NCBI GenBank assembly: GCA_008080745.1
Contig: SHMX01000003.1
Location: 282,971 to 346,970 of the forward strand
Direction: 5' to 3'
From: Candidatus Thorarchaeota archaeon
GTDB taxonomy: Archaea > Asgardarchaeota > Thorarchaeia > Thorarchaeales > Thorarchaeaceae
DNA length: 64,000 bases
In this document: one piece after another, positions 1-64,000 of the stretch
Position numbering within the stretch: the stretch's first letter is position 1
Layout: each line of letters opens with the position of its first letter
Notes under the pieces: generated by a model
What the model was told of the DNA's origin: nothing
Seen by the model: only the letters and a program-made list of their open reading frames with translations
Database searches by the model: none
Made by a program: the position numbers and the translations under genes

Positions 1-1053
1 AATCCATACCACATAACCACGACTACGACTAAAGTTATGCCCCTCAATCTTAACCATTCCTGAAGCCACAATGGCATAAGGAAGATTGTAATCACTTCCC
101 TTTAGCATTGCAGGCCAGAATATACAGTGATGATACACAATATCTTGTCCGATATAATGAACAAGTCGTCCATCACCGGGTTTCCAAAACTTCTCCCATG
201 CATCGGGTTCACCAATTTTCTGTGACCATTGTTCGGTACTTGACATATAGTGTATAGGTGCATCTACCCAGACATAGAGAGTTAGATCATCATCACCAGG
301 GTATTCAACTCCCCAGTCGAGATCACGGGTTATGCACCAATCTTTCAGACCCTCTTTGACCCATCCAAGAGCATAATTCCGGGCGTTCTTAGTCCCATCA
401 ACTTCAGTCAGATATCCTTTGAGAAAATCCTCAAATGCACTTAGTTTGAAGTAGTAGTGCTTTCTGGTTACAGAACGTGTAGGCGAACCACATATGGCAC
501 AACGAGGCATAAGGAGTTCTCCAGGCTCCAGATATCTGCCACATCCTTGATCGCACTCATCACCTCTCGCATCTGCATGACAGTAAGGACATTCTCCACG
601 TACATAACGATCGGGTAATGACCTTCCACAACTATCACAATAGGGCGAATCCAGATCTTTAGGATAGACGTAACCTTTCTCCTGAAGAACGCCTACGATT
701 TGTTTCGTTCGTTCATGATTCTCTGGGTCATCTGTGGTGCCATAGTTATCAAATAGAATATTGAGTTTTGGAAAGGTCTCAACATAATGTTGATGAAATT
801 TCTTATACAATTCTTCTGGACTGACGCCAGCCTTCTCAGCTGCTGTAACAATGGGAGTACCATGTGTATCCGAGCCGCATACGAAAGTGACGTCCACTCG
901 CATTTTCCGAAGGAGTCTGACGAATACATCTGCTGGAACGTAGGTCCGCAGATGGCCAATATGCATGGGTCCACTAGCATATGGTAGTCCACATGTTACT
1001 AGAACGGGTGCGTCGGTAGGATAATTTCTTTTATTTCCGCTAAACTTAGTCAC
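1..1053 (-). CDS. metG: Methionyl-tRNA synthetase, N-terminal part (cut by window edge)
   Basis: This gene charges tRNA-Met with methionine in the cytoplasm. The 351 codons present run from the catalytic N-terminus to the left window edge. Seen: a Rossmann-fold start with GPMHIGH (HIGH motif), a zinc-binding insert with repeated CxxC pairs (CDSCG, CPYC, CAICG), the YVWVDAPI stretch that lines the methionine pocket, and at the edge a KMSKS-equivalent loop reading NFSRSRG. The anticodon-binding domain must lie outside the window. I chose the GTG start at 1051-1053 because the frame reads directly into [20 protein letters not shown] and AAGGAG lies just upstream, although the spacing is short. 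The family assignment is firm. The NFSRS variant instead of K(M/F)SKS is a small oddity. Confidence 0.95.
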
Positions 1054-1402
1054 ACTCCTTGAAGATATCTGTACGGGATTAGAAAGAGAAACCACTTATT
1101 CAGTCTGTCAATGTTCTCAAATTCAGCAACAGATAAAATATTGCTTAGGTTCTCTCGGTTGATTTCTTGATGTGAAGTGGTTATGTGTTCTATGAGTTCT
1201 TGTTCCCGCCTTAGAATAGTATGCGTTTCGAGTAATTATACAGATATAACTCTAACGATAGATAGTATACAACATGTAAAAACACCACGAATTATTGCAT
1301 CTAAAGAACTTGAAAACTGGATTTGAGAACGAACGCGTACAAGTAATAGATATAGGTCACCATTTCAATCATATATTTTGTTCCGGGTTGATGAGGATGG
1401 CA
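1054..1402. other. Intergenic region between divergent metG and permease genes
   Basis: About 350 bases between two divergently transcribed genes. It is AT-rich, with several TATA-like stretches around 1230-1270, and should hold promoters in both directions. The reading frame of the downstream permease is open back to a TTG at 1295. Those extra residues do not look like permease sequence, so I leave them out. I see no RNA gene or repeat here. Confidence 0.4.
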
Positions 1403-2722
1403 ATGGATAAAAAAATATCACTACTTGGAATCATTGGTATCGGTCTAGGTACCGTGATTGGTTCCGGCATATGGAAGGATTCACTCCTATGGGCGGATTC
1501 CGCAAGCATATTCAGCATTCCTGCGGTATTTCTAGCATGGTTGCTTATGTTTTGTGCGGGGCTGGCTTATGCGGAAAGCGTAAGTATGTTTCCACAGGGC
1601 GGTGGTCCGTATAGCTATGTCGGTGGAGCTTTTGGAAGAAATGCAGGTTCCTTTGTGGGAATCATGTATCTAATTGCATATTACATAATAGGCTCAGTAT
1701 TGTGTTTTCTTACAGCACTGTTCGGACTGGCTGCAATAGATCTGGCGTTACTAAATAATAGTCTGCTATTAACGTTGGTCACAATAATCATATTTGTAAT
1801 CATGACAATTCTTCCAAACATATCAAGTTACAAGAACTTTGGAATTGTAGCTTTCGTTTGGTCAATCGCAAAAATTGTACTTGTTGTTGGTGTCTTTTCA
1901 TTCCTAATTTTCAGTTGGTCTCCGACTGTAATTAGCATTCCAGATCTGGCAGGATTCCAGAATGCCATTAACTCCAGCATTTGGGCACTGCTTGGCTTTG
2001 AGGTCATGCTGGTCTTTGCGGGTGAAACTGAAGAAGCAGAAAAAACACTCCCTAAAGCTATAACTATTGCTTTACCAATATTCTTGATTCTATACATTTT
2101 AGTTTCAGCTCTGGCATCAGGGATAATTCCAATGGGTTCACTACCCGAGGGTATAGGATCAGTTGGGTTATTGATTCTACTAGCAACCAGCACGGGGATT
2201 CCAGCCTCAACAGTTTTCGCCTTTGGTGCAATATCTGCAGGTGGTACAGCGTATATCATGTTAGCAATGTGTACTAAGCAGACACGAATCCTAGCAAATG
2301 ATGAGGTGTTACCCAAGAAACTTGCTGGAAAGGAAACTGGATTTGACCTGTCCGTAGTTATGACCATGTTAGTTGGTGGAGCAATTGCAGGAATTATGGT
2401 AGGTACTAATCCCATATGGGCAGACTCAATTGATGTCTTTGCAACAGTTGGAGTAGCACTAGTATTGATATCAGCAATGCTCCCGGCCGGGCTTACAGCT
2501 TTAGTTCTTCGAAGAAGGCTCCCTGCACTGGATAGACCATTCAAAACACCATTATATCAGGTGGTATTCAGTTTGGCTATCCTATTGAGCATATATTTGG
2601 TAGCACTAAACTTTTCAAACCCTGCTTGGTTCTTACCATCGATTATCATCTTTGCGATAGTATTAGTAGTTAGTGCGGTCCTAGTCTTTGCAAAGAAGAA
2701 AACAGAGGAATCCATGGCATAA
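1403..2722 (+). CDS. APC-family amino acid/polyamine permease
   Basis: A predicted secondary transporter of the amino acid-polyamine-organocation superfamily in the cytoplasmic membrane. The 439 residues form about twelve hydrophobic segments. The first carries the family signature GIIGIGLGTVIGSGIW, the broken helix 1 with its GxGxxxGxGI substrate-binding loop. The sixth-helix region reads WALLGFEVMLVFAGETEEAEKTLP, typical of APC helix 6 and the following loop. The substrate cannot be read from sequence. I take ATG 1403 because GAGG at 1393-1396 sits six bases upstream. ATG 1391 and 1397 are in-frame alternatives. A 12-bp terminator-like hairpin follows the stop. Confidence 0.88.
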   Translation: MDKKISLLGIIGIGLGTVIGSGIWKDSLLWADSASIFSIPAVFLAWLLMFCAGLAYAESVSMFPQGGGPYSYVGGAFGRNAGSFVGIMYLIAYYIIGSVLCFLTALFGLAAIDLALLNNSLLLTLVTIIIFVIMTILPNISSYKNFGIVAFVWSIAKIVLVVGVFSFLIFSWSPTVISIPDLAGFQNAINSSIWALLGFEVMLVFAGETEEAEKTLPKAITIALPIFLILYILVSALASGIIPMGSLPEGIGSVGLLILLATSTGIPASTVFAFGAISAGGTAYIMLAMCTKQTRILANDEVLPKKLAGKETGFDLSVVMTMLVGGAIAGIMVGTNPIWADSIDVFATVGVALVLISAMLPAGLTALVLRRRLPALDRPFKTPLYQVVFSLAILLSIYLVALNFSNPAWFLPSIIIFAIVLVVSAVLVFAKKKTEESMA

Positions 2723-2747
2723 TACAAATTCCAAATAGTACAAAAGG

Positions 2748-2782
2748 ATGACAAGCAGATTTTTACGTCTTCTGCTTGTCAT
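2748..2782 (+). terminator. Perfect 12-bp hairpin, likely terminator of the permease gene
   Basis: ATGACAAGCAGA at 2748-2759 is matched exactly by TCTGCTTGTCAT at 2771-2782, with an 11-base loop that contains TTTTT. It lies 25 bases after the permease stop and 24 bases before the next start codon. It could terminate the permease mRNA or be a leader structure of the downstream gene. Confidence 0.7.
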
Positions 2783-2806
2783 TTATTCTAGTAAGAGGTA
2801 ACATGC

Positions 2807-3469
2807 ATGCCCAAAATAACGATAAAATGTGTTTGTGGTGAAATTTTTCAACCAGACATCGATTTAGAGAGATATAAAGAGGAGCTAAGTCGAACAGGAT
2901 TGATTCCACTACTAGTTTCTCACAAGGACCATTTTGTTACGGTTTACCTTGATAAAAATGGATCAGTTCGGGGAGTTGAGAGAATAATTCTAGTTGAAGA
3001 TGATACTACTACACAAGTCGCATCTGAAGAATTCGACATCCAATCGATTCAAAAGACTGTCTTGGACTTGGCTAAGGATGTAGACCCTTCAGAGGAGTAC
3101 GAAAAATATGTTTCCATTCTACTCTTCAAAATTAAACAACCTGAAGCCCTTTTTGTTGCAGGAGAGATAATAGGTCGTAGAATGTGGATGAAATGGAGAG
3201 AGGCAATACTGAGGTTAGGTGCCAAATATGTGCCCAAACTCGATTTGATCATCAAGACCGAGCTCAAGCCCCTTTTGGATAAAGTCGGAACTGCTAATCT
3301 ACATGGTAACAATGAAGTTCTCATTACTAATTGTACAGCACCACAGTTCGTGGTTGGTCTTGCACAAGGGGTACTAAATGCTATCTCCGCTGCTGCCAAG
3401 TCAGATATTAGAATAAAAATCGAGTATTCGATTGAAGCAAATAATGTCATGCTAACTGTTGTGACTTGA
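2807..3469 (+). CDS. Uncharacterised CxCG-containing protein, possible C-terminal V4R-like fold
   Basis: A 220-residue soluble protein that I do not recognise with confidence. The N-terminus begins MPKITIKCVCGEIF with a CxC pair, followed by a beta-rich segment (HKDHFVTVYLDKNGSVRGVE) that looks like a small ligand-binding or zinc-ribbon-like domain. The remainder is helical (about residues 85-170), then LITNCTAPQFVVGLAQGVLNAI and a beta-rich end. The Cys-then-GLAQG arrangement loosely recalls V4R/heme-NO-binding-like domains, but this is only a resemblance. AGAGGT lies seven bases before ATG 2807, which fixes the start. The gene stands alone between a hairpin and an AT-rich spacer, so context suggests no function. 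Confidence 0.75.
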   Translation: MPKITIKCVCGEIFQPDIDLERYKEELSRTGLIPLLVSHKDHFVTVYLDKNGSVRGVERIILVEDDTTTQVASEEFDIQSIQKTVLDLAKDVDPSEEYEKYVSILLFKIKQPEALFVAGEIIGRRMWMKWREAILRLGAKYVPKLDLIIKTELKPLLDKVGTANLHGNNEVLITNCTAPQFVVGLAQGVLNAISAAAKSDIRIKIEYSIEANNVMLTVVT

Positions 3470-3623
3470 TATTAGACGATTCGGACAAAGGTTAACCAAG
3501 CAAATCTTGATACCATGTATTCTAAGAGTATAGTATACAGAGTACGGCTCTATTATTTTCTAGCAATCTGGAATATAATAAGTGAATTAAATAGGGCAAA
3601 GTTATCTCAACAGCAAGATTCTG

Positions 3624-5366
3624 ATGGCATTTGCAGAAGCAGTTACAACCGAGCGAGCCGAATACCTAATATACACGGTATTTCCTTTAGCGATTTCATT
3701 CTGGTTCATTTCTTCAATTGTGCAGAACCCATTCGAATTCATAGCCTATGTCAGTGTATCCTCAAGTCTCCTAACTATATTCCTGTTCGAGCTCCGCTTA
3801 GATGACTCGCTCGTGAAATGGTTCTATAACAGATTAACAGACACTCATAAGGAAGATTTTGGAAGATCGTTTGTCAGTTGGAATGTCTTTCTGAAAATCT
3901 GGCAAAACCCAGTTATAGAAGCTCCACAAATGATGTCGGATGGAGGGAAAACAATCAATAGAGTAATTGCTGAGAGTACGCAAAGAGTGGTAGAGAGTTA
4001 TGCTATCAGAAAACGACTCTGGTCGATTAGAGGGTCAATCTATCTGTTTCTCTCAATTCCTTTTCTCATATGGGTGGGTGTTCGATTTATCAAAGATACA
4101 AATATTGGATCTACAATCTCATTTCTATTCATACCTACCATAATTGATACCGCTGGTTTGTTGATTCCAACCCTCTTGATTAGTACTGGTTTCTGGCTGA
4201 TTCAGATTCTTTTCAATATGCATAGATACCGTTCCTTCCGAGAGGAGCTAAAAAATCTTGTAATTTTCAGATATGCGCAAAAACTCTTGGCAAATGATGC
4301 TCTTGAAAATCCTGAATGTTATGTGGACAATCAAGACCTTGAAAGAATCAACCTTCAACAAGAATTAATTTTTCTTGATAGGGTAATCTCACGCGATGAT
4401 TGGGCTGTGTTCATGGATAGATGGAGACCTGTTAGACAGAATGTTGAAAGACGAGGTAGAGTACGATTTCGAGAGAACATGATCGATGAGCTCTTTGCTA
4501 ATTGGCTAGCCCATTGTGTTGTCAGTCAAGATGGAAGGAGAAACAATAACCAGATACTGGAATCAGCCAGGGTTTTGGCAATGAATATCCATTACATTGG
4601 AGAGTTCTTGGAAAAGACCAATTCCATAAAACTGGGCCATCACAGTCGCGCAGTTGCAGAGTTCACTATTGACCTCTATTATGATATTACAAACTTCGAT
4701 CCCAAAAACAAAGAAACGAAAAAAGGGGTTCTAAAGCGAATTACTTCATTTATCAAGTATGATTACAAAGACTACGAATTTGCACCCATGACCATACGAA
4801 TGCTCTTGAAAATGATGAATCCGGTATATCTGGCATCCAGAGCAACATCCAAACTGTTGAATGATACACCACGAGGAAATGAAGACCTTACGATGTCTTT
4901 TGGAAGATTTGTTTCTCAAAAAATGATACAATATTTCATCGGACGAATACCGGAAACAAAATTGGAAGAGTTACAAGAGAACATCTCTAAGACTCATACA
5001 ATTCGATGTAATGATTTTACAAACCTGACTGTTACCCTCGTCTCTCTAGCACAACAGGAAGGTGCAAAAACCGGTCTCTGGAAGAATTTGGACGGTTCAG
5101 AACAAATTGATACTTTAGAAACACTTCTCGATTGGCTGACCAATCATGAAAAAGAACAAGGTGTCATTATTGAAAGTTTTCTGAGAGAAGCTGGGGTTAG
5201 AGCAAGAAAGGCATTTCTGAGGGACCCTGATTGGTGGCCCGTCATTAGGAATACACAGCAGGAATTCATTGGTCGTATTCTAAGTGAGGATATTCAATAT
5301 AGTTCGAAGGTTAGAAGAGAGTTCTTAGACCTCCCATTCATAAAAGAAATCATGAAAGAAGAATAG
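3624..5366 (+). CDS. Uncharacterised membrane protein with large cytoplasmic region
   Basis: This 580-residue protein matches no family I recognise. Hydrophobic segments cluster in the first 200 residues: roughly residues 12-55 (two helices), then 135-155 and 165-200. They are followed by about 380 residues of charged, helix-rich sequence without an obvious catalytic motif. The most likely topology is an N-terminal bundle of about four membrane helices with a large soluble domain, probably cytoplasmic. There is no signal peptide. No good SD precedes ATG 3624, so the transcript may be leaderless. The next gene downstream is convergent, with a hairpin at 5398-5422 between them. Confidence 0.7.
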   Translation: MAFAEAVTTERAEYLIYTVFPLAISFWFISSIVQNPFEFIAYVSVSSSLLTIFLFELRLDDSLVKWFYNRLTDTHKEDFGRSFVSWNVFLKIWQNPVIEAPQMMSDGGKTINRVIAESTQRVVESYAIRKRLWSIRGSIYLFLSIPFLIWVGVRFIKDTNIGSTISFLFIPTIIDTAGLLIPTLLISTGFWLIQILFNMHRYRSFREELKNLVIFRYAQKLLANDALENPECYVDNQDLERINLQQELIFLDRVISRDDWAVFMDRWRPVRQNVERRGRVRFRENMIDELFANWLAHCVVSQDGRRNNNQILESARVLAMNIHYIGEFLEKTNSIKLGHHSRAVAEFTIDLYYDITNFDPKNKETKKGVLKRITSFIKYDYKDYEFAPMTIRMLLKMMNPVYLASRATSKLLNDTPRGNEDLTMSFGRFVSQKMIQYFIGRIPETKLEELQENISKTHTIRCNDFTNLTVTLVSLAQQEGAKTGLWKNLDGSEQIDTLETLLDWLTNHEKEQGVIIESFLREAGVRARKAFLRDPDWWPVIRNTQQEFIGRILSEDIQYSSKVRREFLDLPFIKEIMKEE

Positions 5367-5397
5367 AAATTGGACTTTTTTTGTTTAGTGAAAAAGG

Positions 5398-5422
5398 TGT
5401 GGGAGTCAAAGTAACTCCCACA
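5398..5422. terminator. Bidirectional terminator-like hairpin between convergent genes
   Basis: TGTGGGAGT at 5398-5406 pairs perfectly with ACTCCCACA at 5414-5422 around a seven-base loop. A run of seven T lies about 20 bases upstream. A second, smaller inverted repeat (CATTCG 5443-5448 / CGAATG 5456-5461) follows. Both lie between the ends of two convergent genes, which fits termination from either side. Confidence 0.65.
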
Positions 5423-5494
5423 TTGTCTCAGAGCCGGGAGGGCATTCGGAGACAGCGAATGTTGACCTCATTTTTACATGAGGAGCATAATGGT

Positions 5495-5647
5495 CTAAGA
5501 GCCAGAATACAAGTAGCGTAATGCTCTGGCATCAGCATCGGTGGGATCTCTGTCACTTTCTAGTAGTCCGTACAGGACATTCAATACTTCAGCATTTTTC
5601 TGTAAGGTTGAGGTAGGTCTTGGATATTTGTGTTCAGAATGGGCCAT
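5495..5647 (-). CDS. Small hypothetical protein, 50 residues
   Basis: A short gene encoding a hydrophilic protein that begins MAHSEHKYPRPTSTLQKNAE and continues with a helix (VLNVLYGLLE) and an acidic turn (SDRDPTDADA). GGAG sits eight bases before ATG at 5645-5647, a convincing ribosome binding site. An in-frame ATG six codons upstream overlaps that SD and is less likely. The composition and the SD make it look like a real gene. I do not recognise the family. It is transcribed toward the hairpin pair at 5398-5461. A structural role or a small helical adaptor are both possible, and I assign no function. Confidence 0.6.
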   Translation of the reverse strand: MAHSEHKYPRPTSTLQKNAEVLNVLYGLLESDRDPTDADARALRYLYSGS

Positions 5648-5899
5648 TTTTCGCGTCTCCTTCATATTCACTTATCAAGGTACAACTAACCTCTACTTCC
5701 ATTGGAGTGCTAATAAGGATACGTCAAACCCATACCTTACCCAGGTAACATCTGGAAAATACCTTGGTCTTAGTAGAGAAATACACATTTAGAAGGCTGA
5801 GAAGTAGAGAAGGGGCTAATTCTGTAACTCTAATAGAAATGATTCCAGAAGAAATAATCGGGGGATGGTCTTTTTGATTAGCAGCTAAAATGAGATGAT

Positions 5900-8800
5900 T
5901 TACTCTATTTCCATATCAGAAGTCAAATCAAGCGAATTCAATTCGGACTGACCAACCTGTTGAAGCAGTCCAAGTTCGTAGGCTTCCATAATGAGAAGAT
6001 AAGTATCAGCAACACGGATTCCACAGCTCGCCATGCTTCTAGCAAGTTCTACTAGTTTGAAAGATTCAGAGTCTAACTTGTTGACACCCTCAAGGATGCA
6101 ATTGAACTTCTCAGAATATTCAATTTCAGATCTAAAGCGGTAATCAGCAAGCAGAAAGCCATCCATCACATTATCAAAAATCTGGTCGAGGGTATCAATG
6201 GTTTCATCGTCATGGACTTGAGAGGTTTCGACCGACACCGAGTCATCGAGTAGATCACCGACTCTACGTGCGTATTCAATCATTTTCTTTTCTTGTTCTT
6301 TTGAAGCAGGGTTGATTGTTATGAATGCGCACATCAACTCCTGAGTGGGCACAATACGGAGAATATCTGAAATTGGGATTACTTGGAATAGTGTATCTCT
6401 TTCGTTCTCTTCAAATTCGGATTGGAAGTGAGTTATTGCAGTGATGAAAGCACCAATCATGCCTTCTTCAAAACCACCTTTGATTGCTCGGGAATAGATA
6501 GGCAAACCACTTACTTTGTGTAAGACAACAAGGCCAATGAGATTGTTAGCATCATCGAAACGATTCTTTATGTTCATCGCACGAACGAATTTTTCGTGTT
6601 CTTTTTGTTTCTTATATCTGTAACCAACAACGGACAGAACAACGGCCGCAACAATTCCGATTGCAGCGCTTCCGTAGAGGGTAATAGTACGCATTATCTC
6701 CGCTGCAACATCGGGAACGGTAGTAATCGTGGTGGAAAACGCACTAGATAGCTGAGACAGTTCTTTATCAACTGTGATAGAGAGAACATAACCGGATTCA
6801 CCAGGCCAGGGCGGGGTAATTGTTGTAGAGTAAACTCCCGATTCACTTTCATCTAAGATGCCAGTTACCGGGGATATTCCCTCGGCGGATAGTCTATACT
6901 CAACATAAGCTCCTGTTGCGGGTGCACCTGTGTCACTCTCAATAAGCTCTATCTGGATATTCAAAGGCCGTCCTTGTTGCCAGACGATTGGTTCGATGGA
7001 GATTCCCAGAGGTATTTCTTCAACCTGATAATTGAAAGTACCTTGTTGAGATTCGAAACCAATCCTGCTGAAAACAAACTGAACCCGATAAGTTCCAATC
7101 TCCAGGGGAGAAACTGTGATATTATAAACACCATTACCTATCGAAATCCAATCAACCCATTCAAATCCAGTGCCAGAAGCAGAAATATCTGCATTCTCAA
7201 TCCCGTCAAGAGATGACTCTTCTAAGAAAGAGAATTGAAAAGTGTGATTTCGTGTGACAGTTAATGGAGTATTCGGACTAAATATTTGGAGCTCAGAAGC
7301 AATAGGACGAATCTCAATAATGATATCAATATTTGCGGATTGATAATTGTCCTTTGAGGCTGTTATTATTACAGACCAAATACCCGGTTCATCTGAATCG
7401 AAACTAATGATATAGCCTTCACCATTCTTTATGATATTCCAAGAGAGGCCTTCTAGATCAAGCCCAGAAATAGTGATTGTTCCAGATGTGATGTTCTCTG
7501 ACAAGTCGGTCCTTTCGTAGTATAGTGACAAATTATACTCTTCACCATATACGGTACTAATAGTTGACACTCCTAACGGATTGACTATTTTTGTCGGTAC
7601 ATCAACTATTGTGATGGTTAGAGATGTACTTGCGTCTAAATGATTAGGGACAGTAGATACAAACACTAATTGATAGGAACCAGTAGTGTTGATCGCCATT
7701 ATAATTGAATAATTTCCATCTCCAGATTCACTAAATTCGTAGATTGGAACATTATCTGGGAGATTGATGCAGGATATCGTTGCACCTTCAATACTGCCAC
7801 CTGTTGAATTCACTAAGGTGAAACTAACCTCCATTTCTTGGTTAATGACTTGGATGGAAGTTGAAATATCCACACTTAGGATAGCAGACTCGTTTGTGAA
7901 AGATAGAGTAAAAGATACAATCTGTGTGTTATGATTGGTCTTGTTAGCTTGAATTACAATAGAGTAAGTAGCAGAACTTGTTGCTGATAACGAGAAGGAA
8001 TAGACTCCATCTCCATGAGGAATAGAACTACCGTAAACTAGACCTGTTGAGGGTGTTACCGTAATAATCTGAACAGTAGCATCATCAAGACCATGGCCAG
8101 TAAAATTAACATATTCAACGAATACCTCATAGGTTTGACCATAGGATATCGCTGCTGCAGAGCCATTCAGGATGGTCATATCCGTTTCTATTGTATTGAC
8201 GAAAAGGAATAGAGTATCCTCCGCAAATTCATAGTAGCTCTTTGTTGCTTTGAAAGAAATAGAGTAACTGCCAGAGAGTTGACCGGTTATATTTACGGAA
8301 TAGTTACCATTCCCCAGATGGGTTATCGGGCTTAGTTCAAGACCACCAGAATCCCCAGTATAAGAAATATCAATGGTTGCACCATCTATGTCGTTTCCAA
8401 AGGAGTCTTCAAAGTGGAGTACGGCAGTATGGTTTGAGAATAGACCAATCTGAGCTGTGTCACTATCTAGTTGTAGTTGATTGTTAGCATATACAGCGCG
8501 AATGATGAAACTACAAGTAGCATTATCAAAATAGTCGACCGATGCATTAACGATAACAGTGTTATTCCCAGGAGAAATAAGAGATGTGTCAAAGTCCGCT
8601 TCCCACGAGTTTCTAACATCATTTGGAGAAAAGATAATCTCTGTATTAGACCAGTTAGCAACTATCAATGCAGAGGTCATGATGTACTCTCCATTCTCAG
8701 CATCGATAAAACGGACAAAATTCGTTATTGTTTCACCAGCTTCGGTTTCGATATAGCTATTAACTTCAATCAATATGGATTGATGATGAATTTCGAATGT

Positions 8801-10579
8801 AGTTGAGGAAAATGCAATTTCAGTTCCATTGGTCCAAAAAGCCTCCAATTTCCACATGCCAGCTGTGGTATTCAGTGACCCATATGTCACTGAGGAGCTG
8901 TTAGTAATTCCGAGTACCATATCAGTTACATTTTCAGAAAACCAAACTGTTCCATTAGGCATGATGAAAGATATTTTTACTGGAAAACCCGGCTCTGGAA
9001 TTTGAGATTGTGTTCTTATTTCAACCTGCGCTCTTGAAATATTGGTACTCCGAAAAATAGATGAATTTTTCCATGAAAAAGTATTAAGAATTTGTGAATT
9101 TAGCGAGTATGCAAAGTTTGGTGATTGTGCATTGATGACCCACCATCCAAGGCGGTTCAATAAATCAGTGCTAATTTCAACGTTTCCAGGGGATATTATA
9201 CATTCATTAGTAACATCATCTAAAAAGGGATCTAGTATCGTTAGATTTTCCCAGTCAATTGGATGTGGGATAAGAATTGTTAGATTATTGTAACCTTCGA
9301 TAGAGCCAATGTAAGTATAAGTTGATAAATCAGGGCTAGTTCCTGTAGATACAGAGTATATTACTCCTTCTTTAGTTATATCAGTAGTCCAAGTTGAATT
9401 CCTAAAACGATGTGATAACAATCGGGTTTCATAGAGAAAGGCAACAGAAATGTTCGCAGATACTGAAACCGAAACAGGTGAGATGTCCCAATAAGATGAA
9501 TTAGCTATATATGCACTGCCAACACCTACCGTTCCAATTATAGATGTAGTTGTTTGATCAGCAGTAAATTGAAGATTTACTTCTGATGGACTTGGTGGTA
9601 TCAAACTTACTAATTCTACATTATCGAGATTTATGGAGATGAATTGTGTATTGAATGCACCATCTTGTATACCATCGCCATTATAATCATCTTCAGGGAA
9701 TAGTTCCATATCTTGAGTTATTTTTAGTCCAATTGCAAAACTAGCGGTTAAACCAACTGAGATGTTAACATTGAAATCGTTTACATCAAACCAAGTATCT
9801 TGAGATTCCAGTGTGAGAAGACTCTTTGACCATATCTCTGTATTATCTAGATAAACAGAGATTGAGCAATTTCCTGTCAGAGGATCTCCACCGGGTTTAA
9901 TCAAGGGACCTCGTAGATACAGATAGCTGAAGCTTAGGAGGAAGTTGGAGGTTGACGGAATATTTGTGAATGTTTGGTTCCAGAAAACCTGGGTACCTTG
10001 ATAATGAGAATAGGAAGGATTATTGGGATGAGAGTTGAACGTGCCAATATTTTCAGCACTCACATAATTTGGAGAATCATCAGAATAACTTGCAATAGGC
10101 GTTTGTTCTTCGGTAGTTAGGACTGCACTTGTAGCGTTCCAACCATATGGTCGGTAAGTTACTGTCCCATTTGGATTTTCATTAGAACCAGGAATACCTT
10201 CATTAAAAGTACCATTTATGACATAAATTCTTTCAAGATTCCATATGTCAATCTCAGCAGTGCTGCCTAACCATCCATGCGTTATATCAAGAGGTAAATC
10301 ATACGAGGTGCCGACAGAGGTATCGGTTCTAGCTTCAATTACGCCACTACTCTTGTAACCTCGAGTTTCAATCTCCAGCGGATTAATTACACCTTCAACC
10401 GATTTTGAACTTTCTATTTTTTCATTATATGGATTATAATCAGCGTCATTGGTACCTGGGTTAATGCTATTTCCAGAATGAGTGGGTAATACATTTGAGG
10501 GTGTAGAAGATAATCCTAATAATAGCACTAGCAGAAGTATGGACAATTTTCTCCCATGCTTGTTTTTTCTCATCCTCAT
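5900..10579 (-). CDS. Giant surface receptor-like protein: Ig-like ectodomain, one TM, longin-like cytoplasmic tail
   Basis: About 1559 residues. Seen in order: a positively charged N-terminus with a hydrophobic stretch (LSILLLVLLLGLSS) acting as a signal peptide or anchor; a region to about residue 330 that looks like a jelly-roll beta domain with an acidic DDYNGDGIQDG calcium-type loop; about eight beta-sandwich repeats of 85-100 residues, rich in Ser/Thr and N-glycosylation sequons, in the style of archaeal Ig-like surface proteins; one membrane helix near residues 1295-1318 (AAIGIVAAVVLSVVGY), then RYKKQK; and a cytoplasmic tail of about 240 residues. The tail starts LIGLVVLHKVSGLPIYSRAI, then helix, two strands and helix, a longin/roadblock-like pattern. 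I chose ATG 10579 (GGGGATT upstream); an in-frame start at 10639 only adds residues before the signal. The ectodomain presumably binds something outside and the tail couples to cytosolic partners. The longin call rests on pattern, not on a search. Confidence 0.85.
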   Translation of the reverse strand: MRMRKNKHGRKLSILLLVLLLGLSSTPSNVLPTHSGNSINPGTNDADYNPYNEKIESSKSVEGVINPLEIETRGYKSSGVIEARTDTSVGTSYDLPLDITHGWLGSTAEIDIWNLERIYVINGTFNEGIPGSNENPNGTVTYRPYGWNATSAVLTTEEQTPIASYSDDSPNYVSAENIGTFNSHPNNPSYSHYQGTQVFWNQTFTNIPSTSNFLLSFSYLYLRGPLIKPGGDPLTGNCSISVYLDNTEIWSKSLLTLESQDTWFDVNDFNVNISVGLTASFAIGLKITQDMELFPEDDYNGDGIQDGAFNTQFISINLDNVELVSLIPPSPSEVNLQFTADQTTTSIIGTVGVGSAYIANSSYWDISPVSVSVSANISVAFLYETRLLSHRFRNSTWTTDITKEGVIYSVSTGTSPDLSTYTYIGSIEGYNNLTILIPHPIDWENLTILDPFLDDVTNECIISPGNVEISTDLLNRLGWWVINAQSPNFAYSLNSQILNTFSWKNSSIFRSTNISRAQVEIRTQSQIPEPGFPVKISFIMPNGTVWFSENVTDMVLGITNSSSVTYGSLNTTAGMWKLEAFWTNGTEIAFSSTTFEIHHQSILIEVNSYIETEAGETITNFVRFIDAENGEYIMTSALIVANWSNTEIIFSPNDVRNSWEADFDTSLISPGNNTVIVNASVDYFDNATCSFIIRAVYANNQLQLDSDTAQIGLFSNHTAVLHFEDSFGNDIDGATIDISYTGDSGGLELSPITHLGNGNYSVNITGQLSGSYSISFKATKSYYEFAEDTLFLFVNTIETDMTILNGSAAAISYGQTYEVFVEYVNFTGHGLDDATVQIITVTPSTGLVYGSSIPHGDGVYSFSLSATSSATYSIVIQANKTNHNTQIVSFTLSFTNESAILSVDISTSIQVINQEMEVSFTLVNSTGGSIEGATISCINLPDNVPIYEFSESGDGNYSIIMAINTTGSYQLVFVSTVPNHLDASTSLTITIVDVPTKIVNPLGVSTISTVYGEEYNLSLYYERTDLSENITSGTITISGLDLEGLSWNIIKNGEGYIISFDSDEPGIWSVIITASKDNYQSANIDIIIEIRPIASELQIFSPNTPLTVTRNHTFQFSFLEESSLDGIENADISASGTGFEWVDWISIGNGVYNITVSPLEIGTYRVQFVFSRIGFESQQGTFNYQVEEIPLGISIEPIVWQQGRPLNIQIELIESDTGAPATGAYVEYRLSAEGISPVTGILDESESGVYSTTITPPWPGESGYVLSITVDKELSQLSSAFSTTITTVPDVAAEIMRTITLYGSAAIGIVAAVVLSVVGYRYKKQKEHEKFVRAMNIKNRFDDANNLIGLVVLHKVSGLPIYSRAIKGGFEEGMIGAFITAITHFQSEFEENERDTLFQVIPISDILRIVPTQELMCAFITINPASKEQEKKMIEYARRVGDLLDDSVSVETSQVHDDETIDTLDQIFDNVMDGFLLADYRFRSEIEYSEKFNCILEGVNKLDSESFKLVELARSMASCGIRVADTYLLIMEAYELGLLQQVGQSELNSLDLTSDMEIE

Positions 10580-10696
10580 AATCCCCAAGAAGATTTCAAT
10601 TGGAAATTCACTGGTGGTGTAAAAGCGTGATATTATCAATTGAATTATCCATTAGATAAATTAACCGCTAACGTATTCCTTCGAAAAATAGTAGGT

Positions 10697-11512
10697 CTAA
10701 TCACCATTAGTAACAATTCTACCTCTTGCAATCACGTCATGTTTATGGATACTCTCTAGAGAAGTCGCCTCGGCATACATCTCTAAGACTCTATCTGAAA
10801 ATTTGTCATAAGCATGTTGGAGTATATTTCTACACACATCTTCTACAAAGAGAGGGTTATCATGCATCCTTCTTGTTACATGTACCTCGTCCTCTAATTT
10901 TAGAAGAGAATAAGTCTTGCTTGAGAAAGAAGATTCGATGACTTCAATCATATCTCCATAAGTTGGAATATTTTCAGTGGTGCCTACGACCTTGAGTGCA
11001 CCGATCGCCCGTTGCATATGGGTGAGACCTTCATTATTCGCCATACAGTGAGGACACACAGTGTTTCCAATGACCTTGATTTCAATGGTATGACAATAGG
11101 TAGCGTTGCCATTTTCTTTTGCAGTAGTTGCTACAACATCGCAGATTTCCCATGTTCGTTTATTGCTTGCGGGTGTTCTACTTGCATAGCCAAATTCAAA
11201 TTCGAACGTGATCTCACCATGATTCAGAGGATGTTTCTTGGCTAAGCCTTCTAAAATATGAATTTGTAATTCTTCAACTGATTTATGAACACTAAATTCA
11301 TCACTGATAACTTCAGTCATGGACTCGACAAGACGAGACATGTGAATACCTTTGTATTCAGCAGGTAAATCAATGGTGAGCTCCACTGTGGGAATGATAT
11401 GATGACGAATACCACTTCGTTCGGTAATAATGAAAGTCTTGAGATTTTTTACACCGACCTTGCTAAGTTGTATTCTGTGTTTGGGGTGCTCGTCCTGGGT
11501 ATCGATGACCAT
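10697..11512 (-). CDS. mptA: GTP cyclohydrolase MptA/FolE2-type
   Basis: This enzyme opens the guanine ring of GTP as the first step toward the pterin of tetrahydromethanopterin or folate, or toward 7-deazaguanines. The 271 residues match the MptA/FolE2 family. Seen: VGVKNLKTF near the start, the YKGIHMSRLVE segment with the metal-ligand region, and GNTVCPHC containing the conserved Cys used for metal binding in this family. GGTGAG lies eight bases before ATG 11512. It sits 17 bases downstream of the PTPS gene, so the two are probably one transcript. That pairing supports a shared pterin or deazapurine pathway. The exact product (cyclic phosphate, as in archaeal MptA, or dihydroneopterin triphosphate) cannot be decided here. 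Confidence 0.92.
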   Translation of the reverse strand: MVIDTQDEHPKHRIQLSKVGVKNLKTFIITERSGIRHHIIPTVELTIDLPAEYKGIHMSRLVESMTEVISDEFSVHKSVEELQIHILEGLAKKHPLNHGEITFEFEFGYASRTPASNKRTWEICDVVATTAKENGNATYCHTIEIKVIGNTVCPHCMANNEGLTHMQRAIGALKVVGTTENIPTYGDMIEVIESSFSSKTYSLLKLEDEVHVTRRMHDNPLFVEDVCRNILQHAYDKFSDRVLEMYAEATSLESIHKHDVIARGRIVTNGD

Positions 11513-11529
11513 TCTTTTTTCTCACCTAT

Positions 11530-11991
11530 CTAATCGAACTTATGTTCATAACATGCTATGGAACCCGAAGTTTCCTCTACACAGACACGAAATCGGATAG
11601 CGTCTGGTAAATCAAGGTTCCTACTAATGTATTCGGCTAATAATTCAGCAGTTGTTGCACGTATTGGAAGAATCACACAATCAACCAAGGGGAAAAGATA
11701 CTTTTTTTCACCTACAGTCACATGTACCGATTCACCAATTGATTCAACCTCAATTTCAGCCGAATGTTCAGGAAGCAGTACCTTATGGTCTAGAGAATTA
11801 CATATAGTACGCCCGGCCCTTTTTAATTTGGTAAAGTCAATGACCATTCCTAATTCGTCTAAAGGACCTTCCACGAAAATCTCGACTTTGTAATTATGCC
11901 CATGAAGACACTCACAGTAATCAGAGCCGATTACAAAATGAGCCGAGCTGAAATGCATCTTCTGATCCTTTACTCGAACGAAATGCAACAA
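11530..11991 (-). CDS. queD: 6-pyruvoyl-tetrahydropterin synthase / QueD family
   Basis: A T-fold enzyme acting on dihydroneopterin triphosphate. In archaea it usually makes 6-carboxytetrahydropterin for archaeosine or queuosine. Seen: FSSAHFV with the first zinc-ligand His, CECLHGHNYKVE with the HGH zinc pair and a catalytic Cys four residues before it, an LDHKVL segment, and PTTAELLAEYI followed by VEETSGS with the substrate-binding Glu. The frame opens at TTG 11997, but AGGAG sits only zero bases from that codon and six bases from TTG 11991, so I chose 11991 (153 residues). The gene is directly upstream of mptA in the same orientation. The Cys in CECLHGH favours a QueD/PTPS type over the Glu-containing PTPS-III variant. 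Confidence 0.88.
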   Translation of the reverse strand: MLHFVRVKDQKMHFSSAHFVIGSDYCECLHGHNYKVEIFVEGPLDELGMVIDFTKLKRAGRTICNSLDHKVLLPEHSAEIEVESIGESVHVTVGEKKYLFPLVDCVILPIRATTAELLAEYISRNLDLPDAIRFRVCVEETSGSIACYEHKFD

Positions 11992-12092
11992 ATTCAACTC
12001 CTAGATTTGTGCTGTCACAGAGTTTCAAGCATGTAAAACTGTCGGAAGGACCAATACTCACTAGGACCTTTAGATATAGGAAACATAGAAGG

Positions 12093-13844
12093 TTATAGTT
12101 CTCTCTGGTTCTCTAACGTTTCTAACAAGTCAGCTACGGTTGTTGCCTGCTTGGCAGACTTGTCACTTCGCCAACGACCTGTAAATCGAGGGAAACGGAT
12201 TGCAAGACCTCCATCGGAGAGTCTATCCCGTCCAGCGGGATGGGTTGGACTAATGGTTATATCATCACCAAGTACTTCTATTACTTCAACAGGCTCGAAC
12301 CATACATCAGCTTCAATATTGGACTCGACTTTGCTATCTTTGTGAGGGATGATATGCTTTTCCAGACGTTTTTTGAATTCCTCCAACATCTCATCTGTAA
12401 ACCCAGTTCCAATCTTACACACGGTTGGGAAGATATCGTTTACAGAATCATAAGCAGATGCGAGTATGGCCCCGTAGACCCCTGTTCTTTTCCCACGACC
12501 ATGAATAGCTCCAACAATTACCAGGTCTATCGAGTCCGCCAGTCCTTCTTGATAGGACACTTTGAGTTTAATCCATAACCAGCTTCTTGCACCCGCTTGA
12601 TATGTTGAATCTTCGTGTATAGCCTTCGCAATGACTCCTTCATGGCCCGTTTCTATAGCTTGAGCGAATTGAGCGTCTAGGGTTTCGGGGTTATCAATTA
12701 GAGACCCAGTAGTTATGAATACATGACTGTTCTTTTCAATGAGTTGTTCCAGAATCTTCCGACGCTCAAGAAGAGAGAGCTTGGTGGTGACCTCGCCCTC
12801 CAGATGAAGTATATCAAACAGATACACGACCACTGGAATTTCTTCACTGGTTTCTTCAATATTGGTCTTTCTTCGTCGTCGCATAAGTTCTTGAAAGGGA
12901 CGATGTGAACCAGTTGTTGGATCATAAGCAACACACTCACCTTCAATTATACAGCTTTGTGCTTTCACCTGTTCTCGGATATACCCCACTACATCGGGGT
13001 ACTGTGAAGTTATTACCTCTTGACGTCTTGAGAAAATCACAACTGAATCGCCATCTTTGTGGATTTGCATTCGCTCTCCGTCGTATTTGAATTCAACAAA
13101 GGCCTGCCCTTCGGTTTTTTCTAATATTTCTGTAGAAGAGGTCAATTTCTTTGCAGCCATCATTCTAATAGGACGTCCTACTCTACCCTTAATGGACCTT
13201 AGTCCCTCAATACCCTTCTCTGCAAGAATATAACCAACATCAGGGAGGTCACTATGATAATTATAGGCTCTTTCAATTTCAGATCTCTCTGACCGGTCCC
13301 CAATAAAAGCAACTGACAGAGCGTCTATAATACTCATATCACCCAAGCCAAGTCGAAGGTCGCCAGTGATGGTTCTTAGTATGTATTTTGCCTCCGATGG
13401 ATTTGCATCGGTAAGTAGTCCAGTTAGCATAGAACCTTTTTTCTTTATACTTCCTGACCCGAACACTTGAGAGATTTCATCTAATCGGTCATAGACAGAG
13501 CGAACAGTTAGTTCCTCTGAAAACAAAGTCATCTGAGAGCTTGCTCCAAGAAGAGTTTCCGCGGTCAATCCAATGTCACCCGTTCTCTGAAGAATATTCA
13601 TTACTCTTGTATCAGAAACAGAGGCAGCCTGGGCAACAACTTGTGCTGCTGTAGTTTCAGCAATGCCAATCTCCGGTTTTTGCTTCCAGTCAGGATGGAG
13701 CTTCCCCATGGTCAGTGCAATAATGGATGGTATTTCGGATATAGTAGCATTTCTAAGAACTGATGCAAATCGGTCTATCTTTTCGAGGGTACCCGATATC
13801 TTTTCTATGTCTTCATATGCTTCTACCAATTGTCCATATTCCAT
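12093..13844 (-). CDS. lig: ATP-dependent DNA ligase
   Basis: Seals nicks in DNA during replication and repair. The 583 residues have the archaeal/eukaryal layout: an N-terminal helical DNA-binding domain (about 1-225), the adenylation domain with motif I KYDGERMQIHK (Lys near residue 253 receives AMP), motifs reading IIEGECVAYD, VVVYLFDILHLEG and EGVIAKAI, then SWLWIKLK (motif V), and an OB-fold domain ending in GLAIRFPRFTGRWR (motif VI). Length matches the family. ATG 13844 has AAGAGGT eleven bases upstream. It runs away from the eS17 gene, so that intergenic region carries both promoters. Confidence 0.97.
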   Translation of the reverse strand: MEYGQLVEAYEDIEKISGTLEKIDRFASVLRNATISEIPSIIALTMGKLHPDWKQKPEIGIAETTAAQVVAQAASVSDTRVMNILQRTGDIGLTAETLLGASSQMTLFSEELTVRSVYDRLDEISQVFGSGSIKKKGSMLTGLLTDANPSEAKYILRTITGDLRLGLGDMSIIDALSVAFIGDRSERSEIERAYNYHSDLPDVGYILAEKGIEGLRSIKGRVGRPIRMMAAKKLTSSTEILEKTEGQAFVEFKYDGERMQIHKDGDSVVIFSRRQEVITSQYPDVVGYIREQVKAQSCIIEGECVAYDPTTGSHRPFQELMRRRRKTNIEETSEEIPVVVYLFDILHLEGEVTTKLSLLERRKILEQLIEKNSHVFITTGSLIDNPETLDAQFAQAIETGHEGVIAKAIHEDSTYQAGARSWLWIKLKVSYQEGLADSIDLVIVGAIHGRGKRTGVYGAILASAYDSVNDIFPTVCKIGTGFTDEMLEEFKKRLEKHIIPHKDSKVESNIEADVWFEPVEVIEVLGDDITISPTHPAGRDRLSDGGLAIRFPRFTGRWRSDKSAKQATTVADLLETLENQREL

Positions 13845-13939
13845 CCCGATGACCTCTTGTTAACAGAGAGGCACCAATGGCTTTATAAACGCAATCAGGG
13901 GCTTTCGCAAAGCGGACAGTAAATTGTACGGTGATACAT

Positions 13940-14185
13940 TTGGGTAGCATACGACCAGGTTACATCAAAATAGCGGCAAGAACGCTTTTCCAGTGGTACC
14001 CCAACGAGTTTACAGCTGATTTCGAGTCAAACAAAAGACTTGTTGAGCAGTACACCGACGTGAAGTCCAAGATAGTACGAAATCGTATTGCAGGCTATCT
14101 TGTTCGACTCGTCAAGCGAAGAATTGCTGATGAAGAAGCTGAAGCTGCATTAACAGCTGAAGAACCAATTGACATGGAGATGTAG
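13940..14185 (+). CDS. rps17e: 30S ribosomal protein eS17
   Basis: Small-subunit ribosomal protein found only in archaea and eukaryotes. The 81 residues read GSIRPGYIKIAAR, an FTADFESNKRLVEQYTDV middle and the conserved VRNRIAGYLVRLVKRR, then an acidic tail. A GTG at 13931 would add three residues. TTG 13940 gives the family's usual Met-Gly-x-(I/V)-RPGYIK start and has GGTGAT four bases upstream, so I take TTG. A hairpin followed by T-rich sequence lies right at the stop. Confidence 0.95.
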   Translation: MGSIRPGYIKIAARTLFQWYPNEFTADFESNKRLVEQYTDVKSKIVRNRIAGYLVRLVKRRIADEEAEAALTAEEPIDMEM

Positions 14186-14216
14186 GATAGGTCTTTCATA
14201 GACAACCTACTTTTCT
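14182..14216 (+). terminator. Terminator hairpin after eS17
   Basis: GTAGG 14182-14186 pairs with CCTAC 14206-14210, and an inner stem GTCT 14191-14194 pairs with AGAC 14200-14203. TTTTCTATTCTTATTC follows. The hairpin overlaps the stop codon of the eS17 gene. Confidence 0.6.
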
Positions 14217-14331
14217 ATTCTTATTCTTAGTAGATGGTACTTCATAATTCCCTAATCCATTCAACAATGTGAAAGTCCAAATATTAGCAAGTTCATCGGT
14301 TTCATACTTATGAGTGTTTGAGGACCATAGA

Positions 14332-15393
14332 ATGACTTGGCAAAATATCATAATGCAGGGAGATTGTCTGGATGCTATTAAGAAACTCAAACCTGAATTT
14401 AGAAATAAGATTAAGATAATTTACATAGACCCACCTTTTTTTTCCGGTACCGATTATTGTCTGAAGAAAAAGACATCCGATAGTTCACACGTTTCAGCTG
14501 AAGTAAAGGATATTCAAACTTATAGCGATAAGTGGGATGGAGGCCTTGAAGAGTACCTCGAGTTTATGCGCTCTCGTCTTGAAGCAATGATCAGCTTGTT
14601 ATCAAAAGAGGGGAGCCTTTGGGTGCATCTTGATTTTCATGTAGCACATTACATCAAAGTCATTCTTGATGAGATACTGGGATATGAGAACTTTGTAAAT
14701 CAGATAATCTGGAGAAGAACCAATAGTCCAAAAGCCCAGAGTAAAGGTTTTGGAACACAACATGATATCATCCTGCTCTATGCCAAAGATATCTCTGCTT
14801 TCAGTACCAAAACAGTATATCGTAAATATGATGAAAAATCTCTGAGACCATACAGTTATGAAGATGAGCGGGGACGTTTCAGATTAATCGAGATTGAAGC
14901 TCAGGGTATTCAACGTACAGAGGGAAGAAGAACTTTTGAATGGAGAGGAAGAACGGCACCTTATTTGTATCGAAGAGAAACCTTGGACAAGTGGTGGGAA
15001 GAGGGAATAATATACGAGAGTAGAAATAAACGGTATTCAAAAAAGCAGTATCTTGAAGATATGCCTGGAATACCTGTTTCAGACCTATGGTTGGATATTC
15101 CTCCAATTCAAGGCTCATCAAAAGAATATACTGGATTCATTACTCAGAAACCAGAGAAGCTCCTAGAACGTATTATCGATTGCGCTTCTGGAGGGCAGGA
15201 TATTGTGGCAGATTTCTTCGCTGGCTCTGGAACCACCTCGGTCGTAGCTCAAAGAATGGGTAGGAGATGGATAACCTGTGATTGGTCAGAGGTCTCAATT
15301 GAACTCATTCAAAGTAGATTAAAGGGGTTGGAGGAATCAGTCAAAGACCCTATAAAGAGCCGGTTTGTTAGGGTAAGTAGCACAAAGGAATAG
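14332..15393 (+). CDS. Beta-class DNA methyltransferase (N6-adenine/N4-cytosine), orphan
   Basis: A site-specific DNA methyltransferase of 353 residues. Motif order is the beta class: catalytic motif IV IYIDPPFFSGTDY near residue 40, a target-recognition stretch (WRRTNSPKAQSKGFGTQHD and following), and the AdoMet-binding motif I DFFAGSGTTSVVAQ near residue 295. DPPF is usual for N6-adenine enzymes but does not settle the base. The start is ATG 14332, with GAGG eight bases upstream; a GTG at 14314 is an in-frame alternative. No restriction endonuclease or restriction helicase is adjacent, so it is probably a solitary methylase. The TRD resembles that of type III Mod-like proteins. Confidence 0.88.
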   Translation: MTWQNIIMQGDCLDAIKKLKPEFRNKIKIIYIDPPFFSGTDYCLKKKTSDSSHVSAEVKDIQTYSDKWDGGLEEYLEFMRSRLEAMISLLSKEGSLWVHLDFHVAHYIKVILDEILGYENFVNQIIWRRTNSPKAQSKGFGTQHDIILLYAKDISAFSTKTVYRKYDEKSLRPYSYEDERGRFRLIEIEAQGIQRTEGRRTFEWRGRTAPYLYRRETLDKWWEEGIIYESRNKRYSKKQYLEDMPGIPVSDLWLDIPPIQGSSKEYTGFITQKPEKLLERIIDCASGGQDIVADFFAGSGTTSVVAQRMGRRWITCDWSEVSIELIQSRLKGLEESVKDPIKSRFVRVSSTKE

Positions 15394-15434
15394 CAACGCT
15401 ATGAGCGGCATTCAAAATATTTGGTGAAAATTCC

Positions 15435-16676
15435 ATGTCAGAACCAATAGTCACAGAAGGTGATTTCTCAAGAGGAGAAAGAGTAGCCATAATATCCACC
15501 ATTGCGATGGTATTTCTTACTGCTTTGAAGGGTACTGTTGGAATTGTCTATGGTAGTGTAGCACTATTAGCAGATGGTATCAATTCATTTGCAGATATTC
15601 TTGCGTCAGCATTAATCTGGTCAGGATTGAAACTCGCTGGTAAAGAACCAGATGAGAGATTTCCTTACGGATATTATAGAGGGGAAACTCTGGCATCCCT
15701 AGCTGTTGGCACCATGGTCCTCATTACGGGCGTTCAGATAGTTCTTGAGGGAATTGGAGGTATATTCAATCCACAACAAATTACTGAAGGATTTTTACCA
15801 TTAGTAGCTGCATCTATCTCATCTTCAATCTATTTCATCTTGTCACGATATAAGAAGAAGGTAGGAGAGGCGATTGGTAGCCATGGATTGATAGCGGATA
15901 GTAAACACTCCATGCTTGACGTATATTCGGGTTTGATTGTATTCATAGGAATACTATTTTCGATTTGGGGATTTCCGATAGCTGAAATAATCGTAGCGTT
16001 GATAATTGGCATCTACATCATCAAGGAAGGAATTGAATTAGCAAAGGAAGCGGTTTTTACTCTCATGGATGCAAACGTAGATCCTGAATTGGCTAAGAAA
16101 ATCCAGAAGATGGTTGAAGAAGATTCGGAAGTATTGGATGCACATCGAGTAATTGTTCGTCGATCGGGCCCAGTACGCTTTGTGGAGATGCATATGAGAG
16201 TAGATAGAGACCTTCACGTAGAGTCCGCATCAGAAATAATGTCGCGAATTGAAAAGAAGGTCGAGGAAAAGTTCCCCACAATCGAATCAATTACGGTCAA
16301 AATTGAACCCGGAGAGAGTATCCCAGAATATGTTGCAATCCCACTAGATGGTGAAGGTCCTGATGCGTTATATAAACCAAGACATTTTGCTAAAGCTCCG
16401 TATTTTGGACTATGCCGCATTGATGAGGATAGGTGCAAGGTTGACTACATTACAAATCCGGGAGCTTCGGCTACAAGAGGAAAAGGGCAATTGGCTGTGG
16501 ACACTCTCGTGGAACATAATGTGAGAGCTGTAATAGTAGGGAAAATTGGTGACGGACCATTACGAATGATGAAAGGTTCAGGAATTATGATATACCAATC
16601 GAATGATGAACCTATGGAACAGATGGAGATAATCCGTAAGCTACAGAAGGGAGAACTCGATAGAATAGGAGCATAA
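15435..16676 (+). CDS. CDF cation-efflux transporter fused to NifX/NifB-like domain
   Basis: A membrane transporter that would export divalent metals (Zn, Mn, Fe or Co) by proton exchange. Residues 1-200 hold about six membrane helices, with the CDF pattern LLADGINSFADILAS (Asp site) and DSKHSMLDVYSG in the partner helix. Residues 205-285 form the cytoplasmic alpha/beta dimerisation domain. The last 90 residues (FAKAPYFGLCRID to VIVGKIGDGPLRMM) match the dinitrogenase iron-molybdenum cofactor/NifX-like fold. The fusion suggests metal sensing or cluster delivery by the tail. GGTGA lies eight bases before ATG 15435. The transporter call is firm and the role of the tail is inference. Confidence 0.9.
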   Translation: MSEPIVTEGDFSRGERVAIISTIAMVFLTALKGTVGIVYGSVALLADGINSFADILASALIWSGLKLAGKEPDERFPYGYYRGETLASLAVGTMVLITGVQIVLEGIGGIFNPQQITEGFLPLVAASISSSIYFILSRYKKKVGEAIGSHGLIADSKHSMLDVYSGLIVFIGILFSIWGFPIAEIIVALIIGIYIIKEGIELAKEAVFTLMDANVDPELAKKIQKMVEEDSEVLDAHRVIVRRSGPVRFVEMHMRVDRDLHVESASEIMSRIEKKVEEKFPTIESITVKIEPGESIPEYVAIPLDGEGPDALYKPRHFAKAPYFGLCRIDEDRCKVDYITNPGASATRGKGQLAVDTLVEHNVRAVIVGKIGDGPLRMMKGSGIMIYQSNDEPMEQMEIIRKLQKGELDRIGA

Positions 16677-16691
16677 TTCGCTGAAATTCAA

Positions 16692-16706
16692 TGTCATTAT
16701 TTGACA
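16692..16706. terminator. Weak hairpin between convergent cdf and sdhB genes
   Basis: TGTCA at 16692-16696 pairs with TGACA at 16702-16706 around an AT-rich loop. It lies between two gene ends that face each other. The stem is only five base pairs, so the call is weak. Confidence 0.3.
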
Positions 16707-16759
16707 ATTATGCAGCTTCGACAATAAACTGAAAGTGAGTCATCAAATAATTAGTATAT

Positions 16760-17506
16760 TCACTCTGCTTCCTTTATTTTTCGAATTGCTCCACCTGGCG
16801 CAACACCCTTTGGACAGACCCTAACACAATTCATAATCAATTCACAGAGGGGCGCTCCGGACTCACCTTTCGCATCCTTTAGAAATCGATCAGGGTTAGG
16901 TGTACGTGAGTCGTCAAAAAAGCGCCAAGATTTTGCTAGAGCTGCCGGACCCAGATAATCCTCATTCTCGGCATTGATTGGGCACGAACCGTAACATAGG
17001 GCACACATAATACAATTCACTAATCGATCAATTCGTTTTCTTTCCTCTGGGGATTGATTTCTATACTCAGTTCCTTTTTCTATATCAATCCATAATTTCA
17101 GCTTCTCAAGTGTTTCATAGAAACGGCACATATCGACGACTAAATCCTTTAGAAGGGGGAGATTGGGCAGGGGTTCTACTAGTACTTCATCGGAAGGGGA
17201 CCAGCCATTGGGTGCTTCGACCAATGCCGGAAAAGGCTCAAGATTCATTTCATTCTTCTTGTCATCCCTTTTGAGTGTGCTAAGTTGTGTCTTACAAGCT
17301 AATCGAGGTATCTTGTCAATTAGCATAGCGCAACTTCCACATACTGCACCTCTGCATGAATATCGAAAGGAGAGAGAAGGATCCATTTTATCTTGAATCT
17401 GAAATAATGCATCAAGAACTGTCATCCCCTCCTTGACCTCAACTTTGTATTGATCATAATGAGAGATAGTTTCTCCATCTTTGCTTCGGGCGATTCTAAA
17501 TAACAT
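16760..17506 (-). CDS. sdhB: Succinate dehydrogenase/fumarate reductase iron-sulfur subunit
   Basis: Carries electrons from the flavoprotein to quinone or another acceptor. The 248 residues contain all three cluster motifs: a [2Fe-2S] site CRGAVCGSC with a later Cys (LACKTQ), a [4Fe-4S] site CIMCALCYGSCP, and a [3Fe-4S]/[4Fe-4S] site LCELIMNCVRVCPKGV. Its ATG overlaps the sdhA stop in a TGATG junction, so translation is coupled. No membrane-anchor gene (SdhC/D, or the CCG-domain SdhE/C type) follows; the next gene is the convergent CDF transporter. The complex may borrow an anchor encoded elsewhere. Confidence 0.95.
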   Translation of the reverse strand: MLFRIARSKDGETISHYDQYKVEVKEGMTVLDALFQIQDKMDPSLSFRYSCRGAVCGSCAMLIDKIPRLACKTQLSTLKRDDKKNEMNLEPFPALVEAPNGWSPSDEVLVEPLPNLPLLKDLVVDMCRFYETLEKLKLWIDIEKGTEYRNQSPEERKRIDRLVNCIMCALCYGSCPINAENEDYLGPAALAKSWRFFDDSRTPNPDRFLKDAKGESGAPLCELIMNCVRVCPKGVAPGGAIRKIKEAE

Positions 17507-19188
17507 CAGTACTTTCTCTCCTTCACTTCGAATTTGCCCAGTGTCACATCGATATATTCAGTCTTGATAGCTCCGCTCTCCATCAAAGTGAAGAGTGAAT
17601 GTTTTAGAAACTCGGAATCATCACGCTCGGGATAATCGGAACGCCAATGAGCACCCCTACTCTCTCTGCGCATGAGCGCTCCCATTGTGATGATTTCAGC
17701 AAGTAATAACATGTTCTCCAATTCTAGTGTTCGTATTAGTGAATAATTAAATCGTATATCAGTGGGACCAATACTGATTTTTTCAAAGCGCTCTCGCAGA
17801 TTTCGAATCGTACGTAGAGCTTCTTCAAGATCCTCTTGGCTTCTATACACTCCTACAAGGTTATCCATGGTCTTTTTCATTTCCTTTCTCAAAATGTTTG
17901 GTGATTCACCTTCAGACCGTACTACCATTGCTTGCAATTTACTACGGTCTCTGAATGCAATATCCTCAACACAGGATGAGTCAGCAAAACTGGCATTTTC
18001 AATGTACTCCAGAGCCGCCTGAGCAACGATTGGGCCAAACACCAATGTTTCCAGTAAGGAGTTTCCTCCTAAACGGTTAGCACCATGAACACTCATACAC
18101 GAGGTTTCCCCTACTGAAAACAATCCAGAAATGGATGTTGCCCCGGTTCCATCACAATGGATTCCGCCCATTGAATAATGTTGACCTGGTTGTACAGGAA
18201 TGGGTTCATCAATTGGGTCAATTCCTGCAAAATTCCTGCATATCTCACGAATTCCGGGTAGGCGTGACTTTATTTTTTCTTCACCCAGATGACGTATATC
18301 CAAATGCACATATTCATCCTCTATACCTCGTCCCTTTTCTATCTCCTTTCGAATAGATCTCGCAACGATATCTCGAGGAGCAAGTTCCATCTGCTCAGGA
18401 GCATACCGTTCCATAAATCGTTCATCTTCTGAATTTAGGAGATGTCCACCCTCGCCTCGTGCACCTTCGGTTATGAGAATGTTTGAACCGTAAAGAGTGG
18501 TAGGATGAAATTGAACAAATTCCATATCTTTTAGAGAAGCACCAATCCGAAGAGCCAGAGCACAACCATCACCAGTATTAATGAGCGAATTGGTAGATTT
18601 CCCATAAACTCGACCGAATCCACCAGTAGCAATAATGATAGCTTTGGCAACAAAGCCATGGATTTCTCCAGTGGAAATTTCTAAAGCCGTGAGTCCGCAA
18701 ATCCGTTCATCTTCGCGTACTAATGATGTGACATACCACTCCTCATAGAACTTGATGCCTTTTCTCATAGCTTGCTCATATGTGGTATGTAGAAGATTAT
18801 GACCTGTTTTATCTGCAGCATAACAAGTTCGGGGATACATGGCACCACCAAAGGGTCTCTGGGCTAATTCTCCATCTTCAGTTCGAGAAAACGCAGTTCC
18901 CCATCGTTCATTCTCAATAACGGTCTGTGGAGCTCTCTTAGTAAGAGTCTCTACTATATCTTGGTCAGCAAGGTAATCAGAACCCTTTATGGTATCGAAT
19001 GCATGTTGCTCCCACGAGTCATCTTTACTTAAGGCAGCATTGATTCCGCCTTGTGCTGCCACTGAGTGGGAACGTAAAGGGTGGACTTTCGTTATTACAG
19101 CTACATCAGTATCTTCCGCAAGTTCAATTGCAGCACGAAGACCCGATAAACCAGCTCCTATTACTAAGACATCATGTTTCAGAGTCAA
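17506..19188 (-). CDS. sdhA: Succinate dehydrogenase/fumarate reductase flavoprotein subunit
   Basis: Oxidises succinate to fumarate, or the reverse, with bound FAD. The 560 residues show the dinucleotide-binding start VLVIGAGLSGLRAAIE, the RSHSVAAQGGINAAL motif whose His would bind FAD covalently, EGARGEGGHLLN in the substrate site, HYSMGGIHCDGTG, and NRLGGNSLLE near the flavin. The start is TTG at 19186-19188 behind GGAGAGAGGA; no ATG fits. Together with sdhB it forms the soluble half of complex II. In transcription order it follows fumC and korAB, but the restriction-modification pair lies between. The direction of the reaction in vivo cannot be told. Confidence 0.95.
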   Translation of the reverse strand: MTLKHDVLVIGAGLSGLRAAIELAEDTDVAVITKVHPLRSHSVAAQGGINAALSKDDSWEQHAFDTIKGSDYLADQDIVETLTKRAPQTVIENERWGTAFSRTEDGELAQRPFGGAMYPRTCYAADKTGHNLLHTTYEQAMRKGIKFYEEWYVTSLVREDERICGLTALEISTGEIHGFVAKAIIIATGGFGRVYGKSTNSLINTGDGCALALRIGASLKDMEFVQFHPTTLYGSNILITEGARGEGGHLLNSEDERFMERYAPEQMELAPRDIVARSIRKEIEKGRGIEDEYVHLDIRHLGEEKIKSRLPGIREICRNFAGIDPIDEPIPVQPGQHYSMGGIHCDGTGATSISGLFSVGETSCMSVHGANRLGGNSLLETLVFGPIVAQAALEYIENASFADSSCVEDIAFRDRSKLQAMVVRSEGESPNILRKEMKKTMDNLVGVYRSQEDLEEALRTIRNLRERFEKISIGPTDIRFNYSLIRTLELENMLLLAEIITMGALMRRESRGAHWRSDYPERDDSEFLKHSLFTLMESGAIKTEYIDVTLGKFEVKERKY

Positions 19189-19344
19189 ATCCTCTCTCCT
19201 CGGACATATCTTTCTCCGAACAGAAAATATTCTAGCCGTATTACTTAAAGCCCCTTTGGGGGTGTATATTAATCAAGCCAATAAAGTACACAAGATTAAT
19301 CAAATACAAATTCAGAGAAACGAGTAATAGTTCTTGCTAAGAAG

Positions 19345-20076
19345 ATGGGAGAGAGTCCAGTGACCAGCGTAATTGAGATGACTATTCAAGAATTAGAAAG
19401 AAAACTACAAGCGATAAAAGAACTTGGATTTGTTCGTTCCACAAGAAGAGGCCCTACCGGAATTGGACATACTTTTGAGGGGCTGATGGGTTACTCGGAG
19501 AATAATATAGCAATCCCTGATTGGGGGTTAGTGGAATTAAAAACAACTAGAAAAAAATCTGACAATCTAATAACACTCTTTTCAAAAGCTCCAAAAAGAG
19601 TAGAAGGAATCACTCCAAAATATCTAGTTGAAAAGCACGGATATTGGGATGAAACTAAATCAAGACCAGCACTTTATACTACAATAAGTGGTACAGAACC
19701 AAACAATCTAGGCTGGATTCTAAAAATAAATGATAACCAGAACGAATTAGAAATAATTCATAATGGTACAAAAGTGGCATTTCAATCACTAAATGAATTA
19801 GAATCAATAATAGAGAAAAAAATTAGTAATCTGGCTTTAGTATTGGCAGATTCAATTAAAAAAGACAGAGATGAGTTCTTTCACTATAATGAAGCTTGGC
19901 TTCTTGCTGAACCAGACAGTAAGAATTTGGTGAAAGTCATCAGAGAGGGACATCTTTTGTTCGATTGGAGGATGCATATTAAACCAAGTGGAGTAACAAG
20001 AGATCATGGACCAGGCTATCGAATAAAGGAGGCATCTCTGCCCCATTTGTTTTCAAAACGCAAAAGACTGATTTAG
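19345..20076 (+). CDS. MvaI/BcnI-family type II restriction endonuclease
   Basis: A 243-residue protein matching the MvaI/BcnI restriction fold, monomeric enzymes that cut or nick CCWGG/CCSGG-type sites. Seen: RRGPTGIGHTFEGLMG (conserved glycine-rich entry), IPDWGLVELKTTRK with a PD-(D/E)xK-like active site (Asp59, Glu64, Lys66), and LITLFSKAP after it. The C-terminal part (HYNEAWLLAE and the DWRMHIKP region) fits the recognition domain. The stop overlaps by 4 bases the stop of the convergent methyltransferase. The pair is a complete type II restriction-modification unit. The precise site is inferred from family only. AT-richer codon use and its location within a metabolic cluster suggest acquisition by transfer. 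Confidence 0.88.
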   Translation: MGESPVTSVIEMTIQELERKLQAIKELGFVRSTRRGPTGIGHTFEGLMGYSENNIAIPDWGLVELKTTRKKSDNLITLFSKAPKRVEGITPKYLVEKHGYWDETKSRPALYTTISGTEPNNLGWILKINDNQNELEIIHNGTKVAFQSLNELESIIEKKISNLALVLADSIKKDRDEFFHYNEAWLLAEPDSKNLVKVIREGHLLFDWRMHIKPSGVTRDHGPGYRIKEASLPHLFSKRKRLI

Positions 20077-21368
20077 TTCTTGCGAAGAATAACAATATTC
20101 TCAGTATGCATAGTATCAGCAGAGATTCCCTCTATATTTTCAGGTGCATTTTGCCAAGGCATGCGTTTTTGGGGGATATCTCTTCCAATAGTCATTTCAT
20201 GTGAAAATCCAATTTCATCACCTAATTCTACAATAATTAGATTCGTAGGAATTCTAATCCTGCTCATCGACCTATTACCAACCACTATACAAGCAACGGA
20301 ATTTCTCCTTAGCTTCCGATACATCTCCAACAATGACTCGTTCAATTCGAAAAAGAAATTGTAAAAATCTTTAGCTCTTTTCGGACTCCTTTTAGAAATA
20401 GCAGAATAAGTGAGGTCAAGAGTATTGCTAGCCAATATGTTTTCTTCATACACTCTTTTTGCTCTACCACCAAGTCCCCTCTTATCAACAGTCTTGATGT
20501 CATGCAAATCAAGTCCAACCCATAGAGCAGGATATCTACTGAACTGACCATATGCCACGGTTGTGGAATGATCGCCATATGGTGGAGAGGTGATAATTGA
20601 ATCAACCGACCCGTTTTCGATTGGAGTATCTCGATTGTCTATTTCAATTATCTCTGGTTTGTGATAGGATTTTGGTAAATTTCGTACGAACCCGTCCATC
20701 AAAGGAATGCATCGATCAATATGAGATAGGAAAGAAGTCAAAACATCAGGATTGAAACTTTTCATTTTCTTTTTACTCATTCTTACAATCTTGAATTCTC
20801 TTTTCTTAAGAAAGGATACATCTCTAACTGTAGATGCTAAACACAGTAGAAAGAAGTTTCGTGTATCTTGAGATTCTATTGAATCAATCGCTTCACGAAT
20901 TAAAGACAAATCTGATTGAACTGCAGGGCTAAACCAATAGTCTATATTGGGCATTTCAGGAGGTTGAAGAGAAACGTCCTTTCTTCTAATTTTATGGATA
21001 TTGTCTATGAGGTCCCCTTTAGTTTTCCTTAGTTTAATAGGTGAAATAGGTGTAGTTTTTACGCGGGATAAAAAAATTGCAAAAGGATTTAGATCGGTGC
21101 CAATAGATTTCCGATGGTATAGCATGGATTCAACTAGTGTTGAGCCAGACCCACAAAACGGATCCCATATAATATCATTTTCCTCCGAATACGATGAAAG
21201 CAATCTAGCAACAATTTGAGGAATCATTCTTGCAGGATAGGGATGAAGACCGTGTGTGAAATATTTGGTGTCAGCTCCAGCAAAGGTCCAGTCTTCAGAT
21301 GAATCTCGTTCAATATCTGAGTCATAATCGCTTATCCGGGTTTGATCCATGTATTTCCAACCACGCAT
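20073..21368 (-). CDS. N4-cytosine DNA methyltransferase partner of the MvaI-like endonuclease
   Basis: A beta-class methyltransferase of about 431 residues. Motif I, IIWDPFCGSGSTLVES, comes first (about residue 70), preceded by KYFTHGLHPYPARMIP, a block common to MvaI-like and related m4C methylases. Motif IV is IITSPPYGDH (about residue 255); SPPY is typical of N4-cytosine or some adenine enzymes. It would protect the host from the convergent endonuclease. The frame is open to TTG 21383. I prefer ATG 21368, which has GGTG nine bases upstream. It is convergent with and overlaps the endonuclease, so their expression must come from separate promoters. Confidence 0.88.
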   Translation of the reverse strand: MRGWKYMDQTRISDYDSDIERDSSEDWTFAGADTKYFTHGLHPYPARMIPQIVARLLSSYSEENDIIWDPFCGSGSTLVESMLYHRKSIGTDLNPFAIFLSRVKTTPISPIKLRKTKGDLIDNIHKIRRKDVSLQPPEMPNIDYWFSPAVQSDLSLIREAIDSIESQDTRNFFLLCLASTVRDVSFLKKREFKIVRMSKKKMKSFNPDVLTSFLSHIDRCIPLMDGFVRNLPKSYHKPEIIEIDNRDTPIENGSVDSIITSPPYGDHSTTVAYGQFSRYPALWVGLDLHDIKTVDKRGLGGRAKRVYEENILASNTLDLTYSAISKRSPKRAKDFYNFFFELNESLLEMYRKLRRNSVACIVVGNRSMSRIRIPTNLIIVELGDEIGFSHEMTIGRDIPQKRMPWQNAPENIEGISADTMHTENIVILRKN

Positions 21369-21475
21369 GAATTGTTTCACCAACTTATCAAACTAATGCT
21401 TTTACCTTTATTATCCAGTATATACTCTATCTGGGGGATAATAAGGTCCTACAAAAGAAATGTGCTTTAGTGAAT

Positions 21476-22861
21476 CTATACCATTTTATGAGGATCAAGA
21501 ATCTCATCCAAGTTTTCAATAGAGATGTTCATATCTTGCAGCGTTTCTCGAATGGTCTTACCACTCTCAAGCGCTTTCCTTGCTACTTCTGACGCCTTAT
21601 CATAGCCAATGTAAGGTGTAAGCCGAGTAGCTATCATCAGACTGCGATCTAATTGTGATTGGATATTGTCTTCATTTGCCTCAAGTCCCTCCAGACAATT
21701 ATCGGAAAAGGATTTGATGCCATTAGTAAGAATATGAATAGAGTCAAGAATATTGGAAATGATGAGTGGTTTGGTGACACACAGGTCCAGAATACTACCT
21801 AACGATTCAGCCATGGATATTGCATGGTCATATCCCAGCACCTGGATACCGACTTGTATAAGAGCTTCTGATTGAGTGGGGTTAATTTTTCCCGGCATGA
21901 TAGATGAGCCGGGTTCGTTTGCAGGTAAATCTAGTTCACCAAGACCAGCTCTGGGTCCAGAACCCATCCAGCGAATATCATTAGCCATTTTAATCAGAGC
22001 AAGAGCAAGCAGCTTGAGAGATGAACTCAGTCTCACCATAGTTCTATGAGAGGCTATACCCTCAGCCTTCAAAAAATGGGTCCTGAAGGGATTTCCTGTG
22101 ATGGTTTCCAGATGAGATACAACTTGCTCAGCAAATTTGTCACTACTGTTTAGTCCAGTTCCTAAAGCAGTACCACCAATGGGAACAATTACTAAATCTT
22201 CACGTATTTCTTGAATCTCCCCAAAACACTTGACTAATTGTGTTCGATAGACAGAGAATTCCATACTGAGGGGAATAGGTACTGCATCTTGAAGATGTGT
22301 TCTACCGACCTTTACAATCCCCCTAAATTGCTTAACCTTTTTATCGAGAACATGGATGATTCTATCAATTGCTGGAAGAAGGTCTTTGTTTATTACATCA
22401 AGAGCAGCAACATGCATCGCGGTAGGTATCACATCGTTTGAAGATTGGCCCATATTGACATGATCGTTTGGGTGTACTGGTTTCTTCTCTCCCAAGGGGG
22501 AACCAAGAATTTCATTAGCTCGATTTGCTAGAACTTCATTCATATTCATGTTAGTCTGTGTTCCTGAGCCAGTCTGGTAGATGTCAACAGGAAACTGATC
22601 CAACATTTTTTTCTGGCTGGTAATCTCATCAATGGCCTGTAGAAGTGCTTTTCCAAGTTCTTTATCGATGTTACCTAATTCCATATTGGCAAGAAGACAG
22701 GCTTTCTTCACTTCAGCTAAAGCATGGATAAACTTGGCAGGCAACTGTTTTCCTGAGATGTGAAAATTCTGTATAGCCCGTTGGGTGCTTATCCCCCAAT
22801 AAGCATCTGCTGGGACCGCCATTTCACCCAGAACATCATGTTCTATTCGTTTTTCAGACAT
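21476..22861 (-). CDS. fumC: Class II fumarate hydratase
   Basis: Interconverts fumarate and malate. The 461 residues show the superfamily signature GSSIMPGKINPTQ (PGK and NPTQ rather than the aspartase PAKVNPV), TGSGTQTNMN, HPNDHVNMGQSSND, and GRTHLQDAVPI with the His of the active site. It belongs to the iron-free class II type rather than the two-subunit class I enzyme of many methanogens. ATG 22861 has GGAG eight bases upstream. It begins 22 bases after korB stops, in the same direction, so fumC is co-transcribed with korAB. The aspartate ammonia-lyase alternative is less likely because of the PGKINPTQ sequence. Confidence 0.93.
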   Translation of the reverse strand: MSEKRIEHDVLGEMAVPADAYWGISTQRAIQNFHISGKQLPAKFIHALAEVKKACLLANMELGNIDKELGKALLQAIDEITSQKKMLDQFPVDIYQTGSGTQTNMNMNEVLANRANEILGSPLGEKKPVHPNDHVNMGQSSNDVIPTAMHVAALDVINKDLLPAIDRIIHVLDKKVKQFRGIVKVGRTHLQDAVPIPLSMEFSVYRTQLVKCFGEIQEIREDLVIVPIGGTALGTGLNSSDKFAEQVVSHLETITGNPFRTHFLKAEGIASHRTMVRLSSSLKLLALALIKMANDIRWMGSGPRAGLGELDLPANEPGSSIMPGKINPTQSEALIQVGIQVLGYDHAISMAESLGSILDLCVTKPLIISNILDSIHILTNGIKSFSDNCLEGLEANEDNIQSQLDRSLMIATRLTPYIGYDKASEVARKALESGKTIRETLQDMNISIENLDEILDPHKMV

Positions 22862-22883
22862 GACCAAATCTCCATTGAGATCT

Positions 22884-23753
22884 CTATTGAATAACTCTTC
22901 GATCGATTATTTCTTGAAGTTTCTGTAAATCATTCTCCTTCATTCTCAGCTTACCATCTTTGGGTATGGCAAGTCCCTCTTTGAGAAGTGGTTTTTCAGC
23001 TTTGTAAAAGAGGCCAAGCGGTAAATTATCATACCCCTCTTGAGCCTTCTCTAAGGCAGCTGTCTTATCCGATGGATCATGTCCCTCTTCTTCCAGTGAA
23101 TAAGTGTGACTATTGAAATATTTCCAAGTTAGTTCATGATTATAGGTGACACAGGGTTGGAGAATATCGATTACTGCAAAGCCCTTATGTTGCACAGCTT
23201 GAACCATAAGATCGATCAACATCTTTCGTTTCCCTGCGAATCCACGAGCTACAAAGGTAGCTCCATTTACAATTGCCAAGGGCAAAGGTAGAACAGGCAT
23301 CATTGGTGATCCTACCGGAGGTGGAGAGGTCTTGGACTCGTATCCTCTAGGTGCTGTAGGAGCATATTGGCCTTTTGTTAGACCATTTACTCCATTATTG
23401 TGAATGAATACCGCAATGTTGACATTTCTTCTTGCTCCATGAAGATAATGACCTAGTCCTTCACCAAGACAATCGCCATCTCCTGTAATCACAATTACCT
23501 TTAGATCTTCATTTGCAAGATGGACCCCTGTTGCTATTGGTACTGGACGGCCATGAAGTCCATGAAGGGCATTCATGTTAATATAATGAGGAAGTTTACC
23601 TGAACAACCGATTCCAGAAATTAAGACCAGTTCTTCATGGGGTACTTCCAATTTTATAGCTGCCTGCTTCAATGCTGCGCGAATTCCAAAATTCCCGCAA
23701 CCAATACACCAAGTTGCCTCTTGTGGCTCGGATAGTTGACTCTCTTCAATCAT
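22884..23753 (-). CDS. korB: 2-oxoacid:ferredoxin oxidoreductase, beta (TPP) subunit
   Basis: Binds thiamine diphosphate and, with KorA, decarboxylates a 2-oxoacid to acyl-CoA while reducing ferredoxin. The 289 residues contain WCIGCGNFGI with Cys residues for a [4Fe-4S] cluster, ISGIGCSGKLPHY (third cluster Cys), the TPP/Mg motif VITGDGDCLGEGLGH, and NNGVNGLTKGQYAPT. A fourth cluster Cys is plausible at IDILQPCVTYN. ATGA overlap with korA couples translation. Adjacency to fumC and sdhAB favours 2-oxoglutarate as substrate, but the subfamily cannot be separated from other KorB-like enzymes by eye. Confidence 0.93.
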   Translation of the reverse strand: MIEESQLSEPQEATWCIGCGNFGIRAALKQAAIKLEVPHEELVLISGIGCSGKLPHYINMNALHGLHGRPVPIATGVHLANEDLKVIVITGDGDCLGEGLGHYLHGARRNVNIAVFIHNNGVNGLTKGQYAPTAPRGYESKTSPPPVGSPMMPVLPLPLAIVNGATFVARGFAGKRKMLIDLMVQAVQHKGFAVIDILQPCVTYNHELTWKYFNSHTYSLEEEGHDPSDKTAALEKAQEGYDNLPLGLFYKAEKPLLKEGLAIPKDGKLRMKENDLQKLQEIIDRRVIQ

Positions 23754-25465
23754 TCAATACCAGCCTCCTTAAGCTGTTTCATAATCCATCTCGCTGTCAT
23801 TGGTCTCGCATCATATTTGTTAACCTCGTGATGAACTGCGAGTCCCGTCTCCATTCGGACGAGTTTTGCAAAGAGTGAGGTGGAATTCTGTTCTACAGAA
23901 ATTATCTGATCAGCAGTATCGAATATTGTTCTAAGCGTTTCATCTCGAAGTGGATAGACATCGCAGAAGTGAAGCTGATTAATAGACATGCCATTAGAGG
24001 ATAGAATCTTCATAGCCTCGTAGGCTGCCCCCCAGGTTGAACCCCAGGTCATAAGTGTGGTCTTGGCATCTTCAGGACCAAAAATCCTAGGTTCCTGCAT
24101 CTCTTCCAAAATTTGAGGTGTCTTCTTTAGAAATTTTTCAACCATAGCTTTTCGAACTATAGGGTCCTCTGTCACATGACCATCCTCAAGATGGGCATTA
24201 CCTGTGGAAACAACTACCTTTCCCTTATCACCGGGAAATGCACGAGGGGAAATTCCATCTTCGGTCAGCTCATAGCGTTTGTAATCTTCAATATCATCGG
24301 GAGCGATTTTTCCTCTATCGATTTCAACATTTGAAACATCAAGATGTTCAATATTCAATATCGAGTCGGCAAAATGCTGGTCCCCCAGAATGAGAGCGGG
24401 AATTTGAAAACGATCCGCTAGATTAAAGGCTCGAATAGCGACTTCAAAACCCTCTTGTGGGTCTTTTGGTGCGAACATAACTCTTGGAAATTCGCCTTGG
24501 CTAGCAAATAACAGAAACATAAGATCGGATTGTTCAGTTCTAGTGGGAAGTCCCGTGCTTGGTCCACCACGCTGAGCATCATATATCACTATGGGAGTTT
24601 CGGTCATGGCTGCAAGACCCAATCCTTCAACCATGAGAGAGAAACCACCCCCCGATGTAGTAACCATTGTTCGTGCGCCCGCATACGATGCACCTATTGC
24701 CATGTTGATTGCAGCGATTTCATCTTCTGTCTGTAAAGCACCTATCTCCAACTCTTGAGCAGATTGCATAATCGTCTGAAACACTGAGGTGGATGGGCTC
24801 ATTGGATATGCTGATATCCACTTTAGTCCTGCAGCCATTGCTCCAAAGGCAAGACCTTCATTGCCATTCAACAATAGCCAATCTCTACATGCACCCTTTT
24901 CAGCATCTGTCAAGTCATGACGGCACTTGCTCTTGAACTCCTTCTGAGTATATTCGTAAAGTGATTTTGCTACATCAATATTCTTCTGGATAATATTATC
25001 TCCCTTCTTCTTGAAAACAACAGACAGAGCATCTTCAATCATTGAAAAGGGGAAATTTAGGACGGATAGCAAAGTACCCACTGCTGCCACATTTGTCATT
25101 TTTTCGCTGCCTCCGACTTCTTCAGCAGTTTCTTTTAACGGGGCGGGAAAGTGACAAGATTCCATATCTTCGAATTCGATCGATTTATCAAAAATTATAA
25201 CTCCACCATCTACTAATTGGTCTCTTTGTCGTGTGATTCCTTCCTTCACTAATGCAATGACAATATCTATCTCATCAACAGGTGCATAAACTGGTTCGCT
25301 ACTTACACGTACCTGAGTATAATTATAACCACCTCGAATACGAGATCTATAACTTTTGATAGTATGTGTGTAAAAACAAGCGCCAACAAAAAGTTGAGCT
25401 AATAGGTCACCGATAGTATCGATTCCTTGTCCAGCGACACCACCAATATTGAAATTAAGATCCAT
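23750..25465 (-). CDS. korA: 2-oxoacid:ferredoxin oxidoreductase, fused gamma-alpha subunit
   Basis: Partner of KorB, with the gamma domain fused in front of alpha as in two-subunit archaeal enzymes. Residues 1-180 are the gamma domain (FNIGGVAGQGIDTIGDLLA, later YTQVRVSSEPV). From about residue 195 the alpha domain reads NEGLAFGAMAAGLKWISAYPMSPST, then MVTTSGGGFSLMVEGLGLA and DAQRGGPSTGLPTRTEQSD, the conserved CoA/oxoacid-binding loop. YPMSPST replaces the YPITPST of many homologues. The 571-residue length fits. It is the first gene of the korA-korB-fumC transcript; its promoter should lie in the 184 bases upstream, where AT-rich stretches are visible. Confidence 0.93.
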   Translation of the reverse strand: MDLNFNIGGVAGQGIDTIGDLLAQLFVGACFYTHTIKSYRSRIRGGYNYTQVRVSSEPVYAPVDEIDIVIALVKEGITRQRDQLVDGGVIIFDKSIEFEDMESCHFPAPLKETAEEVGGSEKMTNVAAVGTLLSVLNFPFSMIEDALSVVFKKKGDNIIQKNIDVAKSLYEYTQKEFKSKCRHDLTDAEKGACRDWLLLNGNEGLAFGAMAAGLKWISAYPMSPSTSVFQTIMQSAQELEIGALQTEDEIAAINMAIGASYAGARTMVTTSGGGFSLMVEGLGLAAMTETPIVIYDAQRGGPSTGLPTRTEQSDLMFLLFASQGEFPRVMFAPKDPQEGFEVAIRAFNLADRFQIPALILGDQHFADSILNIEHLDVSNVEIDRGKIAPDDIEDYKRYELTEDGISPRAFPGDKGKVVVSTGNAHLEDGHVTEDPIVRKAMVEKFLKKTPQILEEMQEPRIFGPEDAKTTLMTWGSTWGAAYEAMKILSSNGMSINQLHFCDVYPLRDETLRTIFDTADQIISVEQNSTSLFAKLVRMETGLAVHHEVNKYDARPMTARWIMKQLKEAGIE

Positions 25466-25649
25466 CCGATTTATTCGCTCCTAGCATCCTGATTATCAAC
25501 TATAGATAATTAGCATACTACTTATGTCATTTGGAGTGTATTAAAATAAAGAAATGCTAGAATAAAAATCTGATTTAAAAGATAGGAGTTCTATTGTTCT
25601 CAACACCAAGTCATGAATAGAGAATGATTCTTGAGTTAGGACATGTGTA

Positions 25650-27467
25650 TTATATGGGAAGACCAGGAATGTCGTCTTCAATGACCTCTCCATGCTCTTT
25701 GAGAGTAGTCATAACAATATGGTAGGAACGTAAGACATCCTCACGTGAAACTGTACCAATCATAGAATCAGGATCGTTAGGGTGTGTAACAACCGCGAAT
25801 CCTTGACCATGCAAAATCATGTTCTGTAACACCCAATCCATGGTGATATCAGGTTGTAGACGGAGAAACTCCTTCTCGATGAAGAATCGAACCTGGAGTT
25901 CACCACCCCATTTGTAATATGCCTCCTGCATATCATCAGCATATGCAATTCCAAGTAACTGCCAGTCATCATCCACCACAGGAAGAACTTCCGCCCGAGA
26001 CCTCGTCATCTCTCCCAAGGCTACCTCTATAGGCATATCAGCTGATAGTGCCTCAGGATTTGGATTCATCATCATTCCCACCATGACTGCTTTAAGAGCA
26101 TCCACGTACACTGCAGTCTGCAATTTAACGTTCTTTCGTGAGAGCTTGAGAGTATAGATGCTATCTTTCATTATCGAATGACTAACCAGATATGAGCTTG
26201 AAACCGCTATCATGAGTGGGAGCATCATCCCATAATCTCCACTCATCTCAACAATCATAATGATACAAGTGATAGGTGCATGAGCCGCTCCTGCAAACAG
26301 AGCTGCCATACCCACAAGAACGAAGGCCATTGGAGCACCAACCGCATCCGGTGCAATAAATGCAAAAAACTCACCAAGAGCTCCTCCGAGACCCGCACCG
26401 ATAAAGAGTGTTGGAGCAAATACACCGCCGGAACCACCTGATCCTACACTGAATGAAGTGGATAGCATTTTCATCACGCCGAAAACCAACAGTGAGACCC
26501 ACGTAACCTGTCGAAGAAGTGCAGCATTGACAAAAGAATATCCTGTTCCCATGACTGCAGGAGTATATGGCTCTTCATGGAATATACCATGATATCCGGA
26601 GTTTAGTTCATACCATAGTGCAATAATCCCTAATATTCCCAGTAGGACAGCACCAATTGCAGGCTTCACGTATTTGGTGACATCAAGGTCTTCAAAGAAA
26701 TCTTCGAATTTGTAAAAGATAGAAACCCACCCTTTTGATAAAACTCCAAAGATAAGACCCATTATCAGATAGAATATCAACTCAATCTCACTAGTCAATG
26801 TGAATTGAGGTGCAACAAAAGGAGCGGCACCAGCTCCAAAAATCACATTAGAAACTGCAACAGCAAGTACTGTTGAGAGAATGATGGGAATAATAGAGAT
26901 GCCCATAATCTCTCCTGCTACTACCTCGAGTCCGAACATTGCACCCCCCAAAGGTGCATTGAATATAGCAGCTATACCAGAAGCCATACCGCAAATCATG
27001 AGTGTTCGAGTCTTTTCGGTCCCAAGTTTGAGATACTTTGCAAGGGTGGAGCCAGTTCCAGACCCAATCTGAGCAATAGGACCCTCGCTTCCACATGAAC
27101 CTCCAGAACCAATTAGTATAGCAGATGACACTGCCTTCACAATTGGAACGCGAGGTCTCATTTTTCCCTTATCCATGACATAAGACATCATGATGTTGGG
27201 AATTCCATGACCCTCTGCTTCAGGTGCGTAACGCTCCACGATAAACGCACTAACTAATGCACCAATTACTGGAACTAGTATCCACCCGAGGATTCCAATA
27301 ACAGATGGGATTGAGGAAAATAGAGAACTGAGTGCTATTATTGCGTGTTTGAAAACACCAGCACCAATTCCAGATACAATACCAGTCAACGCTCCAAGAG
27401 TGTATAAGACAAGAGCATCATTGGACAGCATCCGTTGCTTAATTTCACTTGCTTGCGTGTTCGTCAT
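25650..27467 (-). CDS. ClC-family chloride channel/antiporter with CBS pair
   Basis: A membrane protein moving chloride, probably in exchange with protons. The 605 residues show the ClC selectivity motifs: EGHGIPNIM (GxGIP), SCGSEGPIAQIGSG (GxEGP, so the gating Glu is present) and GSGGVFAPTLFIGA (GxFxP). About twelve hydrophobic segments span residues 15-440. The last 150 residues hold two CBS domains (MMMNPNPEALSADMPIEVAL and LRLQPDITMDWVLQNMIL), a likely nucleotide-binding regulatory module. ATG 27467 has GGGG directly before it and no spaced SD. It stands alone, so the physiological role, such as pH or osmotic balance, is not shown. Confidence 0.93.
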   Translation of the reverse strand: MTNTQASEIKQRMLSNDALVLYTLGALTGIVSGIGAGVFKHAIIALSSLFSSIPSVIGILGWILVPVIGALVSAFIVERYAPEAEGHGIPNIMMSYVMDKGKMRPRVPIVKAVSSAILIGSGGSCGSEGPIAQIGSGTGSTLAKYLKLGTEKTRTLMICGMASGIAAIFNAPLGGAMFGLEVVAGEIMGISIIPIILSTVLAVAVSNVIFGAGAAPFVAPQFTLTSEIELIFYLIMGLIFGVLSKGWVSIFYKFEDFFEDLDVTKYVKPAIGAVLLGILGIIALWYELNSGYHGIFHEEPYTPAVMGTGYSFVNAALLRQVTWVSLLVFGVMKMLSTSFSVGSGGSGGVFAPTLFIGAGLGGALGEFFAFIAPDAVGAPMAFVLVGMAALFAGAAHAPITCIIMIVEMSGDYGMMLPLMIAVSSSYLVSHSIMKDSIYTLKLSRKNVKLQTAVYVDALKAVMVGMMMNPNPEALSADMPIEVALGEMTRSRAEVLPVVDDDWQLLGIAYADDMQEAYYKWGGELQVRFFIEKEFLRLQPDITMDWVLQNMILHGQGFAVVTHPNDPDSMIGTVSREDVLRSYHIVMTTLKEHGEVIEDDIPGLPI

Positions 27468-27576
27468 CCCCGATTAGAGATTTAATCTCATTTGTCCCCT
27501 GAGAATAAACAATACAAAAGAGAAAGTTTTCACTGATAAAGAAATCTTGCTCGAATCTCTTTAATCCACTAAATTA

Positions 27577-28116
27577 CTAAAAATCTGGTTCTAAACTGCC
27601 AGGCCAGAGCTGTTTGACCACTTCACGAAATGTGTCAATGATTTTCTTCACACGACGAATGATCTGTTTAGCGAGATTCCCTTTACCAATCTTGAGTTTG
27701 TCACGAGCTCGACATTCTACCGCAAACATATAATGACCAGGCTCAATATTACCAGCATTCTTCAAGACCATATGATAGGTACTTGATTCATTGAATTCTT
27801 TCATTGGACCCTTAGCAAAATCGGGACCATATCTTTCGAATACACCATAAGCTGCATGGAAATACCAAGTTGCGTCCAGAGAGATGGATATAGCTGAATC
27901 GTCTTGCGAATACTCGATAGCTGGGTAAATCCAAGGAACCAATCTGAGAGCGAATACTGCTCCATTCTGAGGACCAAAAAAACCCGTATGAGGGGTTTCT
28001 CTCCAAAAGTAAGATAGACCCTTGACGAACCCGTGCTCCACATTGAAAGTCTCTTTAAAGAACTGATCTAATTCATCCGAGTCAATAGAGATGTCAAGCA
28101 TATGCTCAATACTCAT
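27577..28116 (-). CDS. Uncharacterised 179-residue protein
   Basis: A soluble protein with no recognised family. It is rich in aromatics (FWRETPHTGFFGPQNG, WYFHAAYGVFERYGP) and looks alpha/beta. The C-terminal 50 residues are basic (KIGKGNLAKQIIRRVKKI) and helical, which could contact membrane or nucleic acid. No metal or catalytic motif is evident. There is no SD before ATG 28116, suggesting a leaderless transcript. It faces away from the V4R-like gene across about 110 bases. The open frame has normal codon use and no good competitor on the other strand. Confidence 0.65.
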   Translation of the reverse strand: MSIEHMLDISIDSDELDQFFKETFNVEHGFVKGLSYFWRETPHTGFFGPQNGAVFALRLVPWIYPAIEYSQDDSAISISLDATWYFHAAYGVFERYGPDFAKGPMKEFNESSTYHMVLKNAGNIEPGHYMFAVECRARDKLKIGKGNLAKQIIRRVKKIIDTFREVVKQLWPGSLEPDF

Positions 28117-28225
28117 GAACCATTTTTACTTTTCTGCCATCCTATTCGCTATGGGGTTCGATTTATCGACAGTAATAGCCCACCTAAGAAAGATTATAAT
28201 CAGTTGATGGAATCAACACGATAAG

Positions 28226-28717
28226 ATGCTCGACCCTAGTGACTCACCAGATTCTAATCTGTTACATGCCTGCATGTCAATGCTTGCAACCATCAACAAC
28301 GGAATGGAAGACCTTCTTGGACCTGCGTCAAAAGGTGTTATCTTCAATACAGGTGTGGAACAAGGAAAATTACTTGGAGTCAATCTCCAAAAGGCTGAAG
28401 ATTTTGAAACTGCTATTGATACGGTGAATGAAGCATACAAAGGGGTATGGAATGTAGAACTATACAAGAGTATAGACCAGGACAGCTTCATTTTCGAGGA
28501 CGAGATGGGCCGTGAGGCTGCCAAGATTATAGTGAAAGACTGCCCTGTCAGAAAAGCTGTAGAACTCTGCGAATTACAGCAGGAAGGGCCAATCTGTTAT
28601 CTTACAAATGGATATCTCTGCGGCATGCTCTCGCAGTTGACTGGAAAAAAGATCGGGATGGAGATTCTTAAGGCAGGACCAAAATCTTGCCTAAAACAAA
28701 TCCATGTAAGGAAGTGA
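28226..28717 (+). CDS. V4R-like small-molecule-binding domain protein
   Basis: A 163-residue protein resembling the V4R (4-vinyl reductase) hydrocarbon/tetrapyrrole-binding fold. Seen: an N-terminal helical part (ACMSMLATINNGMEDLLGP, then FNTGVEQGKLLG), a beta region, and the typical ending DCPVRKAVELCELQQEGPICYLTNGYLCGMLSQLTGKK with clustered Cys residues (CPVR, ICYL, YLCG) and a final MEIL..GPKSCLKQI. Such domains sense ligands or bind metal clusters. The Cys spacing here could hold a metal. Upstream, a perfect palindrome GATTATAATC and an inverted repeat (GTTGAT/ATCAAC at 28203-28217) lie just before ATG 28226 and could be an operator. Subfamily and ligand are unknown. Confidence 0.7.
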   Translation: MLDPSDSPDSNLLHACMSMLATINNGMEDLLGPASKGVIFNTGVEQGKLLGVNLQKAEDFETAIDTVNEAYKGVWNVELYKSIDQDSFIFEDEMGREAAKIIVKDCPVRKAVELCELQQEGPICYLTNGYLCGMLSQLTGKKIGMEILKAGPKSCLKQIHVRK

Positions 28718-28779
28718 ACAGAAAACTAATTCATTTGATTTCGAGTCGCAAAAGGTAGTCTCAATTGAAACTCCTAAAA

Positions 28780-29682
28780 TCACATGAATCGAATATTTTC
28801 CTTAAATTTCTCCATGACCGAGGATATAAAGTCCGAATCAGAACTATCTTGAGTTGTCAATTTAACCGATTTGTCTAATGTTAGATCGAACCCACTCTCA
28901 CGGTCTATAAGAGATGTGATGTCAAAGACTGATAGCGGATTATTGTGTAGATACAAAGTCATCAGATTAGATAATTTAGATATAGGAGAGATATCTAATT
29001 CTGTCAGTTGATTATCATAAAGCCAGAGATTCATCAGATTCCTGCAACCACTGAGTGGGTCCAAATCTATTGCGGATAGATCATTCCCATTAAGAATCAG
29101 GTTCACAAGATTGGTATTTGTTGAAAATGGTTCTAGATTCAGTTCTATAAGCTTATTCTCATCAAGGTCAACATCGGTCAATTTGGTACAAGTTGATAAT
29201 GGTCCGAGATCCAGATGGGTCAGGATATTCCGTTGCAAATGGAGAGTATCCAAAATTTTGCACATAGATAAAGGTGTCAAATCAATACTTGCTAGTCTAT
29301 TATCATGTAGGAGAAGAAGACAAAGAGTGTCTGAATTGGATAAAGGAGTCAAATCAATTGTCGAGAATCTGTTGTGTTCCAACCAGAGTTCAGCAAGAGG
29401 AACGCCAGTTAAAGGAGTCAGATCAATCTCGTTCAGCTGGTTGCTACTCAGATGTAATTCTCTCAAAGATTCACAATTAGAAAGGGGTCTCAAATCAACC
29501 TGCTTCAACTGATTATGTGAGAGATTAAGAACCTTCAAGCGAGGACATTCTGAAAGGGAATCAAGATCTATCTCGGTCAGACCAATATTTGATAATATGA
29601 TACGTGAAGTGTTCCTCTCTACAGATTCGGTTCTCTCTATGCCTTCTAAATCTACAAATTTGACAATTATACTATCTGACAT
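28780..29682 (-). CDS. Leucine-rich repeat protein
   Basis: A 300-residue protein made of about ten leucine-rich repeats of 21-23 residues, with the consensus LxxLxLxxNxLxxIDLxPLSxC. The repeats fill residues 28-265. A short beta-like cap (MSDSIIVKFVDLEGIERTES) precedes them and a polar tail follows. There is no signal peptide or membrane segment, so it is probably cytosolic. Such curved scaffolds bind proteins. The recurring IDLTPLS pattern is regular enough to suggest recent internal duplication. AGGT touches ATG 29682. The partner is unknown. Confidence 0.85.
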   Translation of the reverse strand: MSDSIIVKFVDLEGIERTESVERNTSRIILSNIGLTEIDLDSLSECPRLKVLNLSHNQLKQVDLRPLSNCESLRELHLSSNQLNEIDLTPLTGVPLAELWLEHNRFSTIDLTPLSNSDTLCLLLLHDNRLASIDLTPLSMCKILDTLHLQRNILTHLDLGPLSTCTKLTDVDLDENKLIELNLEPFSTNTNLVNLILNGNDLSAIDLDPLSGCRNLMNLWLYDNQLTELDISPISKLSNLMTLYLHNNPLSVFDITSLIDRESGFDLTLDKSVKLTTQDSSDSDFISSVMEKFKENIRFM

Positions 29683-30057
29683 ACCTGTACTATCCTATTT
29701 TGATATGCAATATGGATAAATGAATGATGTGATGATTTCGATATCATTTGACCATGACACAATTACTAATGCCAACGCATCTATTCTTTTATATACGAAG
29801 AATAATTTTCTGAGAATTAGAAAATTCAAGTGATACGCTTGATCATCAGACCGGACTAAAAAGCCCTAAAGCAGGTTCTAGTTACCTTCCCAGATATTTT
29901 TTATCCGACCTCAAGGTTTTTATACGAAGTGCATGCACAGTTTTATTGAGTGTGCATGCTGAAGTGCATGTACAGTTTTATCATACGATACTAATGCTAT
30001 GCCACCGTGAGAAGGTGGATAGCACAACAAGAAAGTAAAGATTAAGGGGAAACGAAA
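29683..30057 (+). promoter_or_regulatory. Thermosome promoter and leader with operator-like repeats
   Basis: The 375 bases before the chaperonin gene hold a TATA-like TTTTTATA at 29917-29924, giving a transcription start near 29948. Two direct copies of GAAGTGCATG(C/T)ACAG followed by TTTTAT lie at 29926-29946 and 29961-29981, and a third GTGCATGC core lies at 29952-29959. The first core, GTGCATGCAC, is a perfect palindrome. The first copy sits between TATA and the start site, where archaeal repressors act. Another TATACGAAG occurs at 29792-29800. A GGGG SD lies eight bases before the ATG. Operator function is inference. Confidence 0.6.
29996..30023 (+). promoter_or_regulatory. Hairpin in the thermosome mRNA leader
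   Basis: GCTAT and CCACC (29996-30006, with one bulged G at 30001) pair with GGTGG and ATAGC (30014-30023) around a seven-base loop. The ten-pair stem lies in the predicted 5' untranslated region, about 35 bases before the start codon. It could stabilise the mRNA or act as a temperature-sensitive element. Confidence 0.5.
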
Positions 30058-31740
30058 ATGGCACAGTTGTCAGGAACTCCCGTACTTATCCTTAAGGAAG
30101 GTACATCACGTACGCGCGGAAAAAGCGCCCAATCCAACAACATCATGGCCGGTATTGTCATCTCCGACGCAATCAAATCCACCCTTGGACCTCGAGGCAT
30201 GGATAAGATGCTCGTAGATTCTCTTGGTGACGTCACAATAACCAATGACGGCGCCAGCATACTAAAAGAGATAGATGTACAGCACCCAGCTGCAAAGATG
30301 CTTGTTGAAGTTTCAAAGAGTCAAGACCAGGAGACTGGTGACGGAACCACAACTTCCGTTGTCATCGCTGGCGAGTTGCTTAAGAGAGCACAGGATCTTT
30401 TAGAAAAGAAGATTCACCCAACCATCATAGTAGGCGGATATCAGAAAGCAGCCGATAAGGCTACCGAGATTTTGAAAGAACTATCCGTATCGATGGAGGG
30501 TATGGACAAGAAAATCCTAGAGGGAATTGCTAGCACCTCAATGAACAGCAAGTCCATCTCAGGTTCAAAAGATCATTTTGCAAAGATTGCAGTTGAAGCA
30601 GTACTACAGATTGCAGAAGAAGTAGACGGCAAGACTGTGGCTGACATCGACATGATTGAGATTATCAAGAAGCAAGGTAAGAGCCTCACTGAGACCGAAC
30701 TCGTCAAGGGTATGGTTGTAGACAAAGAGGTTGTCCACGCTTCAATGCCACGAAAGGTTGAGGGAGCAAAGATTGCTCTAATCAACGCTGCTATCGAGGT
30801 TGAGAAGACCGAGTTCGATGCGGAGATTAAGATTGACAGTCCAGACCAAATCAAGGCATTCCTCGATGAGGAAGAGCGCATGCTCAAGGCAATGGTAGAC
30901 AAGATTACCAACACTGGTGCTAATGTTCTCATTTGCCAGAAGGGCATCGATGATGTTGCTCAGCACTACCTCGCAAAGGCTGGAGTCATGGCTATTAGAA
31001 GAGCAAAGAAGAGCACCTTGGAAAAACTAGCAAAGGCTACTGGTGCAAAGGTTGTATCCAATCTTAGCGAGCTCCTCGAGTCAGCAGAGAACCCAGACGA
31101 GATTCTCGGAACTGCAGGTCTTGTTGAAGAGGTACGAATTGGTGACGACAAGTTAGTCTATGTAAAGGACTGCGCAGATCCTAAGGCAGTATCCATCGTT
31201 ATTCGCGGTGGTACAGAGCACGTTGTTGACGAGGCAGATAGAGCTCTACATGACTCACTCTGTGTGGTCAGAAATGTTGTAGAAGACGGCACTTATGTTG
31301 CAGGTGGAGGTTCAATCGAGGCAGAGATAGCCAAGAGATTGGACGTATTCGCTTCAAGCGCAGAAGGCCGTGAACAGCTAGCAATCGAAGCATTTGCTGA
31401 GTCACTACGGATTGTACCCAAGACACTCGCTGAGAATGGCGGTCATGATCCCATTGATATCATCACAGCACTCACTCAAGAACACTCAACAGAGAAAGGT
31501 CTCTGGGTTGGTGTAGACGTAATCAAGGGTAAAGCTTCTGACATGATGAAGGCTGGAGTTATCGAGCCATCACGTGTGAAGATGCAAGCTATTCGCTCTG
31601 CTTCAGAGGCAGCCCAGATGATTCTACGAATCGACGATGTCATTGCAGCTAAGGCTGGCGCAGCACCACCAGGCGGCGGAATGCCCGGTGGTATGGGTGG
31701 AATGCCAGGCGGCATGGGCGGAATGCCCGGCATGATGTAA
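30058..31740 (+). CDS. ths: Group II chaperonin (thermosome) subunit
   Basis: Subunit of the double-ring ATP-dependent folding machine of archaea. The 560 residues open with GTSRTRGKSAQSNN, continue with LGPRGMDKMLVDSLGDVTITNDGA (ATP site), QETGDGTTTSVVIAGELL (catalytic Asp), and the C-terminal equatorial part with YVAGGGSIEAEIA and WVGVDVIKGK. The tail is a Gly-Met repeat (GGMPGGMGGMPGGMGG), typical of thermosomes. Codon choice is more biased than in neighbours (many C-ending codons), as expected for a highly expressed gene. ATG 30058 has AAGGGG eight bases upstream. A strong terminator hairpin follows the stop. Confidence 0.97.
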   Translation: MAQLSGTPVLILKEGTSRTRGKSAQSNNIMAGIVISDAIKSTLGPRGMDKMLVDSLGDVTITNDGASILKEIDVQHPAAKMLVEVSKSQDQETGDGTTTSVVIAGELLKRAQDLLEKKIHPTIIVGGYQKAADKATEILKELSVSMEGMDKKILEGIASTSMNSKSISGSKDHFAKIAVEAVLQIAEEVDGKTVADIDMIEIIKKQGKSLTETELVKGMVVDKEVVHASMPRKVEGAKIALINAAIEVEKTEFDAEIKIDSPDQIKAFLDEEERMLKAMVDKITNTGANVLICQKGIDDVAQHYLAKAGVMAIRRAKKSTLEKLAKATGAKVVSNLSELLESAENPDEILGTAGLVEEVRIGDDKLVYVKDCADPKAVSIVIRGGTEHVVDEADRALHDSLCVVRNVVEDGTYVAGGGSIEAEIAKRLDVFASSAEGREQLAIEAFAESLRIVPKTLAENGGHDPIDIITALTQEHSTEKGLWVGVDVIKGKASDMMKAGVIEPSRVKMQAIRSASEAAQMILRIDDVIAAKAGAAPPGGGMPGGMGGMPGGMGGMPGMM

Positions 31741-31756
31741 TAATAGAAAATTCTTT

Positions 31757-31788
31757 GGAGCCCTCTGGGCTCCCAACTATTCTTTTTT
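31757..31788 (+). terminator. Terminator after thermosome gene
   Basis: GGAGCCC 31757-31763 pairs with GGGCTCC 31767-31773 around TCT, and a run of six T follows at 31783-31788. It lies 16 bases after the chaperonin stop. Confidence 0.75.
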
Positions 31789-31805
31789 GAGAGGAACCGA
31801 TTGAA

Positions 31806-32672
31806 ATGGTAGAAAGAATTCTGCTTACAGGAATGCTCAGTTTTGAGTCAGGTAAGACTCATGTAGCAAAACAACTTGCTGCACGATTTCATTCAGAGGG
31901 ATTGAAAGTAGAATATTTCAAACCAATAAGTGGTCATAACTTCTGGTACCGATATGAGCACTCAAAGCAATGTATCGAACGAGAACAGCTCGTTTCAAAG
32001 GATGCCACGAGAGTTCGCGAGATTATTAAACCGTCCACTGCAGCAGAGATGGCAAATCCGATACATAGATTGTTTGTTCCAATGATTATTACCAGACCCG
32101 GGGAAATTCTTCATAATACTCTTGGGTTAGCTGGATGGGATTCTATTTTTGCTATCCAGAGGTTCTCAACCCCTCAGGAAAATGGGATAACACACGTCTT
32201 CTTGGTTGCTCGTTCACTAATAGATCAGGACAACCTCATTATTCGTTCAGAAGATATACGGTCATTGGTGGGGGAGAATAAAGTAATACCTGTTGAAAAT
32301 ATGGAACAAGTACAGAACTTTGAAAACGCGTATTATGAGACTACTGTAGACTCTGCCTTTCGTAGAGTTGAGAGGGACTCTGATGTTGTGATAATAGAGT
32401 CATTCAACGACTCCATTTGGCCCTGGGAAGGGTTAGATAATGTAGATCAAGTATATGTAATCGGTCCGGGACAGATGTTTCGATATGATCCAGAGAAGTT
32501 TAGAAAAGCATCATTTCTAATGCATAGAGAGCCAGCACCAATACGCTCAGTCACATTAGGTAGAATCTCAGACTTAATGAAACCTCTCGAAAGAATATCG
32601 CTGCATCTTGGAACTGGAATAGATAAAGTCTACATGGATAAGATTGTAGTGATGTCAAATAAAGGACTATAA
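31806..32672 (+). CDS. Predicted P-loop ATPase/GTPase of the archaeal DSGKT type
   Basis: A 288-residue protein beginning ILLTGMLSFESGKTHVAKQL. This is a modified Walker A (SGKT preceded by SFE, not a classic GxxxxGKT) like that of a family of archaeal predicted P-loop ATPases related to dethiobiotin-synthase/CobQ-like enzymes. DVVIIESFND in the middle fits a Walker B. No biotin or cobalamin genes are nearby, so the substrate is unknown. GAGAGGAA lies nine to ten bases before ATG 31806. It is followed after 34 bases by trxB in the same direction; the two may be co-transcribed. Confidence 0.75.
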   Translation: MVERILLTGMLSFESGKTHVAKQLAARFHSEGLKVEYFKPISGHNFWYRYEHSKQCIEREQLVSKDATRVREIIKPSTAAEMANPIHRLFVPMIITRPGEILHNTLGLAGWDSIFAIQRFSTPQENGITHVFLVARSLIDQDNLIIRSEDIRSLVGENKVIPVENMEQVQNFENAYYETTVDSAFRRVERDSDVVIIESFNDSIWPWEGLDNVDQVYVIGPGQMFRYDPEKFRKASFLMHREPAPIRSVTLGRISDLMKPLERISLHLGTGIDKVYMDKIVVMSNKGL

Positions 32673-32706
32673 GAGAAGTAAATGCATATTGAAATGGTGA
32701 CCGTAT

Positions 32707-33657
32707 ATGGCTGATGAAGATTTGATTTGGGAATTGATAATTGTTGGTGGTGGACCAGCGGGTATGACTGCTGCCATCTATGGAGCAAGATATGGACTAA
32801 AGACACTCCTTTTAGAAGAGAAAGTTCTTGGCGGAGCTCAGGCAACAAGCCCAGGGATAGAGAACTATCCGGGATTCACATTCATTGTTGGATTAGATCT
32901 GGCAAACAAGATGAAAGAACAGGTTAAAAAATGCGGAGCTAAGATACGGGAAATAACAGAAGTCAAGAAGATTTCTCGAGAAGATAAAGAAGGGGACTTC
33001 ATATTAGAAACCAGGCGTGGAAATTATCGAGCGCAAGCGGTTGTATATGCAACCGGAGGAGGACACAGAAAGCTCGGTGTGCCTGGAGAGGACACCTATG
33101 AAGGAAGAGGAGTTTCATTCTGTGCTACTTGTGATGGCCCACTATTTCGTGATAAGGAGTTGGTAGTAGTGGGTGGAGGCAATACTGCAGTCACCGAGGC
33201 ACTATATCTTGAAGAACTTGCCTCCAAAGTATACCTTGTTCATAGACGAGATGAGCTTCGAGCAGAACAGGCCCTTCAGAATCAGATTTTCAAGTCAGAC
33301 ATTACTATTCTATGGGATACGATTGTTACAGAGTTTAAAGGTGACAATATCCTCAATAACGTAGTTATTCAAGATGTGAAGACCAAAGAAACACGGGAGC
33401 TTGAGGTGGATGGTGCTTTCGTTGCATTAGGTTCCAACCCCGCAAGTGACCTTGTCAAGCCACTTGGAGTGGAGATGAATGAAAAAGGAGAGATCTACGT
33501 CAATGCTCATATGGCAACAAACGTTCCAGGGCTCTTTGCAGCAGGGGATGTCGTAGAATCTATGAAACAAATCACAGTAGCAGTAGGACATGGGGCGATT
33601 GCAGCTGATTCCGCATATACCTATATCAGAAGAGTTCAACGTGGACCCCTGGACTAA
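32707..33657 (+). CDS. trxB: Thioredoxin reductase (NAD(P)H)
   Basis: Flavoprotein that reduces thioredoxin-type proteins. The 316 residues have the usual low-Mr layout: FAD-binding IIVGGGPAGMTAAIYGARYG at the start, a redox CATCDG (CxxC) near residue 140, the NAD(P)H-binding VVVGGGNTAVTEALYL next to it, and the closing FAD motif GLFAAGDVVE. GGTGA lies eight bases before ATG 32707. Whether it uses NADPH or NADH, or an F420-type donor, cannot be settled here. The upstream P-loop gene may share its transcript. Confidence 0.95.
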   Translation: MADEDLIWELIIVGGGPAGMTAAIYGARYGLKTLLLEEKVLGGAQATSPGIENYPGFTFIVGLDLANKMKEQVKKCGAKIREITEVKKISREDKEGDFILETRRGNYRAQAVVYATGGGHRKLGVPGEDTYEGRGVSFCATCDGPLFRDKELVVVGGGNTAVTEALYLEELASKVYLVHRRDELRAEQALQNQIFKSDITILWDTIVTEFKGDNILNNVVIQDVKTKETRELEVDGAFVALGSNPASDLVKPLGVEMNEKGEIYVNAHMATNVPGLFAAGDVVESMKQITVAVGHGAIAADSAYTYIRRVQRGPLD

Positions 33658-33798
33658 CCAGAGAAATCAAGAAAACCTCAGAGGGTCTATTTCAGCCAGA
33701 ATGTTTCGTTTAAACCTCTTACCTTGTGATGGCAATACAGGTAGTATCAGATACATCGAAAAACAGATTTGAAAATATCAAGTGGTAAGCAATCTCAC

Positions 33799-33936
33799 TA
33801 TAAAATTGAAAAAGAGTAGCCCTTTAATCAGTACAATCTTTGGTAAGGGGGAAACGTTAATAACGTTGCCTTAGTCCGAGGCTCAACGCGTTACGCTGAG
33901 AGGCAAAACGACAGGAAAATCGACTGTGATGTCCCT
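33799..33936 (+). promoter_or_regulatory. Promoter and structured leader of the secreted toroid gene
   Basis: TATAAAAT at 33799-33806 predicts a start near 33826 and a leader of about 110 bases. Within it AACGTT occurs twice, separated by AAT. The leader then folds: TTGCCT 33866-33871 with AGGCAA 33901-33906 outside, and CTCA plus GCG (33882-33890) with CGC plus TGAG (33894-33900) inside. The fold lies 30 bases before ATG 33937. The ligand or role is unknown. Confidence 0.5.
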
Positions 33937-35121
33937 ATGAAGAAAGGTAAAGCTATTTGCATTGCAATCGCACTAGCTCTGGTAACAATGACGTTCATAG
34001 TTCAGCCAGTGTCCGCAAGTTCGACAAGGTTGGAATCGCTAAGGGCATACATTGATCCAAGATATGACCCTGATACTGGAGCCTATGGTTTTGAAGAAGG
34101 TGGAGCCTCATGGGCTTCTGCAACATATTCTGCCCTCACCTTATTTGAGGCTCAGAATCTACTCGATGCGCGGCCACCAATTATTGATATGTTCGATACC
34201 AAAAACTTCACTGCTAGGATTCAGTGGGACACTGGAGATCCAGAAGAAGAGGATCGTTACGGTGGATTTTCTCGATATCAAGCAGGGCCCGTGGATATGA
34301 GATCTACCTATGTAGGTATTGAGCTTTGGAGAATGATATCCGAGCATCAACAGGGTATTCCCAACATAGAGAACGTTGATTTCAATGAAACTGCTGTGAT
34401 GGTTTTTCTAAACAAGACTCAAAATGATGATGGCGGATTTGGTTCAGTAGTAGGTGCTGATTCAGATATGTTGTCTACTTACCAAGGACTATACATTATG
34501 AGCTATATAGATAGTAATTTCGAAGAGTCTATGGATGTTTGGTTGCAAAATGAAACGATGACATACAATTGGATTATGGAGTGTTTTAAGGACCAAGCAT
34601 TCCTCCTTCATCCAGATGCAAGATCAGCAGGAGTTACTCCAACTGCAACCGCATTAATGGCACTTGATATCCTTGATAGATTGACAAGTTTTGATGCACA
34701 AGACGTAGAAAATTGGTTAATTAACAGACAAATTACTGAAGAGGATCAGGGATTTGTTGGAGGCTTCGAGGAAGGAGTGAATACGAATGATACCAACATC
34801 ATAAGCACATACTATGCATTAGAAGCATTCACTCTGTTTGGAAGTATATCGAGCGTGAATACATCAATTGCTGAAGACTTTATTCTGAGTTGTCAGGCGG
34901 CTGATGGAAGCTGGGGACTCAATCCTGGTGTAGAGGAAGGAAGCTTTCCTTACATTGCCTATGCCATTAGTAGTTTGGATATGATTGACGCAATGGACGG
35001 ACTCAATGAAATCGATCCTAATAGCGAAAATTATCCATTAATAGACTGGAGAATCGCTCTCGTGATTGGTGTTATTGTTGCAGCTGTTATCATTGGCATT
35101 CTCTCAGTGAAAATGGACTAG
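33937..35121 (+). CDS. Secreted, membrane-anchored alpha/alpha-toroid (prenyltransferase/squalene-cyclase-like) protein
   Basis: A 394-residue extracytoplasmic protein. It starts with a signal peptide (KKGKAICIAIALALVTMTFIV, ending near VSASS) and ends with one membrane helix (IALVIGVIVAAVIIGILSV) and a short charged tail. Between these lie repeats like those of the terpenoid cyclase/protein prenyltransferase toroid: TQNDDGGFGSV, GFVGGFEEG and CQAADGSWGLNP, each followed by a helix reading like TYYALEAF. No catalytic DxDD or zinc triad is visible, so it is probably a binding protein, not an enzyme. A related protein lies at the right window edge. A structured leader precedes it. Confidence 0.82.
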   Translation: MKKGKAICIAIALALVTMTFIVQPVSASSTRLESLRAYIDPRYDPDTGAYGFEEGGASWASATYSALTLFEAQNLLDARPPIIDMFDTKNFTARIQWDTGDPEEEDRYGGFSRYQAGPVDMRSTYVGIELWRMISEHQQGIPNIENVDFNETAVMVFLNKTQNDDGGFGSVVGADSDMLSTYQGLYIMSYIDSNFEESMDVWLQNETMTYNWIMECFKDQAFLLHPDARSAGVTPTATALMALDILDRLTSFDAQDVENWLINRQITEEDQGFVGGFEEGVNTNDTNIISTYYALEAFTLFGSISSVNTSIAEDFILSCQAADGSWGLNPGVEEGSFPYIAYAISSLDMIDAMDGLNEIDPNSENYPLIDWRIALVIGVIVAAVIIGILSVKMD

Positions 35122-35161
35122 AATTGCAATAGGTTTATCTCCGATTTTTTTAATGTGCAAT

Positions 35162-35183
35162 AGGGGGGTCTTTTTGGCCCCCT
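35162..35183 (+). terminator. Hairpin between the toroid gene and the next gene
   Basis: AGGGGG 35162-35167 pairs with CCCCCT 35178-35183 around a loop containing TTTTT. The stem ends where the SD GAGGTG of the next gene begins. It may terminate the upstream transcript or control access to that SD. Confidence 0.5.
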
Positions 35184-35195
35184 GAGGTGCTCATA

Positions 35196-36776
35196 TTGCC
35201 ACAGTCAGAAATCGATTCAGAAAATATTTCCAGATATCAACGTGGATTCGAATGGTTTACTCATATAGTACAGACTGACATGAAAAAACGACCGTGGAGA
35301 AGACTAGGGATTCTGACATTCTACGACAAGCCGTATGCAGATACTGAAAACATGTATCTTTCCCCAAAACAGGTTATCTTAGCTATGGCAAAAGAGGCCA
35401 AAAAGAAAGAGTCAGGCCTACTAATTGTGGTTGATGCATTAGAAAAAGGGGAAATGGGTCTTAGCACAAAGCAGGGTTTTGACCAATTCATGGAGATTTT
35501 TGATTCTGTATTTCCAGATTCTAAAAAATACTATTTTGGCAATAAAGCATCTGAAAGAAAATGGCTCCATGAATACGATTCATTGAAGATACCTTTGGAG
35601 TGGCTAATACAGAAGCCGAATATTTTTGCAGATATTCTCTCTGATGCATCTCCTGTAGGAGAAGATATTGGTCCTGGGGATGCCTCTTTTGAGAACATTG
35701 AGGGAATGATTGAAGTTCTTGTTGAGAAATTAGGTCCACCTTCTCTGACTGAAGAAGTGATGGGTAAGATCAAGAGCACCGAAGCGAGTGATTATGCCGG
35801 AGAAGCTGTAGGGCTTATGACCGTATTTGTAAGTCCCACAACTGCTGTTTCGCGGGGTGTAAAATATCTTGGAAAATTCATGAGTTTGGTAAAGGATCGG
35901 AGAAAAGCAGAAGTCAAGGAAGTATATGAAGAATGGGAGAAACGAGTGCAGAAAGGCTATTCAAAAGAGAATTTATTGAAGTTTTTTGAATTGGGAGAGG
36001 ATTATGATGCGGGACTAGATGAGGCGATTTCTGACTACAAGACAGTATTGTTAGTGGTAGAAACAAGAAATTCGCTCTATGACCTATTCTTACCCCTGGT
36101 ACTCCAACACCTTGTAGAGGAGATTGGATATCTTCCTCCCGAAGACAGGCCTTTGAGAGAGCCTATTCTCGAAGAAGAACTTACGGTGCCAAAAACAGAA
36201 GATTGGGATACAGATGCACTCTCATATGGAGAACTTGAAGAGGTTGCTTCGGAAGAGCTTCCGGAGATTGAAGAAGCTCAACTACCAAAAGTAGATTTGG
36301 ATTATGAGATGGAAACCGATATCGAGATGACAGAAGCCGACTATGATGGAAAACCCGAAACAATACTATTTCTCGATGCAGCGACGCATTTATCAAAATT
36401 TGTGCGTTCGTTCAAATTTGCATTGGGATTGCCAGATAGATATCCAAATCTCTCGGTTTCTGCAAGTTTCTATACGGATAAGGAAAATATCAGCGATTCC
36501 CTAGAAGAGGGTGTTCTTGAATATATGAAGGAGAGAGCTCTAGTATTTGATCTCCATCCAGAGATATTTGATGATGTAACTGCGAGACTGCCAATAACTC
36601 GGAAAGCCTGGTTGATGGGACGACTGCAGTTGATGGAACAAATCAGAAATGAAGGCGAACTAGCTGTTCTCGAGTACTACCCAAGCGAATATCCAAAATG
36701 GAGTCTCCGAAGAGTGGATAAACCAGAGAGCAAAGTGGTACGAGAAATAAGATCGTGGTTCAGAAGAGGTAAATAA
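35196..36776 (+). CDS. Uncharacterised 526-residue protein
   Basis: I do not recognise this protein. It appears cytosolic and alpha/beta. Residues 25-180 (RRLGILTFYDKPYAD, GLLIVVDALEKGEMG) look like a nucleotide- or ligand-binding fold without a P-loop. A helical region follows (VSRGVKYLGKFMSLVKDRRK), then an acidic linker rich in Glu/Asp (about 325-385) and a compact C-terminal domain (ETILFLDAATHLSKFVRSFK to EIRSWFRRGK). The frame opens at GTG 35187, but that codon overlaps the SD. TTG 35196 has GAGGTG six bases upstream, so I use it. Context gives no clue to function. Confidence 0.72.
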   Translation: MPQSEIDSENISRYQRGFEWFTHIVQTDMKKRPWRRLGILTFYDKPYADTENMYLSPKQVILAMAKEAKKKESGLLIVVDALEKGEMGLSTKQGFDQFMEIFDSVFPDSKKYYFGNKASERKWLHEYDSLKIPLEWLIQKPNIFADILSDASPVGEDIGPGDASFENIEGMIEVLVEKLGPPSLTEEVMGKIKSTEASDYAGEAVGLMTVFVSPTTAVSRGVKYLGKFMSLVKDRRKAEVKEVYEEWEKRVQKGYSKENLLKFFELGEDYDAGLDEAISDYKTVLLVVETRNSLYDLFLPLVLQHLVEEIGYLPPEDRPLREPILEEELTVPKTEDWDTDALSYGELEEVASEELPEIEEAQLPKVDLDYEMETDIEMTEADYDGKPETILFLDAATHLSKFVRSFKFALGLPDRYPNLSVSASFYTDKENISDSLEEGVLEYMKERALVFDLHPEIFDDVTARLPITRKAWLMGRLQLMEQIRNEGELAVLEYYPSEYPKWSLRRVDKPESKVVREIRSWFRRGK

Positions 36777-36865
36777 CTAATAATAAAAGTAAGAAATTCA
36801 TCAATCCCGTAAGAAATATAATCGAATACCCTCTTCGTCACACCTATTTCGGAGGCATTATTGAT

Positions 36866-37282
36866 TTGAGTAACAAAGATATGACTCAGGCACGAGTTCT
36901 CAAAATTATTAAAGGAAATGAGGTCACGCTTCCAGCCGATTTTGTGGAAGGTATTGGCCAACCATACGGGCTCGCAATCTTGATTATGAAAGATAAGAGT
37001 GTAAAGCTATATCCAGTTGGCAGTTCAAAAGTTCTGTATCTTAAGTTGGATATCGAGAAGCTGAGTAAGAGCTTCTTAGAAGAATTAACCAATGTGTTTG
37101 ATGGTGCAGGATTGGAAGATGTGCTCTTCACCAGTGGAATATGTCAAGCTCAGAACCAATGTTATTACGAGTGTTATTTCACACCTGAGCAGCTACGAAT
37201 CTCACACGATGCAATGGAGAAAGAGCTCCAGAGTATCACAGGAGTTCAGAAAGTCATACTCCATGATGTCCCCGTTGCATAG
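36866..37282 (+). CDS. AbrB/SpoVT-like DNA-binding domain with ACT-like C-terminus
   Basis: A 138-residue putative regulator. The N-terminus (ARVLKIIKGNEVTLPADFVEGIG) has the swapped-hairpin AbrB pattern, where K-G-x-V-T-L-P replaces the usual G-R-I-x-I-P. From residue 60 the chain reads LKLDIEKLSKSFLEELTNVFDGAGLEDVLFT and ends SITGVQKVILHDVPV, a beta-alpha-beta layout like an ACT or similar small ligand-binding domain. A short Cys-containing loop (GICQAQNQCYYECYF) lies between. It could sense an amino acid or metal and regulate transcription. TTG 36866 has GGAGG ten bases upstream; ATG 36881 is the alternative. Confidence 0.7.
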   Translation: MSNKDMTQARVLKIIKGNEVTLPADFVEGIGQPYGLAILIMKDKSVKLYPVGSSKVLYLKLDIEKLSKSFLEELTNVFDGAGLEDVLFTSGICQAQNQCYYECYFTPEQLRISHDAMEKELQSITGVQKVILHDVPVA

Positions 37283-37370
37283 TGATTCTTGCTAAGCCAC
37301 CCATCAATTTGTACGGGCATAGAAAGATCCACCTATGGGCTGGATATACTATTGGAGTTTAACAGTAACC

Positions 37371-38828
37371 ATGGTAAAATTTACAGGAGTCGTATCTACA
37401 TCCTCATACGAGGCCCAATCAAACATTGAATATGTACATCCATTGTTCAAAAGAAGACCAATCAAGTATGACTTACAAACTGATGGAGTATCCAGTTGTA
37501 TCCTGATAGAGGAGAATGTGGACTTTTTAGAGATAGAAGATTACATTATCATTGGAACCAAAAAGGTGAACAGGTATATCGATTCTGGCGAATCAGATAA
37601 ATCCAGTGTTTTTAGCAGCAAAATCCTAGAATCCAACCCAGATGGCCTGCTTCTGATCTCCAAAAAGTCTGAGTTCCAAATGATACGTGGACCATATTCA
37701 ATGGTGCCTTGTTATTATTCATTATACAAAGGGAGTCTATTATTTGCAGGCGAGAAGAAATTACTTTGGAACTTGGGGGTTTTTTCAATTGAAAGGTTGG
37801 AACCCGGAGAAAAAATAGTCTTTAAAGATGGGAAACTCTCACATGAGGTAGTCATTTCACGAGAGAAACCACCCATACGGATTGAAAATACATATGACCA
37901 GACATTAGATATACTTCAAAAATTGCTTTACGATTCATTTCAATCAACTAAAGCAGATGGAGAGGTGGGAGTGTTGCTTTCAGGAGGGGTAGATAGTTCT
38001 CTTGCATGTTTGTTAGCAAAAAATACCTTCGGTGACATTACAGCAATTTCAACTTCATCACGAAGAGCGAGAGATTTTAAAGCCTCAAAGCAAGCTGCTG
38101 AACTCCTAAAAGTTAAACATGAAGTAGTGCTACTCGACATCGAAACGATATGGCATAAACTTCCTGAAGTAATCTATGCCATCGAAACATCAAATCAACT
38201 CGATGTTGAGATAGCCCTCCCATTTTATCTCGCAGCAGAGAGAGCAGCAGATTTGGGAATCTCGTTGCTTATCTCAGGTCAGGGACCTGATGAGCTGTTT
38301 GCAGGATACGCAAAACATGAACGTTTAGTGCAACGTTTGGGATTTGAAAAACTCCCTGAACAGTTATGGAGTGAGGTATCCATAACTCACAAAGCCAATA
38401 TTGAACGGGATAAAAAGGCCATAGAAAATCATGGACTCAAATCCTTCTTCCCCTTTCTCTATCCATCATTCATAATTGAGTCGCTAACCATCAGACCTGA
38501 ATGGAAGATAAATCCAAGTCTTGAACCTCCTAGAAAGATAATATTCCGAGATCTTGCTAGAAGAATAGGGTTACCGGATATTTTAGCTGCAGGACCCAAA
38601 AAAGCCACGCAGTTCAGTTCAGGAACTAGTAAACTTCTCATCAAGGCTTTAAAATCTAGACTTGCAGATGAGGAAGTGACCCGAAGAGAGATAGAGCACG
38701 CTTTACAAACTTTTTTGCATCTTATAGCTGAAAAAATTGGAGTACCAACATCAGTTAAGAAACTGAAAATGATTGAAGAGGATTGGTTAGCTTCACTTAT
38801 TGATCAGGTGAAAGTTCCTGCGTCTTAG
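37371..38828 (+). CDS. Asparagine-synthetase-like ATP-dependent amidotransferase (glutaminase Cys not seen)
   Basis: A 485-residue protein with the AsnB C-terminal synthetase domain: GVLLSGGVDSSLACLLA is the PP-loop (near residue 200), followed by ISGQGPDELFAGYAKHERL, a family hallmark. It would adenylate a carboxylate and transfer nitrogen. The N-terminal third resembles a degenerate Ntn-type glutaminase domain, but I see no Cys right after the Met, so it probably uses ammonia or a different amine, as in beta-lactam-synthetase relatives. The frame opens at ATG 37335. I prefer ATG 37371 (MVKFTGVVST), the more family-like start. It overlaps the convergent MoaD-like gene by four bases. Confidence 0.85.
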   Translation: MVKFTGVVSTSSYEAQSNIEYVHPLFKRRPIKYDLQTDGVSSCILIEENVDFLEIEDYIIIGTKKVNRYIDSGESDKSSVFSSKILESNPDGLLLISKKSEFQMIRGPYSMVPCYYSLYKGSLLFAGEKKLLWNLGVFSIERLEPGEKIVFKDGKLSHEVVISREKPPIRIENTYDQTLDILQKLLYDSFQSTKADGEVGVLLSGGVDSSLACLLAKNTFGDITAISTSSRRARDFKASKQAAELLKVKHEVVLLDIETIWHKLPEVIYAIETSNQLDVEIALPFYLAAERAADLGISLLISGQGPDELFAGYAKHERLVQRLGFEKLPEQLWSEVSITHKANIERDKKAIENHGLKSFFPFLYPSFIIESLTIRPEWKINPSLEPPRKIIFRDLARRIGLPDILAAGPKKATQFSSGTSKLLIKALKSRLADEEVTRREIEHALQTFLHLIAEKIGVPTSVKKLKMIEEDWLASLIDQVKVPAS

Positions 38829-39028
38829 CCACCAGCAATGATTGGTAAAATTACCACTTTATCATCTTCATTTAGTTCGGTGTCCAGGTCTGCTTTTTTC
38901 CCATCTACCAAAACCACATGAGTATCTGATAGCTTCAACTCCTCCAAAAGTTGGGATACTGTGATGGATTTTGAAACAGTAATAGTTTTTGCGCCTGCTT
39001 TTTCAAGAGCTCGGGACAGGATAATCAC
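38825..39028 (-). CDS. MoaD/ThiS-like ubiquitin-fold sulfur carrier
   Basis: A 67-residue beta-grasp protein ending in the diglycine IAGG that such carriers need for adenylation and thiolation. Seen: short strand, helix KSITVSQLLEELKL, strands HVVLVDGKKAD and NEDDKVVILPIIAGG, the normal order for ThiS/MoaD/SAMP. It could donate sulfur for thiamine, molybdopterin or tRNA, or be conjugated to proteins. The start is GTG 39028, with GAGG six bases upstream. It ends four bases inside the convergent AsnB-like gene. No E1-like activating gene is in the window. Confidence 0.88.
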   Translation of the reverse strand: MIILSRALEKAGAKTITVSKSITVSQLLEELKLSDTHVVLVDGKKADLDTELNEDDKVVILPIIAGG

Positions 39029-39314
39029 CTAATTCCTCTAGTACAATTTCACTTATAGAGTTACGCCAGTTGGCTATCTAAAATGGAAAAAATGCCGAAG
39101 TCACATTAGACAATAGCCTATGCTGGGGCGTTAGTAATAAATAGGAGCTTCAATGATTTGTCGTCAACAGGCTAAGCTGATGATAAATTTCGATGAAAGA
39201 CGTTGTCTGTATTTGTAACCTACGACAACCTTCATAAGAGGCTCTTAGCGGCTCAGTAGAAGAGTGTCGAACCTAAATTCGGCATACATCGAACCAAATG
39301 AGGAGATAGTGGCC
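39029..39314. other. Intergenic promoter region of mevalonate operon
   Basis: About 286 bases between divergent genes. AT-rich stretches near 39140 (AATAAATAGG) and 39234 (CATAAGAGG) could be promoter elements. GAGGAG lies nine to ten bases before ATG 39315. I see no gene, repeat or RNA here. Confidence 0.35.
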
Positions 39315-40358
39315 ATGGTTGGCATTATAGGCTATGGAGTATACATACCAAGGTACCGAATAAAGACCGAAGAGATTGCAGATGTATGGGGCGATAACGG
39401 CCCACAGATGGCAAGAGGTCTGGGTGTCTTTGAGAAATCTGTGCCCGGACCGGATGAAGACGTAGCGACCATTTCAGTTGAGGCCGCACGTAATGCAATA
39501 AAATATGCAGGAATCGATCCAAGAGATATTGGTGCTGTCTATGTTGGATCAGAGTCACACCCCTATGCGGTGAAACCAACAGGCACCATCGTAGCGGAGG
39601 CAATAGGATGCACTCCCTACTTGACTGCGGCAGATTATGAGTTCGCCTGCAAAGCAGGAACCGCAGCTATTCAGACTACAATGGGTCTGACACAATCTAA
39701 GATGATCAAGATTGGTTTGGCAATTGGTTCAGACACAGCACAGGGAAGACCAGGAGATGCACTGGAGTATTCAGCAGCTGCTGGCGGAGTTGCAGTTCTT
39801 ATCGGAGAAGATAACCCTGTTGCGACAATAGAAGAAACCCTCTCATTTACAACAGATACGCCAGATTTTTGGCGACGAGAGGGAGAGGATTTCCCCAGTC
39901 ACGGTGCGAGATTCACTGGAGAGCCCGCATATTTCAGACATGTGGGAGAGGCAGCAAAAGCAATGCTAAAGAAGACTGATACAACTATCGATGATTACGA
40001 CTATTTTGTATTTCATATGCCTAATGGAAAGTTCCCAGTAAATATGGGTAAACAACTGAAGGTCCCCAAAGAAAAACTTGAGGATAGCTTGGTCGTACGT
40101 CAAATTGGAAATACCTACTCAGGTTCTGCAATGATGGGAATGGCAAGGATTTTGGACATTGCCAAGCCGGGAGAAAAAATATTCATGGTATCTTATGGCT
40201 CAGGAGCTGGTAGTGACGCATTTGTATTGAAAGTAGAAGAAGAAATTTTGAAGCACCGAGGAGAAGTGCCTACTGTCGACGATTTCATTGAAAGAAAGAC
40301 CTACGTGAGCTATGCGGTCTATGCTAAATATCGACGGAAGATCAAAGCACTCGGTTAA
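39315..40358 (+). CDS. mvaS: Hydroxymethylglutaryl-CoA synthase, archaeal type
   Basis: Condenses acetyl-CoA with acetoacetyl-CoA to HMG-CoA, the entry to the mevalonate route for archaeal lipid tails. The 347 residues start [21 protein letters not shown]; the family features [12 protein letters not shown] (catalytic Cys), a Glu near the start (ESHPYA region), and [16 protein letters not shown] (His) are present, with [12 protein letters not shown]. An upstream TTG/ATG extension is out of keeping with family starts; ATG 39315 has GAGGAG upstream. The thiolase and DUF35 genes follow with 13 and 4 bases between. In archaea these three proteins form one complex that channels the unstable acetoacetyl-CoA (established for methanogen homologues). 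Confidence 0.96.
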
Positions 40359-40371
40359 TGGAGGGAAGATA

Positions 40372-41532
40372 ATGAGTAGAAGAGTTGCAATTATTGGAGT
40401 AGGAATGAGTGAATTTGGAGAACTCTGGGATAAGAGTCTCCGAGATATTACACTTGAAGCAGGAATGTATTCGATTTTCGACGCTGAAATTAGCGGTTCA
40501 GAAATTGATGCAATCATAATTGGAAATATGAGCGCAGGTAGATTCACAGGACAAGAACATCTAGGAGCTCTGGCTGCTGACATGGGAGGTCTAGGAAATA
40601 TTCCAGCCTATAGTGTAGAAGCAGCGTGTGCCAGTGGCGGAGCAGCAGTGCGACATGCATACATGGCAATCAAATCAGGCGAACATGATGCAATGATGGT
40701 TCTGGGTTGCGAGAAAATGAGCGACGTCAATCAGACTGAAGCCATGAAGACCATCAGTGTAGCAAGTGACTGGGAATGGGAAGGTCTCTTTGGAGCAACA
40801 TTTCCAGCGTTATATGCATTCATAGCACGTAGACATATGATGGAATACGGTACAACCGAAGAGATGCTAGCCCAAGTAGCAGTAAAGAATCATGCCAACG
40901 CCGCTCACAATCCATGGGCACAGTTCCAAAGACCTGTACCAATCGAATTTGTGATGGGTTCGGGTATGCTGGCTGATCCAATTAGAGTACTACACTCATC
41001 ACCCATCAGCGATGGAGCAGCAGGGCTGATAATGTGTGATGAAAAAACAGCCAAGAAGTATACAGACACTCCGATTTACATTGAATCATCAACACAGGCG
41101 AGTGACACATTGGCACTTCATGACAGAAGAGATATCTGTACTGCAGACGCGGTGGTTCATTCATCAAAAAGCGCCCTGAAAAAGGCTGGTTTGAAAATTG
41201 AAGATATCGATGTCTTTGAGCTTCATGACAGTTTTACGATAAGTGAAATTATGCTTACTGAAGATGTCGGAATCGCAGAGAAAGGAAAGGGTGGTCAAGT
41301 GGTTCTTGATGGATTGACCGAGATAGGTGGACAATTTCCTGTCAATACCTCAGGAGGACTCAAAGCAAGAGGACATCCCATAGGCGCTACAGGAGTAGCA
41401 CAAATAGTTGAATTAGCCCTTCAACTAAGGGGTGACTGCGAGGGTAGACAGGTTGAGGGTGCAGAGAAAGGTTTGGCCGTTAATATCGGTGGAACTGGTG
41501 CAACATCAATTGTACACATTCTAGGGAGGTAA
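40372..41532 (+). CDS. Acetyl-CoA C-acetyltransferase (thiolase), archaeal
   Basis: Makes acetoacetyl-CoA from two acetyl-CoA. The 386 residues start SRRVAIIGVGMSEFGELW. Seen: SVEAACASGGAAVRHAY with the nucleophilic Cys, ELHDSFTISEIM in the third quarter, and the closing GLKARGHPIGATGVAQIVE with its active-site His. The final Cys seen in bacterial biosynthetic thiolases is replaced by the archaeal ending VNIGGTGATS. GGAGG lies six bases before ATG 40372. It is sandwiched between mvaS and the DUF35 gene as one transcript. Confidence 0.95.
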   Translation: MSRRVAIIGVGMSEFGELWDKSLRDITLEAGMYSIFDAEISGSEIDAIIIGNMSAGRFTGQEHLGALAADMGGLGNIPAYSVEAACASGGAAVRHAYMAIKSGEHDAMMVLGCEKMSDVNQTEAMKTISVASDWEWEGLFGATFPALYAFIARRHMMEYGTTEEMLAQVAVKNHANAAHNPWAQFQRPVPIEFVMGSGMLADPIRVLHSSPISDGAAGLIMCDEKTAKKYTDTPIYIESSTQASDTLALHDRRDICTADAVVHSSKSALKKAGLKIEDIDVFELHDSFTISEIMLTEDVGIAEKGKGGQVVLDGLTEIGGQFPVNTSGGLKARGHPIGATGVAQIVELALQLRGDCEGRQVEGAEKGLAVNIGGTGATSIVHILGR

Positions 41533-41536
41533 GAAA

Positions 41537-41959
41537 ATGGCAGAACATGGCGTAGCAAACATTTGGCGAAAACAGAAATCAATGTACAGCATCATTGGAA
41601 GTAAATGTACCACCTGTGGAGAACATTACTTCCCACCTAGACCAGTCTGTCCGACTTGCAGAAGAAAGGGACAACTTGAAGAATATCAGTTCAAAGGTCT
41701 GGGAAAGATACACACATTTGCAGTAGTCCGTCAAGCTCCTGAGGACTTTAAGAGACAAGTCCCATATGTCGTTGCTCAAGTTGAGCTGGACGAGGGGGCT
41801 AGGTTAACTGCTCAAATAGTCAATATAGAGCCAGAAAATGTAGAGATTGGTATGAGAGTAAGATCCTGTTTCAGAAAGATTACCGAGTATGGACAGGGTG
41901 GTATCATCGTATACGGTTACAAATTCGAGCCAACGATGAAAGTCACCGGCCACGATTAA
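41537..41959 (+). CDS. DUF35 zinc-ribbon/OB-fold scaffold protein
   Basis: A 140-residue accessory protein. The first part holds a zinc ribbon with CTTCG and CPTC (CxxC pairs around KGQL); the rest is an OB-fold (FKGLGKIHTFAVVRQAP, PYVVAQVELDEGARLTAQI). It bridges HMG-CoA synthase and thiolase in the archaeal complex. Both neighbours are here, in the same order and orientation. GGGAGGT lies about six bases before ATG 41537. The stop lies three bases from the end of the convergent phosphoesterase gene. Confidence 0.93.
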   Translation: MAEHGVANIWRKQKSMYSIIGSKCTTCGEHYFPPRPVCPTCRRKGQLEEYQFKGLGKIHTFAVVRQAPEDFKRQVPYVVAQVELDEGARLTAQIVNIEPENVEIGMRVRSCFRKITEYGQGGIIVYGYKFEPTMKVTGHD

Positions 41960-41962
41960 ATC

Positions 41963-42661
41963 TCAAGTCCAGATATCGAGTTCGGTAATGGTTCCTACTG
42001 CGGGAAGTGCCACATTCCGGACTCGAGTATCTCTAATATATGCCTCGTGCACTGTAGCATTATGTACATGACCGTGAATAACGAGGTCAGGTTGTTCTTC
42101 TTCTAGTATTTTGTAAAATCTTTTACTTCCCAGCCATGAGAATGCCCTTCTATCTTCACCCTCGCATGTTTCGAGACATGGGCTATAATGCATCAAGAGA
42201 ATTCTTCTATCAGCCCCCTGATATTCCAGTCTTTTTAACAGATTACGAGCTCTTCCAACACGTCGTCTAAAGATACGCTTGATGCTGGGAATATTATCAC
42301 GTTGCCAAGATGTAGGGCGATCCAATGACCCTTGAGTACCAACAATTCCAACCTTGAGACCGCGAATTTTAAAGATCAAAGATTGTTCATCAAGAATAAT
42401 CATTCTTGTTCCAATAATCTCCACTAATTCATCACGTATCTCAGAATATTCCTCATTTCCAAAACATCCAACAATGGGAAAATTGGAACCTATCTGTTCA
42501 CCAATGACATCTAAGACGTTAATCATCTCATCAGCTTTTCCACGGTTGACCATATCGCCAGCCATGAGAAATAGATCGGGTGCGTTATATTTAGTAAGTT
42601 CACTAGCAAATTCCTCTAGATACCGAGGACTATGTACATCCGCAACTGCCAGTATTCTCAT
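41963..42661 (-). CDS. Calcineurin-like metallophosphoesterase
   Basis: A 232-residue metal-dependent phosphoesterase. The two-metal motifs are present in order: VADVHS (DxH), LFLMAGDMVNRG (GD), VGCFGNEE (GNxE), LLMHYSP and IHGHVHNATV (GHxH). The family includes phosphodiesterases and nucleotide phosphatases; the substrate is not shown. GCGGAT before ATG 42661 is a poor SD. It is divergent from the PPAT/kinase fusion gene. Confidence 0.85.
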   Translation of the reverse strand: MRILAVADVHSPRYLEEFASELTKYNAPDLFLMAGDMVNRGKADEMINVLDVIGEQIGSNFPIVGCFGNEEYSEIRDELVEIIGTRMIILDEQSLIFKIRGLKVGIVGTQGSLDRPTSWQRDNIPSIKRIFRRRVGRARNLLKRLEYQGADRRILLMHYSPCLETCEGEDRRAFSWLGSKRFYKILEEEQPDLVIHGHVHNATVHEAYIRDTRVRNVALPAVGTITELDIWT

Positions 42662-42747
42662 ATCCGCACTAACACTCTCTGTTGTTAGAGAGGGGATGTA
42701 AACAGGGATTATTAAAGGTTAGACTTCACAAAAACAATTGTGATGAA

Positions 42748-43737
42748 ATGACAGGAACATGGGCTTTGAACCTTTTTGACAGACTCCATATAGGTCATCA
42801 AGTGTTAATAGATATCCTTCATGAGATGCCAGAACCAGTGGCGTGTGTTAATGGAGGGGAGCTTATTGGAAAGGAATTAGAATATGGAACCCTCATCCAA
42901 CCTGTTGATATCAGAGAGAAGGCTCTTAGGAGATACCTGAAGCAAGTCGAACTAGATAAGACAATCCAAGTTAGGACTATCACCAAGTTTGAAGAATTTC
43001 TTGAAATACCGGATTCAACTACCTTCGTCATGTTTCAGGGACCTTGTTGTATGGAAATTGAGGAGAGAGGTCTCGAACTACGCGCAGAGAAGTTACCAGT
43101 CTCAGACTCTGTGAAATATGTTAAACCAGTTCGGGCTGCCGATGGTGACAAAATTTCATCAGCCCGAATAAGAAAAGGTGAAGTGGATCGGAAAGGTCGC
43201 GTTCTTGCAGGTACCTCAGAGCCCCCTCGATTGTTGAAAGAAACTCGACGAAAAGATCTCAAGGCACCAAAAGGAGATATCTTCAGTGTCAAAGAGGGTA
43301 AGCCAGAAACCGCAGTAGTGAATCGAATAAAAGACGAGCAACCAACTATGGTCATCAGTATTGGAGATGTTACAACTGCCACACTGATGGAAGAGGGTTA
43401 TACACCAAAGGTCAGAGTAATTGATGGCATAACAAAACGCGGAGAATTTGAGAAAGAATTTCATTCCGAACTAGAATACAGAATCTATAATCCTGCTGCG
43501 GCAATATATCCTGAGGCATGGTCGGTTATGAAAACGGCAATTGAAATAGACGAACACTCGCTAATTAAAGTTGAAGGAGAAGAAGATCTAATGGGATTTC
43601 CAGCGGCACTTCTTGCTCCTCTTGGGTCAGTGATGCTCTATGGACAGCCCGATGTTGGGATAGTGTGGGTGCCTGTCACTCAAGAAAATAAAGACCGAGC
43701 CAGGAATCTTCTTGACGATATGGAAACCATCTCATGA
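42748..43737 (+). CDS. Phosphopantetheine adenylyltransferase fused to GTP-dependent dephospho-CoA kinase
   Basis: A two-domain CoA-synthesis protein. The first 150 residues are archaeal PPAT, with FDRLHIGHQVLID (HxGH nucleotidyltransferase motif). The last 160 residues match the archaeal GTP-dependent dephospho-CoA kinase family (DUF359): MVISIGDVTTATLMEEG and VRVIDGITKRGEFE. Together they would perform the last two steps to CoA. The frame opens at 42682; MTGTWALNLFDRLH from ATG 42748 is the more plausible beginning but the SD is weak (GTGAT). The first strand reads GTWALNLF instead of GGTFDRLH, a small divergence. The gene is convergent with Nnr and overlaps it by six bases. Confidence 0.87.
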   Translation: MTGTWALNLFDRLHIGHQVLIDILHEMPEPVACVNGGELIGKELEYGTLIQPVDIREKALRRYLKQVELDKTIQVRTITKFEEFLEIPDSTTFVMFQGPCCMEIEERGLELRAEKLPVSDSVKYVKPVRAADGDKISSARIRKGEVDRKGRVLAGTSEPPRLLKETRRKDLKAPKGDIFSVKEGKPETAVVNRIKDEQPTMVISIGDVTTATLMEEGYTPKVRVIDGITKRGEFEKEFHSELEYRIYNPAAAIYPEAWSVMKTAIEIDEHSLIKVEGEEDLMGFPAALLAPLGSVMLYGQPDVGIVWVPVTQENKDRARNLLDDMETIS

Positions 43738-45240
43738 TTCCATGGCAGAATGAATGTGCTCAATGCAATCGGTTGCCATCAGATGATTGCCCAGTTTTTT
43801 AGATGCAATCTCACCGGCTCGTCCCGATATAAACGCAGCAGCGCATGCTGATTGGAATGCAGACTTCCGAGCCAATAGAGCTGCTGTTATCCCTGTGAGG
43901 ACATCCCCCGTTCCACCAACAGTCATCGCAGGTACTCCAGTTCTATTGAATCGATATCGATTATCCGGAGATGCTATGATATCTTGATGACCCTTAAGCA
44001 AAATCATGGCATTGAATAGCTCTGCTGCTTCTTTTGCATATTCAAGTCGTTCTTCTGGATCATGGGTAGTGCCAAGATCCTTTTCTAAAATTACTCCTAG
44101 TTCACCCCAATGAGGTGTTAGAACAGCTCTATCTGAATCTAGATTTAGACCTGATCCAGCAAGACATTTTAATCCATCAGCATCAATCACTAAACACTTT
44201 GTTTTATCAATCTCCTGAAGTAATTGAATTACCGCGTCTCTAGTTTTGGTTGCTCTTCCTAGACCTGGGCCAAGTGCAATAACATCATTAGACTCGACCA
44301 AAAGCAGTGCCGTCTTTAGCGATTCAGGAGAAAAGATAGTTGTTTCTGTGGAGGTCACCATCAGATTTGGCGAGTAGTTTCGTATTGTCGATGCCACGGG
44401 TTCTGGAGCAAGAACACTGACAAGATCAGCTCCGGTCCTTAATGCTGCCAGGCCAGTCAGAGTTGGCGCACCGGAATAGACATCACTTCCCCCGATTACT
44501 AGTATTCGGCCAAAGTCACCTTTATGTGAAGTGGCTTTCCGTGGTCCGACAAAGAGAGATAAATCTCCAGGTCCACAGATATAACTAGCCTCTAAGGGTA
44601 TGCCGATTGATACAACATGCACTTCTCCAGCATGTTCACTCGCTTTAGATAATCCAGTTTTTTCTGCATGAAGCGTAATCGTGACATCCGCTTTAACAGC
44701 ATCCCCATGAATCTTTCCAGTATCAGAATCAACACCGGTTGGTAAATCAATAGAATATTTTTTTGCGGGTGAATCATTAAACGCTTTCACAGCGGTACGG
44801 ATGGGCTCTCGCAGAGTAGAATGAACTCCAAACCCTAACAGTGCATCAATTAGGATATCACAATCTTTGATTGCTCTACAGGATTTAATTGCACTTTCAG
44901 TTTTTAATGCCTCATTTGGAATTGTGTCTAGATTCTCCAGTATACTCCAGTTCGTTTGTGCATCCGAGCTCGCAATCCGATCCTTAGAGCCAACAAGATA
45001 GACACTTACAATTGCACCAGCTTCTTGAAGATACCGAGCCGCAACCATTCCATCTCCACCATTGCCGCCCAATCCACACAGAATGGTTACCCTTTTACCC
45101 TCAATCGACTCGGTGTCAACTATTATACGCGCAACTTCTCTTCCTGCATTTTGCATGAGCATGCTTAGAGTGACACCAAGATATTGGGAGTTCAGTTCTA
45201 ATACACGCATTTCTTCTGTGGTCATAGGTGAAGATCTCAT
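43732..45240 (-). CDS. nnr: Bifunctional NAD(P)HX epimerase/dehydratase
   Basis: Repairs hydrated NADH and NADPH. The 502 residues have the fused layout: an N-terminal YjeF_N epimerase (ILCGLGGNGGDGMVAARYL and the SIDLPTGVDSDTGKIHG loop) and a C-terminal ribokinase-like dehydratase (GDFGRILVIGGSDVYSGAPTL, the ALGPGLGRA site and GGTGDVLTGITAALLA). Both domains appear complete. ATG 45240 gives MRSSPMTTEEMRVLE; an ATG five codons in is possible. A near-neighbour of the CoA gene, with which it overlaps tail-to-tail. Confidence 0.93.
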   Translation of the reverse strand: MRSSPMTTEEMRVLELNSQYLGVTLSMLMQNAGREVARIIVDTESIEGKRVTILCGLGGNGGDGMVAARYLQEAGAIVSVYLVGSKDRIASSDAQTNWSILENLDTIPNEALKTESAIKSCRAIKDCDILIDALLGFGVHSTLREPIRTAVKAFNDSPAKKYSIDLPTGVDSDTGKIHGDAVKADVTITLHAEKTGLSKASEHAGEVHVVSIGIPLEASYICGPGDLSLFVGPRKATSHKGDFGRILVIGGSDVYSGAPTLTGLAALRTGADLVSVLAPEPVASTIRNYSPNLMVTSTETTIFSPESLKTALLLVESNDVIALGPGLGRATKTRDAVIQLLQEIDKTKCLVIDADGLKCLAGSGLNLDSDRAVLTPHWGELGVILEKDLGTTHDPEERLEYAKEAAELFNAMILLKGHQDIIASPDNRYRFNRTGVPAMTVGGTGDVLTGITAALLARKSAFQSACAAAFISGRAGEIASKKLGNHLMATDCIEHIHSAMES

Positions 45241-45306
45241 GATGGAATCACAAATAAGCTGAATATCCCACCTAATGAATCCTTACTCTATCCAATGAGC
45301 GAAATT

Positions 45307-47127
45307 CTAAGATTCGTTCTCAGGAAGTTCTTCTATCAAATCGTTAACTACTTGTTCCAAGAAGGCACCCTGTAGTTCTGATTTATCGACACCTCTCTTC
45401 ATAACATCGTCAGCTGTTTCCAATTCAATAGATATACCTATCAAATTGGCTAAAGTACCCATAATATCATTATACTGGGTAAGAACTTTTTCAACCTGTT
45501 CTTTCCCACCTTGATTGATTGATAATGCGACCAATAGTTTCCATCCCACTACTTGCAGAGGATCCTTCTCAACTGCTTGTTCCAAACACTCACGAGCATT
45601 AAACCATCTTCCTAAGGACATGTATATTCTCGCATTTCCTATCAATTGATTAGTTGTTGTAGGAGAATCAACCAAGCAGTTCTCCAACATCTTGTTTGCT
45701 TCTGTAGTGCTACCTTGATTCTTGAATTCATTAGCTAGATAAATGACCGAATCTACAACTCCTTCTTTGGCACCAATCCTAAAGCTCTCAATTGCCCCTT
45801 CGTAATTCCCAAGGATAAGACGTGTTCTTCCAAGTACTGCATGCCATTTCCGCATACGAGGGTCACTTTTGAGAATGCCCAGTGTTACCTCTTCCAGTTG
45901 CGAATAATCGTTTTCTCTAGAGCACCATGAAGCAAGATGTGCTCGACTCTGAATTGTAATCGCTTTATTGCGAGCAAGTGTTGCATGTTTATCCGCCATT
46001 TCTTGCATACCCATCTTCTCAGCTAGTTCAGCTATCATAAAATGGCTCACAGCATCCTCTAGCTTCAGTTCATCCATATCTGACACAGCTTGGTAAGCTG
46101 CTTCAAAATCTCCATTTGAAATTAATGTGTTCACTAGAGTTTCTCTCAGCTTAATATGTTCAGGATTTCGTGATATGGCATCCCGTAGCTCATCCAGGGT
46201 ATAGCTTTCTCTTGTTGTGGGAGTACCACTTGTCATGTCAAGTAGTTTGAGGATAGGATCTTCACCTCGTTCTTCTTGTAATTGCGTTTTTAGCATGACT
46301 GCTTTCATAGGTTGTTTCGAAGAGATATAGTATAACAATAGAGAGTTTGTTACAAGTTGATTTTCTGGATCGTATGCTGAAGCTATATCAATCAGTTCCT
46401 TCATGCGTGCCAGATTATCTGTATTTACATACCTCATAGCTAGAAAACAAATCACACCAAGATTTGCATCATCTTCTAGAATAATCTCTTCCATTTTCTG
46501 TACGATATCTCTACTGTATTCCGAGTCCGATAACACACCCAAAGCGCGTCTTATGTTGTCAGGGGTTTCTTGGTTTAGTAACGAGATTGCGTTTTCATAT
46601 GCCTTTTTGGCTCTGTCAGAATCTGTATTTTCAATCAATGAGAATAGAACCGCCCAGTTAAGAGCAGATTGGGGGTTTGATTCTATCCCTCGCTCTGCAA
46701 TAGAAAGAGCTTCTGGTCCAGATTGACTTTTCATCAGGTTGCAGAAAACGTGTACCGCCCAGGGAAACCCGGGGTCAATCTGTAACGCTTTACCAACGAG
46801 GTCCAATGCTAATTGAGAGTTCATCTGATGCCCCCTTACGACGGCAAGTCCTGTAAGGAGAGAGGGGTTTTCTGAATCTAAGTCGATAGCACGTTGGTAA
46901 ATTTGTGCTGCTTCTGTTAGGTGCCGGTCACGATTGAGAACTTTACCAAAAGAATCAAGGACCCTCACATTATTCGGGTCGAGTTTAAGAGCATTCTCCA
47001 AAGCGATTCTTGCATAAGAAGTCACATATCGCCCTATTGCATATTCACCTAGTTCAATCCATTTATCGATATTAGATGGATCATTCTCTGCGTTTGCTAA
47101 GAGTTGCTTAAGTTGATATACGCCCAA
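45307..47127 (-). CDS. Tetratricopeptide-repeat protein
   Basis: A protein of about 606 residues built of TPR-like helical pairs. Clear repeats in the first third include ARIALENALKLDPNNVRVLDS, AAQIYQRAIDLDSENPSLLTG and ALDLVGKALQIDPGFPWAVH, and there are several in the last third (YEGAIESFRIGAKEG, ARECLEQAVEKDPLQVVGW). There is no signal peptide or membrane segment, so it is probably a cytosolic scaffold. The frame is open to ATG 47145/47142. TTG 47127 has GGAG eight bases upstream and starts MGVYQLKQLLANAEN, so I prefer it. It lies just downstream of the HEAT-repeat gene in the same direction (spacer about 54 bases). Function unknown. Confidence 0.85.
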   Translation of the reverse strand: MGVYQLKQLLANAENDPSNIDKWIELGEYAIGRYVTSYARIALENALKLDPNNVRVLDSFGKVLNRDRHLTEAAQIYQRAIDLDSENPSLLTGLAVVRGHQMNSQLALDLVGKALQIDPGFPWAVHVFCNLMKSQSGPEALSIAERGIESNPQSALNWAVLFSLIENTDSDRAKKAYENAISLLNQETPDNIRRALGVLSDSEYSRDIVQKMEEIILEDDANLGVICFLAMRYVNTDNLARMKELIDIASAYDPENQLVTNSLLLYYISSKQPMKAVMLKTQLQEERGEDPILKLLDMTSGTPTTRESYTLDELRDAISRNPEHIKLRETLVNTLISNGDFEAAYQAVSDMDELKLEDAVSHFMIAELAEKMGMQEMADKHATLARNKAITIQSRAHLASWCSRENDYSQLEEVTLGILKSDPRMRKWHAVLGRTRLILGNYEGAIESFRIGAKEGVVDSVIYLANEFKNQGSTTEANKMLENCLVDSPTTTNQLIGNARIYMSLGRWFNARECLEQAVEKDPLQVVGWKLLVALSINQGGKEQVEKVLTQYNDIMGTLANLIGISIELETADDVMKRGVDKSELQGAFLEQVVNDLIEELPENES

Positions 47128-47181
47128 ACTTATCACTCCCATCATTCTAATTTACTAATTCATATATAATCTCAACGGATT

Positions 47182-49281
47182 TCAAACCCAAAAATCTTGA
47201 GAGGGTAGACAAGCCTCACCCTCATAGGTTCTGATAGCATTAATAACTTTTGATGATTTATCAGACTTCAACTGTTCGATCAGCGGTTCATATTCCGGAA
47301 TTCTGTAAGTAATCATGGTTCTGCCAGAAGCAATCCTTACTACCGGACTCTCATCATCCAGAGCTGGTTGAATATGGGAAATCATCGCTGGATCTTTGCG
47401 ACATATGAGCCAAATATAAGCTAATGAACGCTCCAATACTCTCTCTGCTTTGGTCCACAAGATAATCGCCTCATCAGCTTTTGGATGAGCAAATTGACCA
47501 ATCATTCCAATCTTTGACATTATGAGAGTAGGTTCATCTGATACATCAATCTTAATCAGAGCTTCCAGAGCAGGGAGATCAATTTCTCCAAGTGCCTCTA
47601 TTGCGTATCTTCTTATTTCGAGGGAACCTGTTTCTGCTAATAATGATAAAGCATCCACCGCTAATGGAGAAAAGGTGAGGCCTAGTGCCCTCGTAGCTGC
47701 TTTGATTGCTCCGTCCTTGTCTGCGGTGCTGATATCACGTCGCTCAAACATCTGTTCAATATTACCCGCAAGTTGTTTCTTAAGATAGGTATCAGAGATT
47801 CCTGGAAGTTGTTTTCTCAATAGAATAGATATGAAATGCAATAATGGTTCTACAGAAATACTTCCTAACTTAGCTAGAGCATCAGTTGTGTTCTCCCGAA
47901 AATGATTCACCATTTTTTTCAGCATGTTTTTTTCTTCTTCTCTAGTGACAAACTGCATTAAGGTTGAGAGCAGAGGATTTCCGGACCTTGAAAAGGTAAG
48001 TCGGTCTGCTATCAACCTATCAAGTAGAGTTGGAATGACAAGAGTTGAGTGAGTTAGACCGAGAATATGAGAGAAGAGGCTGAATATCCTGTCTCCAGAA
48101 CGTTCCTTGGATAATACAATTCTAACTGCTTCATCAGTTCCCAGATGACATAGGGCGGTGAGTGCTGCTACAACCTCATCCTCCGTTCCACCTCCAAGCA
48201 TTTTCTCAGCATTTGATAGTGTCGTGTTAGAGCCAATCTTTCCGAGGCTTACAATTGCCTTTTGACGAACCTTAGATTTATCTGAATCAAATAGACGAAG
48301 TAGAGTTTCTTCTGCTCCAGAAATATGCAAATCGCCCAATTTTTCTGCGATAATCTCTTGGATTTCTGGATCATCTCTCTTTGATACATTATCCAGAACT
48401 CCCAACCAAACCGAATGTGAGTTCCTTTCAATCTCATTGAGCCCCCTTCTAACTACCGTAAAATCAGCATCCAGTGCTTGTAGAAGAGAAATCAAAAGTT
48501 CTCTTTTACGAGGTTTGAATTTAAGAAAAGTAGTAGAATAATCAAATGCGTGAGAATATCCCATCTCCACAGTAAAACAATCAATATCGTTTTTTGAAAT
48601 CAGACCGATATCATGAAAAGTTTCGATAATTCGTTCTATCTCGTATCTAGTCACTTTTGAGCCATATCCTGAGGTGATTAGGATTCTAAAAGCTGTAGGA
48701 TGCATGAACAGTTCAGAGATATCATATAGGTCGTCCTTACCAATCCCTATACGTGTTCCTTCAAGCGGGGTTAATAGTAAATCCAAGAATTTGGGTAAAG
48801 CCTTGGCCAGACGTGTCTGCCGGATTACGGTTATATCAAATAGAAATACATCATTGAACTCCAGATGTTTTTCAAGTTCAGGCAGGAGGATATCAATAAT
48901 TGCTTCTCGCCCCTCTTTCCAATTGGTAGATTTCTTCCGTAGTAATCGAAGGACTTCAAACCAGTCACAATCAAGTCCTTCAAGGCCCTCTATCTCGAAG
49001 GCGTGAAATATAGCATCTTGAAACTTCGCCCATTCAGAATCAGTGAACCTATACCGATAGACTACCTGAAGGTGAGCTAATGAAGACTCGTAGCCGTATT
49101 CAGAAACAAGTTCATCCAGAAGCTGCTCAAATCGCATGTAGTTTCTCACTTCAATGGCATGGATTAATTGATGCATCAAAGCTTGATTGATAGGAGAGAA
49201 ATCAACACTATACACGGCCTCAATACGTGAAGATAATGCACTATTCTGTAATTTTTCGATTTGTGATGAATGCTCACTCAT
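47182..49281 (-). CDS. HEAT-repeat protein
   Basis: A protein of about 699 residues, largely alpha-helical, with HEAT-type repeats. Examples are SGAEETLLRLFDSDKSKVRQKAIVSLGKIGSN (about 325-355), EDEVVAALTALCHLGTDEAV, and SLEIRRYAIEALGEIDLPALEAL near 600. The first 300 residues are a different helical region. No catalytic motif is seen. The frame begins nine codons earlier, but MSEHSSQIEKL at 49281 has GGTGG and AAGG upstream and is taken as the start. Together with the TPR gene next to it, it looks like a protein-interaction pair; the partner is unknown. Confidence 0.83.
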   Translation of the reverse strand: MSEHSSQIEKLQNSALSSRIEAVYSVDFSPINQALMHQLIHAIEVRNYMRFEQLLDELVSEYGYESSLAHLQVVYRYRFTDSEWAKFQDAIFHAFEIEGLEGLDCDWFEVLRLLRKKSTNWKEGREAIIDILLPELEKHLEFNDVFLFDITVIRQTRLAKALPKFLDLLLTPLEGTRIGIGKDDLYDISELFMHPTAFRILITSGYGSKVTRYEIERIIETFHDIGLISKNDIDCFTVEMGYSHAFDYSTTFLKFKPRKRELLISLLQALDADFTVVRRGLNEIERNSHSVWLGVLDNVSKRDDPEIQEIIAEKLGDLHISGAEETLLRLFDSDKSKVRQKAIVSLGKIGSNTTLSNAEKMLGGGTEDEVVAALTALCHLGTDEAVRIVLSKERSGDRIFSLFSHILGLTHSTLVIPTLLDRLIADRLTFSRSGNPLLSTLMQFVTREEEKNMLKKMVNHFRENTTDALAKLGSISVEPLLHFISILLRKQLPGISDTYLKKQLAGNIEQMFERRDISTADKDGAIKAATRALGLTFSPLAVDALSLLAETGSLEIRRYAIEALGEIDLPALEALIKIDVSDEPTLIMSKIGMIGQFAHPKADEAIILWTKAERVLERSLAYIWLICRKDPAMISHIQPALDDESPVVRIASGRTMITYRIPEYEPLIEQLKSDKSSKVINAIRTYEGEACLPSQDFWV

Positions 49282-49370
49282 AACCTTCCACCAAGTGAAA
49301 GTATACACTGTGAAATATTAATGCACCTATAAAAAGAGGAGTGGGTGCAGAAAATGCACCCGATCTCAAT

Positions 49371-50798
49371 CTAATCCTTTTTTTCGCTAAGATATTTGTG
49401 AATGCCTTCAGCTGCCGTCTTTCCAGCACCCATTGCACTAATGACGGTTGCTGCACCAGTGACAATATCACCGCCAGCAAAGATACCAGGAATCGAACTC
49501 ATACCAGTTTCTTCGTCAATTACAATAGTACCCCATTTGGATAGTTCCAGACCAGGAATACTCTCAGTTACAATCGGGTTAGGTGAATTACCAATAGCCA
49601 CAATGACTGTATCAACATCCATTACAAATTCCGAGCCCTCGATTGGAACCGGACGTCTGCGGCCTGAAGCATCCTTTTCACCCAGCTCCATTCGAATACA
49701 TTTCATACCGATGACATTACCTTTCTCATCACCTATGACCTCAGTTGGGTTAATCAGTAGTTTGAACTGAACCCCTTCCTCTTCTGCGTGATGAACTTCT
49801 TCAAGACGGGCTGGCATCTGTTCACGGGAACGACGATATACGATATAGACCTCTTCAGCACCTAATCTCAGTGAAGTTCTTGCAGCATCCATTGCTACAT
49901 TTCCTCCACCAATCACCGCTACCTTTTGACCAATCTTCACGGGTGTATCGTATTCTGGAAAGAGGTAACCCTTCATTAGATTGACTCGCGTAAGAAACTC
50001 GTTAGCAGAAAACACATCAACTAAAGTCATCCCAGGTATTCGCATGAAGTTTGGTGCTCCTGCCCCTGTACCCAAAAAGACTGCATCGAATCCATCTTCT
50101 TCCATGAGTTCTTTTACCTGACGAATCTTTCCTACAACATAGTTGTAGCGAATCTTCACACCTAGTTTTTCAAGGAATTCAACCTCTGCCTCAACGATAT
50201 CCTTTGGTAGACGGAACTCGGGAATTCCGTACATAAGTACACCACCAGGTTTATGGAATGCCTCGAAGATGGTAACATCGTAACCAAGCTTAATGAGGTC
50301 GCCAGCGCAAGTCAGACCAGCAGGACCAGATCCAACAACTGCGACTTGCTTGCCAATCTTCTCTGGTAATTCAGGGAGTGGTTCACCCTTTTCTCGGGCA
50401 AAGTCAGCAACAAAACGCTCAAGGCGTCCAATAGCAATAGCCTCGTTTCGAATTCCATAGATGCATTTAGCTTCACATTGGGTCTCCTGTGGACAGACAC
50501 GACCACAGATTGCAGGAAGAGTGTTGGTTTCTTTGATCTTCTCTGCAGCTTCCATAAATTTACCTTCACGTACGAGTGCAATAAATTCCTTAATTGGAAC
50601 ATCAACAGGACAACCCGCTACACACTTGGGATTCCTGCACTGCATACATTTTTCCGCTTCTCGTATAGCAGCTTCTGCTGCGTAACCCAATGCAACTTCT
50701 TCGAAATTCCCTCTTCGAACACTTGGATCTTGTTCAGGCATAGGCTCTTTCTTTGTTGGAGGCTTACGTTTCCTCTTCGGTTTCTTTTCATCGGCCAA
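49371..50798 (-). CDS. nfnB: NADPH-dependent flavin oxidoreductase, GltD/NfnB/SudA type
   Basis: The large subunit of a two-part ferredoxin/NADP enzyme. The 475 residues start with a basic Lys/Pro-rich leader, then an iron-sulfur module CMQCRNPKCVAGCPV and ICGRVCPQETQCEAKC, an FAD-binding VAVVGSGPAGLTCAGDLI and an NAD(P)-binding VAVIGGGNVAMDAART, ending GIFAGGDIVTGAATVISA. I use TTG 50798: GGGAGGT lies seven bases before it and the upstream subunit stops at 50800. The frame continues upstream within that gene. With the small subunit, this pair fits NfnAB (electron-bifurcating transhydrogenase) or SudAB (sulfide dehydrogenase); glutamate synthase small subunit is the third option, but no large subunit is near. 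Confidence 0.88.
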   Translation of the reverse strand: MADEKKPKRKRKPPTKKEPMPEQDPSVRRGNFEEVALGYAAEAAIREAEKCMQCRNPKCVAGCPVDVPIKEFIALVREGKFMEAAEKIKETNTLPAICGRVCPQETQCEAKCIYGIRNEAIAIGRLERFVADFAREKGEPLPELPEKIGKQVAVVGSGPAGLTCAGDLIKLGYDVTIFEAFHKPGGVLMYGIPEFRLPKDIVEAEVEFLEKLGVKIRYNYVVGKIRQVKELMEEDGFDAVFLGTGAGAPNFMRIPGMTLVDVFSANEFLTRVNLMKGYLFPEYDTPVKIGQKVAVIGGGNVAMDAARTSLRLGAEEVYIVYRRSREQMPARLEEVHHAEEEGVQFKLLINPTEVIGDEKGNVIGMKCIRMELGEKDASGRRRPVPIEGSEFVMDVDTVIVAIGNSPNPIVTESIPGLELSKWGTIVIDEETGMSSIPGIFAGGDIVTGAATVISAMGAGKTAAEGIHKYLSEKKD

Positions 50799-50799
50799 T

Positions 50800-51636
50800 T
50801 TAGCTACCTCCCGATTCACTGGCGTATAGCTCTTCAGATTTTTCTTCTTGTTTAGTATACGCATTTAGTCTGCCCATGAGCTCATCAAAATCAACCTCAT
50901 GGCCGTCAAACTCGGGTCCATCAACACAAGCGAATTTCATCTGTCCACCGACAGTAACTCGACAAGCTCCACACATACCCGTTCCATCAACCATAATGCT
51001 GTTGAGGCTAACAATGGTCGGAATCTTCTTGTCCTCGGTAGTCTTTGCAACAAATTTCATCATTGGAACAGGTCCAACAGCAAAGACAAGATCTATCTTA
51101 CGACCTTGTTGAATAAGGTCGCCAAGGACAGTGGTCACAAAACCATGTACACCACATGAACCATCATCTGTTGTTTCATAGGCTTCGTCACTAATTTTCT
51201 TCATTTCTTCTCTATAGAGAAGGAGACTCATGCTTCGAGCACCGTTGATAGTGATCAAATGATTGCCTGCCTCTTTGAAAGCGCGAGCAACGGGATATGC
51301 AATGGCACTGCCGCATCCACCACCTATCACAACCACAGTGCCGATATCATCGGTGTGTGTTGCCTTTCCAAGAGGACCAACGAAATCCAATATCTCATCG
51401 CCAACCTCAAGGCGTCCCAGTAACTGTGTTGATTTTCCTACCTCTTGGAAAACAATGGTTACGGTGCCTTTTTCACGATCAAAATCAGCTATAGTAAGAG
51501 GAAATCTCTCACCCGTTTCATTCACCCTAATCATAACAAACTGGCCTGCCTTACAGACCTTTGCTATATCAGGTGCTTGAACTACAAGCATTTTTGTGAC
51601 CGGATTGAGGACTTGCTTAAACTTAATCTCATACAT
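50800..51636 (-). CDS. nfnA: Ferredoxin-NADP reductase-like subunit, NfnA/SudB type
   Basis: A 278-residue flavoprotein of the ferredoxin reductase fold. Seen: FAD-binding GERFPLTIADFDREKG, the NAD-binding VVVIGGGCGSAIAYPVARA, and a Cys-rich [2Fe-2S] end CGACRVTVGGQMKFACVDG. The family includes sulfide dehydrogenase subunit B, NfnA and PyrK-like subunits. It overlaps the start region of nfnB and is followed by it immediately, a translation-coupled pair. No sulfur or glutamate genes lie close. Confidence 0.9.
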   Translation of the reverse strand: MYEIKFKQVLNPVTKMLVVQAPDIAKVCKAGQFVMIRVNETGERFPLTIADFDREKGTVTIVFQEVGKSTQLLGRLEVGDEILDFVGPLGKATHTDDIGTVVVIGGGCGSAIAYPVARAFKEAGNHLITINGARSMSLLLYREEMKKISDEAYETTDDGSCGVHGFVTTVLGDLIQQGRKIDLVFAVGPVPMMKFVAKTTEDKKIPTIVSLNSIMVDGTGMCGACRVTVGGQMKFACVDGPEFDGHEVDFDELMGRLNAYTKQEEKSEELYASESGGS

Positions 51637-51740
51637 TCTGGTTCACTGCCTCGTATCGAAAGGTCCTAGAGCTCTCTAGAACACAAATCGAAGCGATATT
51701 GGGGGAGAAATAAGCATTTGGGTCGCAACGACAAAAAGTT

Positions 51741-53411
51741 TCAACCTGTAAACACGCCACGAACTTCACGAACTACCATTCCCGGAAGGTCCTCTGCAGA
51801 TTTCACTGGAATCAAAATTGCTCCAGCTTTGATTATGGATTTGAAATCTTTACTGGAGAGTTGTTTCGCGTCTGTACCGATACAGAACATAATGAACTTG
51901 TGACCTACTCTAGTCATCTGTTTTGCTGAAGTGACAAGATTCTTCCAATTTGCAATCTCTGCATCAGTTATCATGACAACCATGACATTGGATTCGGCCT
52001 CTGAGCAAGCTTGTACAATCTCTTTGATGGGAGCAACAGTACCTCCACCTTGATAAGACAAGAGCGTCCTTTCAACAGTGTTTCGTTCTCGACTCCATCC
52101 GGACATACGTGTACCATCAGAGAAATTGATTGATGCTACTCGAGACCCTTTTTGCAGAGCAAAGTCAACAGCTGCAAAGGCCGCAATCAGGGCAGTGTGA
52201 TATGAACCAGATATGCTTCTTTTTCTCATTGACCAAGTCATTGAGCCACTTGAGTCGATCACAACTAAAAGGTCAGGAAGTGAATGTGAGATGGCTTCTC
52301 CAGACTGAGATATTGTCTGCCATCTTCGAGTTGATAGGTTTGGAATTAGAACAGGAAATGCCTGCAGAGATTGAACAACATCTAGCTCCTCTATGGGGTC
52401 GCCTAACCTCCAGACCTGTGGTGCCAGTGGTGTTGATGCTGCAGAAGACTTCTCACGAATTTCGAAACGAATAAGTGTACGAGCTTTTGCACGGTACCAG
52501 AATCGGGTCCAGGCCCGTCCTCGAGTACCAATTCCAGCTATAAAGTAAGCGCCTTTGAGATCGTCCATACCACCCCCTCTCCTTTCTACTTCAGATGCAA
52601 GTCGTTCCATCTCTTCTTCAACGTCTGTTGCCGAGTCGCGGTCATTGCATTTTCGAGCTCTGTCGCCATTACGGGCTTCAACAGGACTGCCCATTATGGA
52701 GTCTACATCAATAGGCACAAGAATGACAGTACCATCTTCGTTGTCAAGACCGTCATCACCTCCAGGAATGGCACAACCAGCCAGTTTTGTTTCGTCTGGA
52801 TTCCATTCTTTGATGATTTTTGCTATCTTTTCCGTTGCTTTTTTCCAACGGTTTTCACGGTGGATGTACCTATTTGTTATCTTCACAATTTTTTGTGCTG
52901 CTTGAGCTGTTTCTTCGTCTATTGATACAGAAGATGGGAGAAGAAATCCCCACATCTCTTTGTAACAGGCTATGATGAGCTTCCATAATGCACTATGTTC
53001 ACTCACGCGATTAGCAGAATCTTGTATCGATTGGTGAATTCTGGAACGTGTCAATTCTGGAAACCGTTTTAGAAGTCCACTATCGACGACCAGATCTGCG
53101 AAAAGGTTACAAACGAACATTGCAGTCACGTCGTTCACATGTTTCCTAGCTCCTGCAAACATCATACCGTTCAATACACCATCAAAGGGGCAGACTAGAT
53201 AATGCTGCATCTCATGATGGCAGATTGATAGAGCATAAGAAAACAAGTCCTCACCTGAGAGATGTAGAGGATATCCTGCTGTGTTGAGATGAACGGTCCA
53301 AGTTGTTGCATCAATATAGAAGTAGCTGTTAACATCCTCTTGATATTCAATGGTAGGGTCTGGAAGCGGAGGATTATAGTAATCGGACATAGCTTTCAGC
53401 CATGCTTTCAT
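51741..53411 (-). CDS. Zincin-type metallopeptidase/VWA domain protein, partner of MoxR ATPase
   Basis: About 556 residues. Near residue 66 the chain reads CHHEMQHYLVCPFDG, with a HExxH zinc motif. A middle linker carries acidic runs (ATDVEEEMERLASEVERR). The C-terminal VWA domain has the MIDAS start LLVVIDSSGSMTW (about 386) and later VMVVMITDAE. This layout resembles the CobT/VWA-metallopeptidase class paired with MoxR ATPases. The frame continues upstream into the MoxR gene. ATG 53411 has AGAGGT five bases upstream, so I take it. The gap after the MoxR stop is 55 bases. Whether the HExxH is catalytic or structural is not shown. Confidence 0.85.
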   Translation of the reverse strand: MKAWLKAMSDYYNPPLPDPTIEYQEDVNSYFYIDATTWTVHLNTAGYPLHLSGEDLFSYALSICHHEMQHYLVCPFDGVLNGMMFAGARKHVNDVTAMFVCNLFADLVVDSGLLKRFPELTRSRIHQSIQDSANRVSEHSALWKLIIACYKEMWGFLLPSSVSIDEETAQAAQKIVKITNRYIHRENRWKKATEKIAKIIKEWNPDETKLAGCAIPGGDDGLDNEDGTVILVPIDVDSIMGSPVEARNGDRARKCNDRDSATDVEEEMERLASEVERRGGGMDDLKGAYFIAGIGTRGRAWTRFWYRAKARTLIRFEIREKSSAASTPLAPQVWRLGDPIEELDVVQSLQAFPVLIPNLSTRRWQTISQSGEAISHSLPDLLVVIDSSGSMTWSMRKRSISGSYHTALIAAFAAVDFALQKGSRVASINFSDGTRMSGWSRERNTVERTLLSYQGGGTVAPIKEIVQACSEAESNVMVVMITDAEIANWKNLVTSAKQMTRVGHKFIMFCIGTDAKQLSSKDFKSIIKAGAILIPVKSAEDLPGMVVREVRGVFTG

Positions 53412-53466
53412 AGAAACCTCTCTCAGATCACTAATCCGGTCAGTCGTGAATTCCACGGAAACTAAC

Positions 53467-55182
53467 TTACTCAGCCCCCTTACCAATCTGTTTCTCAATC
53501 TCTTTCTTGAGTTCCACTGCATCGCTCCCGCCCGATATTTCAAGAAAGACCTTGGATTCAGGCGAGTCCCCAGTTACATATATGATAAGGGTCAACCTGT
53601 CAGTCCGAATGACTTTTCGTTTCGGTGGTTCAAGGGTTTCCTTGAGTATGCCGGTCATTCGTGGATGTCTGATGCTAATTACAGTCCAGAGGTCTTGCCA
53701 AACATCAAAAGTTGTTGAAAACTGAGAAAGAGTCAATCTATGCATGGCCTCTGACACTCTATTGAGAAGCATACTACGATTGGGAAAATCAGTCTTATCG
53801 ATTAGTTCCGCATGAAGCTTTGTGAGCGAATCAACATCTTTCTTGTCAATACTCTTCTCAATACTCTTGACCATTGATACATACTTCTTCTTCTTGAGCT
53901 CTTTCGCAATAGCAAGATAATCCAATCGAACTAGAATGTCACTCTTTCCCATTTCCCTAAGTTCACTAACAACCGAGCTATCAGCTTTTCCATGACGTAG
54001 GTTGTGTATCAGCTGCATCGCTGCATCTCTTTGAGCAAATCGGGTGGCAGCCAATTCTACAAGATTCTCAGTGAAGGCATAACGATTACCATAGAATGGA
54101 GTCTTCTCCATCTCGTCCCGGGTATATTTTGTTCTGTGCCAGAAGACTAGCGGAGCTATTGACTTTACTATCTCGATACTTACCTCTTCAGCACCAATCA
54201 ACCAAGCAACAGCTTTACAATACCTATTCAAGTCCTTAGCAGCACGAACACTCAGTGGAATCAGGACCTTGTTGCAAACGCTCTTTGGCGTATTGAAATG
54301 GCAGCCATCACACAGACCAGTATCAACAGTCAAGTCACTCGATTGACTCTTATCCACTCTAACACATGCACCAAACTCACGCACCACGGACCTCATGAAT
54401 TCTGATGCCTCCTCTGACACAGGCATCTTGTCTGCGAGATTCCATATCGTTAGAAGATCTTCTTCTGAGAGAATTGCTGGTACTTGCCACAACTCATCAT
54501 AACCAAATAGTTTCTCGTCGCGCGAAGCCAGAATCAATTCTAAGTCATTGACAGTGGGCATGGTTATAGGAACAGCCAATCCAAATCTATCCAAAAAGGG
54601 TGGAGCCATATCAAATGTTCCTGCATCAGTAGGATTCATGGTGGCATACAGGCAGAAGTCCTCACATCGCTTAACCTCATCATAGTACTTCAGTTCACCC
54701 TCGGCTAGCATCGATAGGAGGATGTTCTGAGCATGTGGAGTCAGCCTATTAACCTCATCAATCATTTTCCAGAATCCAGTCACGAACCTTCGCCAAACAA
54801 CTACTTCGACACCGTCTTTCATCAAGGGTCCCGGTTTCAACGTGGCAACCATCTTCTCTTCTGTCAGTTGGGGATGACCTCGTAAAACACCGTCCTCAAT
54901 CTCGTTCAAGGTCTTTCCAGTCATCATTCTACCTAGGAGTTTGATGAGTGTAGTCTTTCCACCACCATGCCCTCCAACCAGTAACATAGCAGATCGGGGA
55001 ACAAGTGCATTTAGAACAGTAGAGCCAACTATGAGTGGAAGTCTGTATGTCTTTGCTTTTGACCCGCGTGATGGCGTGTGTCTGATGGTAAGGTCTCCAG
55101 CATGAACAAAGAGACCTCTACTCTCCACTGTAGTGATAACACGCCAAATATCTTCTCTTAAACGGTCACTATCGATACTCAT
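53467..55182 (-). CDS. MoxR-type AAA+ ATPase
   Basis: About 571 residues. Seen: AMLLVGGHGGGKTTLIKLL (Walker A), KMIDEVNRLTPHAQNILLSML (Walker B and following helix of the MoxR/Mg-chelatase type), LYATMNPTDAGTFDMAPPFLDRFGLAVPI (sensor 1 and arginine finger). Further on are a Cys set (CDGCHFNTPKSVC) that could bind zinc and a helical sensor 2 region. MoxR ATPases remodel partners that carry VWA domains; the next gene is such a partner. GTGAG lies near ATG 55182. The target of the pair is unknown. Confidence 0.9.
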   Translation of the reverse strand: MSIDSDRLREDIWRVITTVESRGLFVHAGDLTIRHTPSRGSKAKTYRLPLIVGSTVLNALVPRSAMLLVGGHGGGKTTLIKLLGRMMTGKTLNEIEDGVLRGHPQLTEEKMVATLKPGPLMKDGVEVVVWRRFVTGFWKMIDEVNRLTPHAQNILLSMLAEGELKYYDEVKRCEDFCLYATMNPTDAGTFDMAPPFLDRFGLAVPITMPTVNDLELILASRDEKLFGYDELWQVPAILSEEDLLTIWNLADKMPVSEEASEFMRSVVREFGACVRVDKSQSSDLTVDTGLCDGCHFNTPKSVCNKVLIPLSVRAAKDLNRYCKAVAWLIGAEEVSIEIVKSIAPLVFWHRTKYTRDEMEKTPFYGNRYAFTENLVELAATRFAQRDAAMQLIHNLRHGKADSSVVSELREMGKSDILVRLDYLAIAKELKKKKYVSMVKSIEKSIDKKDVDSLTKLHAELIDKTDFPNRSMLLNRVSEAMHRLTLSQFSTTFDVWQDLWTVISIRHPRMTGILKETLEPPKRKVIRTDRLTLIIYVTGDSPESKVFLEISGGSDAVELKKEIEKQIGKGAE

Positions 55183-55415
55183 TACGACTCACACTGAACA
55201 TCTACTAGAATAAATCAATCCTTATGGTCTCATCGGTTACAGCGCGGATTTATGTAGGTATTAGAAATACATGTCTGATCTGATAATGGTGAAATTATTG
55301 AGGAAATATATTCTTTGATACGTTTTATATTCCTTCATATCTACAGAACAAGTGGTATATCATACTTGATTTCTACAAAAAATCCAAATATTCAGCAACA
55401 ATAGCTCTAACATTC

Positions 55416-55568
55416 ATGATTGCACTCCTTTTTGCATTCTTAGGACTTCTATTCAATACACAATCAGGGAGTATATCTGTTCTAAGTGATCTTGTAAAAT
55501 TCTATGGATTTGCAATTATAATGGCATTGCTTGGAATTGGGATGATACTTTTTAAAAACAAAGAATGA
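55416..55568 (+). CDS. Candidate small two-helix membrane protein
   Basis: From ATG 55416 the frame gives 50 residues with two hydrophobic stretches: MIALLFAFLGLLF and VKFYGFAIIMALLGIGMILF, then KNKE. The frame is open further back to about 55290 and reads sensibly (YSATIALTF extends the first helix), but no ATG, GTG or TTG occurs there. Either translation begins at 55416, at an unusual codon, or a frameshift has removed the start. There is no SD. I give a moderate score because membrane helices can arise by chance in AT-rich DNA. Confidence 0.4.
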   Translation: MIALLFAFLGLLFNTQSGSISVLSDLVKFYGFAIIMALLGIGMILFKNKE

Positions 55569-55768
55569 AAATGACCATCATAGCTGGTACAACATCTCCA
55601 AAGACACAATTTCATAGATTACAAAGAAACCCGCGAAAGTGGGTATTCTATATTGGTGTTTTAAAACACAAGTTGACTCTTATAGAATGAGGAGGAAATC
55701 TGCTCTAGCCAAAGCTATAATACGCTTTCGGGAAAAATCATTCTAGCTTGTAAGGAAGGCGGCTGAAA
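55569..55768 (+). promoter_or_regulatory. Upstream region of condensin operon with 14-bp palindrome
   Basis: Between the small membrane ORF and the pseudo-AAA gene there are a TATA-like CTATATT (55648-55654), a perfect 14-base palindrome GTGTTTTAAAACAC (55656-55669) directly after it, and a GNRA hairpin (ACCCGC, GAAA loop, GTGGGT at 55629-55644). The palindrome sits where an archaeal repressor would block the start. Function is inferred. Confidence 0.45.
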
Positions 55769-56839
55769 GTGGGTGAAGACGATTCATTTATTGAAATGGT
55801 CAGGTTGATAGCGCCTGAAAATCTATCCTTAGATAGAATAAGTCAGAGAAGTCTCATCAACTATGCAGAACAGTATGCCAGGACATTCAGAAGAGCCATT
55901 GAGATGAAGGATCAACTTGAAGAATTGGATCTTCAGTTTGGCGGAAGAGTACTGCTGATTGGACCACCAGGTACAGATTTTGAGACCTTCATCACCTATT
56001 TGGCAACCGAGATTCCACTCAAAGTAGTACAACTACAAATTAAAGAAATTATATCTCAAGAAGAGAGGGTTCCAGAGTTTATCAGATTCATGCGGGAATA
56101 TGCTGAAAGAAATGCTCCCTGCATACTCTACATTGAACGAATCGAGGTTCTTGGAAGTAAGGACACATCAGACGCGGTAATTCTGGAGTCGGAAATAGGA
56201 CAGCTTAATTGGGATAATGCCGAGGTCATTGTTGTTGCCTCCACTCATGAACCTCAAAATATGGACACATCAATAAGAACAGTCTTCGACAGAGCATTCA
56301 TCACAACAATACCGAATTCAGACGACAGAATGGCAGCATTAGAGAGTATTCTCAAAGATAGAAAGGATTTGGACCTCACGACCATTTCGGAATTCACTGA
56401 GGGGTGGAGCTTTGCAGATATCAAAAAGTTAGGCATTGCGCTTCTTATGACAGAACCCGCTACAGAAGGGCAAATCGATCCTGAAGAATTAGAAAAAATG
56501 ATTGGGGATACACACGTACTACCAATTTCAAATCCAGACACCTTGAAGTATGCACTACGCAGAACCAAACTCAAATCAGAGTCTCGAATCCAGAAGGCTG
56601 TCGAGGCATATCCAGATGACTTTCTCGAACAATTGTATCTTATGGCTGTAGGTGATAATTATCAAGATACTCAACGCATCATTGAATCACTAAATACAGG
56701 ACTACCTCTATCTCCAAAAGATCAAGAATTCTTGGGACGATATCCCTTTCTCCTATCTGGCACACCCGAGGAAAGACTAACACAACTTCTGAAAGCAAAG
56801 AAGAGCCATGATCGATTAAGCAGAATAATGGGAAGATAA
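55769..56839 (+). CDS. Degenerate AAA-family protein, first gene of condensin operon
   Basis: A 356-residue protein with the AAA domain order but altered active-site residues. Residues 60-75 read RVLLIGPPGTDFETFI: the Walker A Lys is missing and the loop is GPPGTDFET. The Walker B region reads CILYIERIEVLG (about 118-129), where the usual DE is ER. VVASTHEPQ stands at sensor 1 and FDRAF at the arginine-finger position. ATP hydrolysis looks lost; nucleotide or protein binding may remain. A helical C-terminal domain follows. GTG 55769 is the start, behind an AAGGAAGG stretch. The gene is 16 bases before SMC, so it belongs to the operon. Function: possible loader or regulator of the condensin. 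Confidence 0.8.
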   Translation: MGEDDSFIEMVRLIAPENLSLDRISQRSLINYAEQYARTFRRAIEMKDQLEELDLQFGGRVLLIGPPGTDFETFITYLATEIPLKVVQLQIKEIISQEERVPEFIRFMREYAERNAPCILYIERIEVLGSKDTSDAVILESEIGQLNWDNAEVIVVASTHEPQNMDTSIRTVFDRAFITTIPNSDDRMAALESILKDRKDLDLTTISEFTEGWSFADIKKLGIALLMTEPATEGQIDPEELEKMIGDTHVLPISNPDTLKYALRRTKLKSESRIQKAVEAYPDDFLEQLYLMAVGDNYQDTQRIIESLNTGLPLSPKDQEFLGRYPFLLSGTPEERLTQLLKAKKSHDRLSRIMGR

Positions 56840-56855
56840 CTAGGAATTGTTAAAG

Positions 56856-59800
56856 ATGGTTCGAAATACTGTTAGGCTGGTTTCAGTCAAACTCACTAAT
56901 TTCCTATCCTTTTACAAAGGATTTGTTGAGTTCGATCCAGGTCTGACGGTCATTTTGGGACCAAATGGTTCTGGAAAGACATCGATTTTTCACGCAGTTA
57001 AGTTTGCTCTTGGTTCGAATCAAAGAGAGAATAGGTATCGCAAATGGAGTGACTTCATCAGACACGGTGCTTCTACTGCAGAGGTTGAACTCACAGTTGA
57101 AACAGGTAATGGGACTAAGACATTTCGTAGAAGAATAGATCGAGATGGAATTCCCCGAGCCTACATAGATGGAAAAAGGGTGAAAGCATCAGAACACAGA
57201 CGTCAGGTTGATGCCCTCGGTTTTGATATAGATAATACCCTTGTATTTATGCCTCAAGAAAGAATCAATGCTCTTCGAGATATGGATCCTATTGAGGTCA
57301 GAAAACTTGTTGAAGAGGGTACGGGTCTTGCAGTGCTTCGAGATAGGATAGCATTGCAGGAAGTGGAGGTACGACAGAGTAGGCAACGACTTGATAGTGC
57401 AACTCTGGAGTCACAAATGGTAGAGAAAGAACTTGAATTCCTAAAGACAGATTTAGCTAGATTGGCTAAAAAACGCGCACTTCAGCAAGACGAGCAAAAA
57501 CTGAGAACCGAGCTCAAGTGGGCATCCCTTGATGATATTGTAGGAAAAATTGACCAAACAAGGTTAGATATCGAAAAGATGGAGTCGGGACTCAGTTCTG
57601 TTCTCGAAGAGATAAGCTCACTCAAGACACAGCTTGAATCAGAGGAAGAAGAAGCTAGTATCATAGAGAACCAGCTTAATAATATTCAGCAAGAGATAGG
57701 TAAAATCGAAGCCAAGATCGATCAAGAGGAACGAAGACTGGATAAGATTAAGGATGATTCAAAACAACTAACTCAAGAGATACGTCAGCTTGATACAGAT
57801 GTCAGAGCTGAGAAACGAAAGAAGAAGAAGCTCCAAACAGAATTACGTCGAGCGTCTAAGACCGCAGAAGAACTCCTTGACAAACAAGTAACCCTTCGAC
57901 AAGAGCTGGAAGGAATAGAGGATGAACGGATAAAAGTTGAAGATGAACTTGCAGCTTTTTCCGAATGGAACGCGGAACGTGCAGAAGTTCATGGTACCTA
58001 TAAAGCACTGCAAGCAGAGGTCCAGGGCAAAGATGTTCTGATTAGAAGCCTACGAGAACGATTACAAATTGAAGAAGCGGAATTACAAGCAATAGAGAGT
58101 AAATGGGGTGAATCCTGGGGCATTATTGAAAAGGCTGATGAGAAAGAATTAGTGAAAAAGAAAGGGGAGATAGAACGTAAATTAGCCTCAGTAAATGAGG
58201 AACGCTTTGGCATATCAAGTAGAGTAGCCCAACTTCAGAAGGAGATTAAAGACATTCAAGTACAACTATCGGAGACCTCCCTCCGAGTACCAGAAACTGT
58301 TAGAGGATTGAAGACAACATTAGAAGAACATAACCTGACCTCTCTTATGGGTCCGGTTGTAGAAATGGTTGTTGCTCGTGATGAAATCGCAGAGGCACTT
58401 GAAGCAGTTTTATCGAATGACCTAGCATTTGCCTTTATCACACAAGACGAGGCAGAGTATACCCTCATCGAGAAGATCAGAGATGAAAAATCAGCAGCCT
58501 CACCAATCATTCTTGTAGAAACCGAGGAACTAGAAGAAATCCAACCACCTGATAACAAAGGTGTAATAGGATGGCTCTGGCAATTACTAGAACTAGACCC
58601 ACATCAAGTTTCCATTATCCGAAAAGCACTTGGTGACTATCTTGTTGTAGAGAATAATAGTGTCGCAAGAAGGGTTATGCGAAATTTCAGTGCCCGTATT
58701 GTTACACTTGAGGGAAAGATAATCGAACCAAGTGATAAAAGAACAATAAGCTATCCGCCAAAGGAATCAACGGGGATTGTTTCAACAGCACCACTCCAGA
58801 AGAGACTCGTTCAGGCTGAAAAAGAACTCACTGTTTCCCGAAAGAAACTAACGGATGTGATGTCCCAGATTGAAAAACTATCTCAAGAACGAGAAGAGGT
58901 TATGGATATTCTAAGTCAGGTAACACGATGGGCTGGAACATGGGAGAAACGCAAACAACTAACAGAGAGTATAGCGGAAGTAGAAGAAAGAATAGTTGGT
59001 CTCGATGATGAATTAAAGGAACTGCAGGCAGAGCTTGGTAAACGAGAGCGGGAACTTCGCAGACTGGATCAAAGTCAACCCCCAGAACGAAGTCGGTTAA
59101 TTGGTAAACGATCAGCCATCAGGTCAAAATTACGTGAATTACAGAGGGAATTGTCAAAGACCGATGATATGCTTCGAACTACTGAGAAGAATGAAAATAA
59201 CAGCCGTAGTGAGCTTAGAAGAACAGATGAACTAATTGAAATGCTCTCAAGCCGACTTGTTGAATTGAGGGATGAGGCTTCAGAATCTAAGGATGTGAGC
59301 ACACAGATTCTAACAGCCTTGGAGGAACTTCGAGAGAGCAAAAAAACAACCTCTACAAAAAGAACTGAACTGAAGAAGCAATATGATTCAATTCATGCGA
59401 GTGTTAAACTCATCAGAGAACAGCTGGTTGAACGAAATCTCAATGTGCGAGACAGTAAACTTCGGGTGACTCAGACCAAGAGAAAATTAGATATTCTGGA
59501 AAATGAACATAGTCGATTACTGAAAGGATTGGAGGACGAAAAACGTCCAAAAACAATCCGGCCACTTGAAACAGTTCGGGAAAGACTTCTTCGTGTTCAG
59601 CACCTCCTTGAGGATTATCAAGACGTGACAGAATCTGTAGCTGTGACCGAGGTCAAATTAAAGGAACGACTCTCTAAATTAGCAGCAAAAGTCAAGGAGC
59701 TACAGTTAGAGCTAGACGAGGCAGAAAATGCAGTAAAAAGTATCAGACAGCAATATCACAAAGGAATGGATGAGACCCTAGACAAGGTAGAGAAAGCTCT

Positions 59801-60221
59801 CAATGCGGTCCTTCAGACTGTGAGATATACTGTACAGGTAAGATTTGAACTTGTACGACGTGACGGGGAATATGGTGTAGAATTCAGACCCGTTATCAAG
59901 GGTGACGAGTACGATAGTATAAGCGCAGGTTCGGGTGGAGAGAGGTCTCTAATTGCAATAGGATTAATCATGGCACTTCAGACATTCAACCCTGCCCCGG
60001 TGTATGCTCTGGATGAAGTAGATACATTCCTAGATGCCACCAATACAGAAATGATCAGTATCATTCTGCATGATGCCTCTCGACGAAGCCAGTTCATTAT
60101 ATTCACACCAGCAAAGAGTACCCATCTACTGAAACATGCGGACAAGAGAATCGGTGTAGTATCTCCGAGTGGGACTGAACCGTCGGTCGTGATTGAGAGC
60201 CCCAGATATTCAGGTCAATAG
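56856..60221 (+). CDS. smc: Chromosome segregation ATPase SMC
   Basis: A long coiled-coil ATPase of 1121 residues that organises chromosomal DNA. Head: VILGPNGSGKTSIFHAVKF (Walker A, residues 35-42) with FMPQERI (Q-loop). Arms: heptad-rich Glu/Lys/Leu coils at about 165-480 and 660-965. Hinge between, around TSLMGPVVEMVVARDEIAEALE. Second head: SAGSGGERSLIAIGLIM (signature) and VYALDEVDTFLDATN (Walker B, D-loop). Length and order are typical. ATG 56856 is preferred over TTG 56847; AGGA is ten bases upstream. It is followed by ScpA- and ScpB-like genes. Confidence 0.97.
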   Translation: MVRNTVRLVSVKLTNFLSFYKGFVEFDPGLTVILGPNGSGKTSIFHAVKFALGSNQRENRYRKWSDFIRHGASTAEVELTVETGNGTKTFRRRIDRDGIPRAYIDGKRVKASEHRRQVDALGFDIDNTLVFMPQERINALRDMDPIEVRKLVEEGTGLAVLRDRIALQEVEVRQSRQRLDSATLESQMVEKELEFLKTDLARLAKKRALQQDEQKLRTELKWASLDDIVGKIDQTRLDIEKMESGLSSVLEEISSLKTQLESEEEEASIIENQLNNIQQEIGKIEAKIDQEERRLDKIKDDSKQLTQEIRQLDTDVRAEKRKKKKLQTELRRASKTAEELLDKQVTLRQELEGIEDERIKVEDELAAFSEWNAERAEVHGTYKALQAEVQGKDVLIRSLRERLQIEEAELQAIESKWGESWGIIEKADEKELVKKKGEIERKLASVNEERFGISSRVAQLQKEIKDIQVQLSETSLRVPETVRGLKTTLEEHNLTSLMGPVVEMVVARDEIAEALEAVLSNDLAFAFITQDEAEYTLIEKIRDEKSAASPIILVETEELEEIQPPDNKGVIGWLWQLLELDPHQVSIIRKALGDYLVVENNSVARRVMRNFSARIVTLEGKIIEPSDKRTISYPPKESTGIVSTAPLQKRLVQAEKELTVSRKKLTDVMSQIEKLSQEREEVMDILSQVTRWAGTWEKRKQLTESIAEVEERIVGLDDELKELQAELGKRERELRRLDQSQPPERSRLIGKRSAIRSKLRELQRELSKTDDMLRTTEKNENNSRSELRRTDELIEMLSSRLVELRDEASESKDVSTQILTALEELRESKKTTSTKRTELKKQYDSIHASVKLIREQLVERNLNVRDSKLRVTQTKRKLDILENEHSRLLKGLEDEKRPKTIRPLETVRERLLRVQHLLEDYQDVTESVAVTEVKLKERLSKLAAKVKELQLELDEAENAVKSIRQQYHKGMDETLDKVEKALNAVLQTVRYTVQVRFELVRRDGEYGVEFRPVIKGDEYDSISAGSGGERSLIAIGLIMALQTFNPAPVYALDEVDTFLDATNTEMISIILHDASRRSQFIIFTPAKSTHLLKHADKRIGVVSPSGTEPSVVIESPRYSGQ

Positions 60222-60232
60222 GAGACAGGTAA

Positions 60233-60868
60233 ATGTCACAGGACCACAAGAAACTCGCTAAACAGGTAATGGAGTTAGCAGAATCCGTACGTTCTAGAAA
60301 GATTGACCCACTTGACGTTAAGCTCCAAGAAACCTACAGAGAATTACAAGAAATCATTGCAGATGTCGATGGACGAATCACGGTTGACGAGCTTCTAAAT
60401 GAGGTTCTATCAAGCAAAGTCACTAGAATACAAGACTTGGCTAAAGTTCTAGGAGCTCCAGAACTCTACATCACTCGACTCAGCGAACTGAAACCAATGG
60501 AGATTGCAAAACTCATTGTATACAAAAATCCGGTCGTAGTCACAACACTCCCCTTTGATGCAATGGAGCGAGCTGATGACAGAATCCAACAGATGATAGA
60601 TAAGACTTCTCGTGAGCCAGAACCCGATGATATTCCTGAGATGACTGGCGTTCCTGAGGATTATTTGTTTACATCACAAGATTCAGTATTCCTTGCTGAC
60701 CTCAAGAAATACTTGAAATCCATTCCAAAGAAGGCTATCTCGATAGATGAATTGTTAGAAACCGAGGACTTTGATGAGTTTCTCAAGAGATTTCTCTATA
60801 TTGTCATCCTTGTATCACGGGGAGACTTGGTTTTTGACAAAGAAACACAGACCGTCTGGAGGAGCTGA
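60233..60868 (+). CDS. scpA: ScpA-like kleisin
   Basis: A 211-residue protein following smc by 11 bases. It begins with a helical region that would bind the SMC neck (KLAKQVMELAESVRSRKIDPLDVKLQETYREL), has an acidic linker (EPEPDDIPEMTGVP), and ends with a small winged-helix-like end (DEFLKRFLYIVILVSRGDLVFDKETQTVWRS) of the kleisin type. It is shorter than most ScpA proteins (about 250). AGGT lies close to ATG 60233. Context is the main support. Confidence 0.78.
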   Translation: MSQDHKKLAKQVMELAESVRSRKIDPLDVKLQETYRELQEIIADVDGRITVDELLNEVLSSKVTRIQDLAKVLGAPELYITRLSELKPMEIAKLIVYKNPVVVTTLPFDAMERADDRIQQMIDKTSREPEPDDIPEMTGVPEDYLFTSQDSVFLADLKKYLKSIPKKAISIDELLETEDFDEFLKRFLYIVILVSRGDLVFDKETQTVWRS

Positions 60869-60876
60869 GGTAGGCT

Positions 60877-61383
60877 ATGAACGAATATGCAATCCTCATG
60901 AAATTACTCACCCGAGCCGGGAATCCCATAGGAGCAGGAGTAGAGGATATGCTAGATGCATTAGCCCTTCCCGAGATAGTAGGACGAGGGCCACTCTTTC
61001 AGAAGATGGGTGCATTGAATGAGCTGCTGAGACCCATGGGAATAACTATCAAACATAATCCAATCGATCACGTCTTTTACATCGATACTCTTGCAAAGGA
61101 AGATATTGGGGAGGAAACCGTTCTACCCGATAGACTCGCCTCCACTTTACTCATTGTCATCACACTAGCATACCAAAATAATGGATGGGTATCTATTGAT
61201 CAAGTCAAAAAACTGAGACGTAAGAGCTTACAGGGAGTAAAAAAGGACCTTCGAGAATTAGCATCGATGAATTATGTGCAGCTGGATAGCAGAAGCAAGC
61301 GAGTTAGACCTGGTACTCGTGTTGCCTTCGAAATCGACTACGAACGCTTCTTCAGAAAATTATCAAAACCAGATACTACTTAG
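60877..61383 (+). CDS. scpB: ScpB-like winged-helix (KITE) protein
   Basis: A 168-residue protein eight bases after the ScpA-like gene. The first half (LLTRAGNPIGAGVEDMLDAL) and second half (LASTLLIVITLAYQNNGWVSIDQVKKLRRKSLQGVKKDLREL) each resemble a winged helix, the layout of ScpB. GAGGT lies before ATG 60877. ScpB-like proteins bind the middle of the kleisin. Its sequence is far from bacterial ScpB, so the assignment leans on operon position. Confidence 0.75.
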   Translation: MNEYAILMKLLTRAGNPIGAGVEDMLDALALPEIVGRGPLFQKMGALNELLRPMGITIKHNPIDHVFYIDTLAKEDIGEETVLPDRLASTLLIVITLAYQNNGWVSIDQVKKLRRKSLQGVKKDLRELASMNYVQLDSRSKRVRPGTRVAFEIDYERFFRKLSKPDTT

Positions 61384-61439
61384 TAGCGCTTTCGTTAGTT
61401 TTATCAAGCAACACGAAAAGCCCAACATGGTCGTTAATT

Positions 61440-61796
61440 ATGTCAAGACGTTCTCTTAGATTTTCAAGAGCAACCTGTCCAATCTGTGGAAGTAAGGAAG
61501 TCGCTCGCGACGACCTGAAAGGCGACCTTTTGTGTACCAATTGTGGAAATGTCGTCACACGCCGTGAAACAAAATCAGTTGGAAAATTCCAGATTGCTCA
61601 ACAACTCAAACGTGAAGGGCGATTGAGCTTTTCAAAACTCCGCGATATCACTGGAGCCTCTGATGACAAACTCTTTGGCATCCTTGAGAGTATGGTCCGA
61701 ATGGGGCTTATACAAGAAATCGGTGGGTCTTACTCATTGACCAAACGCGGTAGCAAATGGTATCGCCAAAGACTTGGACAGCAATGGGGTTACTAG
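61440..61796 (+). CDS. TFIIB-type zinc ribbon plus winged-helix protein
   Basis: A 118-residue putative transcription regulator. It has a zinc ribbon with ATCPICGSKEV and LLCTNCGNVV (two CxxC pairs), then a winged-helix segment ending EIGGSYSLTKRGSKWYRQRL. The zinc ribbon resembles that of TFIIB, without its cyclin folds. No SD is visible before ATG 61440, suggesting its own leaderless start. It sits 56 bases after scpB and may read through from that operon. A 6-bp hairpin with a GGAA loop (AGAACC/GGTTCT, 61795-61810) overlaps its stop. Confidence 0.82.
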   Translation: MSRRSLRFSRATCPICGSKEVARDDLKGDLLCTNCGNVVTRRETKSVGKFQIAQQLKREGRLSFSKLRDITGASDDKLFGILESMVRMGLIQEIGGSYSLTKRGSKWYRQRLGQQWGY

Positions 61797-61810
61797 AACC
61801 GGAAGGTTCT
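61795..61810 (+). terminator. Hairpin at the end of the zinc-ribbon gene
   Basis: AGAACC 61795-61800 and GGTTCT 61805-61810 form a perfect six-pair stem with a GGAA loop. No T-run follows directly. It marks the end of the condensin region. Confidence 0.4.
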
Positions 61811-61884
61811 GATTCCCCGCAGAATTAGTGGATACTATATCCATCCCCAGTATGATTCGACCTTTCTCTGTATTCTTCTATGAA

Positions 61885-61910
61885 TGTGGTGGTGTTAATA
61901 TACTACCACA
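61885..61910 (+). promoter_or_regulatory. Inverted repeat around a TATA-like box
   Basis: TGTGGT 61885-61890 and ACCACA 61905-61910 flank TTAATATA (61895-61902). That TATA-like box lies about 25 bases before ATG 61923, so it could drive a leaderless transcript, with the inverted repeat as an operator for a dimeric repressor. This rests on sequence pattern alone. Confidence 0.4.
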
Positions 61911-61922
61911 AGGCATTCTATA

Positions 61923-62102
61923 ATGGAAATGACCACTACCTGTTGTATCACCGAAGAGTACGATATCAAATTAGCATTCCAATCTTATCTGATCCATCAA
62001 GAAACGACTGCTAGTCTTGATGAGATACTATCATGGCATAATATGAAGAGGGATTTCTTTCTGAAATTTTTGCAGAATTTTGCATTCTTATTGCACAAAT
62101 GA
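61923..62102 (+). CDS. Small hypothetical ORF, 59 residues
   Basis: An ORF beginning MEMTTTCCITEEYDIKLAFQ, mixed helical, ending FFLKFLQNFAFLLHK. The ATG falls at the distance expected for a leaderless transcript from the TATA-like box at 61895-61902. No SD. The sequence matches nothing I know. It may be a genuine small gene or a truncated N-terminal fragment. Confidence 0.35.
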   Translation: MEMTTTCCITEEYDIKLAFQSYLIHQETTASLDEILSWHNMKRDFFLKFLQNFAFLLHK

Positions 62103-62426
62103 ATGATTTTCCTCATAATTTTTGCGTAACTACTCATTCTTCAGAACATATAATTGTTCTTGCAATGTTTTAATCAAATATCCTTCAATTCCTCTAACCA
62201 TATACTTAATATAATATCCTTCGCTATGACATACGTGGTTCGGTTCGGATTCCATTACATATATCTCCCCCTCCTAAACCACGCGAATACCTAACTACTT
62301 TCTCATCCGGGCTGGACCACACTCTCTCTCTTTTAGAATGGATGATGACATAGGAGTGCTTGATAGTTACAACGTGTAACAATTTCTGATAAGTAAGCAT
62401 ATGGATACCGATCCAAGACAGACCAT
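62103..62426. other. Gene-poor AT-rich stretch
   Basis: I find no convincing gene in these 324 bases. It is AT-rich with several TATA-like runs near 62205-62215 (CTTAATATAATATCC). A longer minus-strand frame (62224-62577) crosses it but reads as low-complexity shadow and overlaps a better candidate. Decayed or regulatory DNA is likely. Confidence 0.4.
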
Positions 62427-62678
62427 CTAGTGGAAGACAGCAGGGTGGAGCAGTCGCTTGGCGAACCCATAGTCCACGAGCCCCGCCTCGAAGTGTATCT
62501 CCTCGTAGGCTTCGGACTTCTTGTCGTACTGAGGGTTCCAGAGGCTCGTCACCTCGATGTCCAGCATGAAGGGCCACTGGGTACTAACAGTGATACGGTC
62601 CGGTCTGGTGGCGATGATCTCCTCAAGGGTCGGGGTGAGGGTGATGTTGGGACTGTCGGTGATCTTCGAGGGTGACAT
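62427..62678 (-). CDS. Small ORF in GC-rich patch, 83 residues, unknown
   Basis: An 83-residue frame on the minus strand, starting MSPSKITDSPNITL, with a middle segment RITVSTQWPFMLDIEVTSLW and an end EIHFEAGLVDYGFAKRLL. Third codon positions are mostly G or C, in contrast to the AT-rich surroundings, which supports coding and suggests transfer. A TATA-like TTTTTATT lies about 25-30 bases upstream of ATG 62678, so it may be leaderless. The family is not recognised. It could also be a fragment of a longer gene. Confidence 0.5.
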   Translation of the reverse strand: MSPSKITDSPNITLTPTLEEIIATRPDRITVSTQWPFMLDIEVTSLWNPQYDKKSEAYEEIHFEAGLVDYGFAKRLLHPAVFH

Positions 62679-62716
62679 ACGCTATACTCTTGTCGGCAGG
62701 TAATAAAAATCGCGTA

Positions 62717-62902
62717 TTATTCAGCCTCATGATTGTCTGTTATGTTTATTATGAATCTGATACCCTCTTTGATTTTGAGGATATCTTCCTCTTGTAGCCC
62801 CCGTTGGTCATGAACGATTGAATTGCGTAGACGCCAAAAATCAGCCACATTCTCATAGTCGGATGTAGGCGTAGGATGACAGAGTGATCTTATCCAACCT
62901 GT
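62717..62902 (-). pseudogene. HEPN-like C-terminal fragment without a start
   Basis: An open frame of 61 codons ending at 62717 without ATG near its start. It reads sensibly in its second half: ENVADFWRLRNSIVHDQRG, then EEDILKIKEGIRFIINITDN. RNSIVH is an RxxxxH motif preceded by Leu, as in HEPN-type proteins and toxins. An in-frame stop closes the frame at 62905-62903. It looks like the remaining C-terminus of a broken gene. A GTG within the frame could start a 42-residue piece. Confidence 0.45.
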
Positions 62903-62997
62903 TTACAAGTAGCAGTGGATTGAAAGCTCAAAAATATTACGCACTATATAGAATAAGTGCAGTTGGGGGACCAGACACCTCATCAATCTCCTTTCGT

Positions 62998-64000
62998 CTA
63001 TTTACAGAGCAAGGTCTCACGGATTACCTCGATGGTCTGATGGATGGTCTGAAGGGCCGTGAGTTGTGAGAGTGATACATCCTCCAGATCCAGAGAGTCG
63101 ATACATACCTGTCTCTTGAGGACAATGTTCCGACTGGTCGCACATACTTGATGTGCAATAGACTCGTCAGAAAACAGAAACTCGGTCCTACCTAATCTGC
63201 TGAGGGTCCGATAGACCTTGCTGGTCTTGATGTCTGTGATGGCATCCACATCTACCTCAGATACGATATCTTGAGCAAGGCGCTCAGTGTCAACAAGAAG
63301 GTCCATGATGGTTGGGATATATCGGCTCTCATTGATCATGAGGTGGAAACATTCGATTGCACGGTGTTTCCGTTCAAGAGATTCCTCAGACACCCTCCCG
63401 TGTATCCCATCATCAAAGTGAAACTTGCCCCATCGTAGATAGGTCTCATCCTCTGGAAAATCAGCTCGGTTTACATCAGGAGTTATGATACTATCAAGAC
63501 TCAGTGGTCGTATCCCTAGAAGCGATACATTATCGATGGCTTTGGCAGTTCGTAGTGCCCAGTACTTCTGGTCAAAGTCACCCTCTGTCAGCCAGCGGTC
63601 TATGGTCAGGGACTGGTGGAAGGATGAGAGGAGGTATCGTTTAACCCAGCTGACATTGATGACATCAAAACGATCAAGGACACTAAGGGTCTCAAGGATG
63701 AGGGCAGTAGTATGGAAATCGGGGTCATCCACATAGATATCTCCATCGACAAATCCACCTCTGAAGGGACTATGCATCGATACATACCGTTCGATGATGG
63801 AATCTATAGCAGTCCAATATGACCTAGGAATAGGTCCAGTGTAGTCTTGCATGAGTCGAACCGCATCCAGCGTGGACTGAAATGTTGAGTCCAGCCCAGG
63901 CCTATCCGCAAATCCTTGTCCATCATAACATCTCATGATGTACGAGGGAAGTGAAGGCGAGTCCGCCTTGGTATCAACAGCTGCAACAGACTGCATGGAT
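62998..64000 (-). CDS. Alpha/alpha-toroid (prenyltransferase-like) protein, partial
   Basis: At least 332 residues ending at 62998; the frame is open to the right window edge, and an ATG at 63996 may or may not be the true start. Repeats resemble the toroid fold seen at 33937: CYDGQGFADRPGLDSTFQSTLDAVRLM, RGGFVDGDIYVDDPDFHTTALILETLSVLDR and TEGDFDQKYWALRTAKAID. No catalytic motif or membrane segment is visible in this part. The C-terminal third (from about residue 210) is a separate helical domain. Function is unknown; a binding or scaffold role is likely. The GC content is higher than most of the window. Confidence 0.7.
   Translation of the reverse strand, partial: SMQSVAAVDTKADSPSLPSYIMRCYDGQGFADRPGLDSTFQSTLDAVRLMQDYTGPIPRSYWTAIDSIIERYVSMHSPFRGGFVDGDIYVDDPDFHTTALILETLSVLDRFDVINVSWVKRYLLSSFHQSLTIDRWLTEGDFDQKYWALRTAKAIDNVSLLGIRPLSLDSIITPDVNRADFPEDETYLRWGKFHFDDGIHGRVSEESLERKHRAIECFHLMINESRYIPTIMDLLVDTERLAQDIVSEVDVDAITDIKTSKVYRTLSRLGRTEFLFSDESIAHQVCATSRNIVLKRQVCIDSLDLEDVSLSQLTALQTIHQTIEVIRETLLCK

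Follow-up and report, generated by a model that had tools for sequence, protein, structure and literature searches.

Longin domains are found in eukaryotic SNARE and coat proteins – Sec22b, Vamp7, AP2 mu/sigma and zeta-COP among them – which lack an ectodomain and work as cytosolic adaptors or as tail-anchored SNAREs; the SNARE longins act without GTPases. Dimers of longin and roadblock domains, the latter including MglB and belonging to the same superfamily, are platforms for small GTPases in eukaryotes and bacteria (PMC10933270, PMC4917890). Longin homologues have been reported from Loki and Odin (PMC10933270, 2024), and the published Asgard longins are described as soluble or fused to GTPases, none being reported as a surface receptor's tail (PMC10933270, PMC4917890; open-access literature); a review noted that Asgard archaea have longins unconnected with SNAREs or membranes (PMC4917890). 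Extracellular arrays of Ig-like domains are represented by the Nitrosopumilus S-layer protein (8c8l) and bacterial FdeC (4e9l), neither of which has a longin in a cytosolic tail. In NPRL2 and NPRL3 of GATOR1, which have no transmembrane segment, a longin is followed by winged helices (PMC3521125).

Here, we analyze a gene within a 64,000-nucleotide stretch (the window) of a Candidatus Thorarchaeota archaeon genome (GCA_008080745.1, contig SHMX01000003.1, positions 282,971 to 346,970). The gene is on the minus strand, as are, unless stated otherwise, all features whose window coordinates follow, and spans 5900..10579, with an ATG at 10579 and a stop codon at 5900-5902; the frame is still open upstream of the ATG as far as a TTG at 10639. 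Its 1559-residue product is organized as a signal peptide, a beta-sandwich head, an Ig-like stalk, one membrane helix and a 241-residue cytosolic tail. The reading frame is a coding sequence under selection, because dN/dS against a relative of the same genus is 0.11 overall and 0.05 in the longin domain of the tail. An initial annotation had proposed an N-terminal signal, about eight beta-sandwich repeats, one membrane helix and a cytosolic region of about 240 residues, and this outline is borne out, the repeat count being roughly right as six homologous units, one marginal unit and a non-repetitive head.

The protein is predicted to be a type I, single-span cell-surface protein. Hydropathy finds exactly two strong hydrophobic segments, at residues ~12-33, the core of a signal peptide region with a basic start (residues 1-34, 10478..10579), and at 1299-1318, the membrane helix (residues ~1298-1318, 6626..6688). 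A basic juxtamembrane helix follows (residues 1319-1345, 6545..6625; helix 2-26 of the tail model), and among 72 relatives the net charge is +5.2 just inside the membrane helix and -0.4 just outside. The ectodomain holds all 36 N-glycosylation sequons, against 20.5 expected from shuffled sequences (p=0.0002), and the tail has none; across the family sequon density is 2.45 per 100 residues in the ectodomain versus 0.12 in the tail. The membrane helix precedes the longin by 20-36 residues in 69 of the 72 relatives inspected; the exceptions are one protein without a membrane helix (L124), one that is cut short (L125) and one frame at L060 that begins inside the tail. The signal peptide, ectodomain, single membrane span and cytosolic tail of a type I surface receptor are thus all present, each by prediction.

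The ectodomain begins with a non-repetitive head (residues 61-601, 8777..10399), common to all full-length relatives and either fast-evolving or exchanged. The AlphaFold2 (AF2) model of residues 58-795 is all beta (pLDDT 91), and Foldseek matches the head to generic Ig-like proteins only, with low TM-scores; no ligand domain of known specificity was recognized in it against the PDB. An acidic DxDxDG-like loop, DYNGDGIQDG (residues 298-307, 9659..9688), is retained by most relatives in the alignment, though not by all, and possibly binds calcium. The stalk consists of an Ig-like unit seen in the AF2 model (residues 602-698, 8486..8776), marginally related to the repeats (hhalign 60%), and of six homologous repeats of ~98 residues (residues 699-1292, 6704..8485), bounded at 699-797, 798-897, 898-994, 995-1092, 1093-1188 and 1189-1292 and matching one another at 71-99% by hhalign. 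Pfam Big_1 matches at 717-778 with E=1.2e-4 and 22.5 bits, below its curated cut-off of 34.9. Repeat copy number differs among relatives (occupancy 0.64-0.8), whereas the longin and the repeat next to the membrane are invariably present.

The initial annotation described a tail opening with a beta hairpin, followed by a helix, strands and a helix, and likened this pattern to longin and roadblock folds. The AF2 model of the tail, built with 50 relatives (pLDDT 88.4, pTM 0.86), has a hairpin at 1347-1365, a helix at 1372-1396 and further strands and helices; in tail numbering the elements are E28-35, E41-46, H53-77, E88-92, E96-102, H108-125 and H139-152, with a short bridge at ~83-84 in place of b3. 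This is the longin order b1-b2-a1-b3-b4-b5-a2-a3 (topology terms from PMC10933270) and places the domain at residues 1346-1472 (6164..6544). The top 50 PDB matches of the model by Foldseek all read as members of the longin/roadblock superfamily or complexes built from it, including zeta/delta-COP, AP2 mu/sigma, Vamp7, Sec22b, Gtr1/2, MglB and Asgard roadblock, and neither PAS/GAF nor profilin is among them. The domain shares its fold and element order with the longins of eukaryotic SNAREs and coats. Target TM-scores (TMt) are 0.67 (/0.61) for the Sec22b longin, 0.63 for AP2 mu, 0.56 for Asgard roadblock and 0.55 for Vamp7. E-values of 0.003-0.015 for solved longins denote a fold-level match only, and fold alone parts longin from roadblock poorly.

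HMM-HMM comparison puts the tail on the longin side. Against a reference set of Asgard longins drawn from borderline Pfam hits, which limits the comparison, the Asgard tail profile scores 99.0% over 123 columns with hhalign, and it scores 97.1% against longins fused to GTPases, versus 72% against roadblock and at most 1% for control segments of the ectodomain; a profile restricted to the window family gives a weaker 84.5% against longin. A helix does precede b1, as in roadblock, but it continues the membrane helix; PF03259 (Robl_LC7) has no match, and there are two C-terminal helices as in longins. Pfam and NCBIfam searches of the tail and its relatives gave no match, Pfam having no family for the tail, and PF13774 (longin) finds none above its curated cut-off. 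PF13774 passes that cut-off in just one of 59 Asgard genomes and is nearly blind there, so the missing match reflects on the model more than on the domain. Profile searches of PDB sequences with the longin returned chance-level matches only. There is neither a SNARE coiled coil nor a C-terminal transmembrane segment, the membrane helix lying before the longin and only a winged-helix-like domain after it. The tail is thus neither of an unrelated fold nor without a membrane helix in front of it, and the proposed likeness holds, with longin favoured. No part of the protein is more conserved than the longin (dN 0.09), and among the large parts the head evolves fastest (dN 0.51).

The tail probably carries a second, winged-helix-like domain at its C-terminus (residues ~1490-1543, 5951..6112), although the assignment is weak. 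The model has three helices and strands in an order plausible for a-b-a-a-b(-b), and the best profile match among PDB sequences is the MCM C-terminal winged helix (weak, E=0.018). Within the tail it varies most across Asgard, with 8-37% identity to the window protein beyond its own genus. That certain Lokiarchaeal forms have a second winged helix was considered, and HMM-HMM comparison gives this no support; some Lokiarchaeal-type receptors (L126, L127 and L128) have an extension of roughly 200 residues, probably helical, after the winged-helix-like domain. The order of longin and winged helix is that of NPRL2 and NPRL3, but the likeness is likely parallel and not one of whole-protein homology; homology of the tail to NPRL2 was rejected, PF06218 (Pfam NPR2) being not above chance in ten Asgard genomes.

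Receptors of this form are widespread in Asgard archaea. The tail profile matches in 143 of 196 sampled Asgard genomes, covering 46 of 58 genera, and most of the matching frames are 900-2000 residues long; a search of 39 genomes gave matches in 26. The order of signal, membrane helix, longin and C-terminal domain can be made out in most of 19 distant ORFs. Scanning GTDB with a single conserved pattern, which is too narrow to exclude distant relatives outside Asgard, returned 45 loci, 43 of them labelled Thorarchaeota and two labelled Lokiarchaeota isolate RBin_111, the latter evidently of the window's genus. The window's genome has four such receptors, including two further close paralogues and a fourth of 1852 residues (L193) with signal, membrane helix, longin and C-terminal domain; three to four divergent copies per genome are found. 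Membrane helix and tail are thus conserved together across Asgard, and the design, which the initial annotation had thought unusual, is phylum-wide. The genes are often tandem pairs on the same strand a few kb apart (L037, L040, L041, L044, L045 and L060), and one paralogous gene (L191:12458-18375) is in two overlapping frames of 1688 and 357 residues, either an assembly frameshift or a decaying copy.

Judged from the trees, heads and tails have different histories, with well-supported clades in conflict. The head of L054 groups with L044b and its tail with L048/L053; for L061 the partners are L040 (head) and L044b/L060 (tail), and for L063 they are L075 (head) and seven others (tail). In approximately unbiased (AU) tests, head data reject the tail clades and tail data reject the head clades (p ~0.0003 or less, p<0.001 each way), with log-likelihood differences of 56-428; because the tested groups were picked after seeing the trees the p-values are optimistic, but differences this large are hard to explain that way. 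Heads would therefore have been exchanged or have diversified quickly on a conserved tail. Between the window protein and its relative at L035 identity is 46% in the head and rises abruptly near residue 601, to 84% in 602-698, with 86% in the longin; head replacement and fast divergence are indistinguishable for this pair, because synonymous sites are close to saturation. MAG chimeras are an unlikely source of conflict for the window protein, since the L035 gene sits between the same flanking genes, and assembly chimeras in repeat arrays are a possible source for L054, L061 and L063. Such separate histories point to selection acting on recognition, which partner choice or the avoidance of viruses would be expected to bring about.

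Thorarchaeia clearly have many longins by profile matching, and these were missed earlier because the Pfam model so rarely passes its cut-off in Asgard. The all-Asgard profile matches 31 longins in the window's genome, four of them in giant frames, and there are 34 matches to Ras-family GTPases. Two of the 31 longins lie within 2 kb of a GTPase versus about 1.5 expected, showing no enrichment in this genome, and no GTPase is fused to or adjoins the receptors. An operon link to GTPases was considered and rejected, as the neighbours – folE2, queD and DNA ligase – are unrelated, though L035, the sister genome, keeps them as well. Operons that join GTPases to their regulators are likewise not the general rule in Asgard (PMC10933270). 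Asgard longins fused to GTPases also occur here as GKT-bearing frames. Longin tails are attached to other membrane proteins of the window's genome too: a 554-residue membrane protein of about 12 helices, a transporter, ends in a longin at 426-554 (L195, G000:C6:163500-168000). A 240-residue soluble longin protein (L190:17097-17816) is encoded ~4.6 kb beyond a paralogous receptor gene. Within the window, the plus-strand frame adjoining the receptor (3624-5366) encodes 580 residues with several hydrophobic segments and no Pfam match and is conserved at L035, and another (33937-35121) encodes a protein that looks secreted, carries alpha-alpha toroid repeats of the prenyltransferase type (Pfam E=4e-21) and has a hydrophobic segment at its C-terminus.

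We favour, with moderate confidence, an adhesion or recognition receptor whose heads can be replaced and whose longin tail offers a platform on which small GTPases probably dock. The variable head, held off the membrane by the stalk, would recognize something outside – a partner cell, a surface polymer or a virus – and the membrane helix and basic juxtamembrane helix would present the longin and winged-helix-like domain to the cytosol. Clustering or pulling of receptors could bring the longins together as a dimerizing platform, most likely recruiting or regulating Rab/Rag/Arf-like small GTPases of Asgard at the contact, where the membrane would be marked or remodelled. Ligand recognition, clustering, GTPase binding and output are the steps that we infer. 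The initial annotation had proposed a signalling receptor joining a sandwich array to a GTPase-linked tail; the architecture stands, as does the longin by topology and HMM-HMM comparison, and GTPase signalling keeps the standing of a proposal. More tentative is the stronger form of the idea, namely that recognition receptors with exchangeable heads, found phylum-wide, put small GTPases under the direct control of the longin and turn cell-cell contact into local membrane remodelling, a pre-eukaryotic arrangement with no counterpart in known receptors.

Rather unlikely, though the best placed of the alternatives, is a structural coat or adhesin in which head and stalk form a surface layer or stick to something, and the longin only anchors or positions the protein, for example by dimerization, with no signalling. 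The best PDB matches of the ectodomain in structure searches are S-layer and Ig-array proteins, the ectodomain is large and glycosylation-prone, and cryo-tomograms of Lokiarchaea show complex surface proteins and no ordered S-layer (PMC9834061). However, a simple anchor would hardly be expected to take the form of a large two-domain tail with a longin more conserved than every part of the ectodomain, and the several divergent copies per genome also argue against it. A sorting receptor, in which the longin guides the protein and ectodomain-bound cargo to protrusions or vesicles as in SNAREs and coat adaptors, seems improbable: its closest solved structures are indeed coat and SNARE longins, and the 12-helix transporter has a longin tail as a trafficking tag might, but SNAREs and coats are absent from Asgard genomes as described in PMC4917890. 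The head-first topology is also the reverse of that of SNAREs. We give little credence to a membrane-tethered transcription regulator, resembling ToxR/CadC-type one-component systems, with DNA bound by the winged helix and transmission or dimerization left to the longin; the element order and MCM match are in its favour, but the assignment is weak, the domain is the tail's least conserved part, and winged helices often bind proteins. That the longin likeness is a shared superfold only (roadblock, profilin or PAS/GAF) with a different role is very doubtful, for although single sequences match no Pfam longin model and folds of this size are easily matched, the HMM-HMM alignment to Asgard longins is colinear over the whole domain and the element order, with its two C-terminal helices, is longin-specific.

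The favoured receptor is assembled from parts of known kinds, a single-span surface receptor and a longin protein, in a combination apparently undescribed in the open-access literature, where no earlier description was found. If GTPase control is true, it would be a categorically new signalling class. Asgard archaea, the closest known relatives of complex cells, have many eukaryote-like GTPases and longins, and the receptor bears on the question of what these are used for. A widespread longin-tailed surface receptor would be a physical link from that machinery to the outside, and a concrete protein testable in cultured Lokiarchaea; the longin being a module that eukaryotes use for small GTPases and membrane traffic, contact with the outside may be wired directly to it.
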